A DNA stretch of 64,000 nucleotides from Limosilactobacillus panis (lineage in GTDB: Bacteria; Bacillota; Bacilli; Lactobacillales; Lactobacillaceae). Made by a program: the position numbers and the translations under genes. Location: the NCBI RefSeq assembly GCF_019797825.1, contig NZ_CP081855.1, positions 1,798,001 to 1,862,000 of the forward strand, written 5' to 3'. Positions 1 through 64,000 of this stretch are shown here, piece after piece. The notes under the pieces are model-generated. The model saw only the letters and a list, made by a program, of their open reading frames with translations. It was not told where the DNA came from and did no database searches. The number at the start of each line of letters is the position of its first letter. Positions within the stretch are counted from its first letter, which is position 1.

Positions 1-515
1 TTAATTTGGAACTGCCGTTTGAGGGTCATATTGACCTCCTGGGGGCCCACCGGGGTGTCATACTTCACCTTACCGAGTTTTCCCTCATAATAAACGGAAG
101 AAATCGGTGCCCGCCAGTCGTAGATCAAGAAGTGGTCGGGCTTGTCACTAAACGATGCCAGGCCAATATAGATTGACTCTGGCTGGTCTGTCCCCTTTTC
201 CTGGAAGTCAATCCGGGCAAAGTACGGTTTCTTCTCCAAGCGCTCCAAAGTTGCCAGGTGGTCCGCCGCGTGCTGCCAGCTGTTATTCCGTTCATCCAGC
301 ATCTGTTGCTGGGCCCGAAAGGACATCGCCGTGTCCATCATCCCGGAATACGTCGTGGTGTTTAAGTGAATGTCATTCGTCTGCTTGTTGATATCTTCAA
401 TATCGTTTTTGGCCGTGCTAATTCGCTGCGCGGCCTTTCCCTTGGCCTTCTTGATCTCAGCTAAAACGTGGTCAAGGTGCTTCTGCTCATATTCTATTAC
501 CGAATTTTCAGTCAC
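1..515 (-). CDS. helD: HelD-type RNA polymerase recycling helicase, N-terminal part
   Basis: Open frame running off the left edge; only the first 171 codons are present. It starts at a GTG (513-515) behind an AAAGGTAGG-type ribosome binding site. The N-terminus is a charged, helical stretch (residues about 5-45, coiled-coil-like), as in the arm that HelD pushes into the RNA polymerase secondary channel. Further on come YIGLASF and DWRAPISSVYYEG, which are characteristic of HelD/UvrD-like family-1A helicases just before the 1A domain. HelD uses ATP to clear stalled RNA polymerase from DNA. The Walker motifs lie outside the window, so integrity cannot be judged. Family assignment rests on the DWRAPISS signature. 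Confidence 0.85.
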   Translation of the reverse strand, partial: MTENSVIEYEQKHLDHVLAEIKKAKGKAAQRISTAKNDIEDINKQTNDIHLNTTTYSGMMDTAMSFRAQQQMLDERNNSWQHAADHLATLERLEKKPYFARIDFQEKGTDQPESIYIGLASFSDKPDHFLIYDWRAPISSVYYEGKLGKVKYDTPVGPQEVNMTLKRQFQI

Positions 516-713
516 GAGGATTCCCTACCTTTCAGGATTTCAAAATCGTTTTTCCATTATAGCATTCCCAACTTATATCTGTTAGTGTTTGGCCCCGTCG
601 CCACAAAAAGGCCATTGTTTAAGGCTGGCTTAATTTTAAAGCGGATTGCTAGTCAACGACGGTGTAAACATTCTAAAATAGAATTAATAAATTCGTTGGA
701 AGGGGGCGCTTAT

Positions 714-1364
714 ATGGCCCACATTTTTTATATTCTGACTCACATTGCGGAAATCCTTATCCCAATGTTTGAGTGGCTTGGTCCGTGGAGCTACCTAATC
801 TTGTTCGTGATTGTCTTCATGGAAACCGGCCTGGTGGTCTTCCCCTGGTTGCCGGGGGGCTCACTCGTCTTTTTGACTAGCTCCTTTATCGCCGTCCACC
901 CAATTCTCAAGATGCAAATTGTCATCCCCGTCTTCTTCTTTGCGGCCTTCATTGGTGACTCAGTCAACTACTTCATTGGCCACAGCCTGTCACGCTGGCA
1001 CTGGCTGCAAAAGCACCTTAACGGCCCCCGGATGCTGCGGGCAAAGGAATATCTCGACAAGTATGGCTTCTGGGCCGTCGCTTTCGGGCGCTTTATTCCT
1101 TTCATCCGTTCCTTTATCCCGACCATTTCTGGAATGATGCACTACCGTTTCCGCCACTTTACGGTCGGTAACTTCGTCGGGGTAGCTCTCTGGGTGGTCC
1201 TCGGCTGTGGTGCAGGTTACTTCTTCGGTAGTATTCCGCTCGTCCACGACCACTTCTCCCTCGTGATTCTGGCAATGACCTCCTGTACCGCCTTGACCGG
1301 ATTGGGGATGTGGGGCATTAAGTTGATCCGCCAGCGAATCATCCGAAAGAATCGGATGCTCTAA
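714..1364 (+). CDS. DedA family membrane protein
   Basis: 216-residue integral membrane protein. I chose the ATG at 714 because GGAAGGGGG lies just upstream; the frame is open further 5' but has no better start. The family signatures are visible: a G-rich loop (FPWLPGGSLVF, residues about 42-52), then GDSVNYFIG, and the conserved GRFIPFIRSFIP motif near residue 125. DedA proteins are implicated in lipid carrier (undecaprenyl phosphate or phosphatidylethanolamine) transport and membrane homeostasis; the substrate cannot be told from sequence. It stands alone between divergent helD and the downstream phosphatase, followed by a hairpin. Confidence 0.88.
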   Translation: MAHIFYILTHIAEILIPMFEWLGPWSYLILFVIVFMETGLVVFPWLPGGSLVFLTSSFIAVHPILKMQIVIPVFFFAAFIGDSVNYFIGHSLSRWHWLQKHLNGPRMLRAKEYLDKYGFWAVAFGRFIPFIRSFIPTISGMMHYRFRHFTVGNFVGVALWVVLGCGAGYFFGSIPLVHDHFSLVILAMTSCTALTGLGMWGIKLIRQRIIRKNRML

Positions 1365-1387
1365 GGGTTCTCTGGTTATTTTTGTAC

Positions 1388-1419
1388 GCTATTCATGGTA
1401 AAATATGAATAGCTTTTTT
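1388..1419 (+). terminator. Intrinsic terminator after the dedA-like gene
   Basis: Nine-base-pair stem GCTATTCAT / ATGAATAGC (1388-1396 and 1405-1413) with an 8-nt loop, followed by six T (1414-1419). It is AU-rich and so only moderately stable. It separates the dedA-like gene from the phosphatase starting at 1450. Confidence 0.6.
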
Positions 1420-1449
1420 CATTATTAGGAGACAAAGGAGTTTTTACGT

Positions 1450-2100
1450 ATGGCAATTACCGCTTATTTTGTTCGTCATGGTCAAACCTACCTCAACCGT
1501 TACAATCGCGTTCAAGGATGGTCCGATGCGCCGCTTACTGCAAAGGGTAAAGCAGACGCGCAACGAACGGGTAAGGTGCTGGCCAACGTTAACTTTGACT
1601 ACGTCTTCAGCAGTGACCTCGCCCGGACGATGGCAACTTCGCGCCTCCTGCTTGCGGCGGACCCAAATACAGATATCAAGGAGCCCACGCCAGAGCCGGC
1701 CTTTCGTGAAGAGTTCTTCGGTAGCTTCGAGGGATTAAACGGTTCGGCCGTCACCGACTTTCTTTCCGGGGAAGAAGACTTTCACTCCTTCTCTGACATG
1801 CTTGCCGGCTGGGGCCCTGACAAGTTAAAGGATAAGCTGGCCGCTGCGGACCCTTATGGCGACGCCGAAGATCACGTCCAATTTTGGAACCGGGTTAACA
1901 AGGGGATGGACCGACTCCGGGCCCTCCCAGATGGGTCAACCGTCATCGTGATTTCCCACGGTATGACCATTCGTTCAATTGCCGAACACTTCGGCTACCA
2001 GACCCCGTCCTCAGTCCGAAACGGGAGCCTGACCCGCTTGACGTTAACGGCGGACAAGACACACGTTGACTTTTACGACCAACTAGAACTTCCAGAATAA
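1450..2100 (+). CDS. Histidine phosphatase family protein (phosphoglycerate mutase-like)
   Basis: 216 residues. The catalytic RHG motif is at residues 9-11 (VRHGQTYLN) and is followed by VQGWSDAPLTAKG, typical of the histidine phosphatase (former phosphoglycerate mutase) superfamily. A second conserved region, SSDLARTMAT, and the late VISHGMTIR motif that supplies the second active-site histidine are also present. The substrate is unknown; such LAB proteins usually dephosphorylate small metabolites rather than act as glycolytic mutases. RBS AGGAGACAAAGGAG precedes the ATG. A paralogue is encoded at 54280-54933 (minus strand). Confidence 0.88.
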   Translation: MAITAYFVRHGQTYLNRYNRVQGWSDAPLTAKGKADAQRTGKVLANVNFDYVFSSDLARTMATSRLLLAADPNTDIKEPTPEPAFREEFFGSFEGLNGSAVTDFLSGEEDFHSFSDMLAGWGPDKLKDKLAAADPYGDAEDHVQFWNRVNKGMDRLRALPDGSTVIVISHGMTIRSIAEHFGYQTPSSVRNGSLTRLTLTADKTHVDFYDQLELPE

Positions 2101-2132
2101 TCATTGATCCTAAGGGGGAACACTATTCTTCA

Positions 2133-3407
2133 ATGGATAACAATATACAAAAAGATGAACAAGTAATCATTGCCGGCCTCGACACGGGGCAGGAAGACTA
2201 CGACTATTCGATGACCGAACTGGCCGAATTGGCCCAGGCCAACCACATGGATGTCGTCCAACGGGTTGACCAAGTAATTGACCGCCCTAACCCGGCCACC
2301 TACTTTGGGACGGGGAAAGTAGCGGAAATTGCGGAGGTGGCGGCCACTAACGACGCCACCACCATCATTACCAACGATGAACTCTCGCCAAGTCAGCTGC
2401 GGAACCTTGAGGAAGAGGTTGGCTGCCGGATTCTTGACCGGACAGCCCTCATCCTCGAAATCTTTGCTAACCGGGCCCAGACCAAGGAGGCCAAACTGCA
2501 GGTCCAGATTGCGGAGCTCCAGTACCGCCTGCCCCGGCTGCAAACCAGTGCCAGTCAGCGCCTTGACCAGCAGACTGGTGGCGGGAGCGGCTTTACTAAC
2601 CGGGGGGCCGGTGAAACGAAGCTGGAAATGGACCGGCGGACGATCCAACACCAGATTTCCCACCTCCGTCACGAGCTAGCTGACATTGATAAGTCCGAAG
2701 CCACTAAGCGGAAGCAGCGGGCCAAGAGTAATATTCCAACCGCCGCCCTGGTCGGCTACACCAACGCCGGTAAGTCTACCATCATGAACGGATTAGTCCG
2801 TCGTTACGGGGCAGTTGAAGACAAGACGGTGTTTGAAAAGAACATGCTCTTCGCCACCCTGGACACCAGTGTCCGCCGCCTGACTTTACCAAGCAAGAAG
2901 GACTTTCTTCTTAGTGATACCGTCGGGTTCGTCAGCAAGCTGCCGACTAACCTGGTCAAGTCCTTCCGTTCGACCTTGGCGGAAGCTGCCAACGCTGACC
3001 TATTGATCCAGGTAATCGACTACTCGGACCCCCACTACGAAGAAATGATGCACACCACTGAGCAGGCCCTGAAGCAGATTGGCATTGAAAACATCCCGAT
3101 GATTAACGTCTTCAACAAGGCTGATAAAACCGAGATTGAGTTCCCGGTTCTTGAAGGGGATGACCAGGTGGTAATCTCGGCTAAGCAGCCGGAATCACTG
3201 GACCTCCTGGTGAACGTTATTCGTAAGCACCTCTTCAAGGATTACGTTCAGGTCAAGCTCCTTCTTCCCTTCGCAGAGGGACAGCTGGTTTCCTATCTCA
3301 ACGAACACACTAACATCTTGAATACCGAGTACCGGACGGATGGCACCCTCCTGACGGTGGAAATGTCACCCCAAGAGGCCCAGCGCTTTACGAAGTACGA
3401 GGTATAA
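2133..3407 (+). CDS. hflX: Ribosome-associated GTPase HflX
   Basis: 424 residues. The N-terminal HflX domain contains NPATYFGTGKVAEI (about residues 51-64) and the glycine-rich GGGSGFTNRGAGET linker. It is followed by a TRAFAC GTPase domain: G1 GYTNAGKST at about 207-215, G3 DTVGF near 262, and G4 NKAD near 328. HflX binds the 50S subunit, splits stalled 70S ribosomes and is tied to stress and antibiotic tolerance in Firmicutes. RBS AAGGGGG lies upstream. Length and motifs fit a full, active protein. Its 3' end faces the DMT gene across a shared terminator. Confidence 0.95.
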   Translation: MDNNIQKDEQVIIAGLDTGQEDYDYSMTELAELAQANHMDVVQRVDQVIDRPNPATYFGTGKVAEIAEVAATNDATTIITNDELSPSQLRNLEEEVGCRILDRTALILEIFANRAQTKEAKLQVQIAELQYRLPRLQTSASQRLDQQTGGGSGFTNRGAGETKLEMDRRTIQHQISHLRHELADIDKSEATKRKQRAKSNIPTAALVGYTNAGKSTIMNGLVRRYGAVEDKTVFEKNMLFATLDTSVRRLTLPSKKDFLLSDTVGFVSKLPTNLVKSFRSTLAEAANADLLIQVIDYSDPHYEEMMHTTEQALKQIGIENIPMINVFNKADKTEIEFPVLEGDDQVVISAKQPESLDLLVNVIRKHLFKDYVQVKLLLPFAEGQLVSYLNEHTNILNTEYRTDGTLLTVEMSPQEAQRFTKYEV

Positions 3408-3409
3408 AA

Positions 3410-3452
3410 AAAGCTCCTGAAGGTCGTAGTAATTACGAGTTTCGGGAGCTTT
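3410..3452. terminator. Shared hairpin between convergent hflX and DMT gene
   Basis: Arms AAAGCTCCTGAA (3410-3421) and TTCGGGAGCTTT (3441-3452) form a 12-position stem with one wobble pair. On the minus strand the stem is followed by a run of T (complement of the A run at 3406-3412), giving a good terminator for the DMT gene. On the plus strand the T tract is short, so it is weaker for hflX. Confidence 0.75.
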
Positions 3453-3459
3453 CGCGTTA

Positions 3460-4365
3460 TTACTTGATATGGGTAAAGTATTTTTCCGGAAGCGACTGCA
3501 AAATCGTTGCCAGGACAATTAGTATTCCCCCAATCCAGTCGGGCAAACTGAACGGTGTGGCCAGGAAGAAAACCGCTAGCAGAGTGGCAACCAAGGGCTC
3601 AAATGCCCCGAGCATTCCGGTTGTACTGGAATCAATGTAGTTGATACTAGCAAGGTAAAGGGTGTAGGCAAAAAGCGTTCCGAAAATAATGATGAACAGG
3701 ATTGTCGTAATATCAACTGCGTTCAATGACGGAACGGGCATTATCCAATACAGTGGCAGAAAGGCCAGGCCAGCAATCAGCATTGACCAGCCAACGATGG
3801 TAATTGTTCCGAACTCTTTGAAAAGTTTGCGCGGCATAATCGTGTTAATTGCTTCCGAGACTGCCGCCAGCAGTCCCCAAATACATGCCAATGGGGACAG
3901 GGCGAGATGGCTTGGGTGACCATTCGTGGCCAACAGGAAGGTCCCAATAAGGGCCACAATGATTGAAATCACGTCCAGTCGCCGAGGCAGCATTTTGGTA
4001 TGCACGGCCATATAGAAGATAATGAAGACGGGGGCTAAGTATTGGATCACCGTTGCCGTTGGAGCATTACTATACTTAACGGCAACATAATACGACATCT
4101 GGGACGCCCCCATCCCAATAAAGGAGAACAGAATCAGATAAAGGACCCGCGACCAGCTACTAAACAGCCTTTTGACCGCAGCTGGTTGCTTAAAAGTCGA
4201 ATATAGGACCAGCAGAAACCCGGCGCCCAGTAAGCGAAGCCCAACAAGCCAATATTCGTTAATGGTTGGGTTTTGGAATAGAAACTGCACGGCAGCCCCA
4301 GACATTCCCCAAAATGATGCCCCAACGATGGCCAAGGTGATTCCCTTTCTCTTATCTGTCGTCAT
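3460..4365 (-). CDS. DMT superfamily (EamA) transporter
   Basis: 301 residues when started at the ATG at 4365, which has GAGGGAG eight bases upstream; a longer frame up to 4422 lacks a ribosome binding site. Ten hydrophobic segments in two EamA halves are apparent, with the typical early ASFWGMSGAAVQFLF and the second-half start SPLACIWGLLAAVSEAIN. Members export amino acids or metabolites; the cargo is not predictable here. It is monocistronic, convergent with hflX, and its upstream region now adjoins group II intron copy 1. Confidence 0.88.
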   Translation of the reverse strand: MTTDKRKGITLAIVGASFWGMSGAAVQFLFQNPTINEYWLVGLRLLGAGFLLVLYSTFKQPAAVKRLFSSWSRVLYLILFSFIGMGASQMSYYVAVKYSNAPTATVIQYLAPVFIIFYMAVHTKMLPRRLDVISIIVALIGTFLLATNGHPSHLALSPLACIWGLLAAVSEAINTIMPRKLFKEFGTITIVGWSMLIAGLAFLPLYWIMPVPSLNAVDITTILFIIIFGTLFAYTLYLASINYIDSSTTGMLGAFEPLVATLLAVFFLATPFSLPDWIGGILIVLATILQSLPEKYFTHIK

Positions 4366-4452
4366 CTTATCGTCTCCCTCATATGCTAATTTTAAACATG
4401 CAAACAGTATATCATTTAGCAAGAACTAGCGTAAAGAAATTAAGATTTTGCA

Positions 4453-6362
4453 ATCGAGTAGGAGGTAATTGATTAGTTCAATTACCGACCTCTCACACCA
4501 CCGTACGTACGGTTCCGTATACGGCGGTTCGACAATTTAATCACTTTTGAATTAACTGGAGCGTCTTGGACATATTTATTAGTCCAAGGTGCTCCAGTTT
4601 TCTATTTGTTAGAGAATAATTTAGTGTCTTACTGTGTGCAGTTCGCCAGTAACCCTTTCGGGTACTAGCGAAGACGAACGCATCATGATAAGACAAACCT
4701 AACTTCTGTAGGTGTACAACTTTAGTTTTGAATTTCTTCCATTGCTTCCAGATATATTGTCTTATTCGTGCTCTTAACCATTGATCAAGGCGGTGAATAA
4801 AATTGGCTAACTTCCCAATTGAGTAATACTGAAGCCAGCCACGCATCTTTTGGTGGATTTCTTCAAACATCTTGGTAAGAGAAACACCCCGATTACGCTT
4901 AGTTAGAAGCCTCAATGCTTGTTTTACTCGTTGTTGTGATTGTTTGGCTGGTCGGGCATAGGCACCATTACGGTCTACACCGAGTGAGAAGCCAAGAAAC
5001 TTCAACCTCAAGGGACTACCAATTTTGGTTTTATCTGGATTAACTTTAACTTTCAATCGCTTTTCAAGAAACTGAGTAATACTACGCATTACTCGTTCTC
5101 CGGCCCGCTGACTTTTAACATAGATGTTACAATCGTCCGCGTAGCGCACAAAGTGGTGACCACGTCTGGTCAGCTCTTTATCCAACTCATTTAAATAGAT
5201 ATTCGCTAGCAGTGGCGATAGTGGTCCTCCTTGCGGAGTTCCTTTGTCGCTCCTAACGAACAGCCCGTGGTCCAAGATTCCGCTAGTCAAAAACTTACGG
5301 ATAAGTCTTAGTGTCCATGGGTCATCAATATATTGTTGGAGGTATTTAATCATCAAATCATGGTTGACATTATCAAAATAGGCCTTAAGGTCTAAATCAA
5401 CTACCCGTCGATAACCTTGATTATATAGCTTAACTACCTTTGCGATTGCGTCTTGGGCTCCACGATGAGGGCGGAAACCAAAACTATTGTCAGAGAAAAC
5501 TCGCTCAAAGATGGGCGTGAGTACCTGGGCAACTGCTTGTTGGACCAGGCGGTCCACTACCGTTGGTATCCCTAGTTTTCTCACTCCACCGTTGGGCTTG
5601 GGAATTTCCACTCGTTTAACCGGTGCTGGCTTATAATTGCCCTCACGTAGGTTGGTGATTAATTCCGTTTTATTTTCCCTGAGGTAGGGCAGAAGGTCAT
5701 TGACAGTCATATCGTCAATACCCGCCGCTCCTTTATTTCTCTTAACTCGCAAATAAGCCTGATTAAGGTTATTGCGATCCAAGACTAAGTCTTGGATAGT
5801 GACACTCATACCTTTACCTTCACCATAATCGGTACTACGCGCCCTTGTGTACTTTCGGTTTTCCAAACCTATCCTCGACAAGCGGTCAGCTTGTGTTTCT
5901 GTTTTCTGCGATTGTCGCACCTGATTACACCTCCGATATAATTTATGAGTTATTGTCGTTCAGTCCTTCGTCTGACTAATCAGACTACTATGACCTCGGC
6001 TGACTTCTGACTTACTCAACACCACATCACTGTCGTGCTTGTTTCTGTGGAATTTCATTTATTCCTCTTGTCGGAAACGTGTAAGCCAGACCTCCCCGGG
6101 TAAGAATATTAACTTTCGTACCATGTCACCGTTAGCTTTACTGAAAGCAACTTCGAGTAGTATTGGACTTTAGTTTGTATGGCAACCTTATCCAGTTACT
6201 CTCAGCCTTATAGCTACTTCTTGTTCATCGGTGCAGTACTTTGCCTTAGACTTCCTTCAGATTCCACCTCACAGTGGACACCCTTGTCGTCAGCTCATGG
6301 TTCCGACTACTACGGCCCATAGTGGACTTTCACCGCCTAGTTAATACCCATGCCGGGCGCAC
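4453..6362 (-). mobile_element. Group IIC intron, copy 1
   Basis: About 1.91 kb, on the minus strand. The shared block 4452-6366 matches 31077-32991 (offset 26625 at both ends, no difference noticed by eye; the encoded proteins are identical). The 5' end reads GTGCGCCCGGCATGG at 6362, the canonical GUGYG start. Near the 3' end is a domain V-like hairpin (about 4495-4530, with CCGTATACGG and CCGTACGTACGG), then a domain VI-like hairpin GGTAATTGA / TCAATTACC and the end CTCGAT. The RT lacks an endonuclease domain. Insertion lies directly after the terminator hairpin of the upstream minus-strand gene (6366-6405), the class C habit. The 3' boundary is uncertain by 1-2 nt. Confidence 0.9.
4541..5920 (-). 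CDS. ltrA: Group IIC intron reverse transcriptase/maturase (copy 1)
   Basis: 459 residues, GTG start with SD GGAGGTG seven to eight bases upstream. RT fingers and palm motifs are evident: GIPTVVDRLVQQAV, SFGFRPHRGAQDA, the GTPQGGPLSPLLANI block, and the catalytic YADD at residues 260-263. A maturase/thumb (X) domain follows and the protein ends with the NTRKGYWR-like region (here STRKGYWRTAHS). There is no HNH endonuclease domain. Resemblance to the Geobacillus GsI-IIC and Bacillus halodurans class C enzymes is strong from memory. It promotes splicing and retrohoming of its own intron RNA. The frame is intact and identical in both copies. Confidence 0.95.
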   Translation of the reverse strand: MRQSQKTETQADRLSRIGLENRKYTRARSTDYGEGKGMSVTIQDLVLDRNNLNQAYLRVKRNKGAAGIDDMTVNDLLPYLRENKTELITNLREGNYKPAPVKRVEIPKPNGGVRKLGIPTVVDRLVQQAVAQVLTPIFERVFSDNSFGFRPHRGAQDAIAKVVKLYNQGYRRVVDLDLKAYFDNVNHDLMIKYLQQYIDDPWTLRLIRKFLTSGILDHGLFVRSDKGTPQGGPLSPLLANIYLNELDKELTRRGHHFVRYADDCNIYVKSQRAGERVMRSITQFLEKRLKVKVNPDKTKIGSPLRLKFLGFSLGVDRNGAYARPAKQSQQRVKQALRLLTKRNRGVSLTKMFEEIHQKMRGWLQYYSIGKLANFIHRLDQWLRARIRQYIWKQWKKFKTKVVHLQKLGLSYHDAFVFASTRKGYWRTAHSKTLNYSLTNRKLEHLGLINMSKTLQLIQK

Positions 6363-6365
6363 CAC

Positions 6366-6405
6366 AAAAAGCCCTGTTCAGTCGCTGACCGAACAGGGCT
6401 TTTTT
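6366..6405. terminator. Terminator of the yhgE-like gene and docking site of intron copy 1
   Basis: Perfect arms AAAAAGCCCTGTTC (6366-6379) and GAACAGGGCTTTTT (6391-6404), with A/T runs that give uridine tracts on both strands. It lies 9 bases past the stop of the minus-strand YhgE gene. On the minus strand the T tract is followed by GTG and then directly by the intron 5' end. Confidence 0.88.
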
Positions 6406-6413
6406 GCAAATCA

Positions 6414-9038
6414 TTACTTAGATTGGATTCCGCCATCGTCTTCCATTTCGTCAAGGAACTTCTGGTTCTTGTCCAACTTTGGGTTGATGTTAAAGAGGTG
6501 GTGGTGAATACCGAGCATCCCCGCTAACAGGAGCAAGTTGAAGAGAACCGCAATTCCTAGCAAGACAAGGTTGCAGAACATTGCGTAGTGGGCACCAATC
6601 CCGCTACTGATTGACTGCCGCAGTCCCATGATGGAGTAGGTCATCGGTAGAAACCAGTGAATGACGTTGTAGAACTTCATCGTAACTTCCATTGGGAAGG
6701 TCCCACCGGAACCACCAAGTTGCAGCATCAGCAGAACCATGGCAACGAACCGGCCGGGGTTATCGAAGGTCATTGACAGGAACATTACGATCGCCATCGA
6801 CGCTAGCCCGAAGCAGATGCTAGTGGCAAACATCGATGCAACGTGGTCCGTCGTCAAACCAACGGCCAGCATAACGGCATCTTCGATAATGGCCATCAGG
6901 GTAACCGCTACGGCCCCAACAACGACCTTACTGATCCACCAGGAAACAGCCGACTTGCCGTCGACAGCCACCCGCCGAATTGGGTAAATAAAGTTAAATA
7001 CCAGGATACCAACGTAGAGGGCAACAGATAGAACATAAGGAGCCAAAGCGTGACCGTAGTTTGGCACGTAGCTGTAGTTCTTGTGCTTAACCGTCGTTGG
7101 TTCAGCGAACATCTTCGCTGTCTTGTTAGTTGGCTTAACGTTGTTAATTGCCTTAGCACCCGCCGCTAATGACGAAGCCAGACGACCAGCACCGTTATTC
7201 AGCTGGGTAATTCCACTAATCAGGGCTGGTGAGTTATCAGCCAACTGTTGAGTTCCGGAAGCCAGCAGGTTAACCCCACTGATCAAAGCCGGTACCTGGG
7301 CATTCAATTGTCCCAGGGCGCTCGCCAATTGACCGGCCCCGGCGTTCAGGGCACCACTGTTGGCAACTAGCTGGTTAGCACCGGCCCCGGCCTGGGCAAC
7401 CCCAGCCGTGTATTGACCGATACCACCGCTCAGGGTGTTGGCACCAGCCGCCGCAGTTGCTACACCGTTCGTATATTGACCAATACCGCTGTTCAATGTG
7501 TTGGCACCGTTAGCCAGCTGTTGGGTAGCAGAGGTCAACTGACCGGAAGCGGTTGTCAGGGCCGCACTGGTCCCGTTTTGCATGTTCAAAAGGCTGTTTT
7601 GAAGGTCCGCAGCCGCCTTTTGCACGTTGGCCGTGTTCTGACCAGCACTATTTGCTGACTGGTCAACCGCCGCCTTAAGTCGGTTGACCCCGGCCTGCAG
7701 TTGACTAATCTGCCCCACTAATTTAGCGGACTGACCGTTATCGGTGCTCTTTTGGGTGGTTGTACTGTTGTTGCTAGAACTAGCAGCCGCACTAATTGCC
7801 GCCTTGGCCGCTTCAATCTTTGCCTGGCCGGCCGGGTCCTTAGCCTCGACACCGTTCAGGTCTGCAGCAGCGGCCTGCAATTGGGAACTATTGTTGCTGC
7901 CACTGTTAGTCGTCGTGGTGGTTGAACTTGCTCCGGCCGAAGCTGCCTGCTTCAACTGTTCAAGTCCGGCACTAATCGTTCCCAGTTGACCAGAGAGTTC
8001 CTTCAACTGGTTACTGCTCTGGGCGATTGGCTGTAGGGCAGCGTTCAAAGCCTGGCCCTTAGCACTGATGTCACCGGACATTGCCCCCATCTGACTCTGC
8101 AGTTGGGGAAGGAGACTATTAACTTGGTTGTTTAATTCCGTGTTACCGGCGGCAAGCTGGTTGGCACCGCTCTGCAATGCAGCAGAGTTACCGCTCAGCG
8201 TATTCAAGCCACCCGCTAACTGATTGGCCCCGGAGCTAAGTTGCCCAGAGTTTGCCTGAAGGAGCCCCAAGCCGCTGGCGAGTTGACCAACCCCACCAGT
8301 GTATTGCTGGATACCGGCGGCCAGAGTCTGGCTACCGCTCGCTAACTGCTGAGCACCGCTGGCCAGGGGTGCAACGGACATCCGTAACTGCTGCACACCG
8401 TTGTTGACCTGGTAGACACCGGCAACGTAACGGTTAACCCCGTCATTTAAGGTGACCAGGCCGGTACTCAGTTGCTGGGCACCATCGGCAGCTTTGGTCA
8501 TCCCCTTACCGACAACGTGGAGTTCCTTAAACATCGCGGTGGCGTAGGCCTTGGTGACCTGGGAGCGGATCTTGCTATTCAGCCTGGTCGTCCCAATCTG
8601 GGTCATAACCTGCCCGATGTAGTTCAAGGAACCGTTCGTTTCGTAATGGAGCTTCATCGTCTTTGGATGCTTTTCCATTACGGTTGTGGCATCTTCAGAA
8701 AAGTTCTTCGGGATGGTGATTACCGCGTAGTATTGGCGGTGACTAATCCCGTATTGTGCCTTCTTTTGGGAAACAATTTCCCACTTCATTTGATGGTTAT
8801 GACGCAGTTGTTTGATCGTTTGCTGACCAACATTCATCTTCCGGCCCTGGTATTCGACCGGAACATCCTTGTTGACCACCGCAATCGGCAAGTCTTGCGT
8901 ACTACCATACGGGTCCCACACTGACTTTAAGAAGAAGATACTGTACAGGAACGGTAACAGGCAAATTACCGAAACCGAGAGCAGTAAGATATGGTTCTTA
9001 AAGAGGTTGCGGAATTCCGCTTTGATCATTTCACCCAT
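6414..9038 (-). CDS. YhgE/Pip family membrane protein (phage infection protein-like)
   Basis: 874 residues. It has one N-terminal membrane segment (about 16-38) followed by the conserved extracellular SVWDPYGSTQDLPIAVVNKD region. A central segment of about 500 residues consists of degenerate repeats of the type GAxxLxxGxxQL, predicted long helical coils, with a Ser/Thr/Asn-rich interruption (about 370-430). At least five C-terminal membrane segments form an ABC-2-permease-like domain (about 675-860). The family includes Lactococcus Pip, the phage c2 receptor, and EsaA-like proteins of type VII secretion. A TetR-type gene lies 29 bases upstream, so autogenous control is likely. Intron copy 1 follows its terminator. 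Confidence 0.9.
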   Translation of the reverse strand: MGEMIKAEFRNLFKNHILLLSVSVICLLPFLYSIFFLKSVWDPYGSTQDLPIAVVNKDVPVEYQGRKMNVGQQTIKQLRHNHQMKWEIVSQKKAQYGISHRQYYAVITIPKNFSEDATTVMEKHPKTMKLHYETNGSLNYIGQVMTQIGTTRLNSKIRSQVTKAYATAMFKELHVVGKGMTKAADGAQQLSTGLVTLNDGVNRYVAGVYQVNNGVQQLRMSVAPLASGAQQLASGSQTLAAGIQQYTGGVGQLASGLGLLQANSGQLSSGANQLAGGLNTLSGNSAALQSGANQLAAGNTELNNQVNSLLPQLQSQMGAMSGDISAKGQALNAALQPIAQSSNQLKELSGQLGTISAGLEQLKQAASAGASSTTTTTNSGSNNSSQLQAAAADLNGVEAKDPAGQAKIEAAKAAISAAASSSNNSTTTQKSTDNGQSAKLVGQISQLQAGVNRLKAAVDQSANSAGQNTANVQKAAADLQNSLLNMQNGTSAALTTASGQLTSATQQLANGANTLNSGIGQYTNGVATAAAGANTLSGGIGQYTAGVAQAGAGANQLVANSGALNAGAGQLASALGQLNAQVPALISGVNLLASGTQQLADNSPALISGITQLNNGAGRLASSLAAGAKAINNVKPTNKTAKMFAEPTTVKHKNYSYVPNYGHALAPYVLSVALYVGILVFNFIYPIRRVAVDGKSAVSWWISKVVVGAVAVTLMAIIEDAVMLAVGLTTDHVASMFATSICFGLASMAIVMFLSMTFDNPGRFVAMVLLMLQLGGSGGTFPMEVTMKFYNVIHWFLPMTYSIMGLRQSISSGIGAHYAMFCNLVLLGIAVLFNLLLLAGMLGIHHHLFNINPKLDKNQKFLDEMEDDGGIQSK

Positions 9039-9067
9039 TTTGAAATGTTCACCTCATTATTATTGAT

Positions 9068-9616
9068 TTACAAAGTGCTGTTAGACATCGAAAGGACTGA
9101 CTGCTTTGCGAATTTGATAAATTCATCAATTGGCACGTCGTAGTTGTTCTTTTGCCACCAATAAAACGCCCCGATGATGGAACCACTAAATACGTACGCC
9201 ATCATCTCCGGGTTATCGGACTTCTGAACGGCTTCGATTACGACATCGTTAGTGCGGCCGCGTTTGCAACGATCTAAGATAACCTGACTAAAGATACGTA
9301 GCATTTCCGTATACAGTGAGCTGTGTGAGTTGCTCGATGCCAGGTGGCGAATGAGGTTCTTGTGATCATTAATGTATAAAACGAATTGCTTAATAATATC
9401 TTCTTCTGATTCGCCTGAATCCACAATCTGACTAATCTGGGCATCCAGCGTCTGCTCAAGGAGATCATACTTATCACTGAAGTAACGGTAAAAACTACTC
9501 CGGTGCAGTAGTGCTTCGTTACAGATTTGGTCAACTGTTAAGTGCTCAAACGAGTTTTTCTCCAAAAGTGTCAACAATGCGTTCTGAAAATCCCGTACTG
9601 TTCGTGTGACCCGCAA
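9068..9616 (-). CDS. TetR/AcrR family transcriptional regulator
   Basis: 182 residues, TTG start with a near-perfect AAGGAGG six to eight bases upstream. The N-terminal HTH is clear: LTVDQICNEALLHRSSFYRYFSDKYDLLEQ (given here in two parts: LTVDQICNEALLHRS and SFYRYFSDKYDLLEQ), residues about 24-53. The C-terminal half is a helical ligand/dimer domain resembling the TetR_C_7/YxaF-like class often paired with YhgE genes. It is transcribed with the downstream YhgE gene (29-base gap) and is the obvious candidate regulator of it. Ligand unknown. Confidence 0.9.
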   Translation of the reverse strand: MRVTRTVRDFQNALLTLLEKNSFEHLTVDQICNEALLHRSSFYRYFSDKYDLLEQTLDAQISQIVDSGESEEDIIKQFVLYINDHKNLIRHLASSNSHSSLYTEMLRIFSQVILDRCKRGRTNDVVIEAVQKSDNPEMMAYVFSGSIIGAFYWWQKNNYDVPIDEFIKFAKQSVLSMSNSTL

Positions 9617-9887
9617 TTTACTCGCCTCCTTGTACCATTATGACAAATTATAGTGTATACCGTATTTTTACAGGACAACAGAGTTAAATGCAAATCATAG
9701 TTCTATGATAAGACAATAATATGTTTTTGCTTCAAACAGTTTCGCAAAATGAGACATTAATTCTGCCTGATAATTTGGGAAAACTTCGCTTCATTTTCAA
9801 TTATAATTTCACGATTGGCCCAGTTCTCTAACCTTTCTATGCTACAATCAAGGTAACAAACAGAATTGATTCTAGGAGGCGGCCACT
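9617..9887. promoter_or_regulatory. Divergent intergenic region between the tetR-like gene and galM
   Basis: AT-rich 271-base gap. On the minus strand a TATAAT -10 (9647-9652) lies about 30 bases before the TTG start of the regulator and is preceded by GTATAC, a short palindrome (9655-9660) that could be part of an operator. For galM, TACAAT about 45 bases before the start is a candidate -10. No clear -35 with 17-base spacing was found for either, so assignments are tentative. Confidence 0.4.
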
Positions 9888-10940
9888 ATGAAAATTGAAA
9901 ATGATAAATTTGGCACTTACCAAGGACAAGATGTTATCAAATATACCCTGACGAATGATAATAACGTCAGCATTAGCGTCCTTAACTTTGCCGGTATCTG
10001 GCAGGCATACATGGTTCCCAACACCCGTGGCGGCCGGGTTAACCTGTTGCTCAGCGCTGACAACATCGACGCTTACGTAAATCCTAACAATGCACCATTA
10101 TACGTTGGCCGGATTATCGGTCGTTTTGGTGGACGGATTGCGAAGGGCCAGTTTGATATTGACGGGGTTGAATACAAGATTCCCGCTAACGAGGGGAATA
10201 ACTCCCTGCACGGTGGGGCAAACGGCCTCAGCCAGCAGTTTTACGATGTTGCCACCAAGCAGGACCAGGATAAGCTCCAGGTCATCCTTACAACAACGAT
10301 TGGTCCAGACACTGATAAACTACCGGGCAACGAGACCGTGACGGTCACCTACACCCTACAAAACGACAACAGCGTCACTATTGACTTTGACGGGAAGACG
10401 GATGCCAAGACTCTTTTCAACCCAACCACCCATGCCTATTGGAACCTCTCTGGTGAAGCTAAGACCATCCAGGGGCACGTCTTAACACTGAACTCCACCT
10501 ACCACCTCGAGCTTGATGACGAAAAACTACCAACGGGGCGGAAGCTGATTAATAAGAATACCCCGTTTGACTTCAGTCACCCAACGGTAATGGGGACCGC
10601 TCTCCAAGAATTGCAGGAGCAAGGTGTTCCTGAGGGCGGCTTTGATGACGTCTTCGTTGTCTTGCCAAGTAACCGGCTTGCCCATGAGCCAGTGGCAACC
10701 CTTATGGATGCCGCTACTGGGCGGAAAATTAAGATGTTCTCTGACCGGAACGGCCTGGTGGTTTACACCGCCAACGGCACGAATGCGGACGGCTTCAACC
10801 GCCCGGCAGGATCGTGGTTTGCAATGGCTATGGAAGGACAAACCCTTCCTGACACTCCTCACCACCTGCAGTTCGGTGACATTTCACTTCGTCCTGGTTA
10901 CCCCCAGCACTACCAAATTCGTTATGAATACTTTGCCTAG
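9888..10940 (+). CDS. galM: Aldose 1-epimerase (mutarotase)
   Basis: 350 residues. It interconverts alpha and beta anomers of galactose/glucose for the Leloir pathway. Family landmarks: GRIIGRFGGRIAKG (about 68-81), the NEGNNSLHGG loop carrying the substrate-binding His (about 100-109), NPTTHAYWNLSG with the catalytic His (about 178-189), and the late QTLPDTPHH region. RBS AGGAGGCGG precedes the ATG. It is followed after 14 bases by the pspC-like gene. No other gal genes are nearby, so it is a stand-alone housekeeping mutarotase here. Confidence 0.93.
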   Translation: MKIENDKFGTYQGQDVIKYTLTNDNNVSISVLNFAGIWQAYMVPNTRGGRVNLLLSADNIDAYVNPNNAPLYVGRIIGRFGGRIAKGQFDIDGVEYKIPANEGNNSLHGGANGLSQQFYDVATKQDQDKLQVILTTTIGPDTDKLPGNETVTVTYTLQNDNSVTIDFDGKTDAKTLFNPTTHAYWNLSGEAKTIQGHVLTLNSTYHLELDDEKLPTGRKLINKNTPFDFSHPTVMGTALQELQEQGVPEGGFDDVFVVLPSNRLAHEPVATLMDAATGRKIKMFSDRNGLVVYTANGTNADGFNRPAGSWFAMAMEGQTLPDTPHHLQFGDISLRPGYPQHYQIRYEYFA

Positions 10941-10954
10941 AGGAGGAAAACAAC

Positions 10955-11191
10955 ATGCATAAGAAGTTAACGAAATCCAAGAACAAGGTCTTTCTTGGTG
11001 TCTGCGGTGGAATTGCCGATTACCTAGGCATGGACGCCACGGTCATTCGCTTAATCGCCATCGTCCTGATTGCCTGCACCGGCTTTTTCCCGTTGACGAT
11101 TATCTACCTCGTTGCGGCCGCCATTATGCCTGATTATCATGGCCCTGCCCACCGAGACGACACTGTCGAAGGTGAATTTAAGGAAAAGTAA
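10955..11191 (+). CDS. PspC domain envelope-stress protein
   Basis: 78 residues forming a single PspC domain: KKLTKSKNKVFLGVCGGIADYLGMD then a hydrophobic segment (about 30-55) ending AAIMPD. PspC-type proteins sense or buffer envelope stress. A strong AGAGGAGG site precedes the ATG and only 14 bases separate it from galM, suggesting co-transcription. Its terminator appears to have been split by the following IS element. Confidence 0.9.
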   Translation: MHKKLTKSKNKVFLGVCGGIADYLGMDATVIRLIAIVLIACTGFFPLTIIYLVAAAIMPDYHGPAHRDDTVEGEFKEK

Positions 11192-11195
11192 TTAG

Positions 11196-13019
11196 TGAAC
11201 TAAAAAACAACCTAAGATTAGGGGCTGTGACATAAGTCCCAAATAATTAATGGAGTTAGATGAAATTTTCGGATTTCATTTAACTCCATTTTCCTTTAAA
11301 ATATTAGTAAAAGAAAAGACATCGACTTGACCGTCGATGCCTCCAAAATACCCTCGAAAGGATACAAAAACATTGGAACCTGATTATAACATGAATCAAC
11401 TTAGTTTGAACATACCTACTGCTTATGAACCTGAGTTAAATCATCCAGCACGTTATATTAATCGGCTGGTTGAAAGCTTAGCGCTGCGGCGACCCAATAT
11501 TATGGGTCGACCAAGAGAGTATGATCCACGAATGCTGTTAAAGTTAGTTTTACTGGCTTACAGCTATGGTATCATTTCCTCTAGGAAAATTGAACGCTTT
11601 GCTCGTGAAAACATTGTTGCGATGTGGTTGACTCAAGAACAGCGCCCAACCTACCGCACCATTGCTCGCTTCATTGTCTCCCAAGAATTGGAAGATATGA
11701 TTCAGAGTAGTTTCAAGGAATTTCATGACTATTTAAAGGCTCAGGGAATGATCGATGAGGCTTCATTCATTGATGGCACTAAGATTTTAGCTAACGCAAA
11801 TAAGTATTCCTTTGTTTGGAAGAAACACACCATTAAGTATCGCAAATTAAACGTTGAAAAGGCTCAAAAACTAATTCGTGAAATTAAGCAAGCAGAAGTT
11901 AAGATTGATGTTGATGAAGATAGCTTTGACATTGATCAACTTGATACGATTATTGCCTTACTTGAACAACGGATTGAAGAGTTAAACCAACGGGTGGCCG
12001 AAACCGCAAAGGTTTCGCCCAATCCGGCCAAGCAGGAACGACGTCATGCCAAAAAGTATCTCCATGCTTTAGACCATTGTCGTCAAAAGCATCTTGAATA
12101 CCAAGCCCAATCGCAGATTGCTGGCCAACGTAATAGCTATTCCAAAACCGATCATGACGCTACTTTTATGCGTTTAAAGGAAGATCCGATGCGTAATGGT
12201 CAAACAAAGCCAGCGTATAATCTTCAAATTATGACTAGCTCACAGTACGTGCTGGGTTATGAACTCATGCAGAACCCAACCGATACTAGAACATTAATCC
12301 CATTCTTATCTCATCTCGCCCAGAACGAAGTTTTGGGGCGAGAAATTGTTGCCGATGCTGGTTACGGATCAGAACGCAATTATAAGTATATCGAAGATGA
12401 GCTATCTGATTGTACAGCTTTAATTCCTTACAGCACCATGATTAAAGAGAATAGCCGTAAGTGGCGTTCTGATGATCGAAAAGTAATGAACTGGGAATAT
12501 CATGAGGCTGATGACTTTTATGTAAACCCACAGGGCGTCCGATTCAACTTTAAACGATACGCATACCGAAATGATAAATACAAATTCCGTCGTGATTTCA
12601 AAGTATATCAAGCAGAGAAGTATGATGAGAATCATCAAATTATTTCTCAGGCATTAACACCACATGGGAACACTAAGTACCTTATGGTGAACCCACAGTG
12701 GGAATATTTTAAGTCGAAAGCTCGCGAGTCGCTTTCAAATTCCAACACTTACTCCCGTCGTAAGTACGATGTAGAGACTGTTTTTGGTAACTTGAAGGCT
12801 TATTTGGGTTTTAAAAGATTCACAGTACGTGGTCTTAAGAAAGCCAAAAGACAAATTGGGATTGCTTTAATGGCATTAAACATGAAGAAAATGGCCGGAA
12901 GGCCGCTCATTTTCTCAAAATATTCAGATAATCAAAAAGCTCCATTCAGAATTTTTGTTAAATTCCGAATGGAGCTTCTGATTCAGAGGCTTTTTGTCAC
13001 AACCCCTTTTTTTAGTTCA
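11196..13019. repeat. Split terminator arms flanking the IS1182 element
   Basis: TGAACTAAAAAA (11196-11207) left of the IS and TTTTTTAGTTCA (13008-13019) right of it are perfect inverted repeats. Together with CAACCTAA...TTA next to the left arm they look like one original bidirectional terminator (A-run, GC stem, T-run) between the convergent pspC gene and the gene at 13032, opened in its loop or right arm by the insertion. Confidence 0.65.
11221..13006 (+). mobile_element. IS1182-family insertion sequence
   Basis: About 1.79 kb. The ends are imperfect inverted repeats: left GGGGCTGTGACATAAGTCCC (11221-11240) and right, read on the minus strand, GGGGTTGTGACAAAAAGCC. The left part carries hairpins (GGAGTTAGATGAAAT pairing with ATTTCATTTAACTCC; CATCGAC/GTCGATG). 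The right part has a hairpin formed by AAGCTCCATTC and GAATGGAGCTT just inside the terminal repeat. It contains a single DDE transposase gene. No target duplication could be assigned with confidence. Confidence 0.88.
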
Positions 13020-13148
13020 TTCTTATTTTATTTATCGTTCATCCCGCTCACGGTAGGCAACCTGGGCCTGAAGGTGGTAGTCGGCGGTCGTCAAAATCGT
13101 GGACCCCCGCCGGCCCGGAATCTTGTTGGGGCCATCAGTTACCAGTAA
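11373..13148 (+). CDS. IS1182 family transposase
   Basis: 591 residues from the TTG at 11373, which has AAAGGA ten bases upstream and gives the usual DYNMNQ start; an ATG at 11337 sits in a hairpin without RBS. DUF772-type N-terminal domain (RPREYDPRMLLKLVLLAYSYG, in parts) is followed by a DDE domain (IDGTKILANANKY; VADAGYGSERNY; late YDVETVFGNLKAYLGFKRF). The frame has no stop inside the element: it passes through the right inverted repeat at 13006 and adds about 46 codons of host sequence antisense to the next gene. Catalytic blocks look intact. Confidence 0.88.
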   Translation: MEPDYNMNQLSLNIPTAYEPELNHPARYINRLVESLALRRPNIMGRPREYDPRMLLKLVLLAYSYGIISSRKIERFARENIVAMWLTQEQRPTYRTIARFIVSQELEDMIQSSFKEFHDYLKAQGMIDEASFIDGTKILANANKYSFVWKKHTIKYRKLNVEKAQKLIREIKQAEVKIDVDEDSFDIDQLDTIIALLEQRIEELNQRVAETAKVSPNPAKQERRHAKKYLHALDHCRQKHLEYQAQSQIAGQRNSYSKTDHDATFMRLKEDPMRNGQTKPAYNLQIMTSSQYVLGYELMQNPTDTRTLIPFLSHLAQNEVLGREIVADAGYGSERNYKYIEDELSDCTALIPYSTMIKENSRKWRSDDRKVMNWEYHEADDFYVNPQGVRFNFKRYAYRNDKYKFRRDFKVYQAEKYDENHQIISQALTPHGNTKYLMVNPQWEYFKSKARESLSNSNTYSRRKYDVETVFGNLKAYLGFKRFTVRGLKKAKRQIGIALMALNMKKMAGRPLIFSKYSDNQKAPFRIFVKFRMELLIQRLFVTTPFFSSFLFYLSFIPLTVGNLGLKVVVGGRQNRGPPPARNLVGAISYQ

Positions 13149-13865
13149 ACCGGCAAGGTAAATGCGGTACTTTTGGTGGGCATCCCGGACATCAGTTAGG
13201 CCAATCCGGATGATGTGACCAACCGCCCGCCGTTCCATCTGGTTAATTCCAATGTAAATTTCCAACCGGTGACGAATCTTGTCGTGGACCAGTTCGAAGT
13301 ATGGCGGCACGGCGTTGGTATTTAAAGCCTGAACCGGCTTACCCGTTTCACTATACTTATCAATTACCTGGTTATCATCGAGGCCATTAAAGTCGTTGGC
13401 AAAGATGCCATTGTCGACCAACTGGTTTACCACTTCTTGGAGGTTATGCTGTTCATAACTATCAATCTTCACAACCGCGGGAATAGTATTGTCACCCGTA
13501 AATAAGCCGTTAGACTGGTTAGCCATTACCTGGGCCAGTTGCTGTTGCCCGTTGTCCTTTGGTTCGGTATTGCCAAACTTCTGTCCCGTAATTTTAGCAA
13601 AACGGGGAGAAAAGTAGTCGAGCTTCGAGGTCCTCCCCAGAAAATAGTAAACAAAGTTCAGGTATAAGAAATAAGTAATCGCAACCATCGCTAAGCAGTA
13701 CAGAAAGGCCCGCATCCAAACGTGGTTTATGAACAGGCGGAAGGTAACGTAAACCAAGTAGATGTCACCAAGGGTCGCGATCCCAATGTAGATCCGACTC
13801 TTTAGCTTCACATCGAGGTTAAAGTAGCTCAGAGATGAATTTATCATATCAAGGAAACTAAACAT
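13032..13865 (-). CDS. Uncharacterised two-TM membrane protein
   Basis: 277 residues. Two hydrophobic segments (about 25-48 and 52-75) are followed by a soluble domain of about 200 residues with no motif I recognise; conserved-looking features include YYFLGRTSKLDYFSP right after TM2 and a basic, Arg-rich C-terminus. AAGGAGGTG precedes the ATG and the upstream secreted-protein gene ends 17 bases before it, so the two form an operon. It resembles an uncharacterised family restricted to lactobacilli (possibly DUF6681, from memory, unverified). Function unknown. The IS1182 element lies just past its 3' end. Confidence 0.7.
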   Translation of the reverse strand: MFSFLDMINSSLSYFNLDVKLKSRIYIGIATLGDIYLVYVTFRLFINHVWMRAFLYCLAMVAITYFLYLNFVYYFLGRTSKLDYFSPRFAKITGQKFGNTEPKDNGQQQLAQVMANQSNGLFTGDNTIPAVVKIDSYEQHNLQEVVNQLVDNGIFANDFNGLDDNQVIDKYSETGKPVQALNTNAVPPYFELVHDKIRHRLEIYIGINQMERRAVGHIIRIGLTDVRDAHQKYRIYLAGLLVTDGPNKIPGRRGSTILTTADYHLQAQVAYRERDER

Positions 13866-13882
13866 GGTAATTCAACACCTCC

Positions 13883-14338
13883 TTATTGGTTACTTTGGGT
13901 TGCAGTACCGGTATTACCACCGGTCGAGCCACCGCTATTACCGCTGCCAGTTCCACCACCGTTATTGGTGCTGTTGGTCTGATTATTTGAGGTCGTCCCG
14001 CCAGTATTATTATTCGTCGACCGGGTGGTGTTGTTATCATTATCGCCGGTATTCCGGGTCGTCGTTTGGTCATCACCGTCCGTCTGGTTGTCGCTATCCG
14101 ACCGTTTCGTTACCGAATTATCGTCCGCAGAATCAGAGTTAGCGTCCTTTTCACTGCTGTTATCCCGGTCGTTATCCGGGTCAATATCACTACTTTGGCG
14201 GACACGGGAAGTTGAGACAATCTTGGCCCCTTCTGTTGTGTGGGTTGCCTTGTTAACAACAACGTTGGTTGCGCCCAAGGCTAGTACTAGTGATACCAAC
14301 GCAAATGGTGTCACCAGTGGTGGTATTTTTGCTGCCAT
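13883..14338 (-). CDS. Secreted or anchored Asn/Thr/Ser/Asp-rich low-complexity protein
   Basis: 151 residues from the ATG at 14338 (AAAGGAG eight bases upstream; a longer frame to 14359 has no RBS). Residues about 5-30 form a signal sequence or membrane anchor, and the remaining 120 residues are low complexity: first acidic (D/N/S/E), then Asn-Thr-Gly-Ser repeats to the C-terminus. No LPxTG or cell-wall binding module is visible. Such tails act as flexible spacers on the cell surface. It is co-transcribed with the two-TM protein 17 bases downstream; I infer a shared envelope role but no function is recognised. Confidence 0.65.
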   Translation of the reverse strand: MAAKIPPLVTPFALVSLVLALGATNVVVNKATHTTEGAKIVSTSRVRQSSDIDPDNDRDNSSEKDANSDSADDNSVTKRSDSDNQTDGDDQTTTRNTGDNDNNTTRSTNNNTGGTTSNNQTNSTNNGGGTGSGNSGGSTGGNTGTATQSNQ

Positions 14339-14413
14339 TTTTGATTCTCCTTTTCTCAAATTATATCTTAACCGATTTTACCCAAAATAAATGTTAAGGA
14401 AAGGTGAAATTTT

Positions 14414-14851
14414 TTATTTCAAATGTCGGGCCCGGCAATCCGCACAAATCCCCCGTAACTCGAAGGTATGTCCGGTAATCTTGGCGCCGGGAAGCTGCTG
14501 CTCATAAAATTGCATGTCTAACGGCGGCATTTTAATTTCTTGCACCCGACCACACACTTCACAAATGAAGTGGTGGTGGTGAGCCACATCGCACCGGTAC
14601 TTGACCTGCATTTGATCATTATGCTGGCGGAGTTCGACCAGCTCTAGTCGTTCAAAGGCCTTGAGGTTCCGGTAAATGGTGTCATGACTAAGGCCGGGAT
14701 AGGCTTTCCGGAGGGCCTGGTCAACTGTCGTAATGTCTTGGTAGTGTTCTGGATCCTTGCTGACTAGGGCCAGCATCATCTCCCGCTGCTTAGTCCAGCG
14801 CATGTGGTTGGCCTTGAGCTTAGCCCGTGCATCACTAATTAACTTTTCCAA
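14414..14851 (-). CDS. Fur family metal/peroxide-responsive repressor
   Basis: About 145 residues. The frame opens at GTG 14860, but AGAGG would be only 1-2 bases from it; TTG at 14851 has proper spacing and is preferred. Winged-helix region (TKQREMMLALVS ... LSHDTIYRNLKAFERLELV) is followed by the dimer domain with HHHHFICEVCGRVQEI and a C-terminal CADCRARH. The two CxxC pairs build the structural zinc site of Fur/PerR/Zur proteins. Sensing metal (Fe, Mn, Zn or peroxide) cannot be decided. A palindrome in the nearby promoter at 15943-15962 is a possible target. Confidence 0.88.
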   Translation of the reverse strand: MEKLISDARAKLKANHMRWTKQREMMLALVSKDPEHYQDITTVDQALRKAYPGLSHDTIYRNLKAFERLELVELRQHNDQMQVKYRCDVAHHHHFICEVCGRVQEIKMPPLDMQFYEQQLPGAKITGHTFELRGICADCRARHLK

Positions 14852-14899
14852 ATCCCCCACACCTCTTTTACTGGAAACTTCATTTTACCACCGAAGAAC

Positions 14900-15466
14900 C
14901 TATACTGACACAATTTTGCCCACCAAATCATCCAGCTGCTCGGCGGTCTGGGTCCAGCCATCGTTGACAATCACGTGGGCGATATGTTCCAAGTAGTGTG
15001 GCAGGTGGAGGTCTCGCTGGTATTCACGACTTTTGAGCCGGGACTGAATTGCCTCTTTTTGGTCACCCCGGCCGGTCATCCGGCGTACCAGAACGTCCAG
15101 CTTGCTGACGGTCAAAAAGATAATCGTCACCCGGTCACCAAGGGCCTGGTGGTAGGTCAGCGCCCCCTTCGTATCAAGGACGATCACGTCAGCACGTCCC
15201 TGCTGCCAGCCCTCTTCAAGGCTCTCCATTGAGGAACCATATTGGGCTTGGTCGTAAGTGACTGACTCCAGCAAGTGGAGCTGGCCCATCGATGTATCAT
15301 CTTCGAAGTGGTAGTCAACCCCGTCGCGTTCACCAGGACGGGGTGCCCGGGTGGTATGAGTAATCACCCGGTGCATACCAAAATGCTTCTGCAGGTAGCT
15401 GGCAACCGTCGTTTTTCCCGAACCGGCCGCACCACAAACGACAAATACCTGGTCCTGATTAGTCAT
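14900..15466 (-). CDS. Guanylate kinase-like nucleotide kinase
   Basis: 188 residues. P-loop GAAGSGKTT at about 12-20, and GMP-binding-like segment THTTRAPRPGERDGVDYHF (about 37-55), where housekeeping Gmk has STRxxRxGExxGxDYxF. Overall it is divergent (lid region RMTGRGDQ), so this is probably a second, specialised guanylate kinase-type enzyme rather than the essential Gmk, which normally sits beside rpoZ. Its ATG overlaps the end of the Nudix gene by 8 bases, so translation is coupled. The substrate is presumably a nucleoside monophosphate. Confidence 0.82.
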   Translation of the reverse strand: MTNQDQVFVVCGAAGSGKTTVASYLQKHFGMHRVITHTTRAPRPGERDGVDYHFEDDTSMGQLHLLESVTYDQAQYGSSMESLEEGWQQGRADVIVLDTKGALTYHQALGDRVTIIFLTVSKLDVLVRRMTGRGDQKEAIQSRLKSREYQRDLHLPHYLEHIAHVIVNDGWTQTAEQLDDLVGKIVSV

Positions 15467-15881
15467 CTTGCTTCGTCAGGTGGTCGTTGACCTGGTCAAG
15501 GAGTTGCTTAAGGTTGTCATAAGTCAGTTGCTTACGGGCATCCTGGTAGTTAAACCAACCGCAGTTCCGGATTTCTTCCGCCTGTAAGTGAATATCTTCA
15601 TTGGCAGTCAGGTCAGCCGTGTAGAGGGTCATCTGCTTATGGTTACCATTTGGCAGGTCGTATTCCGTGTAGACGTAAAAACTCGTGTCAATTGGCAGGG
15701 TTAGTTGGGTCTCTTCCTTTATTTCCCGTTCAGCAGTCTGCTTCAAACTCTCGTTGCCTTCAACGTGGCCCTTGGGGAATCCCCAGAAGTGACCCTTGTT
15801 TTGGCTTTCTAAGAGCAGGTATTCAAGCTGCCCATCCTTTTTACGGTATACTACTGCACCACTCGTTACTTCGATTGCCAT
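15459..15881 (-). CDS. Nudix hydrolase (diadenosine tetraphosphatase-like)
   Basis: 140 residues. The Nudix box runs from G38 to L60: G-x5-E44-x7-R52-E53-I-x-E56-E57-x-Q-L, with the usual late glycine replaced by Gln59 but all metal ligands present. The N-terminal GAVVYRKKDGQLEYLLLES and WGFPKGHVE fit the bis(5'-nucleosyl)-tetraphosphatase (asymmetrical) subgroup, which hydrolyses Ap4A-type alarmones. AAAGGAG precedes the ATG. It is the first gene of a two-gene unit with the guanylate kinase-like gene, with an 8-base overlap. Confidence 0.88.
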   Translation of the reverse strand: MAIEVTSGAVVYRKKDGQLEYLLLESQNKGHFWGFPKGHVEGNESLKQTAEREIKEETQLTLPIDTSFYVYTEYDLPNGNHKQMTLYTADLTANEDIHLQAEEIRNCGWFNYQDARKQLTYDNLKQLLDQVNDHLTKQDD

Positions 15882-15918
15882 ATCAGGTTCTCCTTTAATA
15901 AAAAATTAATTTTTCTCA

Positions 15919-15962
15919 TTGACTTTTAATGTTAGTAGTATGTATCATTATCAGTAATGATA
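15919..15962 (+). promoter_or_regulatory. Promoter with overlapping palindromic operator upstream of the APC permease
   Basis: TTGACT (15919-15924), an 18-base spacer ending in TG, and TATCAT (15943-15948). The -10 is the left arm of a perfect palindrome TATCATTA / TAATGATA (15943-15950 and 15955-15962, 4-base spacer), so a bound repressor would block RNA polymerase. A second, overlapping palindrome is ATTATCA / TGATAAT (15947-15953, 15958-15964). AT-rich half sites of this kind suit a Fur-family protein, and such a gene lies 1.1 kb away, but the spacing differs from a classic 7-1-7 Fur box. Confidence 0.6.
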
Positions 15963-15996
15963 ATTCACATTACATTATAGCAAAGGTGGTTTAAAG

Positions 15997-17388
15997 ATGC
16001 GCTTAAACATTATGCGGAAAGAAAGTCTTGATCGTTACCTCGGGGTCGACAAGCACTTTGTTAAGTCAATGACGGCCATTGACTTAATGGCCCTAGGGAT
16101 TGGGGCGGTAATTGGTACCGGGATTTTCATCCTTCCCGGGACCGTTGCCGCTAACTCTGCCGGCCCTGGTGTCACCCTGTCGTTCTTCTTCTCAGCAATT
16201 GTCTGTGCGCTCGCGGCCATGTGTTATGCTGAATTCTCCTCAGCACTACCGGTCGCCGGAAGTGCATACTCATACGGGAACGTGGTCTTCGGTGAATTCT
16301 TTGGCTGGATTCTCGGCTGGGCCCTTGTCCTGGAATACATGCTGGCGGTGGCCTCCGTGTCAACCGGTTGGGCCGCTTACTTCAACTCGTTTATCGCCAG
16401 TTTCGGTCTGAAATTGCCCAAAGCCGTCTCCGGTCCCTTTGACCCGGCCCACGGCACTTACGTCAACATTGTTGCCATTATCATTGTCCTACTGATTAGC
16501 TGGATGCTCTCTAAGGGGATGCAATCCTCAATGCGGATCAACAACGCTGCCGTGGCAATCAAACTGGCCATCATCATTATCTTTGTCCTCGTGGGACTCT
16601 TCTTCATCAAGCCATCCAACTACCACCCATTTCTTCCCTACCACATGAAGGGTGTCTTCCACGGGGCCACGGTCGTCTTCTTCGCCTTCCTAGGCTTTGA
16701 CGCCGTCTCCTCCTCTGCCGCAGAAGTCAAGAACCCCAAGCGAAACATGCCAATGGGAATCATCGGAACTTTAGTAGTTGCGACCGTCCTCTACATGGCC
16801 GTTTCAGTTGTTTTGACCGGGATGGTTAAGTACACGAAACTTGACGTGGCTAACCCGGTAGCCTTTGCCCTTGAAGCCGTTCACCAGGGATGGATTGCCG
16901 AGCTGCTTTCCATCGGGGCCTTAATTGGGATGTTCACGATGATGGTTACCATGATTTACTCCAGCTCACGGCTGGTTTATTCCATTGGTCGGGATGGACT
17001 CCTCCCTTCCTCCCTGGCTAAAATCGACAATCACCATCACGTTCCCCAAGAAGCACTCTGGATCGTAACCCTGATCATTGCTATCATGGGCGGGTTCGTC
17101 TCCTTAGACCAGCTGACCAGCCTGGTTAACATCGGGACACTGCTGGCCTTCCTCTTCGTTTCCTTCGGGATCATCCCCCTGCGGAAGCGGAAGGACATCG
17201 GTAACAAGGGGGGCTTCCAAGTTCCCCTCTACCCGGTTTTGCCAATCATCTCCGGCCTGGCTTGCCTGGCAATGATGACCATGCTTTCCAAGGAAACCTG
17301 GATCGGTGCCGGCATTTGGTTTGGAATTGGCCTGATTATCTACTTCAGTTACGGTTACCGGCACAGTAAGCTAAATCAGGACCGTTAA
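15997..17388 (+). CDS. APC superfamily amino acid permease
   Basis: 463 residues with 12 predicted membrane segments. The first segment holds the APC signature GIGAVIGTGIFILPG (about 35-49), and FFAFLGFDAVSSSAAEVKNP (about 228-247) is typical of the cationic amino acid transporter (YfnA-like) branch. The ATG at 15997 has AAAGGTGG nine bases upstream; an internal ATG at 16012 is less well placed. It is transcribed alone from the palindrome-bearing promoter and ends at a terminator. The substrate, perhaps a basic or branched amino acid, is inferred only from the family. Confidence 0.9.
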   Translation: MRLNIMRKESLDRYLGVDKHFVKSMTAIDLMALGIGAVIGTGIFILPGTVAANSAGPGVTLSFFFSAIVCALAAMCYAEFSSALPVAGSAYSYGNVVFGEFFGWILGWALVLEYMLAVASVSTGWAAYFNSFIASFGLKLPKAVSGPFDPAHGTYVNIVAIIIVLLISWMLSKGMQSSMRINNAAVAIKLAIIIIFVLVGLFFIKPSNYHPFLPYHMKGVFHGATVVFFAFLGFDAVSSSAAEVKNPKRNMPMGIIGTLVVATVLYMAVSVVLTGMVKYTKLDVANPVAFALEAVHQGWIAELLSIGALIGMFTMMVTMIYSSSRLVYSIGRDGLLPSSLAKIDNHHHVPQEALWIVTLIIAIMGGFVSLDQLTSLVNIGTLLAFLFVSFGIIPLRKRKDIGNKGGFQVPLYPVLPIISGLACLAMMTMLSKETWIGAGIWFGIGLIIYFSYGYRHSKLNQDR

Positions 17389-17402
17389 TTTCACAATCTT
17401 TC

Positions 17403-17442
17403 ATCAGGAATGATCCGTCTAATTTGCGTCATTCCTGATTTT
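17403..17442 (+). terminator. Terminator of the APC permease gene
   Basis: Eleven-base-pair stem ATCAGGAATGA / TCATTCCTGAT (17403-17413, 17429-17439) with TTTT following. Confidence 0.8.
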
Positions 17443-17515
17443 GTGTTAGGGTAGTAATAATTCACTTCACAAGGAGGGACAATTTATTTGGCCTAAATTA
17501 CCGGCCAAGTAAGCT

Positions 17516-18823
17516 ATGAATAATACGAAAAAAGACTACAAGAAAGCACCAGTATTACCCACCCACCGCGGAAACTATCTCGCCTTAATTCTTGGACAAA
17601 TATCATGCGGGTACGCCCTCGGCATCAGTGGAACGGCCCTTGCCCAAGCCCAAACAGTGACCAACCTGAATAACTTCTGGGTTGGCCTCATTGGTGCCGG
17701 CAGCCTAATTGGCCTGGCTGGAAGCGCCCTGATGGGAAAAATCGCCGACCGCTCCGGCCGGAAGGGAATGCTGATGATCAACATGTACCTTTTCTCTATT
17801 CTCTCACTGCTCCAACTATTTACCGCTAATCCCTGGGGACTCCTAATCCTCCGGGTGCTGATTGGGCTAATGATTGCCATCGACTACACCGTCGGTAACG
17901 CCTGGCTAGTCGAATGGATGCCGGAAAAGGTGGCCGGCCGGGCTCAGAGTAACCTCACCATCTACTGGACAATTGGCTTCATCGCTTCCTACATCGCCGG
18001 GATCATGATTACCGGCTTTGGCAGTCACAACTGGCAGGTTATCCTCGCTTCTTCGGTGGTCCCCGGCCTGATTACGGCCATTTACCGGTCCGTTTACAGC
18101 TTGCCAGCATCCCCGAGCTGGTTGGCCACCCACGTTAACAACCACCAGGCCCAAAAGGTAATCCAAGAAAACCTGGGTCAGAAGTGGGGTCTTTCAAAGA
18201 AGCTAATTAAGAGTACCGCCCCCGACAACATTTCCTGGAAGGTGCTATTTACTAAGGAGTACCGCCGGCGGACCCTTGTTGGTGGCCTCTTTTACGCCTG
18301 CCAGGCTTTCTCCTTCTTCGGCATTAGTATCTTTTTACCCATCCTCTTAACCAGCATGCAGATGGGTAACAGCAACCTTTCCGGGGTCATCTACAACGTT
18401 TGTGTCCTCATCGGGGTCTTAATTGGGACCGCATTGTTCAAACACATCAGTCGGCGGGCTTTCCTGATTGGGACATTCTTCCTGTCCGCGCTCGCCCTGG
18501 TTTTAATGGTTGTTGGGAACCACTTCCCTAATGTCGTGATGATCACCCTCTTCGCCTTCTTTGCCGTCATTTTGTCAGCGGGGTTGGTCCTCGACTACCC
18601 CTACCCGACAGAATTATTTGATATCAAGGTCCGGGCCACGGGTGTCGGGATCTGCATTACAATTAGCCGGATTGGGGCGGCCAGCGGCACCTTCCTCCTC
18701 CCCATCCTGACCAATATCGGTGGGGCCAGCCTGGCAATGATCGTCTGCACCGCCGTCCTCATCGTTGGGGGTCTGATCTGCCTCTTCTGGGCACCAGAAA
18801 CGTCACCTCGTTTTCGTAAATAA
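17516..18823 (+). CDS. MFS transporter (sugar porter-like)
   Basis: 435 residues with 12 membrane segments. The loop 2-3 motif appears as GKIADRSGRKGMLM (about 81-94) and the N-terminal half has RVLIGLMIAIDYTVGNAWLVEWMP, like the sugar/metabolite:H+ symporter family. The cargo is unknown. The ATG at 17516 has no good adjacent SD; instead a strong AAGGAGGG lies 38 bases upstream (17471-17478), followed by TTG-GCC-TAA and a small hairpin (17488-17508). See findings. The gene ends at a convergent junction with potD that carries repeat element A. Confidence 0.87.
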   Translation: MNNTKKDYKKAPVLPTHRGNYLALILGQISCGYALGISGTALAQAQTVTNLNNFWVGLIGAGSLIGLAGSALMGKIADRSGRKGMLMINMYLFSILSLLQLFTANPWGLLILRVLIGLMIAIDYTVGNAWLVEWMPEKVAGRAQSNLTIYWTIGFIASYIAGIMITGFGSHNWQVILASSVVPGLITAIYRSVYSLPASPSWLATHVNNHQAQKVIQENLGQKWGLSKKLIKSTAPDNISWKVLFTKEYRRRTLVGGLFYACQAFSFFGISIFLPILLTSMQMGNSNLSGVIYNVCVLIGVLIGTALFKHISRRAFLIGTFFLSALALVLMVVGNHFPNVVMITLFAFFAVILSAGLVLDYPYPTELFDIKVRATGVGICITISRIGAASGTFLLPILTNIGGASLAMIVCTAVLIVGGLICLFWAPETSPRFRK

Positions 18824-18868
18824 TAAAAAAATAGCCCTTTGTTTTCTCACCGGCCTCTTTTAGTTTTC

Positions 18869-19001
18869 CGAATATTACACAGTAATCGCGGAAAAAAAGC
18901 GTGCTCCTAGTGTCTAGTTACGGACGATCATCGGCCCGTTCCGTGCCAACGATCGTCCTATACTAGCCATACGGAGCACTTTGATTCTTTTTTCCCAGCT
19001 T
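18869..19001. repeat. Structured intergenic repeat, copy A (133 nt)
   Basis: Aligned over its length with 46404-46581. On the plus strand it holds a small hairpin ATTAC/GTAAT, then GGAAAAAAA, a 7-bp stem GTGCTCC / GGAGCAC enclosing CTAG/CTAG and an 8-bp stem GGACGATC / GATCGTCC with a 21-nt loop, then a T-rich end TCTTTTTTCCC. It starts, in the minus direction, 8 nt after the potD stop. The A- and T-runs outside the stem give it terminator character on both strands. No ORF. I do not recognise a named family. Confidence 0.75.
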
Positions 19002-19009
19002 CTATTTTA

Positions 19010-20083
19010 TTACTTAGCAAACATCTTGAATTCAAGGAAGAGTTCATTGTACTCGCCCAAAGTCTTCAACGGCAGGTCATGGTAGGTCTGCAGGTGGCGC
19101 ATCGTCTTTTGCGGCGGGTAAAACGCCTGGTTGCTAGTTATCTTCTTCGAAAGGCGCTTTTTGGCCGCCCAGTTAGGGGTGGCGTAACCAACGTATCGCG
19201 CGTTTTGGGCGGCATTGGCGGGCGCCAGCATAAAATTGATAAAGGCGTAAGCGGCCGCTTTGCTTTGGGCCCGTTTAGGGATGACCATATTATCAAACCA
19301 GATGTTGCTTCCCTCGCTAGGGACGACGTAGTGGAGGTGGTGGTTGACGTCCATCATTTCCCGGGCATCCCCCGAATAGGTAACCCCAACGGCCGCCTCG
19401 TCCTGTTCCATGTACATCTTCATCTCATCGGCAACAATTGCCTTTACATTCGGCGTCAGGGCTTTCAAATGTCCCTGCGCCCTTTTTAATTTGGTGAAGT
19501 CTTTGGTATTAACTGACTGGTGCTGGGTAATCAGGGCAATTGCAAAGACGTCACGGGCGCTATCAATCAACATGACATTGTTTTTCAGCCGGGGGCTCCA
19601 CAACTGCTCCCAGTGCTGGACGGCACCAGCATTGATCTTCTGGTCATTATAAATAATGCCGAGTGTGCCCCAGAAGTAGGGAACCGAGTACTCGTTTCCC
19701 CGGTCAAAGGAGCGGTTCAGAAATTGCCGGTCAATGTAGCGAAGGTTGGGCAACTTTTGGTGGTCCAGCCTGGCTACCAGGCCCTCCTTTTTCATCCGCT
19801 GGACGGTGTATTCACTGGGGATAACCAAGTCGTAATTCGTCCCACCCTGGCGGAGCTTCGTCAGCATTGATTCGTTGCTATCAAAGGTTTCGTAGTCAAC
19901 CTTGTACCCGGTCCGCTTTTCAAACTTGCTGATCAGGGCCGGGTCAATATAGTCACCCCAGTTGTAGATGGTTAAGACCCGGTGCCCACCCGTGTTTCCG
20001 CGGTGGTTCAAGGCGTATTCCCCGCAAACCAGTAACAGGCACAGGGCGAGGATGCCAACAATAATCGTCAACAGCTTTTTCAT
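19010..20083 (-). CDS. potD: Spermidine/putrescine ABC transporter substrate-binding protein
   Basis: 357 residues, last gene of potABCD. It has an N-terminal hydrophobic signal/anchor (about 3-22); the Cys at 20 follows LLLV, a poor lipobox, so lipidation is uncertain. The mature part starts with LTIYNWGDYIDPALISKFEKRTG, diagnostic of PotD/PotF, and contains YDLVIPSEYTVQRM and YSGDAREM. It captures polyamines outside the cell and delivers them to PotBC. The ATG overlaps the potC stop by 4 bases. Repeat element A follows the stop. Confidence 0.93.
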   Translation of the reverse strand: MKKLLTIIVGILALCLLLVCGEYALNHRGNTGGHRVLTIYNWGDYIDPALISKFEKRTGYKVDYETFDSNESMLTKLRQGGTNYDLVIPSEYTVQRMKKEGLVARLDHQKLPNLRYIDRQFLNRSFDRGNEYSVPYFWGTLGIIYNDQKINAGAVQHWEQLWSPRLKNNVMLIDSARDVFAIALITQHQSVNTKDFTKLKRAQGHLKALTPNVKAIVADEMKMYMEQDEAAVGVTYSGDAREMMDVNHHLHYVVPSEGSNIWFDNMVIPKRAQSKAAAYAFINFMLAPANAAQNARYVGYATPNWAAKKRLSKKITSNQAFYPPQKTMRHLQTYHDLPLKTLGEYNELFLEFKMFAK

Positions 20084-20898
20084 TGTGCATCCCCCTCCTT
20101 AACCGCAACAACCCGGTGACGGCGACCACCGTGCTTACTGATTAAATAGTAACCACCGACCAGCAGGAGCGAAGCCAGGAGCATCAGGGCTGACAAGGCA
20201 TTAATCTCCAGGTTGATGCCTTGCCGGGCCCGGGAATAGATCTCAACGGAGAGGGTTGAAAAGCCGTTCCCCGTCACAAAGAAGGTCACCGCAAAGTCAT
20301 CTAAGGAATAGGTCAAGGCCATGAAGAAACCGGCCCCAATCCCCGGGGTGATTGCCGGCAGGATAACCTGGGACAGGGCCTGCCACCGGCTAGCCCCAAG
20401 GTCATAGGCGGCGTCCACCAGGGTTGGTGACAACTCATTTAGCTTGGGCAGGACCATCAGCACCACGATGGGGATGCAGAAGGCAATGTGGCTCAAGAGA
20501 ACCGAAACAAAGCCCAGCCGGATTCCCAACATCGTGAAGAAGATCAAGAAGCTGGCCCCAATGATGACGTCGGGGGAAACCATCAGGACGTTGTTGAGGG
20601 ACAAAAGACTGTTGCGGACTTTTCCCCGGGTCTCCTTAATCGCCAAAGCTCCCAGTGTCCCGACAATGGTCGCAATCAGTGCCGCTAGCAGGGCAACGAT
20701 CAGTGTGTTGAAGACAATCGTGATCATCCGCGTGTCGGCAAACAGGTCGGCGTAGTGGCGCAGGGAAAAGCCATGGTACTTTTCCATTGTGGTCCCCGCA
20801 CTAAAGGAGTAAACGACCAGGTAGACAATTGGGGCATACAGGATAATGAATACAATGGTCAGGTACAATCCCGACCAGGAGAAATGATGCTTTTTCAC
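20080..20898 (-). CDS. potC: Spermidine/putrescine ABC transporter permease PotC
   Basis: 272 residues with six predicted membrane segments. The EAA-type loop for contact with the ATPase is visible as LVDAAYDLGASRWQALSQVILPAI (in parts LVDAAYDLGASRW and QVILPAI), about residues 165-188. PotC pairs with PotB as the membrane channel. It overlaps potB and potD by 4 bases on each side, so the operon is translationally coupled. Confidence 0.92.
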   Translation of the reverse strand: MKKHHFSWSGLYLTIVFIILYAPIVYLVVYSFSAGTTMEKYHGFSLRHYADLFADTRMITIVFNTLIVALLAALIATIVGTLGALAIKETRGKVRNSLLSLNNVLMVSPDVIIGASFLIFFTMLGIRLGFVSVLLSHIAFCIPIVVLMVLPKLNELSPTLVDAAYDLGASRWQALSQVILPAITPGIGAGFFMALTYSLDDFAVTFFVTGNGFSTLSVEIYSRARQGINLEINALSALMLLASLLLVGGYYLISKHGGRRHRVVAVKEGDAQ

Positions 20899-21704
20899 CG
20901 GGTGTGCCCTCCCTTCTGCTTGGCTTCACCAGTTGCGAACATGACGATAAACATGGCAATGATCAGGACAACGCCGATTGTCGACCCCATCCCCCAATTC
21001 TGGGTGGTTAAGAAGTGCTCTTCAATTGCGGTCCCCAGGGTAATCACCCGGTTTCCACCAATCAAGCGGGTAATCATAAAGAGGGAGAGGGAGGGGATGA
21101 AAACCGCCTGAATTCCGGCCTTAACACCAGGCATTGAAAGCGGCCAGATGACCTTCGTGAAGGTCTGCCACTGACTGGCCCCCAGGTCCTTACTAGCGTT
21201 GATCAGGGACGGGTTGATCTCGGCCAGCGAGTTGAAAATTGGCAGGACCATAAACGGAATCTCAATGTAGGCCGCAACAAACATAAAGCTGGCGTCGGTG
21301 AAAAGGAGCTGGTGGCTCCCCAGGCCCACGAAGCGCAAGAACTGGTTGATCGACCCCGTCCGACTAAAGAGGCCAATGAAGGCGTAGGTCTTTAACAGCA
21401 GGTTGATCCAGGTGGGTAAAATCACCAACAGGAGCCAGAATTGCTTGTTATGCAGGCGGTTCAAGACGTAGGCCGTCGGGTAGCTGATTACCAGGGTGAC
21501 CAGGGTAATCAAAAAGGCGTACCAGACCGAGTTAAAGGTCATCTTCAAGTAGACACCGGGCGTCAGGTAAGTCGTGTAGTTATCCAGGGTGAATTGCCCG
21601 TTGATATTGTATAGGGACTGGTAAAAGATCAAGATTAATGGTGCCAAGACGAAGAGGACGATCCACAGGAGGTAGGGAACAATGAAGAGTGTTTTTTGCC
21701 GCAT
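20895..21704 (-). CDS. potB: Spermidine/putrescine ABC transporter permease PotB
   Basis: 269 residues with six predicted membrane segments and the EAA loop LINASKDLGASQWQTFTKVI (about 167-186). N-terminal FIVPYLLWIVLFVLAPLI is typical of PotB. The ATG shares bases with the potA stop (TGATG). Confidence 0.92.
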   Translation of the reverse strand: MRQKTLFIVPYLLWIVLFVLAPLILIFYQSLYNINGQFTLDNYTTYLTPGVYLKMTFNSVWYAFLITLVTLVISYPTAYVLNRLHNKQFWLLLVILPTWINLLLKTYAFIGLFSRTGSINQFLRFVGLGSHQLLFTDASFMFVAAYIEIPFMVLPIFNSLAEINPSLINASKDLGASQWQTFTKVIWPLSMPGVKAGIQAVFIPSLSLFMITRLIGGNRVITLGTAIEEHFLTTQNWGMGSTIGVVLIIAMFIVMFATGEAKQKGGHTR

Positions 21705-22791
21705 CAGTCATCCTCCTCGTAGCTGTCCAGCCGAGCATCAAAGTCGGCCTCCGTTTCGTTATAACGCATCACGTGAATATCTTCGGGGCCAAAGCTAATC
21801 CCTACCCTAGCGCCAACAGTGGTCTTATGGATTGAATTGATTTCCCAGACGTGGCCCCGAATATCGTGAACAGTAATCTGGTAGTCGACTCCCCGAAAGA
21901 GCTGGGTATCGACCGTTCCCACCAGCTGTCCCTTCTCAACCGTGGTAATGTCGAGGTCTTCTGGACGGATAACGACCTCAACCCGTTCGTTGGGCCGCAT
22001 TCCCGCATCCACACACTTAAAATTCTGGCCGTTAATGGCGACCAGGTAGTCTTCCTTCATGATTCCGGGAACAATGTTGCTTTCCCCGATAAAGTCGGCA
22101 ACAAAGTGGTTCAGCGGCTCATCATAGATGTCGACCGGCGTGCCGCTCTGCTGGATTTTGCCATCGTTAATAATCATGATCTGATCACTCATCGCGAGGG
22201 CCTCTTCCTGATCATGAGTAACGAAGATGAACGTAATCCCCAGTTTACGCTGCAGCTGACGAAGCTCAGTCTGCATCTGTACCCGTAACTTATGGTCCAG
22301 CGCTGACAGGGCCTCGTCCAATATACCTGGGGCTCGTTGACAATTGCCCGGGCAATCGCTACCCGCTGCCGCTGGCCCCCCGACATCGCGGTGATCTCCC
22401 GGGACCCATAACCAGCTAGCTGCACCAACTGCAGAGCCTCATCGACCCGGCGTCTAATCTCACTTTTCTTAACCCCCTTTATCTGAAGGCCAAAGGCGAC
22501 GTTTTCGGCCACGTTCATGTAGGGAAACAGGGCGTAATCTTGGAAGACGGTGTTGACCTGACGGCGGTTTGCGGGCACATCGTTAATTTCTTTACCGGCA
22601 AAGTAAATTCCACCACTAGTCGGTTGGTCAAAGCCAGCAATCAGCCGTAAGATGGTCGTTTTCCCCGACCCTGAGGGCCCCAAGAGGGTATAAAACTTTC
22701 CTGCCTCAATTTTAAAGTTAATGTCGCGAAGGACAACGTTATCATCGTACCGCTTGCCAACATGGCGGAATTCCATAATATTTTCTGTCAT
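21704..22791 (-). pseudogene. potA: potA, polyamine ABC transporter ATPase, frameshifted
   Basis: First gene of the pot operon, ATG at 22791 with GAGGAT upstream. The N-terminal frame is normal: Walker [11 protein letters not shown]-loop [10 protein letters not shown], signature [14 protein letters not shown]. Just before Walker B the frame breaks near 22321-22326: after NEPQV the text reads GTATATTGG where GTA-TTA-TTG-GAC would give V-L-L-D. One missing T explains it. The remaining part ([11 protein letters not shown]-loop [15 protein letters not shown], then the TOBE domain) is intact in the other frame. If real, ATPase function is lost; a sequencing error is possible because the rest of the operon is intact. 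Confidence 0.85.
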
Positions 22792-22939
22792 CAGCATATC
22801 CTCGTCTTAGTTAAATTTAGCAAATCAATTAAATTATACCCGGTTGCGCCACAAATTTGGTTACCAAAGGCCTAAAAATTACCGTGGCCACCGGATAAGT
22901 GCGATAATACAGGTAATTATTTTTAAACGGGGTGTTCTC

Positions 22940-25339
22940 ATGAAAATCAACCAATTTAGTATCATCAACGCTGACCCACGGCAAGAGCAGGTAGAGCTGC
23001 GAACCATCCACCTCCTCAAAGACGGGGACATGGCAATGTCAGCAGTCAAGCTCTGGCAGTCCCTCCTCTTACGGATACATGACAGAATTGATAGCCCCGT
23101 CACTGGTCAGGAATGGCTCCACGATATTCTTGCCACCCCGACCGTTGCGGTTGACGACTGGCTTATCGGTAACGCGGCGTTGACAACCCCAGTCTTTTAC
23201 CGGGTTGCCCTCCAGCTGCTTAATTTTGAACCGGAAGTAGATTTCACCCTTAACGATCCCCTAAAATTTTGGGACCAGGTGACCCTACCGCGTCGCGACC
23301 ATGACACGTGGAGCACAGCCGACGTGGTGGATGGCATTTACCTTCTTCTTAATACCCGGGGTAAAAACGGTCAAACGCTAATCGACAATTTAACTAGCCA
23401 GGGCTTCTTGAAGTGGACATACCAGTTGCCCGCCAAGGATAAGCCCCTCTTCTTCAACGGTAAGCCATTGGACTGCTTTGACCCCCACGAGTTTATCCGG
23501 GAGGTTGTTTACGTTGAAACGGACATGGATACTGATTTCGACGGGCAAGCCGACCTAGTTAAGGTAGAAATTATCCGGCCCCAAGAATCAAACGTTAAAA
23601 AGTTCCCAGCCGTGTTCACCGCTAGTCCATATAATCAGGGAACCAATGACGAATGGGGTGAGAAATCGACCCATAACGTGAACCACCGGCTCCACCACAA
23701 GAATCCCAACTACCAGGCACCCGCGGAAGCTTCCTTCCCAACGAACTTTGCCCGCCAAACAGTCAAGGGAACGGCCCCGCACGCCACAGCAACCTTTACT
23801 AGCACCCCAGCTTACACCTTGAACAACTACCTGGCAGTCCGGGGGTACGCCATCGTCTACTCTGCCGGGATCGGAACGAAGGACTCTGATGGTCTGCAAA
23901 CCTGTGGGTCACCCGAGCAGGCCGCCGCGATGAAGGCAGTCGTGGAGTGGTTGCATGGTGACCGGCGGGCATTTACCGACCGGCATAGCGGCTTGTTAAC
24001 CACCGCCAGCTGGTGCAACGGTAACGTGGCAATGACCGGGCGTTCTTATTTGGGAACCCTCTCCACCGCGGTGGCCACCACCGGGGTTGCCGGCCTCAAG
24101 GCAATCATCAGTGAGGCCGCCATCTCCAGCTGGTACGACTACTACCGGGAAAACGGTCTGGTTCGAGCGGCCGGTGGCTTCCAGGGTGAAGATGCGGACA
24201 CACTGGCAAACGAGACCTTTAGCCGGACCAAGCGACCAGCCGACTTTCAACGCATCAAACCGACCTATCTCAAATACATCAAGCAGTTGACGGCAGCGAT
24301 GGACCGGCAGACTGGTAATTATAATGCCTTCTGGGCCAATCGTGACTACCGGCCTAATATTCCTAAGATCAAGGCGGCCGTAATGATGGTCCACGGTCTC
24401 AATGACACCAATGTTAAGCCCAGCAACGTCAAGGCCCTCGCCGACCAGTTGCAAGAAATGCCCGTGACCAGCAAGCTCATTCTCCACCAGGGGCAGCATA
24501 TCTACATCAATGCCTTCCAGTCGTTGGACTTCTCCGAAATGGTCAACCTCTGGCTAGCTAACAAGCTCTGGGCGGTGGATAACAACGCCGATAAGGTCTT
24601 ACCAAACGTTTTAGTACAATCCAACAAACTGCCGGAGACCTGGACCCCTTACGAACGGTGGACTGCCGGGACAGCCGTCACATACCACCTGCAGGCGGGC
24701 AAGCTGACAAGCGCGCCTGGCAATTCGACCACTTGTCAATTTAATGATCAGCAGGCTCCCGCTGACTACCAGGCTTGGTGCAAAAAGCCGGCAAAGTGGC
24801 AAACGGCGCTGGTCAAAGACGATGGCCGTTTCAGCTGTCACTTCATGAGTGACAAGCTGGACCACAGCCTAATCTTGCGGGGAACGCCCCACCTCAGTCT
24901 CCAGGTTGCCTCATCAGTAGGCCACGGAATGATCAGTGCTGAATTAATCGACTGGGGAATTGCCAAGCGCCTGACCACGTCTCCCGTCTTGATCAACCGG
25001 GGTGGGCTCCCGTTGGGCTATCATTGGGCCAGCGATGACCTTCGTGAATTCAAGCTCCAAAAGGAAGCGAGCCCCTACAAGGTGATCAGCAGCGGCCACA
25101 TTAACCTCCAGAACCGCCACCGGCCGGACCAGACTGAGGATTTACGGGCGGGACAAGCCGTGGACGTTTCCCTTGACCTCCAGCCAATTTTTCATGAATT
25201 AGCAGCGGGCCACCAGCTAGGGCTGATTATTTACAGCACCGACTACGAATTTACCCTCCGCGGCAACGAAGACATCACCTACACCCTGCCCCTTGAAAAG
25301 GCAACCCTGACCATCCCCGGCAGCCAGGAAGAAAGGTAA
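22940..25339 (+). CDS. pepX: Xaa-Pro dipeptidyl-peptidase PepX
   Basis: 799 residues, ATG at 22940 with GGGGTG upstream; an in-frame extension to 22844 has no RBS and is rejected. Serine peptidase family S15, cytoplasmic, removing X-Pro dipeptides from peptide N-termini, central to casein-type peptide use. Visible: N-terminal PepX domain, catalytic Ser369 in GRSYLGT, Asp489 in GLNDTNV, His520 in QGQHIYIN, and a C-terminal jelly-roll domain. Length matches lactobacillar PepX. Next to pepI, which handles related proline peptides. Confidence 0.96.
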   Translation: MKINQFSIINADPRQEQVELRTIHLLKDGDMAMSAVKLWQSLLLRIHDRIDSPVTGQEWLHDILATPTVAVDDWLIGNAALTTPVFYRVALQLLNFEPEVDFTLNDPLKFWDQVTLPRRDHDTWSTADVVDGIYLLLNTRGKNGQTLIDNLTSQGFLKWTYQLPAKDKPLFFNGKPLDCFDPHEFIREVVYVETDMDTDFDGQADLVKVEIIRPQESNVKKFPAVFTASPYNQGTNDEWGEKSTHNVNHRLHHKNPNYQAPAEASFPTNFARQTVKGTAPHATATFTSTPAYTLNNYLAVRGYAIVYSAGIGTKDSDGLQTCGSPEQAAAMKAVVEWLHGDRRAFTDRHSGLLTTASWCNGNVAMTGRSYLGTLSTAVATTGVAGLKAIISEAAISSWYDYYRENGLVRAAGGFQGEDADTLANETFSRTKRPADFQRIKPTYLKYIKQLTAAMDRQTGNYNAFWANRDYRPNIPKIKAAVMMVHGLNDTNVKPSNVKALADQLQEMPVTSKLILHQGQHIYINAFQSLDFSEMVNLWLANKLWAVDNNADKVLPNVLVQSNKLPETWTPYERWTAGTAVTYHLQAGKLTSAPGNSTTCQFNDQQAPADYQAWCKKPAKWQTALVKDDGRFSCHFMSDKLDHSLILRGTPHLSLQVASSVGHGMISAELIDWGIAKRLTTSPVLINRGGLPLGYHWASDDLREFKLQKEASPYKVISSGHINLQNRHRPDQTEDLRAGQAVDVSLDLQPIFHELAAGHQLGLIIYSTDYEFTLRGNEDITYTLPLEKATLTIPGSQEER

Positions 25340-25407
25340 ATTTTCGCATCTTCTTACAAAGTGAGTTAGAATAGTATTTATTATCTCACGAAAAAGGAGC
25401 GATCAAT

Positions 25408-26319
25408 TTGAAGCAAGGAACAAAAATCATTACCCTCGATAACGGTTACCACTTGTGGACGAATACCCAGGGTGAAGGTGACATTCACCTGCTCGCCCTC
25501 CACGGTGGTCCCGGTGGCAACCATGAATACTGGGAAGACGCCGCTGACCAGTTGAAGAAGCAGGGATTAAACGTCCAGGTCACCATGTATGACCAGCTGG
25601 GTTCCCTCTACTCCGACCAGCCAGACTACTCTGACCCCGAAATTGCCAAGAAGTACCTCACCTACGAGTACTTCCTGGATGAAGTCGACGAAGTTCGGCA
25701 AAAGCTGGGCTTAGACAACTTCTACTTAATCGGGCAAAGCTGGGGTGGCCTGCTCGTCCAAGAGTACGCAGTCAAGTACGGTCAACACCTCAAGGGCGCA
25801 ATCATCTCCTCAATGGTTGATGAGATTGACGAGTATGTCGAACACGTCAACGCCCTCCGTGACCAGACCCTGCCTAAGGAAGCGGTCGCCTTTATGAAGG
25901 ACTGCGAAGAACGCGACGACTACAGTAACCCGAAGTACCAGGAATACGTTCAGGTCATGAACGAGAACTTCGTCGACCGAAAGCAGCCTTCCAAGCTCTA
26001 CCACCTCAAGGACATTGGTGGCGACGCGGTTTACAATGTCTTCCAGGGGGACAACGAGTTTGTCATCACTGGTAAGCTGAAGAGCTGGCACTTCCGTGAC
26101 CAACTCAAGAACATCAAGGTGCCAACCCTGATTACCTTTGGTGGGCACGAAACGATGCCAATCGCCACCGGTGAAAAGATGGCTAAGCTGATCCCGAACG
26201 CCAAATTTGTCACCACGCCGGGTGGTGGCCACCACCACATGGTTGATAACCCTGACGTTTACTACAAGCACCTGGCTGACTTCATTCGCCAGGTTGAAAA
26301 CGGCACATTTAACAAGTAA
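25408..26319 (+). CDS. pepI: Proline iminopeptidase
   Basis: 303 residues, TTG start with AAAAGGAGCG upstream. Alpha/beta hydrolase of family S33: oxyanion HGGPGGNHEYW (about 29-39), nucleophile Ser111 in GQSWGG, and catalytic His near the end in GGGHHHM. It releases N-terminal proline (and other residues) from small peptides. It lies 68 bases after pepX and the pair likely works in sequence on proline-rich peptides. A terminator follows. Confidence 0.94.
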   Translation: MKQGTKIITLDNGYHLWTNTQGEGDIHLLALHGGPGGNHEYWEDAADQLKKQGLNVQVTMYDQLGSLYSDQPDYSDPEIAKKYLTYEYFLDEVDEVRQKLGLDNFYLIGQSWGGLLVQEYAVKYGQHLKGAIISSMVDEIDEYVEHVNALRDQTLPKEAVAFMKDCEERDDYSNPKYQEYVQVMNENFVDRKQPSKLYHLKDIGGDAVYNVFQGDNEFVITGKLKSWHFRDQLKNIKVPTLITFGGHETMPIATGEKMAKLIPNAKFVTTPGGGHHHMVDNPDVYYKHLADFIRQVENGTFNK

Positions 26320-26325
26320 AACCTA

Positions 26326-26372
26326 AGAGCGCGTCCCGTGGCTGGCATTAGGCCCCGGGGCGCTTTTTTGTC
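26326..26372 (+). terminator. Terminator of pepI
   Basis: GC-rich hairpin with AGCGCGTCCCGTGG on the left and CCCCGGGGCGCT on the right (small bulges), then TTTTT. Confidence 0.8.
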
Positions 26373-26591
26373 GTTCAAATCAAGGATCCCCAGGCCTAAT
26401 TTGCAACATTTCCTTGAATGTTTTAAGAATCCCTAAATTCCGCCAAGTCAGCGAAGGGAATATGGTAGGATATTATTAGTAAGTAAACAGGTAAAGGGGA
26501 GAAAACTGCAAAAACTTAAAGCAACACTCACCGCCCGCTAATCAGTTGCCGGGCCTGTCGCAATGTCGCTTTATCAACTCTAGGGGAAAAG
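26373..26591 (+). promoter_or_regulatory. Leader region of the P-type ATPase gene
   Basis: 219 bases. TATTAT near 26471 is a candidate -10. An SD-like AAAGGGGAG at 26493-26501 is not followed by a standard start; a CTG frame 26506-26541 would encode 11 residues rich in Lys/Thr/Leu before TAA. No terminator hairpin was seen after it. Nothing else is recognised. Confidence 0.35.
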
Positions 26592-29228
26592 ATGAAAGAA
26601 AAATACCAACTAACCACTGCTGAAATTAAACAGCAACTTGGCCTCAAAGAATTTACACAGGGGATTAGCAGCCAAGAAGCCGCGACCCGCCTGCAAAGGG
26701 ATGGGCAGAATGCTCTGGAAGTTAAGCCAACCCCCAAGTGGAAAATCTTTTTGCGCCAGTTTAACAACATTGTTATTTACATTTTGCTGGTTGCAACCTT
26801 GTTAACCATCATGATTGGCCACTATACGGACGCGGTCGTTATCCTCGCCGTCGTCATCCTTAATTCTCTGATTGGCTACTTCCAGGAGACAAGTGCTGCC
26901 AATGCACTAGCTAAGATTAAGGAAATGATGGCGCAGCACGCTACCGTCTACCGTGACGGTAAGCGGCAAGATATCGACGCCAGTGACCTGGTTGTCGGTG
27001 ACGTTGTCTTCTTAGAAGCCGGGGATAACGTGCCCGCCGACCTGCGAATTGTGTCCGCTGATAACCTGCGGATTGAGGAGTCGGCCTTGACTGGTGAAAC
27101 CAACTCGGTTATTAAAACCGACGAGGCCCTAACCGATGATAAGATTCCGCTGGCTGACCGGGTCAACATGGCTTATTCCTCCACTTCCGTAACCAGCGGG
27201 AGCGGACTCGGGGTGGTCGTGGCCACTGGTGAACACACCGAGATTGGGAAGATTTCCCAAGAGGTGGCTCACATCAAGCCGAAGAAGACCCGGCTCACTC
27301 GGGAAATCGACCGGGTGGGGACCATCGTTTCCTACATCACGATTATCGGTTCCGTTATTATCTTCATCATCGGTTTCTTCCTGCAAATCTATTCACTGCC
27401 GGCCCTGGCCCTCGCGGTGGTGGCAATGCTGGTGGGGTCCATCCCCGAAGGATTGCCCGCTACCACCTCCGTTATCCTGGCATTTGGGGTAAGTAAGATG
27501 GCCAAGCGCTACAAGACGATTATTAAGTCCATGCCGGCCGTAGAAACCCTGGGCTCCGTTGACGTGATCGCCACCGATAAGACGGGGACGTTAACGAAGA
27601 ACGAGATGACTGCTATTGAACTGTGGTCTGGTGACCAGCATTACACCGTTACGGGAACTGGCTACGCGCCCCAGGGACAGCTAATGCAAGACGGTCACCA
27701 GGTTGAAGTTGACGACCAGCTCAAGCTCTTGCTAGAGGCGGGCTTTCAGGCCAACGATACGGTCCTCAGTGAGGAGGATGGGCGTTGGGTGATCAATGGT
27801 GAGCCGACTGACGGTGCCTTTTTAACTCTTTACCACAAGCTGTTGGGTGCTAAGTACCAATCTTCCTACGAGTCCCAGGACCTCCTGCCGTTTGATTCCA
27901 ACTACCGCTACATCGCTGAACTGACTCGAAACACGGAGAGTAACCAGCAGGTCATCTTCATCAAGGGGTCACCCGACAAACTGTTTGAAATGGCCGCCAA
28001 AGGAGATCCCGCCTTCGACATTCAAAAGTGGACCAAGCGGGTTAATGACTGGTCCGTGGCGGGTAAACGGGTCATTGCCCTCGGCTTTCGGGTTGTCGAG
28101 GGGGAAAACCTGATGGAGATTGAACACGACCACCTTTACCAGGGAATCCACCTCCTCGGTTTGGCCGCCCTCCAAGACGCGCCCCGTGAAGAAGTCATTG
28201 CCGCCCTCAAGACAATGAATAATGCCGGGGTAGCAGTTAAGATGATTACTGGGGACGACCCGCAAACCGCCCGGGCGATTGGTCAGCAACTGGGCTTGGC
28301 CCCAGGTGAAATTCACGCGATAACTGGCGCCCAGTGGGACCGGCTACCTGCCGAAGAACAGGCCAAAGCGGCCCAGGATAACCAGGTTTTTGCCCGGACA
28401 ACACCGCAAAACAAGCTGGAAATCATTGACGCCCTGCAGCGGGGCCAACTCGTTACCGCGATGGTCGGGGACGGGGTCAACGACGCCCCGGCCCTCAAGC
28501 AGGCTGACATCGGGATTGCCATGGGGATCAAGGGGACGGACGTTGCCAAAGACGCCGCCGATATGGTCCTGGGGGATGACAACTTTGCAACCATGGCGGC
28601 GGTCATTGAAGAAGGTCGCCGTATTTACGACAACATCAAGAAGAGCATCCTCTTCCTGTTGCCGACCTCGTTTGCCGAAGGCCTTGTGGTGGCCTTCTCA
28701 ATCCTGACCGCCCAACAAGTTCCCCTCCAGCCAGTTCAGCTGCTCTGGATCAACCTGGTGGCCGCCATCACCATCCAGTTTGCTTTTGTCTTCGAGAAGG
28801 CAGCACCGGGGTTAATGAACCGACCACCACGCCCAGTGTCATCCAAGTTAATGAACCGGCACGACCTTATCCAGATGGGCTATGTCTCAGCGCTGATGGC
28901 GATCTTCGCCCTCGTTGCATACGACTGGTTCACTGGTCACGACGCAAGTGTTATCAACGCAACAACGATGATGATTAACGTGATTGTCATCAGTAAACTC
29001 TTCTACTTCTTCAGCATTCGGACCACCGGCAATGGTCTCAAACAGATTAAAACAATTACCGGCCGGGCATGGGCAGTGATTGGAATCATGCTGGCATTCC
29101 AGCTGATTTTGACCTACACGCCATTCATGCAGGAAGCCTTCCACGTTACCGGGATTAGCTTGGTAGAATGGTTGGCGGTGATTGTCTTCTCCTGCCTGAT
29201 CATGTTGGTCGCCGAAGCTGATAAATAG
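26592..29228 (+). CDS. P2A-type cation ATPase (calcium-transporting-like)
   Basis: 878 residues. The N-terminal cation ATPase domain, TM1-2, actuator loop with LTGE (ESALTGETN), TM4 with the ion-binding PEGLPA motif, phosphorylated Asp329 in DKTGTLT, nucleotide domain with KGSPD, the hinge TGDDPQTARAIG and MVGDGVNDAPAL, then six C-terminal membrane segments. PEGL in TM4 marks the P2A (SERCA/PMCA-like) group, so Ca2+ (or Mn2+) export is most likely. GGGG precedes the ATG. The HAD phosphatase gene follows by 25 bases. Confidence 0.92.
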   Translation: MKEKYQLTTAEIKQQLGLKEFTQGISSQEAATRLQRDGQNALEVKPTPKWKIFLRQFNNIVIYILLVATLLTIMIGHYTDAVVILAVVILNSLIGYFQETSAANALAKIKEMMAQHATVYRDGKRQDIDASDLVVGDVVFLEAGDNVPADLRIVSADNLRIEESALTGETNSVIKTDEALTDDKIPLADRVNMAYSSTSVTSGSGLGVVVATGEHTEIGKISQEVAHIKPKKTRLTREIDRVGTIVSYITIIGSVIIFIIGFFLQIYSLPALALAVVAMLVGSIPEGLPATTSVILAFGVSKMAKRYKTIIKSMPAVETLGSVDVIATDKTGTLTKNEMTAIELWSGDQHYTVTGTGYAPQGQLMQDGHQVEVDDQLKLLLEAGFQANDTVLSEEDGRWVINGEPTDGAFLTLYHKLLGAKYQSSYESQDLLPFDSNYRYIAELTRNTESNQQVIFIKGSPDKLFEMAAKGDPAFDIQKWTKRVNDWSVAGKRVIALGFRVVEGENLMEIEHDHLYQGIHLLGLAALQDAPREEVIAALKTMNNAGVAVKMITGDDPQTARAIGQQLGLAPGEIHAITGAQWDRLPAEEQAKAAQDNQVFARTTPQNKLEIIDALQRGQLVTAMVGDGVNDAPALKQADIGIAMGIKGTDVAKDAADMVLGDDNFATMAAVIEEGRRIYDNIKKSILFLLPTSFAEGLVVAFSILTAQQVPLQPVQLLWINLVAAITIQFAFVFEKAAPGLMNRPPRPVSSKLMNRHDLIQMGYVSALMAIFALVAYDWFTGHDASVINATTMMINVIVISKLFYFFSIRTTGNGLKQIKTITGRAWAVIGIMLAFQLILTYTPFMQEAFHVTGISLVEWLAVIVFSCLIMLVAEADK

Positions 29229-29253
29229 ATTCGTTTCAGAAAGGAAAACGAGA

Positions 29254-29898
29254 ATGGGGCAAATTAATAACTTTATTTTTGACATTGATGGAACACTGAT
29301 TGACACCTTTGATATGTACATGCCGCCAATGATCACCATCCTGCGGCAACACGGCTACCACATTGCACCGGAAGACGAACTAGCAACGATGAAAAAGCTC
29401 TTCGGAATTACCGGTGCCGACGCCCTCCGTATCTTTGGGGTCCGCCCCGATGAACGGGAGACCATTCAAAAGGAGTGGATTAAAGCCACGTATAAGCGGA
29501 AAAACTTGGTCAAGGTGATTGACCAGGTCCCGGAAGCGTTAGCTGCGATCGCCAAGGTCAAAGGAAACCACCTGGCCGTGGCAACTTCCAAGCTTCGTCA
29601 CGAATACGAGACCCACTTTGCCCCCGAGTACCCATTTGCCCGCCTCTTTGAGGTTGCAATCACCTCTTCGGATACGGTTAAACACAAGCCGGACCCCGCA
29701 CCCTTACTGGCGGCCATTGCCAAGTTAAAGGCGGTCCCGGAAAATTGTGTTTACGTTGGTGATACAATTAACGATCAAAAGGCAGCCCGGGCCGCTGGCA
29801 TTAAGTTTGCGGGCGCCCTTTACGGGTCCGCTAATCCGGAATCAATTGCGGATGCCGACTACCCACTGCGTTCACCAATGGACCTACTTAAGATTTGA
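29254..29898 (+). CDS. HAD family phosphatase (phosphoglycolate phosphatase-like)
   Basis: 214 residues. HAD motif I FDIDGTLIDT at about 9-18, motif II-like VATSK, motif III KHKPDP, motif IV VGDTINDQKAARAAG. The helical cap between motifs I and II gives the beta-phosphoglucomutase/Gph-like class. The substrate is unknown. It follows the P-type ATPase by 25 bases and ends at a strong terminator. Confidence 0.88.
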   Translation: MGQINNFIFDIDGTLIDTFDMYMPPMITILRQHGYHIAPEDELATMKKLFGITGADALRIFGVRPDERETIQKEWIKATYKRKNLVKVIDQVPEALAAIAKVKGNHLAVATSKLRHEYETHFAPEYPFARLFEVAITSSDTVKHKPDPAPLLAAIAKLKAVPENCVYVGDTINDQKAARAAGIKFAGALYGSANPESIADADYPLRSPMDLLKI

Positions 29899-29905
29899 AA
29901 TAAAT

Positions 29906-29940
29906 AAGACTGGAAATTTGTGTTTTCCAGTCTTATTTTT
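29906..29940 (+). terminator. Terminator after the HAD phosphatase gene
   Basis: Stem AAGACTGGAAA / TTTCCAGTCTT (29906-29916, 29924-29934) followed by ATTTTTAT. Confidence 0.85.
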
Positions 29941-29972
29941 ATAAGAAATCATTATTTGAGGAGGACCTATCA

Positions 29973-30416
29973 ATGACTTTTTATAGTGAAAGTTACTTCT
30001 TACACCAGCAGCAGTTAACCAGCCTGGTCAACTACATCGCCATCGTGGTACTGCTGCTCCTGGTGATCTTCAACACAATCCGTTACCTCCGCCACCAATT
30101 GCGGACACGGAACCGGGATCTGGGAATCATTTTCTTCCTGCTCCTACTCATCTTCACCGGACTACAGATCACCAACCTGGAACGGACCGTTACCCAGCGG
30201 TCCCAATCCCTGCAGATGCAACCGTTCATCCAGGCGGTTGCCAAGGACCATGGTCTGAAGTCCAGCCAGGTCGTGGTTAATTCCACTACCCTGACCGATG
30301 GCATCTTGGTCCGCTTCAGGGGCAGGGATTACCGGGTCAACATGAGCCCCAGCGGTGATAACTACACCCTTAGCCGGGCGCACGTTGTCGACCACACGGT
30401 TAAAATCCAACACTAA
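29973..30416 (+). CDS. DUF3290 family membrane protein
   Basis: 147 residues. Two membrane segments (about 18-38 and 48-66) and a small extracytoplasmic domain with a GILVRFRGRDYRVNMSPSGDNY region. This family almost always precedes a DUF421 gene, as here (12-base gap). Strong RBS GAGGAGG. Function unknown. Confidence 0.85.
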   Translation: MTFYSESYFLHQQQLTSLVNYIAIVVLLLLVIFNTIRYLRHQLRTRNRDLGIIFFLLLLIFTGLQITNLERTVTQRSQSLQMQPFIQAVAKDHGLKSSQVVVNSTTLTDGILVRFRGRDYRVNMSPSGDNYTLSRAHVVDHTVKIQH

Positions 30417-30428
30417 GGAGGTTGCAAA

Positions 30429-31064
30429 ATGGATTACGGACTAGTCACAATTAAGTTTGTCCTCGGAATGATCTGCCTGATCTTTCAAATTAATATTTCT
30501 GGTAAGAGCAACCTGGCGCCGAACTCGGCGATCGACCAGGTCCAAAACTACGTCCTCGGGGGCATCATTGGGGGTATTATCTACAACAACGACGTCACCG
30601 TCCTCCAGTTCCTCATGGTTCTCTTAATCTGGACAGTAATTGTCTTCATCATCAAGTTTGCTAAGGAACATAACAACGTTGTTCATAAGATTGTCGACGG
30701 GCAGCCCCGCCTGCTGATCAAAAACGGCCAGCTTTTGGTCGATAACTGTATGCGGGCCGGGATTACCGCCAACGAGCTGATGTTCCACCTGCGCCGGCAC
30801 GGTGTTTACGAGGTCAACCAGGTAAAGAGCGGAATTCTCGAACAAAACGGCCAGCTCGTCGTCATCGAAAACGATGAGCAAAACGTCCACTTCCCGATCA
30901 TCAACGACGGGCAAATCAACCAGGACGTCCTGGAACTAACCCACCACGACGTGCAGTGGCTGAAAAACGCGGTCGTCAAGGCCGGGTACCGGAGCATTAA
31001 CGATATCTACCTCGGTGAATACATCCATGGTCAGCTGCACCTCGTTGCCTACCCGAACGACTAG
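30429..31064 (+). CDS. DUF421 (YetF-like) membrane protein
   Basis: 211 residues. N-terminal membrane segments, with NSAIDQVQNYVLGGIIGGIIY typical of DUF421 (residues about 35-55), followed by a cytoplasmic YetF-type domain with DGQPRLLIKNGQ and an RxxGI-like segment (CMRAGITANELMFHLR). AAGGAGG precedes the ATG. It pairs with DUF3290; role in envelope or stress is suspected only from the family. Intron copy 2 begins 14 bases after the stop, in the opposite orientation. Confidence 0.88.
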   Translation: MDYGLVTIKFVLGMICLIFQINISGKSNLAPNSAIDQVQNYVLGGIIGGIIYNNDVTVLQFLMVLLIWTVIVFIIKFAKEHNNVVHKIVDGQPRLLIKNGQLLVDNCMRAGITANELMFHLRRHGVYEVNQVKSGILEQNGQLVVIENDEQNVHFPIINDGQINQDVLELTHHDVQWLKNAVVKAGYRSINDIYLGEYIHGQLHLVAYPND

Positions 31065-31077
31065 GAATTATAAAGTA

Positions 31078-32987
31078 ATCGAGTAGGAGGTAATTGATTA
31101 GTTCAATTACCGACCTCTCACACCACCGTACGTACGGTTCCGTATACGGCGGTTCGACAATTTAATCACTTTTGAATTAACTGGAGCGTCTTGGACATAT
31201 TTATTAGTCCAAGGTGCTCCAGTTTTCTATTTGTTAGAGAATAATTTAGTGTCTTACTGTGTGCAGTTCGCCAGTAACCCTTTCGGGTACTAGCGAAGAC
31301 GAACGCATCATGATAAGACAAACCTAACTTCTGTAGGTGTACAACTTTAGTTTTGAATTTCTTCCATTGCTTCCAGATATATTGTCTTATTCGTGCTCTT
31401 AACCATTGATCAAGGCGGTGAATAAAATTGGCTAACTTCCCAATTGAGTAATACTGAAGCCAGCCACGCATCTTTTGGTGGATTTCTTCAAACATCTTGG
31501 TAAGAGAAACACCCCGATTACGCTTAGTTAGAAGCCTCAATGCTTGTTTTACTCGTTGTTGTGATTGTTTGGCTGGTCGGGCATAGGCACCATTACGGTC
31601 TACACCGAGTGAGAAGCCAAGAAACTTCAACCTCAAGGGACTACCAATTTTGGTTTTATCTGGATTAACTTTAACTTTCAATCGCTTTTCAAGAAACTGA
31701 GTAATACTACGCATTACTCGTTCTCCGGCCCGCTGACTTTTAACATAGATGTTACAATCGTCCGCGTAGCGCACAAAGTGGTGACCACGTCTGGTCAGCT
31801 CTTTATCCAACTCATTTAAATAGATATTCGCTAGCAGTGGCGATAGTGGTCCTCCTTGCGGAGTTCCTTTGTCGCTCCTAACGAACAGCCCGTGGTCCAA
31901 GATTCCGCTAGTCAAAAACTTACGGATAAGTCTTAGTGTCCATGGGTCATCAATATATTGTTGGAGGTATTTAATCATCAAATCATGGTTGACATTATCA
32001 AAATAGGCCTTAAGGTCTAAATCAACTACCCGTCGATAACCTTGATTATATAGCTTAACTACCTTTGCGATTGCGTCTTGGGCTCCACGATGAGGGCGGA
32101 AACCAAAACTATTGTCAGAGAAAACTCGCTCAAAGATGGGCGTGAGTACCTGGGCAACTGCTTGTTGGACCAGGCGGTCCACTACCGTTGGTATCCCTAG
32201 TTTTCTCACTCCACCGTTGGGCTTGGGAATTTCCACTCGTTTAACCGGTGCTGGCTTATAATTGCCCTCACGTAGGTTGGTGATTAATTCCGTTTTATTT
32301 TCCCTGAGGTAGGGCAGAAGGTCATTGACAGTCATATCGTCAATACCCGCCGCTCCTTTATTTCTCTTAACTCGCAAATAAGCCTGATTAAGGTTATTGC
32401 GATCCAAGACTAAGTCTTGGATAGTGACACTCATACCTTTACCTTCACCATAATCGGTACTACGCGCCCTTGTGTACTTTCGGTTTTCCAAACCTATCCT
32501 CGACAAGCGGTCAGCTTGTGTTTCTGTTTTCTGCGATTGTCGCACCTGATTACACCTCCGATATAATTTATGAGTTATTGTCGTTCAGTCCTTCGTCTGA
32601 CTAATCAGACTACTATGACCTCGGCTGACTTCTGACTTACTCAACACCACATCACTGTCGTGCTTGTTTCTGTGGAATTTCATTTATTCCTCTTGTCGGA
32701 AACGTGTAAGCCAGACCTCCCCGGGTAAGAATATTAACTTTCGTACCATGTCACCGTTAGCTTTACTGAAAGCAACTTCGAGTAGTATTGGACTTTAGTT
32801 TGTATGGCAACCTTATCCAGTTACTCTCAGCCTTATAGCTACTTCTTGTTCATCGGTGCAGTACTTTGCCTTAGACTTCCTTCAGATTCCACCTCACAGT
32901 GGACACCCTTGTCGTCAGCTCATGGTTCCGACTACTACGGCCCATAGTGGACTTTCACCGCCTAGTTAATACCCATGCCGGGCGCAC
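31078..32987 (-). mobile_element. Group IIC intron, copy 2
   Basis: Same element as 4453-6362, shared block 31077-32991, constant offset of 26625. It shows the same GTGCGCCCGG 5' end (32987) and the same domain V/VI hairpins near the left end. It sits right after the terminator hairpin 32993-33029 of the minus-strand DHH gene, in the same orientation as that gene. The flanking exon bases differ from copy 1 (TAATGTG versus TTTTTGTG before the intron), which shows an independent insertion. Confidence 0.9.
31166..32545 (-). CDS. ltrA: Group IIC intron reverse transcriptase/maturase (copy 2)
   Basis: 459 residues, identical in sequence to the protein encoded at 4541-5920, GTG start with GGAGGTG. 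YADD and all RT blocks are intact. Identity of both copies points to recent movement or to gene conversion. The protein of either copy could serve both introns in trans. Confidence 0.95.
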   Translation of the reverse strand: MRQSQKTETQADRLSRIGLENRKYTRARSTDYGEGKGMSVTIQDLVLDRNNLNQAYLRVKRNKGAAGIDDMTVNDLLPYLRENKTELITNLREGNYKPAPVKRVEIPKPNGGVRKLGIPTVVDRLVQQAVAQVLTPIFERVFSDNSFGFRPHRGAQDAIAKVVKLYNQGYRRVVDLDLKAYFDNVNHDLMIKYLQQYIDDPWTLRLIRKFLTSGILDHGLFVRSDKGTPQGGPLSPLLANIYLNELDKELTRRGHHFVRYADDCNIYVKSQRAGERVMRSITQFLEKRLKVKVNPDKTKIGSPLRLKFLGFSLGVDRNGAYARPAKQSQQRVKQALRLLTKRNRGVSLTKMFEEIHQKMRGWLQYYSIGKLANFIHRLDQWLRARIRQYIWKQWKKFKTKVVHLQKLGLSYHDAFVFASTRKGYWRTAHSKTLNYSLTNRKLEHLGLINMSKTLQLIQK

Positions 32988-32992
32988 CACAT

Positions 32993-33029
32993 TAGGCCTG
33001 CAGTGGCGAACTTGCGCACTGCAGGCCTA
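32993..33029. terminator. Terminator hairpin of the DHH gene and docking site of intron copy 2
   Basis: Thirteen-base-pair perfect stem TAGGCCTGCAGTG / CACTGCAGGCCTA (32993-33005, 33017-33029) with an 11-nt loop. The T tract in the minus direction is weak (TAATGTG) before the intron starts. Confidence 0.75.
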
Positions 33030-33040
33030 TATTGCTTATC

Positions 33041-34120
33041 CTAATCTTTCTTAAACAGGGCAGCCATCTTAGCAGCGACCGCCGGGTCAAGGTTATCCGC
33101 CAGGGTACTCTCCGTCGTCTGCTGCTCGTCCTCATGGTTCTTGATTGTCTGGGCAAGCTCGTCGGCAACTGCCTGCTCACCAACCTTAATCGGGTTAACG
33201 GTCAGGCGACCACCAGCGGCATCGGCGTGGCCACCACCAGCAAAGTACTTCTCCGCAAACTTAGCAACGTCGAGCTTGCCGTTGCTACGGAGGGAGACGC
33301 TAACGGGGCTGATAACCAGGGCCGCGTCCACGTCGGGGTTCTGGTCAAGAAGCTCGTGGGCAATCTCGGACTTGTAGTCACTGGCGTAGACAATGCCAAA
33401 CTGGTGCCCGTCCAGCTTCGTCTTCAAGATATCCTTTAGGTGTCCTTTTAGATACTTGGCCCGCCGTTCGTTGAGGGTCCGGATCAAGAGCTGGTTGTCC
33501 TCCCGGTACTTGGTCCAGCCGGCGTTAAAGACATCCATGACAAAGGACGCCGAGTCTTGCAAGGGGTAGAACCAGAAGAGCTGGTCAAGGTCATCCGCGG
33601 CTGTCCGCTCCTCATCCCCCATGTCAGGGTCGTTTTGCCAGTCCCAGGTATCATAGGCCCGGATCAGTTCGACCAGGTAAGCTAAGTCCTGACGCCGCTG
33701 TTCTGGCAGGTCATTGAAGTGGGGCTGCTTTTGGAGCCAGTCCCACACCAGGCTTGCCGCACTGGGGTTAACCTGGGGGTCAGCGGGAAGGACACTATTG
33801 GCAGCATACTTTTTCCGCAGAGCTTCTTCACTTTCGTGGTGGTCAAAGACGAGCCAGTGGTTGGCAAAGTTAGTATTTAGCTGCTGGAAGGTATAGTCGC
33901 TGTCGGGGGTCATGTCCATGATGTAAACATCGGTAAAGCGCCCCGTTTCTGGGCTCTTCAACCAGTGGGCAAATTCGTCATCAATCCGCCCGGCACCACA
34001 GTTTGTCATGTCAAACTCCACGTCAGCAAACATCGTCGGCTGCACTGCCCTTAGCAAAAGCGGGGCCCCAAAACCATCTAAATCATTATGCGAAAAAAGT
34101 TTTATTAATCGTTTAACCAT
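33041..34120 (-). CDS. DHH/DHHA1 family phosphoesterase
   Basis: 359 residues. Motif I SHNDLDGFG (His11, Asp13, Asp15), DHH motif VFDHHE (about 91-96), and the C-terminal DHHA1 motif GGGHADAAGG (about 297-306). All metal ligands are present. Such proteins hydrolyse oligoribonucleotides or cyclic-dinucleotide products (NrnA-like), but this is a separate subgroup whose substrate is not known. RBS AAGGTGG. Divergent from the DUF2325 gene. Confidence 0.88.
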   Translation of the reverse strand: MVKRLIKLFSHNDLDGFGAPLLLRAVQPTMFADVEFDMTNCGAGRIDDEFAHWLKSPETGRFTDVYIMDMTPDSDYTFQQLNTNFANHWLVFDHHESEEALRKKYAANSVLPADPQVNPSAASLVWDWLQKQPHFNDLPEQRRQDLAYLVELIRAYDTWDWQNDPDMGDEERTAADDLDQLFWFYPLQDSASFVMDVFNAGWTKYREDNQLLIRTLNERRAKYLKGHLKDILKTKLDGHQFGIVYASDYKSEIAHELLDQNPDVDAALVISPVSVSLRSNGKLDVAKFAEKYFAGGGHADAAGGRLTVNPIKVGEQAVADELAQTIKNHEDEQQTTESTLADNLDPAVAAKMAALFKKD

Positions 34121-34254
34121 CTTATGACCACCTTATCAATTCTTTTGTCCCCATTATACCGTAAGCCCGCCCAGGCACATAGCGTATCAACTGACATTAG
34201 GTACAGGAATTGGTATGATTAATATTAGTGAAGTTTTAGAAAGGACAATGCTCA

Positions 34255-35499
34255 ATGAAAATATATGATTACCGGCAGGAATTGATCACCCTGTTGGAAA
34301 ACACCAGTAGCGACCCCGCAAGTTTGCTCCAAACCCAGCGTAGCCTAACAACCATTCTTAATATCCTCAACCACTACGCCGAAGGCCAGGGCAACCGTCC
34401 AGTGCCCGCCGTTAAAAAGCCCAGTTTTCACCAGCACCAGGTAAACCGGGACCAGCAGCCCCTGCCAACCGCCGCTAAAAAGCAGTTAAAGTCACTGTTA
34501 ACGGGCCCTGCCAAGGAAGTTACGGACACGAAACCGGCAATTCATGTCCGGCCCGCCGAAAAAGAGGCCGCGACCCCCAAGGAAATTACCCCGGAAGAGC
34601 GCCTGGCTGCCGATAACCGCTACCTCGTTCACCGAAAGCTGAGCGGGGCCGAAATTAACCACCGCTACTACTCCGAGGCGATTCTCCACCACCTGCCATT
34701 CCCGGTTGAAGATGGGGACATTGTGGAGCTAGACCCCCAGCAAACGGTCCGGGGGCTGCCCGCCATCCGTCGGGTCACCAGCGACCACCTCACCGACTAC
34801 CAACCGGAGAAGATCAACGTCCTGGAGTACGCCAAGCTAACCGCCGTCCCGGGTTCCGACGTCCTGCAGATCAGCAGCACCATGAAGGAAAACTCGATTC
34901 TTGATACTGCCCCTGCTAACACTGTCGTTGTCGACCCCTTCAAGTACCCGGGCCGCGACTTGAAGGCCGGAATGGTCATCGACTATGCCTACTATGACCG
35001 GGGTAACGGCCTCAAGGATGCGGCTGATGGTTCGATTCGCTGGATCCATGAAAAGACCGACTTCGATACTACGAAGCAACCGGCTAAGCCAAAGAAGGTC
35101 AAGAAGGTTACTAATACCCGTCACGACTACGAGAAGAAGCTTGACTATGACCTCAAGCAGCGCACCGTCTTAGTAATTACGGGGGTCCGTGACAAGGTCC
35201 AGGGCCTTAAGCCAGTAATCACGAAGCACCATGGTGTGTTCCACGGCCTTGACGCCTCGGCAGAAGAAAAGGTTTCCTCCAGCACCTTAAAGCGGGAGAT
35301 TCGGAACGCCGACTTCGTGATTGTCTGCATCGACGCAATCCACCACCGGATTAGCCAGCTCGCCAACCACCATGCTAAGCGCTACGACAAGCCACTAGCC
35401 ATCGCCAACGTCACCTCCAACACCGCCGTCGAGCGGGCAGTTGGGCGGGCACTAAATGGTGATCCCGCCTACGCCGTCGCTAGCGAAAAGATTGACTAG
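34255..35499 (+). CDS. DUF2325 domain-containing protein
   Basis: 414 residues. An N-terminal helical part (1-60), a Pro/Lys-rich linker (about 70-120), a middle domain of unknown type with RKLSGAEINHRYY and VVDPFKYPGRDLKAG, a lysine-rich hinge near 280, and a C-terminal Rossmann-like domain (about 305-400): VLVITGVRDKVQG, then ADFVIVCIDAIHHR and KPLAIANVTSNTAVERAV, which fits DUF2325. Function unknown. RBS AAAGGAC. It is followed by the promoter of the brnQ T-box, not by an obvious terminator. Confidence 0.7.
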   Translation: MKIYDYRQELITLLENTSSDPASLLQTQRSLTTILNILNHYAEGQGNRPVPAVKKPSFHQHQVNRDQQPLPTAAKKQLKSLLTGPAKEVTDTKPAIHVRPAEKEAATPKEITPEERLAADNRYLVHRKLSGAEINHRYYSEAILHHLPFPVEDGDIVELDPQQTVRGLPAIRRVTSDHLTDYQPEKINVLEYAKLTAVPGSDVLQISSTMKENSILDTAPANTVVVDPFKYPGRDLKAGMVIDYAYYDRGNGLKDAADGSIRWIHEKTDFDTTKQPAKPKKVKKVTNTRHDYEKKLDYDLKQRTVLVITGVRDKVQGLKPVITKHHGVFHGLDASAEEKVSSSTLKREIRNADFVIVCIDAIHHRISQLANHHAKRYDKPLAIANVTSNTAVERAVGRALNGDPAYAVASEKID

Positions 35500-35521
35500 G
35501 TAAGAAAATTAAAATTTCCTG

Positions 35522-35549
35522 TTGACTTTTATTAAATTATGTTTAGAAT
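35522..35549 (+). promoter_or_regulatory. Promoter of the brnQ T-box leader
   Basis: TTGACT (35522-35527), 16-base spacer, TAGAAT (35544-35549). Transcription would start near 35556. Confidence 0.6.
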
Positions 35550-35555
35550 AATAAA

Positions 35556-35840
35556 CAATAATTTAATTATTTGATCGCAATGAGAAAGAAGAGTACCTTT
35601 ACCAGCGACATCAGCGAGTCTCGTGAGGTGTGAGGAGGCAGTCCAACGGCAAGGGGAAAATCACTTTCGAGTCCTAATCTTAAAATCCAGTAAGACTAGG
35701 TGGTAACACCCATTATCGTGTCAGCGTATCGCTATTTAGCCGTACGTGAAGAGGTTGTTTGATGACAGCCTGAAAATAGGGTGGTACCACGCTAATGCGT
35801 CCCTTAACCAATGTAAAAGTTGGTTAAGGGACTTTTTTAT
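35556..35840 (+). promoter_or_regulatory. T-box riboswitch, Ile-type
   Basis: Leader of about 285 nt with the conserved T-box AGGGTGGTACCACG (35778-35791) and the terminator stem GTCCCTTAACCAA / TTGGTTAAGGGAC (35799-35811, 35820-35832) plus six T. On the 3' side of stem I the loop GAAAATCAC places ATC (35660-35662) as the likely specifier codon, followed by A as is usual. Uncharged tRNA-Ile would open the antiterminator. This suits the branched-chain amino acid carrier gene downstream. Confidence 0.9.
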
Positions 35841-35889
35841 TGGGATCAGAGCAATTATTGATATCTATTTATTCTAGGAGGGATTTCTT

Positions 35890-37268
35890 ATGCGTGACTT
35901 AACATCACCTAAGTTGTCATTCAAACAGTACTTAGTTGTTGCTTCGCTATTATTCGGTTTATTTTTCGGTGCCGGGAACCTTATTTTCCCCCTGCACCTC
36001 GGCCAGTTGGCTGGTGCTAATTGGGGTCCTGCCGCCCTGGGCTTCTTAGTAACCGGGGTTCTGCTTCCCCTCTTATCGGTCCTCGCGGTTGCCGTTACCC
36101 GGGCAGAAGGGGTTTACGACATCGGCCGTCCGCTGGGTGCCGGTTTTGCCCTTGTCTTCATGGTCCTAATTCACGCCACCATCGGTCCCCTCTTCGGGAC
36201 GCCACGGACGGCAACTGTCTCCTTTACCGTTGGGGTCGCACCGTTCCTGCCAAAAGCTGCCCAGGGCTGGGCACTTCTGCTCTTTTCCGCCCTCTTCTTT
36301 TTGGCCGCCTTTGCCTTTTCCTACCGGGAAAACAACATCCTGGCCAACGTTGGTAAGGTCTTGAACCCCGTCTTCTTAGCACTCCTCTTCCTGGTTTTCG
36401 TAGTCGCCTTTGCGAACCCGCTCGGTAACCCGGCCAACGCCCCCGTTACCAGTGCCTACGTTCACGGCGCCGTCACTAACGGTTTCTTAGAAGGTTACAA
36501 CACGATGGATGCCCTCGCCGGTCTGGCCTTCGGGGTAACCGTCGTCACTGCTGTCCGCTCCATGGGTCAACGGCGGGCTAAGGACGTCTCCAAGGTTGTT
36601 GCCAAGTCGGGTGTCCTGGCCGTCAGTGGAATCGGTTTGATCTACTTACTCTTGATCCTGCTGGGGGCAATGTCACTCGGTCGCTTAAGGTCTCCGCTGA
36701 TGGTGGGGTGGCCTTCAACCAGCTGGTTAACGCCTACGCCGGTGCCTTTGGTCAAGTTGTCTTAGCCTTCCTGTTAACCGTTACCTGCCTGACCACCGCT
36801 GTTGGACTGGTTGCCGCCTTTGCCCAGGACTTTCACAAGCACTTCCCAAAGGTCAGCTATCATACCTGGTTGGCCCTCAGTTGCCTCGCATCCTTCTTAA
36901 CCGCTAACTTTGGTTTGGACCAAATCATCGCCTGGTCAACACCAATGCTGATGTTCCTCTACCCACTGGCAATGGTCCTGATCCTCTTATCCGTTAGTTC
37001 CCCACTCTTCCACCGGGACGGGGTGGTCTACTTCTTCGTTGTCCTCTTCACCGTTGTTCCGGCACTAGGTGACATGGTAGTCGCCTTCCCATCAGTCGTC
37101 AGTGCAAGTCACTTTGGCCAAATGGTTGCTGCTTGGCGAAGTGCCCTACCACTGGCCAGCATGGGATTGTCCTGGTTAGTCCCGGCCCTGGTTGGCTTAG
37201 TTGTCGGCCTGCTTTTCCACTGGTTCCGCCGGCAACGCGTTACCAGCAACGAGACGCAGCTGAATTAA
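35890..37268 (+). pseudogene. brnQ: brnQ, branched-chain amino acid:cation symporter, frameshifted
   Basis: Two overlapping frames together make one BrnQ/LIVCS protein of about 459 residues: the first (from ATG 35890, RBS AGGAGGG) runs through FFGAGNLIFPLHLGQ and TPRTATVSF to GAMSLGRL; the second continues with SADGGVAFNQLVNAYAG to the end at 37268. The break is at 36684-36690 (CTTAAGG): one extra A (CTTAAAGG) would restore L-K-V-S. In BrnQ the correct text at this place is usually LGA-S-LG...NGGVAL. With the shift the protein stops after 291 residues and loses its last four or so membrane segments. Could be a true mutation or a sequencing error. Confidence 0.85.
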
Positions 37269-37290
37269 AGACTACAAAATAGTACAAAGA

Positions 37291-37334
37291 GGCCTCCCAA
37301 GTTCGGTGCATCCGAACCTGGGAGGCCATTTTTT
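37291..37334 (+). terminator. Terminator after brnQ
   Basis: Long stem GGCCTCCCAAGTTCGG / CCGAACCTGGGAGGCC (37291-37306, 37312-37327), then ATTTTTT. Confidence 0.9.
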
Positions 37335-37342
37335 AAACTTCG

Positions 37343-37942
37343 CTATTTACGGTCGTACTTATCGAGGTGGAACTTCTGAATGGCGTAGATCAGTTTATTA
37401 GCATAATTCGGGTCAGTAGCGTACCCACCCTTCTGCAGGACCACGGCCGCCTGACGATAGTTGCTAGCCTTCTGAACATCCCGGAAGCGGGCGTGGTTGT
37501 CCGCCGTCCCGTTGACAATTAGCTGGGTGTGGGCATTTATCGAATCCGCCCACGAACGGTAGGTTTGGAAGTACTGCTTAACCTCAATCGTCTTGCCCTT
37601 GACGTTTTCTGTCGTCGTCATCTTCACCCGGTCCGTTTTGGACGTCGCCTTGATGCCAAACAGGTTATTGTACTTTGCCGCCAACCGGCTACGACCCCAG
37701 TTCGATTCCAGACCAGCCTGGGCAATCGTGATGCTGGCCGGAATATGGTAGCGTCTCTGTTCCCGCTGCGCCGCTGGGGCAATCTTCTTAATAAAAGCGG
37801 CGGTAGTAATGTTGGGGGAATGCCGCTCAACTTGGTTGGTCCGCTTGTGGTAGTTGGCAATCGCCGCCCACAGGCAAAGCACCAGGATTAGGGCCCCAAT
37901 GACGGTGCCCAGGACAGTGAGTATCTTTTGGTGGTGGGCCAT
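37343..37942 (-). CDS. Glucosaminidase domain (GH73) peptidoglycan hydrolase
   Basis: 199 residues. An N-terminal membrane anchor (about 8-28) is followed by a GH73 domain: SITIAQAGLESNWGRSRLA with the catalytic Glu (about residue 79), YNNLFGIKA, and the YxSWxxSI-like YRSWADSINAH. It ends right after the domain, without LysM or SH3 repeats, so it is a small membrane-tethered N-acetylglucosaminidase for wall turnover. RBS GGAAGGAAG. Convergent with brnQ. Confidence 0.9.
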   Translation of the reverse strand: MAHHQKILTVLGTVIGALILVLCLWAAIANYHKRTNQVERHSPNITTAAFIKKIAPAAQREQRRYHIPASITIAQAGLESNWGRSRLAAKYNNLFGIKATSKTDRVKMTTTENVKGKTIEVKQYFQTYRSWADSINAHTQLIVNGTADNHARFRDVQKASNYRQAAVVLQKGGYATDPNYANKLIYAIQKFHLDKYDRK

Positions 37943-37981
37943 CCGATCAACTTCCTTCCAAATGTTTATTCGCCATTATAC

Positions 37982-38022
37982 AAAAAAGGCCCGGACATTG
38001 GTAAAGAAATGTCCTGACCTTT
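37982..38022 (-). terminator. Terminator of the ABC-F/CmpB operon
   Basis: Minus-direction hairpin with core GGACATT / AATGTCC (37993-37999, 38008-38014), extended by AAAGG/CCTTT, followed in that direction by TTTTTT (complement of 37982-37987). It lies 30 bases past the stop of the gene at 38052, and the TATAAT next to it may serve the GH73 gene. Confidence 0.7.
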
Positions 38023-38051
38023 GAATAATCTTCAGAAAATCGTCAAATTAA

Positions 38052-38834
38052 TTACTTATTTGAGAAGAGGTCCTGCTTAATCTGATTGAAGCGCTTGGCA
38101 TCAAGAACCCGCATCTTAGGGAAGCTCTTAATCATCCGCCGTTCGTTCCACCGCAACAGCTGCTCAGGACGCTTCTCCAAGTGGGTAAGGAAGGATTCTC
38201 GCCAGTTGGCCAATTGCCGCTTCCTAAGTGCCCGTTCTTCAGGCTGGGCCGCAGTCCGAATCCGGTGACGGAGCTGTTCCTGGAAGTCGTTGATCCGTTG
38301 GTCCCACTGCTTGGTAGTCATGTGGAAGTGTCTGATACTGAAGATTGTCATTGCCGTATCGGTAACCATCCCCACCGTGATGAACAGGGCCAAGAAGCCA
38401 TGGGTCCAGGATTCTTCCCAGTTGATCACCTGCTGGATCAGCGGCTGGATAAAGCGGACCAAGAGGACTACCCCAATTCCCCAGAATAGGGAAATGGCCG
38501 GGGCAATCCGTCCCTGCAGGTTCCCCCACAGGTCGGAGTAATCCCACAATTTCATGTGGAACACCTTTTCCAGAAAAACACTGGCAAAGTATTCAAAAAT
38601 ACTGGCCACAATCATGCCGATAACGAACAACCAGAACAGGTTGTCGCGGACGTTATAAGTCGCTACCAAAATCGTGGTCACAGCAAAGCCATACACCGGG
38701 CAGTAGGGGCCAAACAGAAAGCCCCGGTAAGCATAGTGGTGGTCCTTGATGGAACAATAAAAGGTTTCCCATAACCAGCCGACCACTGAGTAGGTAAAGA
38801 AGAGCACAACAAGCTCTGATATCGTATACGGCAT
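38052..38834 (-). CDS. Putative ABC transporter permease (CmpB family) membrane protein
   Basis: 260 residues with about five to six membrane segments. The PF06541-type signature is visible: FFTYSVVGWLWETFYCSIKDH and RGFLFGPYCPVYGFAV (residues about 12-50), and LWDYSDLWGNLQGRIAPAISLFWG (parts near 118-141). The C-terminal 80 residues are cytoplasmic, basic and helical. Despite the family name, transport is not shown. Ten bases separate it from the ABC-F gene upstream, so they form an operon. Confidence 0.85.
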   Translation of the reverse strand: MPYTISELVVLFFTYSVVGWLWETFYCSIKDHHYAYRGFLFGPYCPVYGFAVTTILVATYNVRDNLFWLFVIGMIVASIFEYFASVFLEKVFHMKLWDYSDLWGNLQGRIAPAISLFWGIGVVLLVRFIQPLIQQVINWEESWTHGFLALFITVGMVTDTAMTIFSIRHFHMTTKQWDQRINDFQEQLRHRIRTAAQPEERALRKRQLANWRESFLTHLEKRPEQLLRWNERRMIKSFPKMRVLDAKRFNQIKQDLFSNK

Positions 38835-38844
38835 CCTTTTCCTC

Positions 38845-40389
38845 CTATTTCTTCAAACTGAGTTTCTCCACGTTCAGAATTTTATCGAGCCAACCCGTGT
38901 AGAAGCTTTCTTCGTGGCTGACAAGGATCAAATTCCCCGGAAATTCCTGGAGGGCCCTTTTTAAGCCATCCTTGGTCTCGTCATCGAGGTGGTTCGTCGG
39001 TTCATCCATGATCAGGAAGTTACATGGCGTCAACTCTAGAATGGCAAGCTTAACCTTGGTCTGCTCCCCACCGGAAAGAAGGTGGAGGGGCTTTTGGGTG
39101 TTGGCCGCGTTAATTCCGGCCCGGGCCAACTTCGTCCGGATCGTCCGCGGCTGCATTGTCGGGAACATATTCTGAATCGTTTGGAGCGGCGTTAACCGGG
39201 GATCATCCCATTCCAGGTCCTGGTCAAAGTAATTAATCTTGGCGGACGGCGAAAAGACGGCGTTCCCTCCCAGGGCCGGGATCTTTTTCAAAATTGACTT
39301 GATCAAAGTTGACTTTCCAACCCCGTTAAACCCGGTGAAGAGGAGCTTTTCGCCCATCGTCATTGAAAAGGTAACCGGCGCCAGCAGGGGGTGGCCATAA
39401 CCCACGGAGAGTTGGTTAACCCGCAAGGCATTGGCGGACCCGGTGTTTTCATACGGGAAGTGGAAGACCGCCTTGAGGTTATCCGAAGGCGGGTCAATCT
39501 TCTTCATTCGGGCAAGCATCTTTTCCCGGGACTTGGCCATCGTCGACTTGGACCCGGCTTTGTTCTTGCGGATAAACCGTTCCGCCTTTTCGATAACCAC
39601 CTGCTGCTTTTCGTACTCGCGTTCCTGGGCTTCCTTGCGTTCTTCCTTTTGCCGCATTGCTTGCTGGAAGCTTCCCCGGTACTTGGTGATCTTATTGAAC
39701 GATACGTCACAGATGGTGTTGGTAACCTGCTCCAAAAAGTCGTAGTCGTGGGAGATGATCATCGCCGCACCGTCAAAATCATTCAGGTAGTCAATCAACC
39801 ACTCAATATGGGCCGTATCCAGGTAGTTCGTCGGTTCGTCCAAGAGGATGACGTCCGGCTTTTCCAGCAGCATCTTGGCAAGGATAATCTTGGACCGCTG
39901 GCCCCCACTCATCTCGGAGACAACGTGGTCCTTGCCGATTTCTACTAGTCCCAGGCCATTCATTACCCGGTCAACTTCGGTTTCAATGTTGTAGAAGTCA
40001 TTAGCATCCAGCTTTTCCTGGATGCGTCCCGCCCTGGTCAGGAGCTTGTCATCCATTTTGGTGGCGTAGTCTTCGTAGAGCTTGTTCATCTCATCGTTCA
40101 ACTGGTACAGGTCGCTGAAGGCCGTGTGGAGAAACTGGATCAGCGTCATCCCCTTAGGAATGTCAACGTACTGGTCCAGGTACCCAATTTTGACCCCCTT
40201 TTGCCACTTGATTGACCCCTTCACCGGGAGGACCTTACCAATCAAGATCTTGATCAAGGTGGATTTGCCGGCCCCGTTCTGGCCGACAATCCCCATATGT
40301 TCATGTTTTTCTAGTTGAAAGCTGGAGTCTTCGTAGAGCTTTTTATCGGCATAGCTCATCGTCAGTCCTTCTACATCTAATACAGCCAT
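38845..40389 (-). CDS. ABC-F family ATPase
   Basis: 514 residues, two ABC cassettes without membrane segments: Walker A GQNGAGKST (about 37-45) and GFNGVGKST (about 355-363), signatures MSGGQRSK and LSGGEQTK, Walker B DVILLDEPTNYLD and FLIMDEPTNHLD. The interdomain linker (P-site tRNA interaction motif, about 240-305) is lysine-rich. Closest by feel to the YkpA/YbiT translation-factor branch, not to a clinical resistance ABC-F. It acts on the ribosome E-site. RBS AAGGAG before the ATG. Confidence 0.9.
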   Translation of the reverse strand: MAVLDVEGLTMSYADKKLYEDSSFQLEKHEHMGIVGQNGAGKSTLIKILIGKVLPVKGSIKWQKGVKIGYLDQYVDIPKGMTLIQFLHTAFSDLYQLNDEMNKLYEDYATKMDDKLLTRAGRIQEKLDANDFYNIETEVDRVMNGLGLVEIGKDHVVSEMSGGQRSKIILAKMLLEKPDVILLDEPTNYLDTAHIEWLIDYLNDFDGAAMIISHDYDFLEQVTNTICDVSFNKITKYRGSFQQAMRQKEERKEAQEREYEKQQVVIEKAERFIRKNKAGSKSTMAKSREKMLARMKKIDPPSDNLKAVFHFPYENTGSANALRVNQLSVGYGHPLLAPVTFSMTMGEKLLFTGFNGVGKSTLIKSILKKIPALGGNAVFSPSAKINYFDQDLEWDDPRLTPLQTIQNMFPTMQPRTIRTKLARAGINAANTQKPLHLLSGGEQTKVKLAILELTPCNFLIMDEPTNHLDDETKDGLKRALQEFPGNLILVSHEESFYTGWLDKILNVEKLSLKK

Positions 40390-40497
40390 TCTTTTCTCCT
40401 TATGTCATAGTAAACTTACTTCATGGTAGCACAGGCAAGACGCAATCAGCAATCAGTCACCCGGCCACAAACGATGAGAAAATTTTAATATTAGTTA

Positions 40498-40526
40498 TTG
40501 ACACCGGAAATGACCTTAGCTATACT
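40498..40526 (+). promoter_or_regulatory. Consensus promoter of the trpXYZ-like operon
   Basis: TTGACA (40498-40503), exactly 17 bases, TATACT (40521-40526). It is one of the best sigma-A promoters in the window and leaves a leader of about 245 nt before trpX. Confidence 0.85.
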
Positions 40527-40557
40527 AAAAGCAATTATTAATTAGGGAGTAAATATT

Positions 40558-40608
40558 ATGAAGCAAAATCAGTTCAACATTCGAAATAATCGTTGGCAAA
40601 GCCGGTAG
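40558..40608 (+). CDS. Putative Trp-containing leader peptide (16 residues)
   Basis: ATG at 40558 with AGGGAG nine bases upstream; translation gives MKQNQFNIRNNRWQSR and a TAG. The single Trp codon is residue 13 of 16, close to the stop as in regulatory leader peptides such as TrpL and TnaC. It starts about 25 nt after the predicted transcript start and precedes stable hairpins and a tryptophan-type transporter operon. Translation has not been shown; it is an inference from SD, Trp and context. Confidence 0.6.
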   Translation: MKQNQFNIRNNRWQSR

Positions 40609-40757
40609 TTTCAGGTTGATTCGACATGGATGCAACCTGAAAAGCAGATTGCATCTGTGCCGGCTGATTTTGACATTCATTCAGTCCGCATGGATCCACA
40701 TGCGGACTTTTATTTTGCTTTCAAAATGGGAGTCCCGCAATGTGGACTCCCATTTTT
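40597..40757 (+). promoter_or_regulatory. Attenuator-like structured leader of trpX
   Basis: Elements in order: outer stem AGCCGG/CCGGCT (40600-40605, 40660-40665) closing a possible three-way junction with hairpins TTTCAGGTTG/CAACCTGAAA (40609-40618, 40633-40642) and CAGAT/ATCTG (40645-40657); hairpin 1:2 AGTCCGCATG/CATGCGGACT (40683-40692, 40699-40708) with a T-rich tail; hairpin 3:4 ATGGGAGTCC/GGACTCCCAT (40726-40735, 40744-40753) plus five T, a terminator. Arm 2 (40698-40708) can instead pair with arm 3 (40731-40743), excluding both hairpins, which is the logic of an attenuator. No T-box motif is present. Confidence 0.7.
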
Positions 40758-40776
40758 ATATTAGAAAGGTGTGAAG

Positions 40777-41769
40777 ATGATGAAGCGAATGTATACCCTA
40801 ATCGCACTTTTAGTGGCCTTCTTAGGTGTAGCATTCTTTAAGGAAAGTGGGGGCTTTATTAAACAGCGGGTGCCAAAAGTCGGGGTTTTAACCCTGATGC
40901 ACCACCCTGCCCTGGGCCAAATTTATAAGGGCTACGTCCACGAACTAGCACGTGAGGGGTACCGCAACGGAAAAAACATCAAGATTGAATACGAGAACGC
41001 CAACGGGGACCAGAGTAACCTTAAGACCATGGCCTCCAAGCTGGTCAATGACAATTGCAATGTCATTTACGGAATCACTACGCCAGCGGCCCAGGCCGTC
41101 GCTAATTCGACTACCAAGACACCAATTGTCCTAGGCGCGGTAACCGACCCGAAAAGCGCCGGTCTAATCAAGAACAACCGCCACCCGGGTGGCAACATCA
41201 GTGGTGTTTCTGACCAGGCACCAATCAAAGAACAGCTGGGCCTAATCAAACGTTTTATGCCGAGGATGAAGACTCTCGGGGTAATCTACACTTCCAGTGA
41301 TGCATCCGCTGTTGCCGGCTATCACCAAATCAAGCAAGAATGCAAGACGATGGGTATCACCCTGAAGTCCTATTCAATTGCCAACAGTAACGACCTTAAC
41401 CAGGTTTCCGAACAGATGCTCCAGGAAGTCGATGCCGTCATCGTTCCCACCGACAACACCATTGCCGGGGCCATGCAGACCCTCGTCAAGAACGCCAACG
41501 CCGCCAACAAGCCGGTCTTCCCCGCCTCTGACACAATGGTCAAGCAGGGGGGCGTGGCAACCTACAGTGTTAACCAGTACGAGCTCGGTGTCCGCAGTGC
41601 CAAGATGACGGTGGCAATTCTGAAGGGCAAGAAACCGGCCAACATGCCGATCGAATATGTCCGCCACGGTGAGCCCGTCCTCAACCTGAAGCAGGCCCGC
41701 CGCCTCCACTTACAAGTACCGCAGGGCTTTGAACACGAAGCCAAAACGAAAGGAGAGATCTATCAATGA
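40777..41769 (+). CDS. trpX: ABC transporter substrate-binding protein, TrpX-like
   Basis: 330 residues from the ATG at 40777 (AAAGG seven bases upstream; a GTG at 40771 is also open). N-terminal anchor (about 5-22), then a periplasmic-binding-protein-like fold: VGVLTLMHHPALGQIYKGY, TPAAQAVAN, LGAVTDPKSAGL, ISGVSDQAPI and a late TYSVNQYELG. This is the COG2984 family whose operon (COG2984/4120/1101) is linked to tryptophan uptake in streptococci through Trp T-boxes. Here the preceding leader carries a Trp-containing micro-ORF. It overlaps the permease gene by 4 bases. Confidence 0.85.
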   Translation: MMKRMYTLIALLVAFLGVAFFKESGGFIKQRVPKVGVLTLMHHPALGQIYKGYVHELAREGYRNGKNIKIEYENANGDQSNLKTMASKLVNDNCNVIYGITTPAAQAVANSTTKTPIVLGAVTDPKSAGLIKNNRHPGGNISGVSDQAPIKEQLGLIKRFMPRMKTLGVIYTSSDASAVAGYHQIKQECKTMGITLKSYSIANSNDLNQVSEQMLQEVDAVIVPTDNTIAGAMQTLVKNANAANKPVFPASDTMVKQGGVATYSVNQYELGVRSAKMTVAILKGKKPANMPIEYVRHGEPVLNLKQARRLHLQVPQGFEHEAKTKGEIYQ

Positions 41770-42665
41770 ATCTAATGGTATCAGCAATCGGGCAAGGATT
41801 ATTATGGGCTTTATTGGGTCTGGGCCTTTACCTAACGTTTAGAATCCTCGACTTCTGTGATATGACCGTTGAAGGGACCTTCCCTCTCGGGGCCGCCACC
41901 GCGGTAACCGCCATTGCGCACGGGATTGACCCCCTCTTGGCAACCCTCCTAGCGGTTGTCAGCGGGATGCTCGCCGGCCTTGTCACCGGCCTCCTCTACA
42001 CGAAGGGGAAGATTCCCAGCCTCTTGGCGGGGATCTTAACCATGACCGCAATCTACTCCGTTAACCTCCGGATCATGGGGAAGTCCAACATTTCACTACT
42101 CGGTAAGCAGACCCTCTTCAGTGGCCACTTCATGACGAGCCTCCCCCAATACTTTGACAGCGTCGTGATGGGCGTCATCGTGATTGCCATCATCACCATC
42201 CTGATGGTCCTCTTCTTAGCAACCGACTATGGTCAAGCCTTCATTGCAACCGGTGATAACCCAACAATGGCCAAGTCACTGGGGATTCATACCGACAAGA
42301 TGGTGATCGTTGGCTTGATGGTTTCCAACGGGATGGTTGGCCTTTGTGGGGCCTTAATCGCCCAAAACAACGGTTACGCCGACATCAACATGGGGATTGG
42401 GACCATCGTTATCGCCCTGGCCTCCATCATCATTGGAGAAGTGGCGTTCGGCGAGTTAACCCTTAACCAACGGCTCTTGGCCGTAACCCTCGGCAGTATC
42501 ATCTACCGGATTATTTTATTGGTCGTTCTCCAGCTCGGTTTCTCCGCCAACGACCTCAACCTGATTTCATCAATCGTTCTGGCAATCTGCATGATGATTC
42601 CCCAACTGGAAAGTCACTTGCAGATTCGTAAACCAATTTTGAAGGGAGTGCGGCCACATGAATAA
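41766..42665 (+). CDS. trpY: ABC transporter permease, TrpY-like
   Basis: 299 residues, eight to nine membrane segments, COG4120 type related to sugar/BPD_transp_2 permeases: LGLYLTFRILDFCDMTVEGTFPLG near the N-terminus, ALIAQNNGYADINMGIGTIVIALASIIIGE (in parts) around 195-225. Starts within the 3' end of trpX and ends 8 bases inside trpZ, so all three are coupled. Confidence 0.85.
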   Translation: MNLMVSAIGQGLLWALLGLGLYLTFRILDFCDMTVEGTFPLGAATAVTAIAHGIDPLLATLLAVVSGMLAGLVTGLLYTKGKIPSLLAGILTMTAIYSVNLRIMGKSNISLLGKQTLFSGHFMTSLPQYFDSVVMGVIVIAIITILMVLFLATDYGQAFIATGDNPTMAKSLGIHTDKMVIVGLMVSNGMVGLCGALIAQNNGYADINMGIGTIVIALASIIIGEVAFGELTLNQRLLAVTLGSIIYRIILLVVLQLGFSANDLNLISSIVLAICMMIPQLESHLQIRKPILKGVRPHE

Positions 42666-43422
42666 GCCCATCTTAGAACTAAAGGATGTCAAAACCATCG
42701 TTAACAAGGGGACGAGCAACGAAACGACCATCCTCAAGGGGATTAACCTCAAGATTAACGAAGGCGACTTCATTACCATCGTGGGGACAAACGGGGCCGG
42801 TAAGTCAACCCTCTTCAACGTTATCGGGGGAAACCTCCGGGCCGACTACGGGGAAATCCTCCACAACGGTCACGACATCACCAAGACCACCGAGGAGCAG
42901 CGGACAACGTTCTTAGCACGGGTCTTCCAGGACCCTAAGTTGGGAACGGCTCCCCGGATGACGGTAGCGGAAAACATGCTGCTGGCAACGAAACGGGGGG
43001 AGCGCCGTCACCTCACCCTGCGGAAGCTCAAGGGGAACATGGCCCGCTTTACCAAGCTGGCCGCCACCATGAATAACGGCCTGGAAAACCGGATGACCAC
43101 CGCAACGGGTGCCCTCTCCGGTGGCCAACGGCAGGCCCTGAGTTTCCTGATGGCCACCCTCAAACGACCGGACATCCTCTTGCTAGATGAACACACCGCT
43201 GCCCTTGACCCCCACACCAGTCAAAACCTCATCCACGCCACGAACGAACGAATCACCCAGGACCATCTGACGGCCTTGATGATCACCCACCACCTGGAGG
43301 ACGCCATCAAGTACGGCAACCGGCTGATCGTCCTTAAAGACGGTCAAATCAAGGCGGACTACCAAGGGGCTGACAAGGCTCGTTTGACGGCCAAGGACCT
43401 GTACGAATACTTCGAAAGTTAG
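42658..43422 (+). CDS. trpZ: ABC transporter ATP-binding protein, TrpZ-like
   Basis: 254 residues: Walker A GTNGAGKST (about 43-51), Q-loop FQDPKLGTAPRMTVAENM, signature LSGGQRQALSF, Walker B DILLLDEHTAALDP (with EHTAALDP typical of COG1101), and H-loop ITHHLE. ATG at 42658 overlaps the trpY stop region. A weak hairpin GCTTCC/GGAAGC follows, then the C69 dipeptidase gene. Confidence 0.88.
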   Translation: MNKPILELKDVKTIVNKGTSNETTILKGINLKINEGDFITIVGTNGAGKSTLFNVIGGNLRADYGEILHNGHDITKTTEEQRTTFLARVFQDPKLGTAPRMTVAENMLLATKRGERRHLTLRKLKGNMARFTKLAATMNNGLENRMTTATGALSGGQRQALSFLMATLKRPDILLLDEHTAALDPHTSQNLIHATNERITQDHLTALMITHHLEDAIKYGNRLIVLKDGQIKADYQGADKARLTAKDLYEYFES

Positions 43423-43503
43423 TCTTCCGCCAGCTTCCATTTGAGGAAGCCCTTTCTTAGGCCTACAATGGGGAGTGAATAATCATTTAAGGAGGACATT
43501 AAT

Positions 43504-44901
43504 ATGCCATGTACTACAATTCTTGCTGGTAAGAAAGCTACCGCCGATGGCTCGACGATGATCGCCCGAAACGAAGACTACGGACACGCCTTTAACCCCA
43601 AACGGTTCATCGTGGTTACCCCCGACCAACAACCAAAAAATTACCAATCAATCACTTCTAAGTGTAAGGTCGACCTGCCGGACAACCCCCTCCGCTACAC
43701 CGCCCTGCCGGAAATCCCCACAAACGAAAAGAAAATGGGAATCTGGGGCGAAGGTGGAATCAACGCCGCTAACGTTGCCATGTCAGCAACCGAAACCAGC
43801 ACTACCAACCCCCGCGTTCTTGGTATCGACCCGATGAACAAGGCCGGAATCGGTGAAGAAGATTTTGTCACCATCGTCCTGCCCTACATCCACTCGGCCA
43901 AAGAGGGGGTACAGCTGCTCGGCCGCTACCTTGAGAAGTACGGAACCTACGAGTCCAACGGGGTGATCTTCTCCGACAAGGACGATATCTGGTACATGGA
44001 AACCATCGGTGGCCACCACTGGGCTGCCAAACGGGTCCCCGACGATGCATATGTGGTGGCCCCAAACTGGTTCAGCATCACTGACTTTGACTTCCAGGCG
44101 GCGGACACGATGGCCTCCGCGGACCTTGAAGACATGATCAAGGACCACCACCTCAACATTGATGGCGGCACAAGCTACAACTTCCGCCACATCTTCGGGA
44201 GCCACAACGATTCCGACTACGACTACAACATCCCGCGCCAGTGGTACATCCAAAAGCTTTTCAACCCGAGCGACGTTGAAGAGCCAGATAACCCAGACCT
44301 GCCCTTCGCCAAGAAGCCGGAACACTTACTCACGATTGAAGACTTCAAATACGCCCTGAGCTCTCGCTACCAGCACACCCCATACGATCCATACAGTGAC
44401 CGGGGGAGTGTTGCCGAGCAGCACGCCTTCCGGCCAATTGGTTTCCAGCGGAACCAGGAAATCCACATCATGCAGATCCGTAATGACGTGCCCGAAGACA
44501 TTGCCGCCATCTGCTGGCTAGCATTCGGTCCCAACGCCTTCAACGGCATTGCCCCGTTCTACACGAACGTGGCGGATACCCCTGCCCAGTACCGGGACAC
44601 ACAGGCGAAGTTCAACATTAGTAACATGTACTGGCTGACCCACGCCATCACCACGATTGCCGATGACCACCCGAAGCGTTACAACGCAATGCTCGAGGAC
44701 CTGAAGCAAAACACCATTGCCTACGGGCGGCACGTTCTGATGACCACTGACCAGGCCGCTGCTAAGCTGACCGGCAAGAAAGTCCAGGAGTGCCTGCAAG
44801 CAGCAAACGAAAAGACTGCCCAGGGAGCCTATAACTACGCAATGAAGTGCCTTGGCGACATGGTCGAAACCGGGTCGCTGCAGATTCGTCTCAACTATTA
44901 A
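43504..44901 (+). CDS. pepD: C69 family dipeptidase
   Basis: 465 residues. Ntn-hydrolase with the nucleophile Cys at position 3 (MPCTTILAGKKATADGS) followed by the conserved ARNEDYG; other family blocks are WGEGGINAANVAMSATET and YMETIGGHHWAA. Lactobacillar PepD cleaves a wide range of dipeptides, not prolyl ones. Full length. AAGGAGG six to ten bases upstream. TACAAT at 43463 is a possible -10. Terminator follows. Confidence 0.92.
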   Translation: MPCTTILAGKKATADGSTMIARNEDYGHAFNPKRFIVVTPDQQPKNYQSITSKCKVDLPDNPLRYTALPEIPTNEKKMGIWGEGGINAANVAMSATETSTTNPRVLGIDPMNKAGIGEEDFVTIVLPYIHSAKEGVQLLGRYLEKYGTYESNGVIFSDKDDIWYMETIGGHHWAAKRVPDDAYVVAPNWFSITDFDFQAADTMASADLEDMIKDHHLNIDGGTSYNFRHIFGSHNDSDYDYNIPRQWYIQKLFNPSDVEEPDNPDLPFAKKPEHLLTIEDFKYALSSRYQHTPYDPYSDRGSVAEQHAFRPIGFQRNQEIHIMQIRNDVPEDIAAICWLAFGPNAFNGIAPFYTNVADTPAQYRDTQAKFNISNMYWLTHAITTIADDHPKRYNAMLEDLKQNTIAYGRHVLMTTDQAAAKLTGKKVQECLQAANEKTAQGAYNYAMKCLGDMVETGSLQIRLNY

Positions 44902-44919
44902 TAACGAAGATTTTTCTAA

Positions 44920-44949
44920 GCACCCTCAAACTGACGAGGGTGTTTTTTT
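44920..44949 (+). terminator. Terminator of pepD
   Basis: CACCCTC / GAGGGTG (44921-44927, 44936-44942) followed by seven T. Confidence 0.88.
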
Positions 44950-45028
44950 ATCAGCACTGGACTAACTTTTAGCGTGACTTTTCCACCATAGGTTTCGTAC
45001 AATAGTTACTGTTGGAGGAATTTTGCGC

Positions 45029-46351
45029 ATGGATAAGTTATTTGAACACACGTCAATTAAGAAGGCCTACTTCACCCTGGCACTGCCGGTCGTGCTGAGC
45101 ATGACGGTCACCCTGATCTACAACATGGTCGACACCTTCTTCGTCGCTAAGACGCAGAACCCGGACCTGGTTGCCGGGGTGTCACAGGGGGCACCAATCT
45201 TCACCCTGATGATTGCCTTGGGAGACATTTTCGGCCTGGGCGGTAGCTCCGTCATTTCCCGCCTCTTTGGTGAGCACCGTGACAAGACGGGACGCTACGT
45301 CAGCGGATACTGTTTCTACGCCTCCATCATCTGTGGAATCATCGTCACCATCCTGATGGTCGCCTTCCAGACTCCCTTCCTGCACCTGCTCGGGGCTTCG
45401 CCGAATACCTGGAAATACGCTCGCGAGTACTACCTGGTAATGGCGTGGGGGGCGCCCTTCGTAATCTTCGGTCTTACACCAACTAATATTCTGCGGACCG
45501 AAGGATTAGCGGTCCAGTCGATGATTGCCAGCATGACCGGGACGGGAATCAACATCATCTTGAACCCAATCTTTATCTTCACGTGCGGCTGGGGGGCTGC
45601 AGGGTCGGCCTTAGCCACCGTCACCTCGACCGTAATTGGTGACGTCATCATGATCTACTACACCCGCTACAAGAGTAAGAAACTGACCACCTCAATTAAG
45701 GAGACCAAGATCAGTCGTCACCTCCAGTGGGAAATCTATGCCATCGGGATTCCGGCCTCAATTACTAACCTAATGGCCACCTTCGCCACTGCACTGACCA
45801 ACCGCTACCTGATTACTTACGGGGCCAGCAGTGTTGCCGCAATGGGAATCGCCCTTAAGATTAGTATGGTCACCAACATGATTGTCGTTGGTCTGGCTTT
45901 TGGCGCCCAACCGCTAATTGGTTACACGTACGGGGCCAAGGACCGCAAGCGTTTCAACGCCACGGTCCGTTTCGACATCATGGTGATTGCCAGTCTGGCC
46001 ATTGCAATGACAATCCTGCTAATCATCTTTGCCCCATTCTTAATTCGGCTCTTCATGAAGGACCCGACCGTTATCCGGGAAGGGACCGGCATGATTCGTT
46101 GGCTAAGTTCGTCCGCCGTCTTATCGGGGATCATCCTGGTCTTCACGACAATGTTCCAGTCGATGGGGAAGGCAGTCCCGGCCTTCTGGCTTTCGTTTTG
46201 CCGGCAGGGGCTGATCTTTGCCCTGGTAATCATCCTGATGAACAGCCTATTCGGTTACCACGGGATTATTGCGGCCCAACCGGTTGCGGACCTGTTGACC
46301 TTTATCCTTTCAATTATTCTCTACCGAATTTACCAGCCAAAATTTGAGTAA
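45029..46351 (+). CDS. MATE family efflux transporter
   Basis: 440 residues from ATG 45029 (GGAGG ten bases upstream; a TTG six bases earlier is too close to the SD). Twelve membrane segments in two MATE halves: LALPVVLSMTVTLIYNMVDTFFV (parts), LGGSSVISRLFGEHR, NPIFIFTCGWGAAGSALATV and later GLAFGAQPLIGYTYGAKDRKRF. Na+ or H+ driven drug/metabolite efflux. Resembles the DinF/MepA-like branch of Firmicutes. It ends at its own strong terminator before repeat element B. Confidence 0.9.
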   Translation: MDKLFEHTSIKKAYFTLALPVVLSMTVTLIYNMVDTFFVAKTQNPDLVAGVSQGAPIFTLMIALGDIFGLGGSSVISRLFGEHRDKTGRYVSGYCFYASIICGIIVTILMVAFQTPFLHLLGASPNTWKYAREYYLVMAWGAPFVIFGLTPTNILRTEGLAVQSMIASMTGTGINIILNPIFIFTCGWGAAGSALATVTSTVIGDVIMIYYTRYKSKKLTTSIKETKISRHLQWEIYAIGIPASITNLMATFATALTNRYLITYGASSVAAMGIALKISMVTNMIVVGLAFGAQPLIGYTYGAKDRKRFNATVRFDIMVIASLAIAMTILLIIFAPFLIRLFMKDPTVIREGTGMIRWLSSSAVLSGIILVFTTMFQSMGKAVPAFWLSFCRQGLIFALVIILMNSLFGYHGIIAAQPVADLLTFILSIILYRIYQPKFE

Positions 46352-46356
46352 AAAAA

Positions 46357-46394
46357 GAGGGTGAGAAAAAATCACATTTTTTCTCACCCTTCTT
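46357..46394. terminator. Terminator of the MATE gene
   Basis: Perfect AGGGTGAGAAAAAA / TTTTTTCTCACCCT (46358-46371, 46377-46390), flanked by A-run and TCTTT; active-looking in both directions. Confidence 0.85.
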
Positions 46395-46403
46395 TATATT
46401 TCT

Positions 46404-46581
46404 CGAATATTACATAGTAATCGCGGAAAAACCAAATAGGCTTGCTGCGCGTCGAAGCGTGCTCCTAGTGTCTAGCGCCGCGAAGCAAGTCCATTGATTA
46501 CGGACAATCGCCAGCCCGTACCGTGCTAACGATCGTCCTATACTAGCCATACGGAGCACTCTGATGCTTTTTTCCCAGCTT
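46404..46581. repeat. Structured intergenic repeat, copy B (178 nt)
   Basis: Second copy of the element at 18869-19001, with the same 5' hairpin (ATTAC/GTAAT), GTGCTCC/GGAGCAC stem, CTAG pair and TACTAGCCATACGGAGCAC end. It contains 45 additional nt in two pieces: about 46434-46457 (with GGCTTGCTGCGCG) and 46475-46496 (with CGCCGCGAAGCAAGTCC). The two pieces are complementary (CTTGCT/AGCAAG, CGCG/CGCG), forming an extra stem of about 12 bp that encloses GTGCTCC. It begins 5 nt after the trxA stop in the minus direction. Confidence 0.75.
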
Positions 46582-46586
46582 GTTTA

Positions 46587-46904
46587 TTATTCAGCTAACT
46601 TGCGTTTCAGATAGTGGGCGAGCTTAGCCTCTGGGTATACCCCCGTCACCTTTTCCTTGGCCTGGCCATCCTTAAAGAGGACCAGGGACGGGATACTCAT
46701 TACCTTGTAACGCTCCGCAATTTCTTGGTTGTTATCCACGTTAAACTTCACAAACTTGATCTGGCCAGCAAACTGCTTTTCCAGGCGGTCCATAACCGGC
46801 GCCATCATCTTGCAGGGACCACACCACGGGGCCCAAAAGTCAACCACGGTCACTGGTCCTTGCACCTCTTGGTCAAAGTTCTCACTAGTTGCTTCAATTG
46901 CCAT
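46587..46904 (-). CDS. trxA: Thioredoxin
   Basis: 105 residues, canonical thioredoxin fold with WCGPC (Cys28, Cys31), cis-Pro SIPSLVLF and the C-terminal helix. Reduces cytoplasmic disulfides, recycled by thioredoxin reductase. The ATG overlaps the terC stop (TAATG) and its SD lies within terC, so expression is coupled to terC. Possibly a second trxA-type gene besides a housekeeping copy elsewhere. Confidence 0.94.
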   Translation of the reverse strand: MAIEATSENFDQEVQGPVTVVDFWAPWCGPCKMMAPVMDRLEKQFAGQIKFVKFNVDNNQEIAERYKVMSIPSLVLFKDGQAKEKVTGVYPEAKLAHYLKRKLAE

Positions 46905-47659
46905 TAGTTTTGCTCCTTGTTCTTATTCCGCCGGACGAAATGAATAATAATCGTCAAGGCAAAAACAGATAGAATAAATATACCGAAAATCCCCGATGGA
47001 ATCTCAATATCAATTGCGGGGATCGTCAAGAAGAGCTTGATGGCAATGATAAAGATCAGAATATAGGCCATCGGCTCCAGCTCAGGAATCCGCCGCATCA
47101 ATTTCATGATAATCTCCGCGACCCCCCGCATGCAGGCAATCCCGATTATTCCCCCAATTAGAACGATTACGGGGTTTTCAGAAATAGCCAACGAGGCCAA
47201 AACAGAGTCAACCGAGAAAATGATGTCCATAAACTCGATTTGGGCAACCACCGTCCAAAAGAGTTTGCGCCCTTTTAACCCAGCGGCACTGTTGCGGACC
47301 TTTCTCCGCCGCCGCTTCCCATGGTAACGGGCGGCAAAGAAACGGTACACCAGATAAATTAAGTAGGCAGCGCCAATTACCTTAATTTCCCAGAAGTTGA
47401 TCAGGTAGGTTCCCACCCCAATAATTAGGAAGCGGAAGAGGTATGAACCCCAAATACCGTAGAAGAGTGATTCCTCTTGTTCCTTTAGGGTTGGCAACAC
47501 CCGTGTCTGGGCAGCCAAGACAACCGCGTTATCAACCGACAGTAGGCACTCAATCATTACCAATGAAAAGATGATTAGCCAGTCTTGACCCGAAGTAATT
47601 ACCGTTGCCCAGTTATGTGGATCAAAAAACGGTCCATATAACTTTTCTAAAAGTGACAA
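46904..47659 (-). CDS. TerC family integral membrane protein
   Basis: 251 residues, seven or so membrane segments. Family blocks: SVDNAVVLAAQ (about 42-52) and EFMDIIFSVDSVLASLAIS (about 128-146), each with Asp residues thought to bind metal ions. TerC/MeeF-type proteins export Mn2+ for metalation of secreted enzymes in Bacillus; such enzymes include LTA synthase, also encoded in this window. TTG start with GGGAGGA upstream. Coupled to trxA. Confidence 0.9.
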   Translation of the reverse strand: MSLLEKLYGPFFDPHNWATVITSGQDWLIIFSLVMIECLLSVDNAVVLAAQTRVLPTLKEQEESLFYGIWGSYLFRFLIIGVGTYLINFWEIKVIGAAYLIYLVYRFFAARYHGKRRRRKVRNSAAGLKGRKLFWTVVAQIEFMDIIFSVDSVLASLAISENPVIVLIGGIIGIACMRGVAEIIMKLMRRIPELEPMAYILIFIIAIKLFLTIPAIDIEIPSGIFGIFILSVFALTIIIHFVRRNKNKEQN

Positions 47660-47690
47660 TTAATGTCCTCCCTTTTATGTTTATATTTAT

Positions 47691-48596
47691 CTATCTAACT
47701 AAGTCGTATTTTACCAGAAAATTGTGAAAATATGGTGGTAAAGGTGCCTGAATTTCTTTTCTTTGGAAAGTAAAGGGGAGGACCAGTTCCTGAATAGCAC
47801 CGTGGAGCAGCATTGCCGGTGCCGGTTGCGCGTTATAGAGGGGGTCCCCAATTATGGGGTGGCCAGCGTGGGCCAGGTGAACCCGAATCTGGTGGGTCCG
47901 CCCGGTCACCAGGCGAAGGCGGACTAACGAATACCGATGGTTTACCGCAACGACGTGGTAAAGGGTCCGGGCGGCCTTCGCGTTTTGCCCACCAACCATG
48001 TACTTCCGCTTGTCAGTCGGGTCACTACCAATGGGCCAGGCCAGCTCCCCGTCCCTACTCATCTGCCCCGCCACAACAGCTAGGTACTGCCGGTGAATTT
48101 GCCCACTGCTGATCAGGCGGTTCAAGATGGGAACCACTACCGGATTCTTGGCAACCAGCATCGCCCCACTGGTTTCCTGGTCCAGGCGGTGAACCATGTA
48201 GGCACTGCCATTCAGGTAGCCCGCCACATCGTTCATCAGCGTTCCTAACTCGCCATGGTAGTTAGGGTGGCTCTTCTGGCCCCGGGGCTTGTTAACGACA
48301 ATAACATCCCGGTTTTCAAAGAGGACCTGAAGCTGGGGATGCGGGGTCGGCACGTAGTCGTTGGCATCCGGCGTCCGCAATTCGTCGCCCACAAACCGCA
48401 ACGTGACCTGGTCACCAGGGCGGACGGGTTCATTGACGTACTGGTAGTGGCCATTGACTAAGACGTTGTGGCGGCGACGCAAGTAGTGGATGTAGCGGTT
48501 AGGCAGCAGCCACTGGTCATGCAGTAGTTCCCGGAGGCTCTTGACTGCCTGCTTAGGACCCAGTTGCTCAGTGATTTTCCAACGGATATTTCCCAT
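47691..48596 (-). CDS. RluA family pseudouridine synthase
   Basis: 301 residues. Catalytic Asp in MVHRLDQETSGAMLVAKN (about 139-156), preceded by the VVNKPRGQKSHP segment, and later GRTHQIRVHLAHAGHPIIGDPLY. An S4-like RNA-binding part is at the N-terminus (LLHDQWLLPNRYIHYLRRR region). Makes pseudouridine in rRNA or tRNA; target site unknown (RluD-like). AAAGGAGG precedes the ATG. Confidence 0.92.
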   Translation of the reverse strand: MGNIRWKITEQLGPKQAVKSLRELLHDQWLLPNRYIHYLRRRHNVLVNGHYQYVNEPVRPGDQVTLRFVGDELRTPDANDYVPTPHPQLQVLFENRDVIVVNKPRGQKSHPNYHGELGTLMNDVAGYLNGSAYMVHRLDQETSGAMLVAKNPVVVPILNRLISSGQIHRQYLAVVAGQMSRDGELAWPIGSDPTDKRKYMVGGQNAKAARTLYHVVAVNHRYSLVRLRLVTGRTHQIRVHLAHAGHPIIGDPLYNAQPAPAMLLHGAIQELVLPFTFQRKEIQAPLPPYFHNFLVKYDLVR

Positions 48597-48734
48597 CTTG
48601 TCCCCTCCTTTAGACCTCTTTATTCTAAATATTTCCCGGGAAATTGTGAAGCTTTCATATTGATTTAGCGGTCTGACTTTACTTTCCCCCGTTTCTATCG
48701 TTAAATAATATTATAAGTATTTTTAAGGAGATGA

Positions 48735-49658
48735 ATGGCATTGTTAAGCGCGGAAAAAATCAACGACCACAGTCACTGGATCAGTGTCTTTGAGCCCCTG
48801 CCCCGCGAACGGGTCGACCTGATCGATAAGTACGAAGTGACCCAGGAGCTGCTTGACTATGCCATTGACCCCTACGAAAAAGCACGGGTGGAAGTCGACC
48901 CGGACGCCGGGGTTACCCTGCTCATTTTCGACGTTTACGTTCCCACCCACGCGGTGACGGCTCCCCAAACGGCGCCGATTGGGATCATGTTAACCACGAA
49001 TAACATCATCACCTTCACGAACGCGAAGACGAACTTTGTCAACGGAATCATCGCCAACGAGCTAAAGACGCTTCACCGCCGGGGCCCAGTCACTGACAAG
49101 CTTAACCTGGTTTTTCCGGTTCTCTACCGCCTTTCCACCAGCTACTTTGGTCCCCTCCGGCGAGTCGACCAACAGCGGCAGCAAATTCAGCAGAACCTGC
49201 AGAAGCGGACGGGGCGCAAGGCAATCACCGAGTTCATGGAAATCGAGACCGGCCTGGTCTACATCTTGACGTCACTCAAAGGGAACGTCTCCCTGCTGGA
49301 AGAGTTTAAGCGGCGGTTTCTTAAACGGATGTCGACCCGGCAATGTAACGACCTCGATGACGTTATCGTTGAAGCCCAGCAGGGACTGGAAATGGCCCAA
49401 ATGACATCGGACGTTTCCGAGCGGGTCTCAAACGCCTACAGCAAGGTCCTGGATAGTGACCTGAACCAAACGATGAAGTACCTGACAATTTACTCGATCG
49501 TCCTGTCGATTCCAACGATTGTTTCCGGATTCTACGGGGAAAACGTTAAGCTCCCCCTGGCTAACGGCAACCTCTCCTGGTTACTCACCCTGATGATTAC
49601 CCTGATCCTGATGGTCGCCTGCGTAATCTTCCTTATTAACCGGCGCTGGTGGAAATGA
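48735..49658 (+). CDS. corA: CorA family magnesium transporter with GEN motif
   Basis: 307 residues. Cytoplasmic N-domain, long helix (LNLVFPVLYRLSTSYFGPLRRVDQQRQQI, parts around 118-155) and two C-terminal membrane segments. The filter loop reads YGENV (Gly268-Glu-Asn270) in place of the classic YGMNV, keeping Gly and Asn. SD AAGGAG lies only 4 bases before ATG 48735; a TTG at 48741, in frame, has ideal spacing, so the true start may be two codons later. Pentameric Mg2+ (or Co2+/Ni2+) channel. Confidence 0.88.
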   Translation: MALLSAEKINDHSHWISVFEPLPRERVDLIDKYEVTQELLDYAIDPYEKARVEVDPDAGVTLLIFDVYVPTHAVTAPQTAPIGIMLTTNNIITFTNAKTNFVNGIIANELKTLHRRGPVTDKLNLVFPVLYRLSTSYFGPLRRVDQQRQQIQQNLQKRTGRKAITEFMEIETGLVYILTSLKGNVSLLEEFKRRFLKRMSTRQCNDLDDVIVEAQQGLEMAQMTSDVSERVSNAYSKVLDSDLNQTMKYLTIYSIVLSIPTIVSGFYGENVKLPLANGNLSWLLTLMITLILMVACVIFLINRRWWK

Positions 49659-49733
49659 GACGTTAACGAACTTTTATGTTCATCTTATCCGAGACTACCG
49701 GAAAATCCGAACAAGGTGCTTGTCATCAGCGGT

Positions 49734-49762
49734 TTGACATGGTAGGATATCAACAATGCAAT
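49734..49762 (+). promoter_or_regulatory. Promoter of the purine riboswitch transcript
   Basis: TTGACA (49734-49739), 17-base spacer, TGCAAT (49757-49762) as a weak -10. Confidence 0.55.
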
Positions 49763-49773
49763 TTACTAAACAA

Positions 49774-49892
49774 GTGGCCTATATAATGCCGTAATACGGA
49801 CGGCAGTCTCTACCCGGAGCCATAAACTCTGGACTATAAGCAATTTGAACATAAGCTCTCATTGCTTTGCAAAAGGCAAGGAGAGCTTTTTT
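49774..49892 (+). promoter_or_regulatory. Purine (guanine-type) riboswitch with terminator
   Basis: Aptamer 49774-49845: P1-side CTATATAAT, P2 TGCCG/CGGCA, junction AGTCTCTACC, P3 CCGGAG/CTCTGG and the 3' part GGACTATA. The C in GACTATA corresponds to the base that reads guanine or hypoxanthine; adenine sensors have U. The expression platform is AAGCTCTC/GAGAGCTT (49853-49860, 49881-49888) plus a T run. Ligand binding should terminate transcription of the permease gene. Confidence 0.92.
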
Positions 49893-49931
49893 ATAGGCCG
49901 CGAATTAACTTCATATTGGGAGGAATAATTC

Positions 49932-51254
49932 GTGAAGCAAGTATCCGCAACTGTAAAGAACGACCAAGCACCGACCGGCTTTGCTGGCCAGTGGCGTAAC
50001 TTTATCCTGGGTTTTCAGCACCTTCTAGCCATGTACTCCGGAGATGTCCTGGTCCCCCTGTTGATTGGTCACTACCTGCATTTTTCGACGGTGCAAATGA
50101 CCTACTTGGTCTCAATTGACATCTTCATGTGTGGGGTTGCCACCCTACTCCAACTCAAACAAACGCCCCTGACCGGGATCGGCCTGCCGGTTGTCCTTGG
50201 CTGTGCAGTCCAGGCGGTTACGCCCTTGGAATCCATCGGGGGCAAACTAGGGATTACCTACATGTACGGGGCCATCATCGCGGCCGGTATCTTTGTCTTC
50301 CTAATCGCCGGCTTCTTTGCCCACCTCAAGCGCTTCTTCCCACCAGTCGTCACCGGCTCACTAATCACGATTATCGGCTTCACACTGGTGCCGGTTGGCT
50401 TCCAGGACCTCGGTGGGGGAAACGCATCTGCTAGTTCCTTCGGTGCCCCAGTTAACCTATTAATTGGCTTTCTGACCATCGTCATTATCCTGCTGTTTTC
50501 CGCCTTTGCCCGCGGCTTCATGAAGTCAATTGCCATCCTGATTGGGATCCTGCTCGCCTCGTTTATCGCCGGCGGCTTAGGTCAGGTCTCATTGACCCCG
50601 GTCAGTGAAGCAGCCTGGTTCCACGCCCCGCAGCTGTTCTTCTTTGGGATTCCCCGTTTCAACCTTAGCGCAATGGTCACCATGATTTTGGTGTCCTTGA
50701 CGACCATGATCGAATCCACCGGGGTCTTCTTCGCCCTCAGTGACATCACCGGACGTCAGTTAACCACCCAGGACCTGGAACGCGGGTACCGGGCGGAAGG
50801 AATTGCGGCCGTCCTCGGTGGCCTGTTCAATACCTTCCCCTACTCAACCTTCTCGGAAAACGTGGGGGTTCTCAAGATGTCAGGGGTTAAAACGCGGCGG
50901 CCAGTTTACTATGCCGCCTTCCTGCTCCTGATCTTGGGACTGCTGCCCAAGATTGGGGCACTGGCAACGGTCATCCCCGAACCCGTCCTGGGTGGCGCAA
51001 TGATTGTGATGTTCGGGATGGTCGGGGTCCAGGGGGTCCAAATTCTCCACAAGGTGGACTTCACCAAGAACGCCAACCTGCTAACCGCCTCGGTTTCAAT
51101 CGGGCTCGGCCTGGGGATTACCATGTATCCCCAGCTATTCCAACACATGCCAACGGAAGTCCAGATCATCCTGGGCAACGGGATCGTGGTTACCAGTGTT
51201 TCGGCTGTCTTGTTGAACCTGCTCTTCAACCACAAGTGGGCCCGGCACGAATAA
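49932..51254 (+). CDS. NCS2 family purine (xanthine) permease
   Basis: 440 residues, GTG start with GGGAGG eight bases upstream. Fourteen hydrophobic segments of the NCS2/UraA fold: FQHLLAMYSGDVLVPLLIG near the N-terminus, QTPLTGIGLPVVLGCAVQAVTPL, the family glutamates in TMIESTGVFFALSDITG and later NTFPYSTFSENVGVLKMSGV (PbuX-like NTFPYTTFSQNVG). The riboswitch supports guanine/xanthine as the cargo, taken up with H+. Confidence 0.93.
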   Translation: MKQVSATVKNDQAPTGFAGQWRNFILGFQHLLAMYSGDVLVPLLIGHYLHFSTVQMTYLVSIDIFMCGVATLLQLKQTPLTGIGLPVVLGCAVQAVTPLESIGGKLGITYMYGAIIAAGIFVFLIAGFFAHLKRFFPPVVTGSLITIIGFTLVPVGFQDLGGGNASASSFGAPVNLLIGFLTIVIILLFSAFARGFMKSIAILIGILLASFIAGGLGQVSLTPVSEAAWFHAPQLFFFGIPRFNLSAMVTMILVSLTTMIESTGVFFALSDITGRQLTTQDLERGYRAEGIAAVLGGLFNTFPYSTFSENVGVLKMSGVKTRRPVYYAAFLLLILGLLPKIGALATVIPEPVLGGAMIVMFGMVGVQGVQILHKVDFTKNANLLTASVSIGLGLGITMYPQLFQHMPTEVQIILGNGIVVTSVSAVLLNLLFNHKWARHE

Positions 51255-51261
51255 TTATTCA

Positions 51262-51290
51262 TTGACAAAGAATTATTCACACGCTATCAT
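51262..51290 (+). promoter_or_regulatory. Promoter of the nhaC T-box leader
   Basis: TTGACA (51262-51267), 17-base spacer, TATCAT (51285-51290), directly after the permease stop. Confidence 0.8.
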
Positions 51291-51296
51291 AGCTTT

Positions 51297-51520
51297 AACA
51301 ATTATCATTTCAGTAGACGCTTCGTTCGGTGTCAGAGAGCCGGTGGGGATGTGCGAACCGGTCAGGCGGAGAATGTCGAATTATCACGGATAAATAATTG
51401 TCCGGCCACATTCAGTGCCGTTACCACCTGATATGAGGATGGAGTATTTCCATAACTCGGGTGGTACCGCGGTTTAAAACAGTCGCCCCGTTGAAGCAAA
51501 ATTCAACGGGGCGTTTTTTC
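51297..51520 (+). promoter_or_regulatory. T-box riboswitch upstream of the NhaC-family gene
   Basis: Stem I with AGAGAGCCGG and GCGAACCGGT, T-box TCGGGTGGTACCGCGG (51457-51472), terminator CGCCCCGTTGAA / TTCAACGGGGCG (51484-51495, 51502-51513) and six T. The specifier loop reads GAATTATCACGG; by the same offset as in the brnQ T-box the codon would be ATC (51383-51385, Ile), but TAT (Tyr) one base earlier is not excluded. Tyrosine has been proposed for T-box-linked NhaC transporters, so the amino acid remains open. Confidence 0.88.
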
Positions 51521-51536
51521 GTAAGGAGGAGTTAAA

Positions 51537-51578
51537 GTGAATAACTGTGGCGGTGTAATTCGCTATCCCAATAGCTAA
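51537..51578 (+). CDS. Putative 13-residue leader peptide upstream of nhaC
   Basis: GTG start with AAGGAGGAG eight bases upstream; product MNNCGGVIRYPNS, then TAA. It lies between the T-box terminator and the nhaC gene, which has its own SD (GAGGAGG), so it would be translated only in read-through transcripts. No terminator lies after it. Real translation is unproven; the strong SD is the main evidence. Confidence 0.45.
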   Translation: MNNCGGVIRYPNS

Positions 51579-51614
51579 CGTTCAGCACTAAGAAACTATT
51601 GAGGAGGAATAACC

Positions 51615-52988
51615 ATGAAAAAAGTTCGTTTTGGTGAAGCACTCACCATCTTAATCATCATGCTCATAATCCTGGGAACGGCCGTTATCCACTTTGGCCT
51701 TTCCCCGCAGATCCCGGTTCTCTTTACCATCGCTCTCTTGATCTTTTGGGCACGGTTACGGGGCGCCTCCTGGGAGGACGTCCACCAGGGAATCACCGAA
51801 GGAATCAGCACCGCGATCATCCCCATCTTCATCTTCATTTTAATTGGGGCCCTCATCGCAGTCTGGATCCAGGCCGGGATTATTCCCGCCATCATGGTCG
51901 TCGGTTTCAAACTAATCTCGAGTCGCTTCTTCATTCCATCAACCTTCATCGTCTGCTCCTTGGTGGGGCTGTCAATTGGGAGTGGGTTCACCACCATTTC
52001 CACAATTGGGATTGCTCTCTTTGGGATGGGGATGGCGATGAACCTTAACCCCGCCCTCATTGCCGGTGCCATCATCTCGGGGGCCGTCTTTGGTGATAAG
52101 ATGTCTCCCCTGTCCGATTCGACTAACCTGGCATCGGCAATTGCCGGTAGTGACCTCTTCGCCCACATCAAAAACATGATGTGGTCAACGATTCCGTCCT
52201 TCATCGTCTCCCTGGTCCTCTTTTGGGTCCTTGGGAACTCAAGCAACCAGATGAGTGCCGCCAAGATTGCCCACACAACCGCCATCTTAAACCAGCATTT
52301 CGTTATCAGCTGGTGGGCACTTTTGCCAATCATTCTGATGTTTGCCTGCGCCTGGAAGCACATCCCGGCCATTCCAACACTGTTTATCAATATCCTAGTA
52401 ACGGTCGGGATGATCTTCTTCCAGAACCCGCATGAGTCATTAAAATCCCTCACCACGTTAATCAGCGAGGGCTTCGTGGCCCACACCAGTGACGCCGCCG
52501 TCAACGCCCTGCTGTCCCGGGGTGGGATCACCAGCATGATGGCGACCGTTTCTTTAATCATCGTTACCCTCTCACTTGGGGGCATCCTAATGAAGTTTAA
52601 CGTCGTCCAGGTGGCAATGGAACCCCTGGTAAAGCACCTCCGCAAGCCTGGCCCCCTGGTTACAACAACCATCCTTTCGGGGATTGGGATCAACCTGTTT
52701 GTCGGCGAACAGTACCTCTCCGTCATCCTTCCCGGGAAGGCCTTCAAGCCCGCGTTTAGCCGGATTGGACTGGCCCCGTTAGCCCTTAGCCGGGTCCTCG
52801 AAGACGGGGGAAGTGTCATCAACTACCTGATTCCATGGGGCGTGGCTGGCTCCTTCGCCGCCTCCACGCTAGGGGTCCCTGTCCTTCACTTCCTTCCCTT
52901 TGCCTTCTTTAGCCTGTTCTCACCGGTCTTCTCCATCCTCAGCGGTTTTACCGGGATTGGCTTGAAGAAGAGTACCCCACAAAACTAA
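51615..52988 (+). CDS. NhaC family Na+/H+ antiporter-like amino acid transporter
   Basis: 457 residues, about 12 membrane segments, NhaC family: IPIFIFILIGALIAVWIQAG (about 72-91), SIGSGFTTISTIGIALFGMG, GAIISGAVFGDKMSPLSDSTNLASAI (parts, about 153-178). Although named for Na+/H+ exchange, T-box control points to an amino acid as substrate. ATG 51615 with GAGGAGG. Convergent with the CDF gene over a shared terminator. Confidence 0.9.
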   Translation: MKKVRFGEALTILIIMLIILGTAVIHFGLSPQIPVLFTIALLIFWARLRGASWEDVHQGITEGISTAIIPIFIFILIGALIAVWIQAGIIPAIMVVGFKLISSRFFIPSTFIVCSLVGLSIGSGFTTISTIGIALFGMGMAMNLNPALIAGAIISGAVFGDKMSPLSDSTNLASAIAGSDLFAHIKNMMWSTIPSFIVSLVLFWVLGNSSNQMSAAKIAHTTAILNQHFVISWWALLPIILMFACAWKHIPAIPTLFINILVTVGMIFFQNPHESLKSLTTLISEGFVAHTSDAAVNALLSRGGITSMMATVSLIIVTLSLGGILMKFNVVQVAMEPLVKHLRKPGPLVTTTILSGIGINLFVGEQYLSVILPGKAFKPAFSRIGLAPLALSRVLEDGGSVINYLIPWGVAGSFAASTLGVPVLHFLPFAFFSLFSPVFSILSGFTGIGLKKSTPQN

Positions 52989-52992
52989 CGAT

Positions 52993-53039
52993 AAAAAAGA
53001 GGATGAGAAAAAGCTTCAGCTTATTTTCATCCTCTTTTT
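52993..53039. terminator. Bidirectional terminator between nhaC and the CDF gene
   Basis: AAAAAAGAGGATGAGAAAA and TTTTCATCCTCTTTTT (about 52993-53011 and 53024-53039) pair around an AGCTTCAGCTT loop; A and T runs on both sides. Confidence 0.88.
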
Positions 53040-53045
53040 GTATCT

Positions 53046-54071
53046 TTAGAACCGGCCATGAACATCCTTATCCGTAAATGATCGTGGATCGGGGATAAAG
53101 GAAATATCGGCGTCGATAATCCCAAAGCGCTCGCGGAGCATCTGCTCGATCCGTTCCGATAGCTGGAAACTCTCCAGAACCGTCATCTTACTATCAACGA
53201 CCAGGGTGGCATCCAAAGTAACCAGATTACCGTTGTAGTGGGCCTTCAGTTCAGCAATGTATTGAATTGCCGGAACCGCTAAGATTGCCTGCCCGTACTC
53301 ATGCTCGGCCTTAGGATCAAAGTAGTCGGTCAAGTTCAGGCTGCTTTCAAAGAAAATCTTCAGTCCCGAATACAGGATAAAGAAGCCGACAACAATACTG
53401 GTGGCCCCATCGAGCCAGGTGAGGTTAAAGAGCAGGGCGCCAGCAATTGCGACCATCGTTCCAATACTCGTGAAGGCGTCGCTCAAGCTATCCTGGGCCG
53501 AAGCCAACAGGGCCGCGTTTTGCAGTTTGCGGCCGGTCTGCCGGTTCATGTACCACACGACCAGCATTATCACTGACGCAATACCGGCCCCCACGATGGC
53601 AATCGGTTGGGGCACTACCCGGTCATTCGAGCTTAAGAGGCCCTTGATACCATCGATAATGACGCTCAGGGCAATGGCCACCATCACTACGGCCGTTACC
53701 AGGGAGAAAACCGTCTCGTACCGCCAACGGACAAACTGCACCCGCTGGTCCGTTCCCAGTTGTTCCTGGTAGCCGTCTTCCGGAAGCTTAGCCCCGATGA
53801 TGTCATCATCGTCAACGTCCTGGGCAATGTGTAGGCCCAACATCAAAAGGACGGTGGAAATAATTCCCGAAAGGTTGTTAAAGGCATCCGCCCGCAGTGT
53901 CTGGGACTTGCTAACCGCCGCAAGCCAGTACTCAATAATTGAGATCAATAGGTACGCCACCACGTTATAAATGAGGTGACGCTGGGATGCCCGAATCTTT
54001 ACTAATTCCTTGGCCTGGGTATCCTCCCACTGGGCCATCTCACCCTTGGTGTGCTGCATAAACTTAGTCAT
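53046..54071 (-). CDS. Cation diffusion facilitator (CDF) transporter
   Basis: 341 residues. Six membrane segments with the metal-site motifs LRADAFNNLSGIIS (Asp, Asn, about 61-74) and AQDSLSDAFTSIG (about 189-201), followed by a cytoplasmic ZT-dimer domain. A DxxxD-type site in both halves favours Mn2+/Fe2+/Zn2+ efflux; the exact metal is unclear. GGGAAGCGGG precedes the ATG. Confidence 0.9.
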   Translation of the reverse strand: MTKFMQHTKGEMAQWEDTQAKELVKIRASQRHLIYNVVAYLLISIIEYWLAAVSKSQTLRADAFNNLSGIISTVLLMLGLHIAQDVDDDDIIGAKLPEDGYQEQLGTDQRVQFVRWRYETVFSLVTAVVMVAIALSVIIDGIKGLLSSNDRVVPQPIAIVGAGIASVIMLVVWYMNRQTGRKLQNAALLASAQDSLSDAFTSIGTMVAIAGALLFNLTWLDGATSIVVGFFILYSGLKIFFESSLNLTDYFDPKAEHEYGQAILAVPAIQYIAELKAHYNGNLVTLDATLVVDSKMTVLESFQLSERIEQMLRERFGIIDADISFIPDPRSFTDKDVHGRF

Positions 54072-54256
54072 TTTTACCCGCTTCCCTAAAAAGTATCAGG
54101 GTCGATTATACCGCAAACACCAAGGAATCGTGACATAAATTCTGTATGCCGTGAGGTGCCCTACCGTAGCACACAAAAGGCCCCCAATGCCCGGAAGGCC
54201 GAGCACTGAAGGCCACCGCTTATTTTGTGTTAAAAGAAAAGTTCTTTCTCAATACT

Positions 54257-54272
54257 TGTTTCACGCGAAACA
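54257..54272. promoter_or_regulatory. parS-like ParB binding site
   Basis: TGTTTCACGCGAAACA is a 16-mer that matches the parS consensus TGTTTCACGTGAAACA at 15 of 16 positions. It lies in the 208-base gap between the CDF gene and the phosphatase gene, 7 bases past the stop codon of the latter. parS sites recruit ParB/Spo0J and cluster around oriC. The gap otherwise shows only a GC-rich stretch near 54180-54225. Confidence 0.65.
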
Positions 54273-54279
54273 TACCGAC

Positions 54280-54933
54280 CTATTTATTGTATGAAACAAC
54301 CTTGATGTTATCATCGGTTAAAAGCATCTGCGTCAAACTACCATTGGCGGGGCGAACAGTCACGTCATACTTGCCACCGCCGAAGCGTTCAACCAGGCTC
54401 AAGAGGGTATTACCGTGACTTACCCACAGAACGTTGGCATCCTCTGGCAGATCAGCGTTGCGGATAAGTTCAATTCCCTTATCCACCCGTTCCCAGTATT
54501 CCTGGTTATTTTCCGCATCGTGAAAGGGATCGGCATCTTTCAGCCAATCCTTTGCTTGGCCAATCGAATACTTGGTTACAATATCACGGAAGGTCTTAAG
54601 GCCGTGCGGGGCGCCCGCGTTGTACCAGGCAACGTCCATGTTGGTTCCCTCATACGAGCCGTAAAACTCCTCCCGGAAGTAAGGGATAGTAGTCGGGTGC
54701 TTAACCGAATCCGCCTGGTTCATGTCCAGAATTTTTTGGATTGTCTCCATTGCCCGCGTTGTGTCACTACAAAATGCCGCATCAAAATGAACATCCTTGA
54801 GTCGTTCACCCGCTTGCCGGGCGTTTTCCTTTCCCTTTGCCGTCAGTGGTGAATTACTCCACCCCTGTAGTTTGTTATAGATGTTGAAATAGGTTTGGCC
54901 GTGACGAACGAGGTATAAGTTTAACTTTGTCAT
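54280..54933 (-). CDS. Histidine phosphatase family protein (second copy)
   Basis: 217 residues from the ATG at 54933 (GGAGG eight bases upstream; two earlier in-frame starts are too close to the SD). RHG at 9-11 in LVRHGQTYFNIYNKLQGWSNSPLTAKG (two parts), CSDTTRAMET and a late VSHGNTLLSL. Clearly a paralogue of the protein at 1450-2100, with the same YFREEFYGSYEG block. Substrate unknown. Confidence 0.88.
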   Translation of the reverse strand: MTKLNLYLVRHGQTYFNIYNKLQGWSNSPLTAKGKENARQAGERLKDVHFDAAFCSDTTRAMETIQKILDMNQADSVKHPTTIPYFREEFYGSYEGTNMDVAWYNAGAPHGLKTFRDIVTKYSIGQAKDWLKDADPFHDAENNQEYWERVDKGIELIRNADLPEDANVLWVSHGNTLLSLVERFGGGKYDVTVRPANGSLTQMLLTDDNIKVVSYNK

Positions 54934-55086
54934 TTTCATAACCTCCACTTCTAAGACTTCATTATCATTTTACCGCTTTCATTAGCGTAAAGCCACGGAA
55001 TCAAGCTTAGGATGAGTTTAGACTTTTAAACACATTTTCTTCATATCTGTTCCGTACACTGAAGAACATAGAAGGAAGGAATCAAT

Positions 55087-55356
55087 ATGACACTTAAAGA
55101 CACAGCTCACTCTGACATCGTTGCCGCCAAGATTGTGGCGGTGACGGGTCGAACGGTGAAAGTTGTTACCGAAGATGGACAGACTTTGCGAATCCCCCTT
55201 TCTAAGACTTACCGGCAGGATAAAACCATGCTGGCCTCTTTAAAAGACATCTTGAAGGCGGGGATCTGGATCCCTGTTAACCGGCATTTGAAGCGGCTTT
55301 TTCATTACGATTGGCTGGCGGCCCCGACGCCCGTTCCAGCGGTCGCAAAGAATTAA
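55087..55356 (+). CDS. Small hypothetical protein (89 residues)
   Basis: AGAAGGAAGG precedes the ATG. The protein reads as a small beta-rich domain: DIVAAKIVAVTGRTVKVVTEDGQTLRIPL (parts), then a basic C-terminal half ending in Pro/Ala. No signal peptide. I do not recognise a family; the first half resembles a short SH3/KOW-like barrel. Stands alone upstream of ltaS with its own likely promoter. Confidence 0.6.
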   Translation: MTLKDTAHSDIVAAKIVAVTGRTVKVVTEDGQTLRIPLSKTYRQDKTMLASLKDILKAGIWIPVNRHLKRLFHYDWLAAPTPVPAVAKN

Positions 55357-55468
55357 GTTTTCGCAACGAAACTAACAATGCCAATTGTTTACTTGCAATC
55401 TGTGATAAAATGGTTCTGATTTGTCAAAACCAATTAAATATAAACATTGATTGCGAGGAACATTCCTA

Positions 55469-57607
55469 ATGAAAAAATTAAGCAAATTTGTGGACACTAG
55501 GATTGGGTTCTTCACCCTCCTAGTCGTCCTTTTTTGGTTTAAAACCCTATTTGCTTACTTCACTGATTTTAAGCTGGGGGCTTCCGGATTTTTCCAGTAC
55601 CTCATTTTGCTGTTTAATCCCGTAGCAACCACTGCCTTAATCTATAGTATTGCATTTTACTTTAAGCGGGCGCGCTTCTTCTACCCTGTTTTGATGGGGC
55701 TCGACATTGCCAATACGCTCCTGCTCTACCTTAACGTTATTTACTTCCGTGAATTTACCGACTTCATGACGATTGCCACCATGACGGGCTATTCGAAGGT
55801 GAACCAGGGGCTCAGCGGCAGTTCGCTTGCCCTAACAAACTTTCACGACGTCTTCTACTGGCTTGACATCGTCGTCATCGTCGTCTTGATGCTCTTAAAA
55901 AAGGTTCGCTTTGATAAGCGGGCAATCGGTTCACGGCTTGCCTTCGCCTTTACCTCAATGGCCCTGGTCCTCTTCGGGGTGAACCTCTCGTTTGCCGAAA
56001 TGGACCGGCCACAGCTTTTGGGGCGGACGTTTGACCGGACCTACATCGTTAAGTACCTAGGGATTGACACCTTTACCGGATACGACCTGGTGAAGTCCCA
56101 GCACATTAACGATATGCGGCAGAGCGCTACTAAGTCGGAGCTGAAGAAGGTCAAGAAGTTTACCGACAAGCACTATGCCAAGGCGAACCCACAGATGTTT
56201 GGGATTGCCAAGAGACGGAATGTCATCATCATCCACCTGGAAAGCTTCCAGCAGTTCCTGATTGACAAGAAGATCAACGGACAGGAAGTCACGCCGTTCC
56301 TGAACTCGCTTTACCACAGCAAAGAGACCTACGCCTTTGATAATTTCTTCCACCAGGTTGGCCAGGGGAAGACCAGTGACGCCGAAAACCTCCTGGAGAC
56401 CAGTACCTTTGGCCTTCCCCAAGGTTCTCTCTTTGCCACCCTTGGTAGTGACAACACCTTCCAAGGGGCCCCGGCTATCCTCAAGCAGCGGGCCGGTTAC
56501 ACCAGCGCGGTATTCCACGGTAACGTCGCCAGTTTCTGGAACCGGAACAATGTTTACAAGAACCTCGGTTACCAGTACTTCTTCGACGCTAGTTACTTCG
56601 ACACTTCGGGTGACAAGTCGACCGGCTACGGGCTGAAGGATAAGCTGCTGTTCAAGGATTCCATCAAGTACTTGCAAAACCTCCAACAGCCCTTCTACGT
56701 CAAGTACATTACGGTCACCAACCACTTCCCATACACCCTCGATGACGAGGATAAGGACCCGAACTTCCAAACCACGGATTCTGGGGACGAAAACGTGGAC
56801 AACTACTTCATTACCGCCCACTACCTCGACCAGTCGGTCCAAGAGTTCTTCAACTACCTTAAGAAGAGTGGACTCTACAACCACTCCATCATCATGATTT
56901 ATGGGGACCACTACGGAATCTCCAATAGTGAGAACACTTCGTTAGCGGGGGTTCTCGGAAAGAGTGCCGATGACTGGACGGACTTTGACAACGCCCAACT
57001 ACAACGGGTACCGTTAATGTTCGTCATCCCTAACGCCGGTAACCACGGCCACATCGTCCATACCTATGGGGGCGAAGTTGACGTCTTGCCAACCCTCCTC
57101 CACCTACTTGGTATCAGTTCGAAACGTTATATCCAGTTTGGGACCGACCTCTTCTCAAAGCAGCACAGTCAAGTCGTTGCTTTCCGGAACCAGGACTTTG
57201 TTACACCGCACTACACCAGTATTAGTGGCACTATTTATAACAACCGGACCGGGAAGAAGGCCAAGTTGACCAAGAAGCAGCGGGCCAAGTTACGAAAGGA
57301 CCAGAAACTGGTCAACACGGAACTGGGCCTTTCCGATTCCTTAAACGAAAAGAACCTCCTTCGCTTCTACCATCCGAAGGGCTTTAAGGCTGTTAACCCC
57401 GCTGATTATAACTACTCCAACGGGTTGAAGCGGGCTCAACGGATTGAAAAGAAGAAGGGCAATAAGTCGACGAGTATCTTTAGCGAAAACAACAACCAAT
57501 CGACGGTTGATGATTACAGCACCGATGCTCCAGAACAAAATCACTCTTCTACCGATTCTAACCGGATTAAGATTACTAACCCGGATGGCAATAATAAGAA
57601 CCAGTAG
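55469..57607 (+). CDS. ltaS: Lipoteichoic acid synthase (LtaS-type sulfatase)
   Basis: 712 residues from the ATG at 55469 (GAGGAAC upstream; a TTG six codons earlier is less likely). Five membrane segments in the first 190 residues, then an extracellular alkaline-phosphatase-like domain: NVIIIHLESFQQFLI (metal Glu), QVGQGKTSDAENLLETS with the nucleophile Thr, GDHYGIS. It polymerises glycerol phosphate from phosphatidylglycerol, Mn2+-dependent. The Lys/Ser/Asn-rich C-terminal tail (about 590-712) is longer than in B. subtilis LtaS. A bidirectional terminator follows. Confidence 0.93.
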   Translation: MKKLSKFVDTRIGFFTLLVVLFWFKTLFAYFTDFKLGASGFFQYLILLFNPVATTALIYSIAFYFKRARFFYPVLMGLDIANTLLLYLNVIYFREFTDFMTIATMTGYSKVNQGLSGSSLALTNFHDVFYWLDIVVIVVLMLLKKVRFDKRAIGSRLAFAFTSMALVLFGVNLSFAEMDRPQLLGRTFDRTYIVKYLGIDTFTGYDLVKSQHINDMRQSATKSELKKVKKFTDKHYAKANPQMFGIAKRRNVIIIHLESFQQFLIDKKINGQEVTPFLNSLYHSKETYAFDNFFHQVGQGKTSDAENLLETSTFGLPQGSLFATLGSDNTFQGAPAILKQRAGYTSAVFHGNVASFWNRNNVYKNLGYQYFFDASYFDTSGDKSTGYGLKDKLLFKDSIKYLQNLQQPFYVKYITVTNHFPYTLDDEDKDPNFQTTDSGDENVDNYFITAHYLDQSVQEFFNYLKKSGLYNHSIIMIYGDHYGISNSENTSLAGVLGKSADDWTDFDNAQLQRVPLMFVIPNAGNHGHIVHTYGGEVDVLPTLLHLLGISSKRYIQFGTDLFSKQHSQVVAFRNQDFVTPHYTSISGTIYNNRTGKKAKLTKKQRAKLRKDQKLVNTELGLSDSLNEKNLLRFYHPKGFKAVNPADYNYSNGLKRAQRIEKKKGNKSTSIFSENNNQSTVDDYSTDAPEQNHSSTDSNRIKITNPDGNNKNQ

Positions 57608-57626
57608 GAAGTTCATAGCCAAAACA

Positions 57627-57674
57627 AAATGAGCGCCAGTATTCGGTAAAAGCCGAACGCTGGCGCTCATTTTT
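57627..57674. terminator. Bidirectional terminator between ltaS and dacA
   Basis: AAAATGAGCGCCAGTATTCGG and CCGAACGCTGGCGCTCATTTTT pair over about 20 positions (one mismatch) around TAAAAG. Confidence 0.9.
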
Positions 57675-57696
57675 GAATCGTCATATTCTCTTTATA

Positions 57697-58917
57697 TTAA
57701 TGCCACAGCCGCTGCCAGAAGTTGCCCCGCGGGACCTGTTCCTCGCTGTAGAGGTCATAGGTCAGCGGTTCGCCATTAATTGTCCGGATGTCCGGGCTCG
57801 ATAGCTCAATCTCACCAACCCGTTCATTCTTCCTGATTGGGGCCAAGAGCCTTCCCCGCTTATTTTGCTTCTGGTGGTCATAGTTAACCGCTAAGGTGTA
57901 GTGGCGGACTGGTTTACTCCCCCAGATCATCAGCTTCTGTGGTTTGATATCGGTGGTCCGCTGGTTCCCGTTAGCAACCCGCTGCTGGCGCAAATTCTTT
58001 GGCAGGGTAATTTCCTGGAGGGGCGTTTGCTTCAGCATGTTATAAAGCTGCTGGGTTGTCGTGAAACGGGCATCTTTATCGTTCCCGTTGGCGTGGAGGA
58101 CCACGGTGATAATCCGGTGGCCACGGTAAAGACCGGTGCTGACAAAGCATGCCCCGGCAACATCAGAGGTTCCAGTCTTTAAGCCATCGATTTGGACACC
58201 ACTTACCGTGTACTTATCGCCGGGAAGCATCTTATTCAAGTTCTCTTCCTTCACGGTTTTATTTTTAGCAATGTAAAAACTGGCGCTCTTCTGGGCAGTT
58301 ACCTGGAGAATATCCGGATATGACCGGATAAGGTAACGGGCTAAGATGGCCGCGTCGGCAGCGGTCATGGCGTTTTCCGCCTTATCCGAGTACTGGTTCA
58401 ACTTCAAGTTCTTCAGGTCACCATTAGTGAGGCCCACCGGGTTCACGATCGAACACTTTTTCAAGCCGAGGTCCTTAGCCTTTTGCTGGAGCTTAAGGTT
58501 AAACTCCTCAATGTTACTGCCGTCCGCCATTGCCAGGGCAAGGGTTGCCCCATCGGCAGACTTGACCATCGCCGCGTTGACCAACTCCCGGACAGTATAC
58601 GACTGCCCCGCCTGCAGGCCAATACTAGAATAGCTAGGGTCGTTGGAAATGGCTGCGACGTCGGGTGTCACCTGGACCTTACTGTTAGCGGTGATGACGT
58701 TTTGCTTCAGTTCGTCATGAATCACAGCAATCGTAAGTAGCTTACTGACGGACGCCACTGGCAACTTCTTATTCGGGTTTTGCTCATAAATAACCTGACC
58801 AGTTGAGGCATCCACCATGACCGCCGCCGAGGCATCAATACGTTTACTAGCTGACGCGCCGGTTGCCACGCTTAGTGCAAGCAGCAGCGCGATTAAGAAT
58901 GAAAAAAATTTTTTCAT
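57697..58917 (-). CDS. dacA: D-alanyl-D-alanine carboxypeptidase (PBP5-type)
   Basis: 406 residues. Signal peptide (cleavage near ASA, residue 23), S11 peptidase motifs SVSK (Ser56-Lys59), SAD in VKSADGATLAL in place of the usual SGN, and KTG in GLKTGTSD. A C-terminal beta domain follows; the amphipathic anchor helix is seen as the WQRLWH end. It trims the terminal D-Ala of pentapeptides. Convergent with ltaS. Confidence 0.92.
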   Translation of the reverse strand: MKKFFSFLIALLLALSVATGASASKRIDASAAVMVDASTGQVIYEQNPNKKLPVASVSKLLTIAVIHDELKQNVITANSKVQVTPDVAAISNDPSYSSIGLQAGQSYTVRELVNAAMVKSADGATLALAMADGSNIEEFNLKLQQKAKDLGLKKCSIVNPVGLTNGDLKNLKLNQYSDKAENAMTAADAAILARYLIRSYPDILQVTAQKSASFYIAKNKTVKEENLNKMLPGDKYTVSGVQIDGLKTGTSDVAGACFVSTGLYRGHRIITVVLHANGNDKDARFTTTQQLYNMLKQTPLQEITLPKNLRQQRVANGNQRTTDIKPQKLMIWGSKPVRHYTLAVNYDHQKQNKRGRLLAPIRKNERVGEIELSSPDIRTINGEPLTYDLYSEEQVPRGNFWQRLWH

Positions 58918-59010
58918 GAATTTTCTCCCATTTTGTTAAATTGCGTTTGTCAGTTTCAAAAATAACGGTAAGATAGTAATAGTATTCTTCCGAAAGGGGC
59001 TAAACCAGTA

Positions 59011-59577
59011 ATGAATCGCGAATTCAAACACCTCTGTCAAATTGCGGGGGTGATTCTTTTGCTTGTCATCCTCTTCATCAATGCCCGCTGCTACCTGGAC
59101 AGCAGTCACTTCATCCCCGAAGCACGCCGCACCAGCCAGGTCTACAATACCAACCTCCTGAGTCGGGCACGATTGTACAAGGCGTCGGAACACCGCAGTT
59201 ACCCTAATTTAAGAAAGCAGACCGACCTGCGCCTGATTGCGGAGCCCGGAATGCAGAAGGTCTTTGTCCTGAGCAAGCATAAGGTGATCTACATCATGCA
59301 CGCCCAGATTAACGCCCAACCTGGCCGCTTCACCAGTCAAGGTAAGTATGGTCAGCAGCTTTTCCACGTCCAGGGCCAGCATACGGTTACTGCCAAGAAC
59401 TGGGCTGAGTTTGGTCATCACTACTACTTTGAATCGCCAGTAAGCAAGGACCAGCACCCCGTCAGCAACAAGTGGCTAACCAAGCCGGCTAAGGTCGCCA
59501 ACACCATTCAGCTATCCGCACCCGATGCAAAGTGGGCCCAGTCCCTGCCCAAGGGAACAACCATTATTATCCGTTAG
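59011..59577 (+). CDS. Catalytically dead L,D-transpeptidase (YkuD) paralogue
   Basis: 188 residues: N-terminal membrane anchor (about 10-28) and an extracellular domain aligning with the YkuD protein encoded at 59784-60449. The last part lines up without gaps: VANTIQLSAPDAKW against SHGCVRLSVPDARW. Thus the catalytic Cys is Thr165 and the His is Ala. The central substrate-loop region is also shorter. Fold kept, active site lost: probably a binding or regulatory pseudoenzyme. ATG behind GAAAGGGG. Followed by a small membrane protein gene 13 bases on. Confidence 0.7.
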   Translation: MNREFKHLCQIAGVILLLVILFINARCYLDSSHFIPEARRTSQVYNTNLLSRARLYKASEHRSYPNLRKQTDLRLIAEPGMQKVFVLSKHKVIYIMHAQINAQPGRFTSQGKYGQQLFHVQGQHTVTAKNWAEFGHHYYFESPVSKDQHPVSNKWLTKPAKVANTIQLSAPDAKWAQSLPKGTTIIIR

Positions 59578-59590
59578 GAACGTGATCACC

Positions 59591-59791
59591 ATGTTCAGTA
59601 TTTTTCCCAAAAGCTTTATCAGGAACCTGGTTCTCTGTAACTGTGGCCTCATTATTGCAATGATTGCTTATGACCTCTTAATCCTGCTGGTTCCACTTGT
59701 ACGGATTACCTTTTTAACGGCAATTGTTACCCTCTTGATCGTAAATATCGTCATCCTGGGTCTCAAGTACATTCACCTGCAACTCAGTTAG
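59591..59791 (+). CDS. Small two-TM membrane protein (66 residues)
   Basis: ATG at 59591 with AGGAACGTGA upstream. Two hydrophobic segments (about 12-33 and 38-60) with almost no loops; ends in KYIHLQLS. No family recognised. It follows the YkuD-like pseudoenzyme gene by 13 bases and its 3' end overlaps the convergent active YkuD gene by 8 bases. Confidence 0.6.
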   Translation: MFSIFPKSFIRNLVLCNCGLIIAMIAYDLLILLVPLVRITFLTAIVTLLIVNIVILGLKYIHLQLS

Positions 59792-60449
59792 TAACCACAA
59801 TCTTCGTTCCAACGGGGACGTTTCGCGAGAACCAGCGGGCATCCGGAACGGACAAACGGACACAACCGTGGGACCCCTGCGTCTTGCCGAGTTTAGCGGC
59901 TTCGGTCTTATTATACTTGCCATTACCAACCGTCGGGACACTGTGGAAAAGGTACTTCCCGTGGTCTAGCCAGGAGACATAGTAATTGGCCCCCTCGTTC
60001 AGCTGCGCATTGTAAAAGTGGTCACCGCGCTCGTTTTGAATGTGGTAAGTGCCAGTCGGGGTTAGGCTTTTCATCTTGCCCGTCTTGTCATCCCGTTGGT
60101 AAATTCCCCCGGTGCAGTACATAGTGTAGATGATGTGTTTGCCGTCGTAAACGTAGGTCCGGTTCTTTTTAAGACACACCTTAACCCACAAATCCTTGGC
60201 CTGTTTCAGGTCCGGGTAAGGAATTGTTTCCGATGATTTCCGCCAGTTAATGGGCGTTCGCATATTGGCATTCCGTTGCGCAACCCCTGCACGCTGTTTA
60301 GCCGCCTGGCGCCGGGAGCGCTTAATTTTAGCCTGGCGCGCAATCCGGGCTTTTTGGGCACGAAGGGTGTGGACACGGTGGTTAAGCACCGTGCCAACCA
60401 CTAACAAGCAAAAGATTGCGTAAAGCCAGTGTTTAACTTTCAAGGTCAT
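59784..60449 (-). CDS. L,D-transpeptidase (YkuD domain)
   Basis: 221 residues from the ATG at 60449 (AAAGCGG nine bases upstream; an in-frame TTG at 60470 lacks RBS). N-terminal anchor (about 7-24), a very basic linker with Arg/Lys/Ala/Gln (about 30-60) and a YkuD domain: PTGTYHIQNERG, then SHGCVRLS with catalytic His194 and Cys196. Forms 3-3 cross-links or attaches proteins to peptidoglycan. Confidence 0.9.
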   Translation of the reverse strand: MTLKVKHWLYAIFCLLVVGTVLNHRVHTLRAQKARIARQAKIKRSRRQAAKQRAGVAQRNANMRTPINWRKSSETIPYPDLKQAKDLWVKVCLKKNRTYVYDGKHIIYTMYCTGGIYQRDDKTGKMKSLTPTGTYHIQNERGDHFYNAQLNEGANYYVSWLDHGKYLFHSVPTVGNGKYNKTEAAKLGKTQGSHGCVRLSVPDARWFSRNVPVGTKIVVTN

Positions 60450-60562
60450 AGTATTTATCCGCTTTCTCAATTTACAATTAATAAAAACAACTTTATTATA
60501 TTATAGGAAAGTGATAATACAATTACTTATTTCAGTAAATTTGTTAAAGGGAGGATGGCGCC

Positions 60563-60643
60563 ATGCGTGATAATTTAAGGGTTTCTTATCTAACCGCCCT
60601 CTTCTTTTTTATCGTTGTCGTAATTTACGCTAATCTTGGTTAA
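60563..60643 (+). CDS. 26-residue single-TM micro-protein
   Basis: AAAGGGAGG nine bases before the ATG; product begins MRDNLRVSYLTALFFF and continues IVVVIYANLG. One membrane segment nearly fills it. The next gene (60658) begins 14 bases later, suggesting co-translation. Too short for family recognition. Confidence 0.5.
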   Translation: MRDNLRVSYLTALFFFIVVVIYANLG

Positions 60644-60657
60644 CGGGGGATTCTTTC

Positions 60658-60912
60658 TTGCAACGGCTAAAGCACATCTGGGAGTATATCGTTCATCATA
60701 AGTGGTCGAAGGACATCTTGCGGGCCAACCTGCTATACATCGTCCTCGTCCTCCTTTATGAGCTGTGTCATTTTGGCCTAAAGCCGGTCAGTTTAGGGGC
60801 CGGGATTAAGATGTGGCTATTGATGAACCTCTGCTTATTTTTCAAGCTGGTCCTCGATATAATCGACCGCCTAATTAAGTTACGGGCACGGGGTGAACCA
60901 CGCGGCCATTAA
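60658..60912 (+). CDS. Small hypothetical two-TM membrane protein (84 residues)
   Basis: TTG start with GGGGGA nine bases upstream. Amphipathic basic N-terminus (QRLKHIWEYIVHHKWSKD), two membrane segments (about 22-40 and 48-68) and a basic tail with RARGEPRGH. No family recognised. It likely shares a transcript with the 26-residue micro-protein and is divergent from the YkuD gene. Confidence 0.6.
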   Translation: MQRLKHIWEYIVHHKWSKDILRANLLYIVLVLLYELCHFGLKPVSLGAGIKMWLLMNLCLFFKLVLDIIDRLIKLRARGEPRGH

Positions 60913-61011
60913 TGACCGCGCTTCTGGGAACATGAAGTAGTATTTAGGATATTATACCTGTATTCAAGATACCTAACTTACAGAACTCCACTCTATTACC
61001 ATGGCTAGTCC
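60913..61011 (-). ncRNA. Presumed right end / omega RNA 3' part of the tnpB element
   Basis: The 99 bases past the tnpB stop, in the minus direction, contain a CTGTA / TACAG hairpin (loop of about 16 nt, near 60957-60983) and other short stems. For TnpB elements the guide RNA covers the end of the gene and the right end, and its guide is the flanking host sequence. The exact element border, and so the guide, cannot be set from one copy. Confidence 0.4.
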
Positions 61012-62175
61012 CTAACCAATAGCTTTTAATCCTTGATGCAAGATATTAACTGCCGCATTAATATCGCGATCGTGATGGGTACCACAGCTTGGGCACGTCC
61101 ATTCACGAATGTTAAGGGGCTTAGGGCCACTATGATAGCCACAATGACTACAAATTTGACTGGTATAGTTGGGCTTAACCACCACTAAACGTCTACCATA
61201 CCAGGCACATTTATATGCCAACATGGTCTGGAACTGATACCAACTGGCATTTGCAATCGCTTTAGCTAGGCAATGATTTTTCTGAAGGTTTTTGGTTTTC
61301 AAATCTTCAATGACGATTACGTCGTATTGCTTAACCAAGGTCGTTGTTAATTTATGCAAATAATCTTTGCGCTGGTTCGCCACCTTGGCTTGGTAACGGG
61401 CCTTTTGTTGCTGTGCTCGTTGCCAGTTTTGGTAATCACTTAGTTCTTTCTTAATGGTTTTGTGGTTATGGTTCCATTGACAGACGGCAACCGTCGCCTG
61501 ATGTTTCCGCTTGGCATACCTACTTTGCCACTTAGCTGCTTGCTTTTCTGCCCATTTAGCATTAAAAGTTCCGTACTTAATCCCATCAGAACTAATGGCT
61601 AGATTAGTGATGCCAACATCAACTCCAACTGCTTTTTCCGCCTTTCTTAAGTGTTTGGGAGCCTCAACCGCCACTTGTAATGACAGATAGTAGCGGCCAG
61701 TGGGCTCAAAGCAAACCGTATAGCACCTGATTTTGCTATTAGCTAACCAGGTTGTTTTACTGGTCCGAATGCTGCCCAACTTAGGCAACTTAACCCGCCG
61801 TTTAGCAAGTACCCGACAAACTGACCGCCCCGTATAAGCTTGCCGAATAGCTCGACGCGATTTAAAACGTGGGTAACCGCCCCGATGTTTAAATAGCATC
61901 TTAAAGGCTTGGGCGAGGTTGTGATTAACCACTAGAAAATTAGTTGAGTCACTAGCCCTAAGAAATGGGTATTCCTGTTTGAGTCTCTTCAGTAGATAAT
62001 TCATCCCGTATTCATTGACAAAGTGACTACTAGGATTATTTTGATACCGCTCCTTGGCCATTGCCAACATTTGGTTCCAAACAAAGCGATCGTTGCCAAA
62101 CATCTGCCACAATTGTTCCCTTTGCTGGGCATTGGGATATAGGCGAAGTTTGATCCCCTTTATAACTTGTGCCAT
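61012..62175 (-). CDS. tnpB: TnpB, RNA-guided nuclease of an IS605/IS1341-type element
   Basis: 387 residues from the ATG at 62175 (starts [15 protein letters not shown] as usual). N-terminal HTH/WED-like part, then split RuvC: Asp186 in VGVDVGITN, Glu290 in [10 protein letters not shown], Asp369/Asp371 in [10 protein letters not shown]. Zinc ribbon CSHCG...CPSCG is complete. All catalytic residues are kept. No tnpA is nearby, so it is an IS1341-type orphan mobilised in trans or stranded. Its guide (omega) RNA should overlap the 3' end of the gene and run leftwards past 61012 into 60913-61011. Confidence 0.92.
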
Positions 62176-62620
62176 TTTCACCACAATCTTTCATCATTGG
62201 CCAGTCAACAAAGCTAATTAATATCTGAACACTACTCTCTGTTAAGAATATTATATCATACTCCAAAACGTATGTTCGATTGAAAGATTAAAAAATAGGC
62301 AATTCATCACGTCCTTAAAAGAGCGTGTCTCCTTGCCCGTTTTCAAAAAAATCGGGGGGCAAGATAAATCTTAGCCTCCTACAAAAATATAAATATATTT
62401 TTCAATGCTAGTAGTTTAATGTTTTGCAGCCAGCTTGTCAATAACCTTATCTAGGAAAACATGTGTCCCGGTTATCTTATTATTTCCTCGGAAATAATCA
62501 TGATTTCTCACTACCCGTCCATGCATAAACTCATGCAATTCTGCTATCCGTTTTTTCTTTGAAACACCCGGAATTAGGTAATCGTTAATATACAACAACG
62601 TGACTATGAGGCTGGGATCT
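62176..62620. other. Gene-poor region between tnpB and the ferredoxin reductase gene
   Basis: 445 bases, clearly more AT-rich than the surroundings (for example 62250-62310 and 62375-62420). It probably holds the left end of the tnpB element. A hairpin CTTGCCCG / CGGGGGGCAAG (62332-62339, 62353-62363) with A/T runs could be a terminator. The right half carries the 60-codon frame listed separately. Confidence 0.4.
62416..62598 (-). pseudogene. Possible gene remnant with an HExxH-like motif
   Basis: 60-codon frame, TTG start, no RBS. Contains ELHEFMHGRVVRNHDYF, where HEFMH fits the zinc peptidase pattern HExxH, and ends KVIDKLAAKH. The frame stays open upstream to the neighbouring gene without any start signal, so this looks like the C-terminal rest of a lost gene rather than a functional one. 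Family not recognised. Confidence 0.25.
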
Positions 62621-63619
62621 TTATTTATTAATCTTCATTGAGGAACTGTGCACGGCCATGTGTTTATCAGGATAAAGCTGCTTAGCAAGGGCCGTTACCG
62701 CGGTCGGGGCCTCGCCAAATGCCGAAGCAATCAGGGCCGCCTTGCCCGGATAATTGACCCCGTCCCCAATCGCGTACACTCCATCCACGCTGGTTTTCAT
62801 TGTCGAATCAACGTTAATCAGGTTGTGTTCACTGGCCAGGTCTAATGACCACTTTGTCAAGGCCGCGTTGTTGGATGTGAAACCATAGTTCACAATCAAC
62901 TGGTCCACGTTTAAATCCTTGATTTCATCGCTCCGCCGCTTCTTTAAACTGAGCGTTACCGTCTGGTCGTCTTCAACCTGCATCTTCTTTGGCAGGTATG
63001 GAGTCAAGACCTTGACCTGGGACTGCTCCAGGCGGGTAATCGTGTGTTCAAGCCCCCGGAACTGGTCACGCCGATGGACCAAGCTAACCTCCTTAGCAAC
63101 GGGTTCTAGCATCAGGGCAATATCGATTGCGGAATCACCGCCCCCAAGGACCGCTACCCGCTGGTTACGGTAATCATCACGGTGTTGGACAAAGTAGTGT
63201 AGCTGGTGTCCCTCAGCCTCATCGGCACCGTCCAGGCTTAACCGCCGGGGAGTGAAGGCCCCATTACCCAAGGCGATGATCACTGCCTTGGAATGTGACT
63301 CCCGTTGACGGGACTTGATCGTAAAGGTCCCATCGTCTTCCTTGATGACGTCATCAACCGTCTCATTTAAAAACTGGTCAACTGGTGCCACCGCCATCTG
63401 TTGTTTTAGGCGGTCGACCAGTTCCTGGCCACTCACGCCGGGCATTCCCGCGACATCCCAAATCTGTTTTTCGGGATAGAGGGCGGCAACCTGGCCCCCT
63501 AACTGGGGAAGGCTCTCAATCAACTGGGCTTTTAATTCGTGCAAACCACAGTAGAAGGCAGCGAACATTCCTGCGGGCCCCCCACCGATTATCGTTACAT
63601 CATAACTTTGCTCTGCCAT
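62621..63619 (-). CDS. Ferredoxin/flavodoxin--NADP+ reductase (TrxB-like, YumC type)
   Basis: 332 residues. FAD-binding GGGPAGMFAAFYCG (about 12-25), NADP-binding GGGDSAIDIALML (about 159-171) and the C-terminal YAIGDGVNYPGKAALIASAFGEA. The redox CxxC of thioredoxin reductase is absent, which marks the type 2 ferredoxin-NADP reductases of Firmicutes. It supplies or drains electrons of ferredoxin/flavodoxin. The upstream gap to 63854 carries its promoter and that of the next gene, divergent. Confidence 0.92.
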   Translation of the reverse strand: MAEQSYDVTIIGGGPAGMFAAFYCGLHELKAQLIESLPQLGGQVAALYPEKQIWDVAGMPGVSGQELVDRLKQQMAVAPVDQFLNETVDDVIKEDDGTFTIKSRQRESHSKAVIIALGNGAFTPRRLSLDGADEAEGHQLHYFVQHRDDYRNQRVAVLGGGDSAIDIALMLEPVAKEVSLVHRRDQFRGLEHTITRLEQSQVKVLTPYLPKKMQVEDDQTVTLSLKKRRSDEIKDLNVDQLIVNYGFTSNNAALTKWSLDLASEHNLINVDSTMKTSVDGVYAIGDGVNYPGKAALIASAFGEAPTAVTALAKQLYPDKHMAVHSSSMKINK

Positions 63620-63724
63620 TAAGATTTCCTTTCATCTTTAGTGCTTACTATATTATAGCATTACCGGTATTAAGCAACTAATACCCCCTGAATGATTAAT
63701 TAATCATCACTGTACGTAAAAGGT

Positions 63725-63772
63725 TTGACGTGTTGATATAGCAATGTTAAACTTTTTGTAAAAGCGCTACCA
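63725..63772 (+). promoter_or_regulatory. Promoter with cre-like site for the nucleoside hydrolase gene
   Basis: TTGACG (63725-63730), 17-base spacer, TAAACT (63748-63753). Just downstream, over the likely start point, is TGTAAAAGCGCTACCA (63757-63772), which holds the AAAGCGCT core of catabolite responsive elements but has one base more than the 14-mer consensus. CcpA repression is plausible for a nucleoside-catabolism gene. Confidence 0.5.
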
Positions 63773-63854
63773 TCTTGATTGTTTTTGTCACTAAAGTACT
63801 TTAAGATGGAGTAGTAGATAAAATTTTTAGTTAACTTTTTGGAGGGACAAGATT

Positions 63855-64000
63855 ATGGCTAAAAGAAAAATGATTCTCGACTTAGATACTGGTGTCGATG
63901 ACTCCTTAGCAATCGCTTACGCTTTAGCTGACCCTGAAGTTGATCTGATTGGGATCGTTAGTTCATACGGTAACAACCTGCTGGACGTTTGTGCGCAAAA
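63855..64000 (+). CDS. Nucleoside hydrolase (IunH family), 5' part
   Basis: 48 codons before the right edge. GGAGGG precedes the ATG. The N-terminal Ca2+-binding signature is complete: MILDLDTGVDDSLAIAYAL (Asp residues in DxDxxxDD), then IVSSYGNN. The family cleaves the N-glycosidic bond of purine and pyrimidine ribosides to free base plus ribose. It continues outside the window, so substrate group and integrity cannot be judged. Confidence 0.9.
   Translation, partial: MAKRKMILDLDTGVDDSLAIAYALADPEVDLIGIVSSYGNNLLDVCAQ

Follow-up and report, generated by a model that had tools for sequence, protein, structure and literature searches.

The leader in front of the trpXYZ operon of Limosilactobacillus panis is very probably a ribosome-mediated transcription attenuator, and a member of a family in which the regulatory codon can be swapped, as judged from comparative analysis of its sequence. 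The window, meaning the whole stretch of DNA that was analyzed, is 64,000 nucleotides long, and coordinates below are positions in it unless another record is named. The leader spans 40498-40770 and contains a short leader ORF (uORF) and eight arms, A through H; neighboring arms are able to pair, and D can also pair with A.

The trpXYZ leader and its leader ORF

The features of the leader and operon are as follows.

40498-40526, + strand: sigma-70-type promoter, TTGACA-17-TATACT, matching 11 of 12 consensus positions
40544-40549, + strand: Shine-Dalgarno sequence AGGGAG of the leader ORF, read from the sequence
40558-40608, + strand: leader ORF (uORF) of 16 codons, MKQNQFNIRNNRWQSR and stop, conserved across relatives
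40594-40596, + strand: putative regulatory Trp codon TGG, the sole Trp codon of this uORF, invariant in alignment A1 (25 rows)
40600-40607, + strand: arm A, overlapping the end of the uORF, pairing with D at 40658-40665 (8 of 8 pairs)
40609-40618, + strand: arm B, beginning directly after the stop codon, pairing with C
40623-40642, + strand: arm C, of which 40633-40642 pairs with B and 40625-40635 pairs with D
40649-40667, + strand: arm D, the putative antiterminator strand, pairing with A, C, or E
40681-40695, + strand: arm E, 5' arm of terminator 1 (stem 40683-40692), with D as alternative partner
40699-40716, + strand: arm F, 3' arm of terminator 1 plus U tract, from a terminator scan and E:F covariation; 40704-40717 can pair with G
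40722-40757, + strand: second terminator-like hairpin plus U tract, with arms G (40723-40735) and H (40744-40756); G can pair with F
40623-40717, + strand: sub-threshold match to Rfam RF04312 (trpB motif), 46.9 bits, E 1.3e-5
40777-41769, + strand: trpX, the predicted regulated gene, with Shine-Dalgarno sequence at 40763-40769; NCBIfam NF041285 TrpX equivalog, 455 bits against a cut-off of 390
41766-42665, + strand: trpY, permease (Pfam BPD_transp_2)
42658-43422, + strand: trpZ, ATPase (Pfam ABC_tran)

The closest named relative found for the TrpX of the window was Limosilactobacillus panis TrpX, at 96%. A first-pass annotation of this DNA had described the near-consensus promoter and a 16-codon ORF with a Shine-Dalgarno sequence and one Trp codon near its stop, and each was located at the positions listed. 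The three-way junction that it drew over the uORF stop codon was borne out by folding (minimum free energy -32.5 kcal/mol, z -4.82), as were its two successive hairpins (z -5.51 for 40683-40708 and z -6.01 for about 40723-40756). The whole leader folded far better than shuffled sequences (z -6.49, 0 of 200). The alternative pairing between these hairpins (F with G), put by the annotation at about 11 bp, came to 14 of 14 pairs, three of which are G-U (40704-40717 with 40722-40735). The D:E antiterminator pairing, 14 of 15 pairs between 40653-40667 and 40681-40695, was absent from that annotation.

The annotation had also named in advance, as the result that would count against it, a frame or Trp codon not conserved in relatives. 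Start, Trp codon, and stop of the uORF were conserved in all 20 Lactobacillaceae TrpX loci of a scan of named genomes (17 titled Limosilactobacillus), and frame and codon were kept widely in Lactobacillales. The 21st TrpX locus of that scan, from Erysipelotrichaceae (L128), showed no uORF and had a T-box just upstream instead. Leader DNA was matched in 43 of 50 genomes of the genus, the window's own included, some of the matches being partial. At 30 loci of this genus search, TGGCAAAGCCGG followed by TAA, TAG, or TGA was kept, and the sequence ahead of it varied.

The leader matched RF04312 in a permissive Rfam scan, where its 46.9 bits missed the gathering score of 59. This match, which was not among the observations of the first-pass annotation, covers the model over its full length (1-107), with the P1 hairpin and a terminator hairpin with U run present, and the leader aligns with over-threshold RF04312 members in alignment A1. 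Other weak Rfam matches over the leader (E 0.25-5.7) were taken as chance, with the exception of RF02863; the RF02863 match was itself weak (E 2.1), that family turned out elsewhere to be the Tyr/Phe form, and the window's own genome had no RF02863 match at E ≤ 0.001. About 2.5 kb past the end of the window (locus L039, G000:C1:1864521-1864622), another TrpX-type gene follows a leader of its own, in which the uORF reads MSFRFTQLNNWQSR and stop. That paralogous leader passes the RF04312 cut-off at 63.8 bits.

Searches with RF04312 gave matches in 108 of 301 genomes of the family, 135 of 295 of the order, and 6 of 398 phylum-wide; by reading of the sequences, the real matches of the phylum-wide search were those in G000, G558, and G661, and its loci L078-L080 were dropped as false. 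We fetched 213 loci and removed ten false hits (L041-L046, in the window's own genome with E 0.01-0.15, L078-L080, and L235), leaving 203. Since the dropped loci L078 and L235 had E ≤ 1e-4, the denominator at that threshold is 205. Five more places, the same as L013, L018, L019, L022, and L024, were not refetched; all five end in TGGCAAAGCCGG.

A short uORF, ending ahead of the motif, preceded 203 of the 205 RF04312 matches examined at E ≤ 1e-4. Since the part matched by RF04312 starts downstream of the uORF, the search did not select for uORFs, and they count as independent evidence. The start was an ATG with Shine-Dalgarno sequence in 194 of the 203 uORFs, nine being recognized only under looser start rules, and Trp stood within ten codons of the stop in 197. 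Under the strict rule (Shine-Dalgarno plus ATG) Trp uORFs were present at 188 of 203 loci, compared to a mean of 1.65 and a maximum of 4 in 20 rounds of shuffling (1.15 and 4 in a repeat); under the loosest rule (ATG, GTG, or TTG, no Shine-Dalgarno) there were 197, compared to a mean of 13.05 and a maximum of 20. Stop codons were TAG in 98, TAA in 70, and TGA in 35. Sixty-two fetched places passed the Rfam cut-off in a hand count of the tables, 61 with Trp and one (L050) with His, and among 12 weaker Lactobacillaceae matches fetched (E 1e-4 to 1e-3), seven had a Trp uORF near the stop and five did not. Classical attenuators usually carry more than one regulatory codon. Trp is encoded once in the window uORF; among the 203 uORFs, Trp codons numbered two in 120 cases, one in 76, three in one, and none in six (five Tyr/Phe, one His).

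Other RNA elements of the window include parts of a group II intron at 4453-6278 and at 31078-32903 on the - strand, which have identical Rfam scores and are likely near-identical copies, a T-box at 35571-35807, a second, sub-threshold T-box at 51295-51493 (63.2 bits), and a purine riboswitch at 49759-49856. At locus L047, in another record, the first sizeable ORF after a trpX-type leader looks on reading like a group II intron reverse transcriptase, and an intron may have inserted there between leader and gene.

Pairing arms and a proposed mechanism

Comparative tests support the pairings A:D, B:C, C:D, D:E, E:F, and F:G as conserved, covarying, or better in native than in exchanged partners. 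We compared native arms with arms swapped between loci in 72 sequence clusters and repeated the test with GC-matched partners. Native pairing was stronger for A:D (z -7.6; GC-matched, -6.6), B:C (-9.7; -8.9), C:D (-10.3; -9.4), D:E (-7.1; -6.2), and F:G (-6.8; -6.2), and for E:F z was -21.2. Control combinations were flat (A:E, 0.0; B:E, 0.6; 5'UTR with D, -0.2; downstream sequence with D, 1.1). The 5' part of the uORF with D, meant as a negative control, was not flat (z -4.6; GC-matched, -4.5). In the window, the uORF start at 40558-40575 can pair with about 40664-40679 after arm D (AAGCAAAATCAG with CTGATTTTGAC).

Covariation was assessed in two alignments: A1, all 25 filtered one-Trp Lactobacillaceae leaders, and A2, 42 of 58 two-Trp leaders, the other 16 having been left out before counting. 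Pairs were counted for A:D, C:D, D:E, and E:F in A1, where the register of B:C varies, and for A:D, B:C, and D:E in A2. None of 500 shuffles reached the covariation score of A:D, C:D, D:E, or E:F in A1. There A:D was paired in 98.5% of 200 cells (0 of 500 shuffles as high) and D:E in 97.5% of 275 cells, and C:D showed changes on both sides at 7 of 11 pairs. A:D and B:C also paired above shuffles in A2 (B:C, 94.2%), whereas D:E was weakly supported in that alignment, with 82.2% paired and 39 of 500 shuffles reaching its covariation score. Pairs of A:D with double changes were not above shuffles (two pairs in A1, with as many in 105 of 500; 67 of 500 in A2), nor were further pair types for A:D (476 of 500 in A1, 119 of 500 in A2), B:C (498), or D:E in A2 (429).

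Covariation in A1 and the swap tests point to a D:E antiterminator and an E:F intrinsic terminator that are mutually exclusive, D:E being the weaker in A2. Of 260 loci, 110 have a second hairpin followed by a U tract; at these loci, which are not independent of one another, F:G paired at -12.93 kcal/mol with native arms compared to -8.73 kcal/mol with swapped arms. This makes the alternative pairing between the two hairpins, noticed in the first-pass annotation, a recurring feature.

The spacing of these arms relative to the uORF, which has coding signatures, suggests how a ribosome could select among them. For the middle half of loci, 12-21 nt separate the start of the last regulatory Trp codon from arm B, arm B starts a median of 0 nt after the stop codon, and the A:D helix occupies about -19 to -2 nt (medians) relative to the end of the stop codon. 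The footprint assumed for the ribosome reaches to about 13 nt, counted from where the A-site codon starts. With that footprint and this spacing, a ribosome on the regulatory codon would mask A and spare B, and one at the stop codon would mask B too.

We infer that the uORF is translated, that tryptophan is the signal, and that control runs in the following direction. When charged tRNA-Trp is short, the ribosome would stall on TGG and mask A without masking B; B:C would form, leaving D free for D:E, and F would pair with G. With D:E and F:G in place both terminators would fail and trpXYZ would be made. When tryptophan is plentiful, the ribosome would reach the stop codon and mask A and B, so that C would take D and both E:F and G:H would terminate transcription. 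With no translation, A:D and B:C would form and transcription would also stop. A change of regulatory codon with matching changes in D would retune the device to His, Tyr/Phe, or Leu.

This scheme was examined by equilibrium folding of 260 loci under simulated ribosome masking, the measure being the expected number of E bases paired upstream. The values were 5.57 with no ribosome, 9.62-10.19 with a stalled ribosome, and 6.09 with a ribosome at the stop. The window leader gave 1.58, 8.97, and 6.47, respectively, and the paralogous leader L039 gave no contrast (7.75 free, 8.87 stalled, and 9.17 at the stop). In the stalled state of 140 loci, native E scored 10.58 compared to 7.09 for shuffled E and 8.96 for swapped E, indicating that removal of a competitor explains part of the rise, not all of it. 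The state with the ribosome at the stop was only partly OFF in equilibrium folding; the scheme would need C:D to form first while RNA polymerase moves on.

Leader codons, downstream genes, and alternative readings

The codons of the uORF appear to match the amino acid of the downstream gene, the substrates of the transporters being predicted ones. In another order of the phylum, by our guess a clostridial one, RF04312 gave matches in 40 of 194 genomes, none over the cut-off. We examined 57 of the 59 places there (L077 had been examined earlier, and one overlaps L324); 56 of the 57 loci had a strict uORF of recognizable class, compared to a mean of 1.7 and a maximum of 4 in shuffles. Codons and genes were then tabulated for 269 loci, with leader classes assigned by our own rule and gene classes by phmmer against 13 chosen seeds, some checked with Pfam or NCBIfam.

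TrpX-like genes (n = 178): Trp 174, Tyr/Phe 4
trpB: Trp 13 of 13
hisS: His 11 of 11
hisZ: His 1 of 1
one symporter (SNF) group: Leu 8 of 8
other SNF group: Tyr/Phe 24 of 25
BrnQ-like: Tyr/Phe 5 of 5
TrpY-like permease-first operons: Tyr/Phe 6 of 6
aroE: Tyr/Phe 1 of 1
transketolase: YYWF 2 of 2
membrane protein behind leaders, five loci: all Trp
OppA-like, one: Trp
basic amino-acid antiporter-like, one: His
loci without an assigned gene: 12

The figure of 174 counts as Trp two loci, L250 and L251, that the rule called His and that are really Trp (WHSH). Endings on the same scaffold included HHHH, FFFSFFR, YYFSYFR, and LLLLANL. In a quick tree of 67 TrpX-family proteins (52 with Trp leaders, one per sequence cluster, 14 with Tyr/Phe leaders, and one with a T-box; two rows are long branches), the Trp and Tyr/Phe leaders were split by one branch (SH-aLRT 99; 0 of 500 shuffles), so that the leader codon follows the transporter clade. 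Forcing a separation between the 14 Tyr/Phe proteins and the remaining 53, among which the T-box row was counted, cost 3.29 log units (AU p 0.241).

Several single cases extend this table. BrnQ-like carriers, of a branched-chain amino acid family, stand behind Tyr/Phe leaders at L276, L283 (Pfam-checked), L288, L292, and L293, which suggests aromatic substrates for them. The membrane protein behind WQAWY or WQVWY leaders at L132, L162, L164, L165, and L340 is predicted to be a Trp-related transporter; the first 150 residues of the L165 protein had no match in Pfam or NCBIfam. YYWF leaders precede a transketolase gene at L163 and L167, as though all three aromatic amino acids took part in sensing how much of an aromatic precursor is supplied.

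A TrpX-like gene on a plasmid of Enterococcus gallinarum (L303:1157-1345) led to Rfam RF02863, "Enterococcus sRNA 2410", which was present in 68 of 118 Lactobacillales genomes. Among its 20 best loci (L346-L365), 19 had a Tyr/Phe uORF ending in FSYFR, and nine preceded TrpX-like genes and 11 aroE. RF02863 has the look of an attenuator with a Tyr/Phe leader peptide that serves TrpX-like and aroE genes, not that of a free sRNA. A plasmid of Ilyobacter polytropus (Fusobacteriota) had a weak RF04312 match (36 bits, E 9.4e-4 for that record) that follows the frame MASQNLTNWYFYYYFRN and stop, read by eye and not listed by the script, and precedes a DAHP synthase gene.

Taken together, we consider it likely that RF04312, RF02863, and the window leader are one ancient ribosome-sensing scaffold of Bacillota and probably Fusobacteriota. 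Its alternately pairing arms, with their phase set by the stalled ribosome, would disarm two tandem terminators in many members, and its specificity would change by a swap of uORF codons with matching changes in arm D. Such a scaffold would be a ribosome-based counterpart of the T-box whose codons predict transporter substrates. Sensing of charged tRNA by the ribosome is consistent with a single scaffold that carries Trp, His, Leu, or Tyr/Phe codons according to the gene behind it, and codon swapping is hard to reconcile with a single aptamer or a single arrest peptide.

The first-pass annotation had left open sensing by translation of a micro-ORF or by a direct aptamer; conserved Trp uORFs and codons that track the gene strongly support the former and do not support the aptamer. 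Direct binding of tryptophan or another amino-acid-related ligand by the trpB motif RNA is the reading first put forward by Narunsky et al. (2024); in the portions of their article drawn on here (PMC11109978), the motif has a terminator plus an antiterminator shoulder and is rated among the strong riboswitch candidates. However, nearly every match examined is preceded by a uORF, with codons tracking the gene across four specificities, and on inspection the invariant columns of A1 outside the uORF all lay in pairing arms or the U tract; no conserved unpaired ligand pocket was seen in its 25 leaders. We regard a true riboswitch as very improbable.

A TnaC-like arrest peptide, in which the nascent ..WQSR would let the ribosome sense free tryptophan and stall at high tryptophan, draws on the peptide itself. 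WQSR is a common C terminus in Lactobacillaceae and ends 33 of the 203 uORFs, the residue after the first Trp is Gln in 162 of 197 (codon CAA in 161, CAG in 1), and 76 uORFs have a single Trp codon. Gln elsewhere in these uORFs was CAA in 263 of 291, so codon bias explains part of the CAA after Trp, and not why Gln is kept. However, the endings change with specificity on the same scaffold, from HHHH to LLLLANL, and the last Trp codon is as near as 1 codon or as far as 10 codons from the stop. The QSR codons also overlap the A:D pairing: a synonymous CGG to CGA change occurred at four loci, three of them in A1 with a U opposite in D, which indicates that part of the peptide conservation is RNA pairing. 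Among uORFs whose endings vary this widely, no conserved peptide independent of RNA pairing was found, and we hold arrest by the peptide to be highly unlikely.

Chances are slighter still for a divergent T-box that senses tRNA-Trp directly, a mode of control shown for trpX in S. suis (in the excerpt of PMC9382623 used here) and suggested by the T-box upstream of TrpX at L128. As the first-pass annotation had reported, no T-box was found in the leader, whether at the gathering score or in a permissive scan (RF00230), and none of 27 T-box matches genome-wide overlapped it. Attenuation by a bound protein, TRAP-like or another, in which the uORF would be incidental, was kept open by the discoverers of the trpB motif (PMC11109978, in part), would leave the tracking of gene by codon unexplained, and is given next to no probability here.

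Attenuation by a translating ribosome, the reading we prefer, would give a published orphan riboswitch candidate a testable identity, and if the trpB motif is a leader-peptide attenuator, a screen for its ligand would probably come to nothing. The same reading suggests that the cataloged "sRNA" RF02863 is a leader, and points to an attenuator that has kept one RNA scaffold and changed its specificity among Trp, Tyr/Phe, His, and Leu. From the leader codon, substrates could be predicted for poorly characterized transporters, among them the Tyr/Phe-type and Leu-type symporters and those BrnQ-like carriers that have aromatic leaders. How two tandem terminators might be opened together is suggested by the F:G coupling.

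Comparison with known systems

The trp, his, and phe leader-peptide attenuators of E. coli combine a peptide of regulatory codons with mutually exclusive antiterminator and terminator structures. Unlike them, the scaffold of the window has two extra arms before the terminator decision, often has a second terminator coupled through F:G, has its codons swapped on one scaffold, and occurs in Bacillota. Leader-peptide attenuation is classical, and a general account is available (PMC9413887, consulted in part).

Examples in Firmicutes also exist, so the first-pass remark that such sensing would be unusual in Firmicutes was only partly right. His leader peptides are in print for bacilli, Peptostreptococcaceae, and Erysipelotrichales (PMC2965389, PMC9413887), and a Leu-rich attenuator peptide for S. 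aureus (PMC5794164), all three papers being drawn on in excerpt. The His attenuators resemble the scaffold proposed here in being ribosome-mediated, with His runs before hisS, hisZ, or his operons; the excerpts of PMC2965389 and PMC9413887 describe them as His cases and draw no connection to the trpB motif or other amino acids.

The first-pass statement that the streptococcal trpX transporter is linked to Trp T-boxes was correct. The T-box of S. suis controls the same gene and is ON at low tryptophan; unlike in the window leader, tRNA binds the RNA directly and there is no uORF (PMC9382623, same excerpt).

RF02863 shares the layout with uORF and the position before TrpX-like and aroE genes (20 best matches and one plasmid locus); unlike the window leader, it is cataloged as an sRNA and carries Tyr/Phe and not Trp.

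The trpB motif (RF04312, SRC-39-1) is the nearest known relative. Like the window leader it has a C:D hairpin and then the terminator E:F, with an amino-acid ABC transporter downstream; its model starts 3' of the uORF and so is without arms A and B, and the window copy falls below its gathering score. In the portions of PMC11109978 drawn on, the motif has more than 900 representatives in Firmicutes and Fusobacteria, mostly before an uncharacterized ABC transporter, and is presented as a strong but orphan riboswitch candidate, with a classic attenuator kept possible and no mention of a uORF for it. No report of a uORF for this motif was found in the literature searched, a set that left most subscription papers, preprints, and supplements outside. 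As far as these searches show, four points are new: what the trpB motif is, that RF02863 belongs with it, that codons are swapped on one scaffold, and that a second terminator is coupled.
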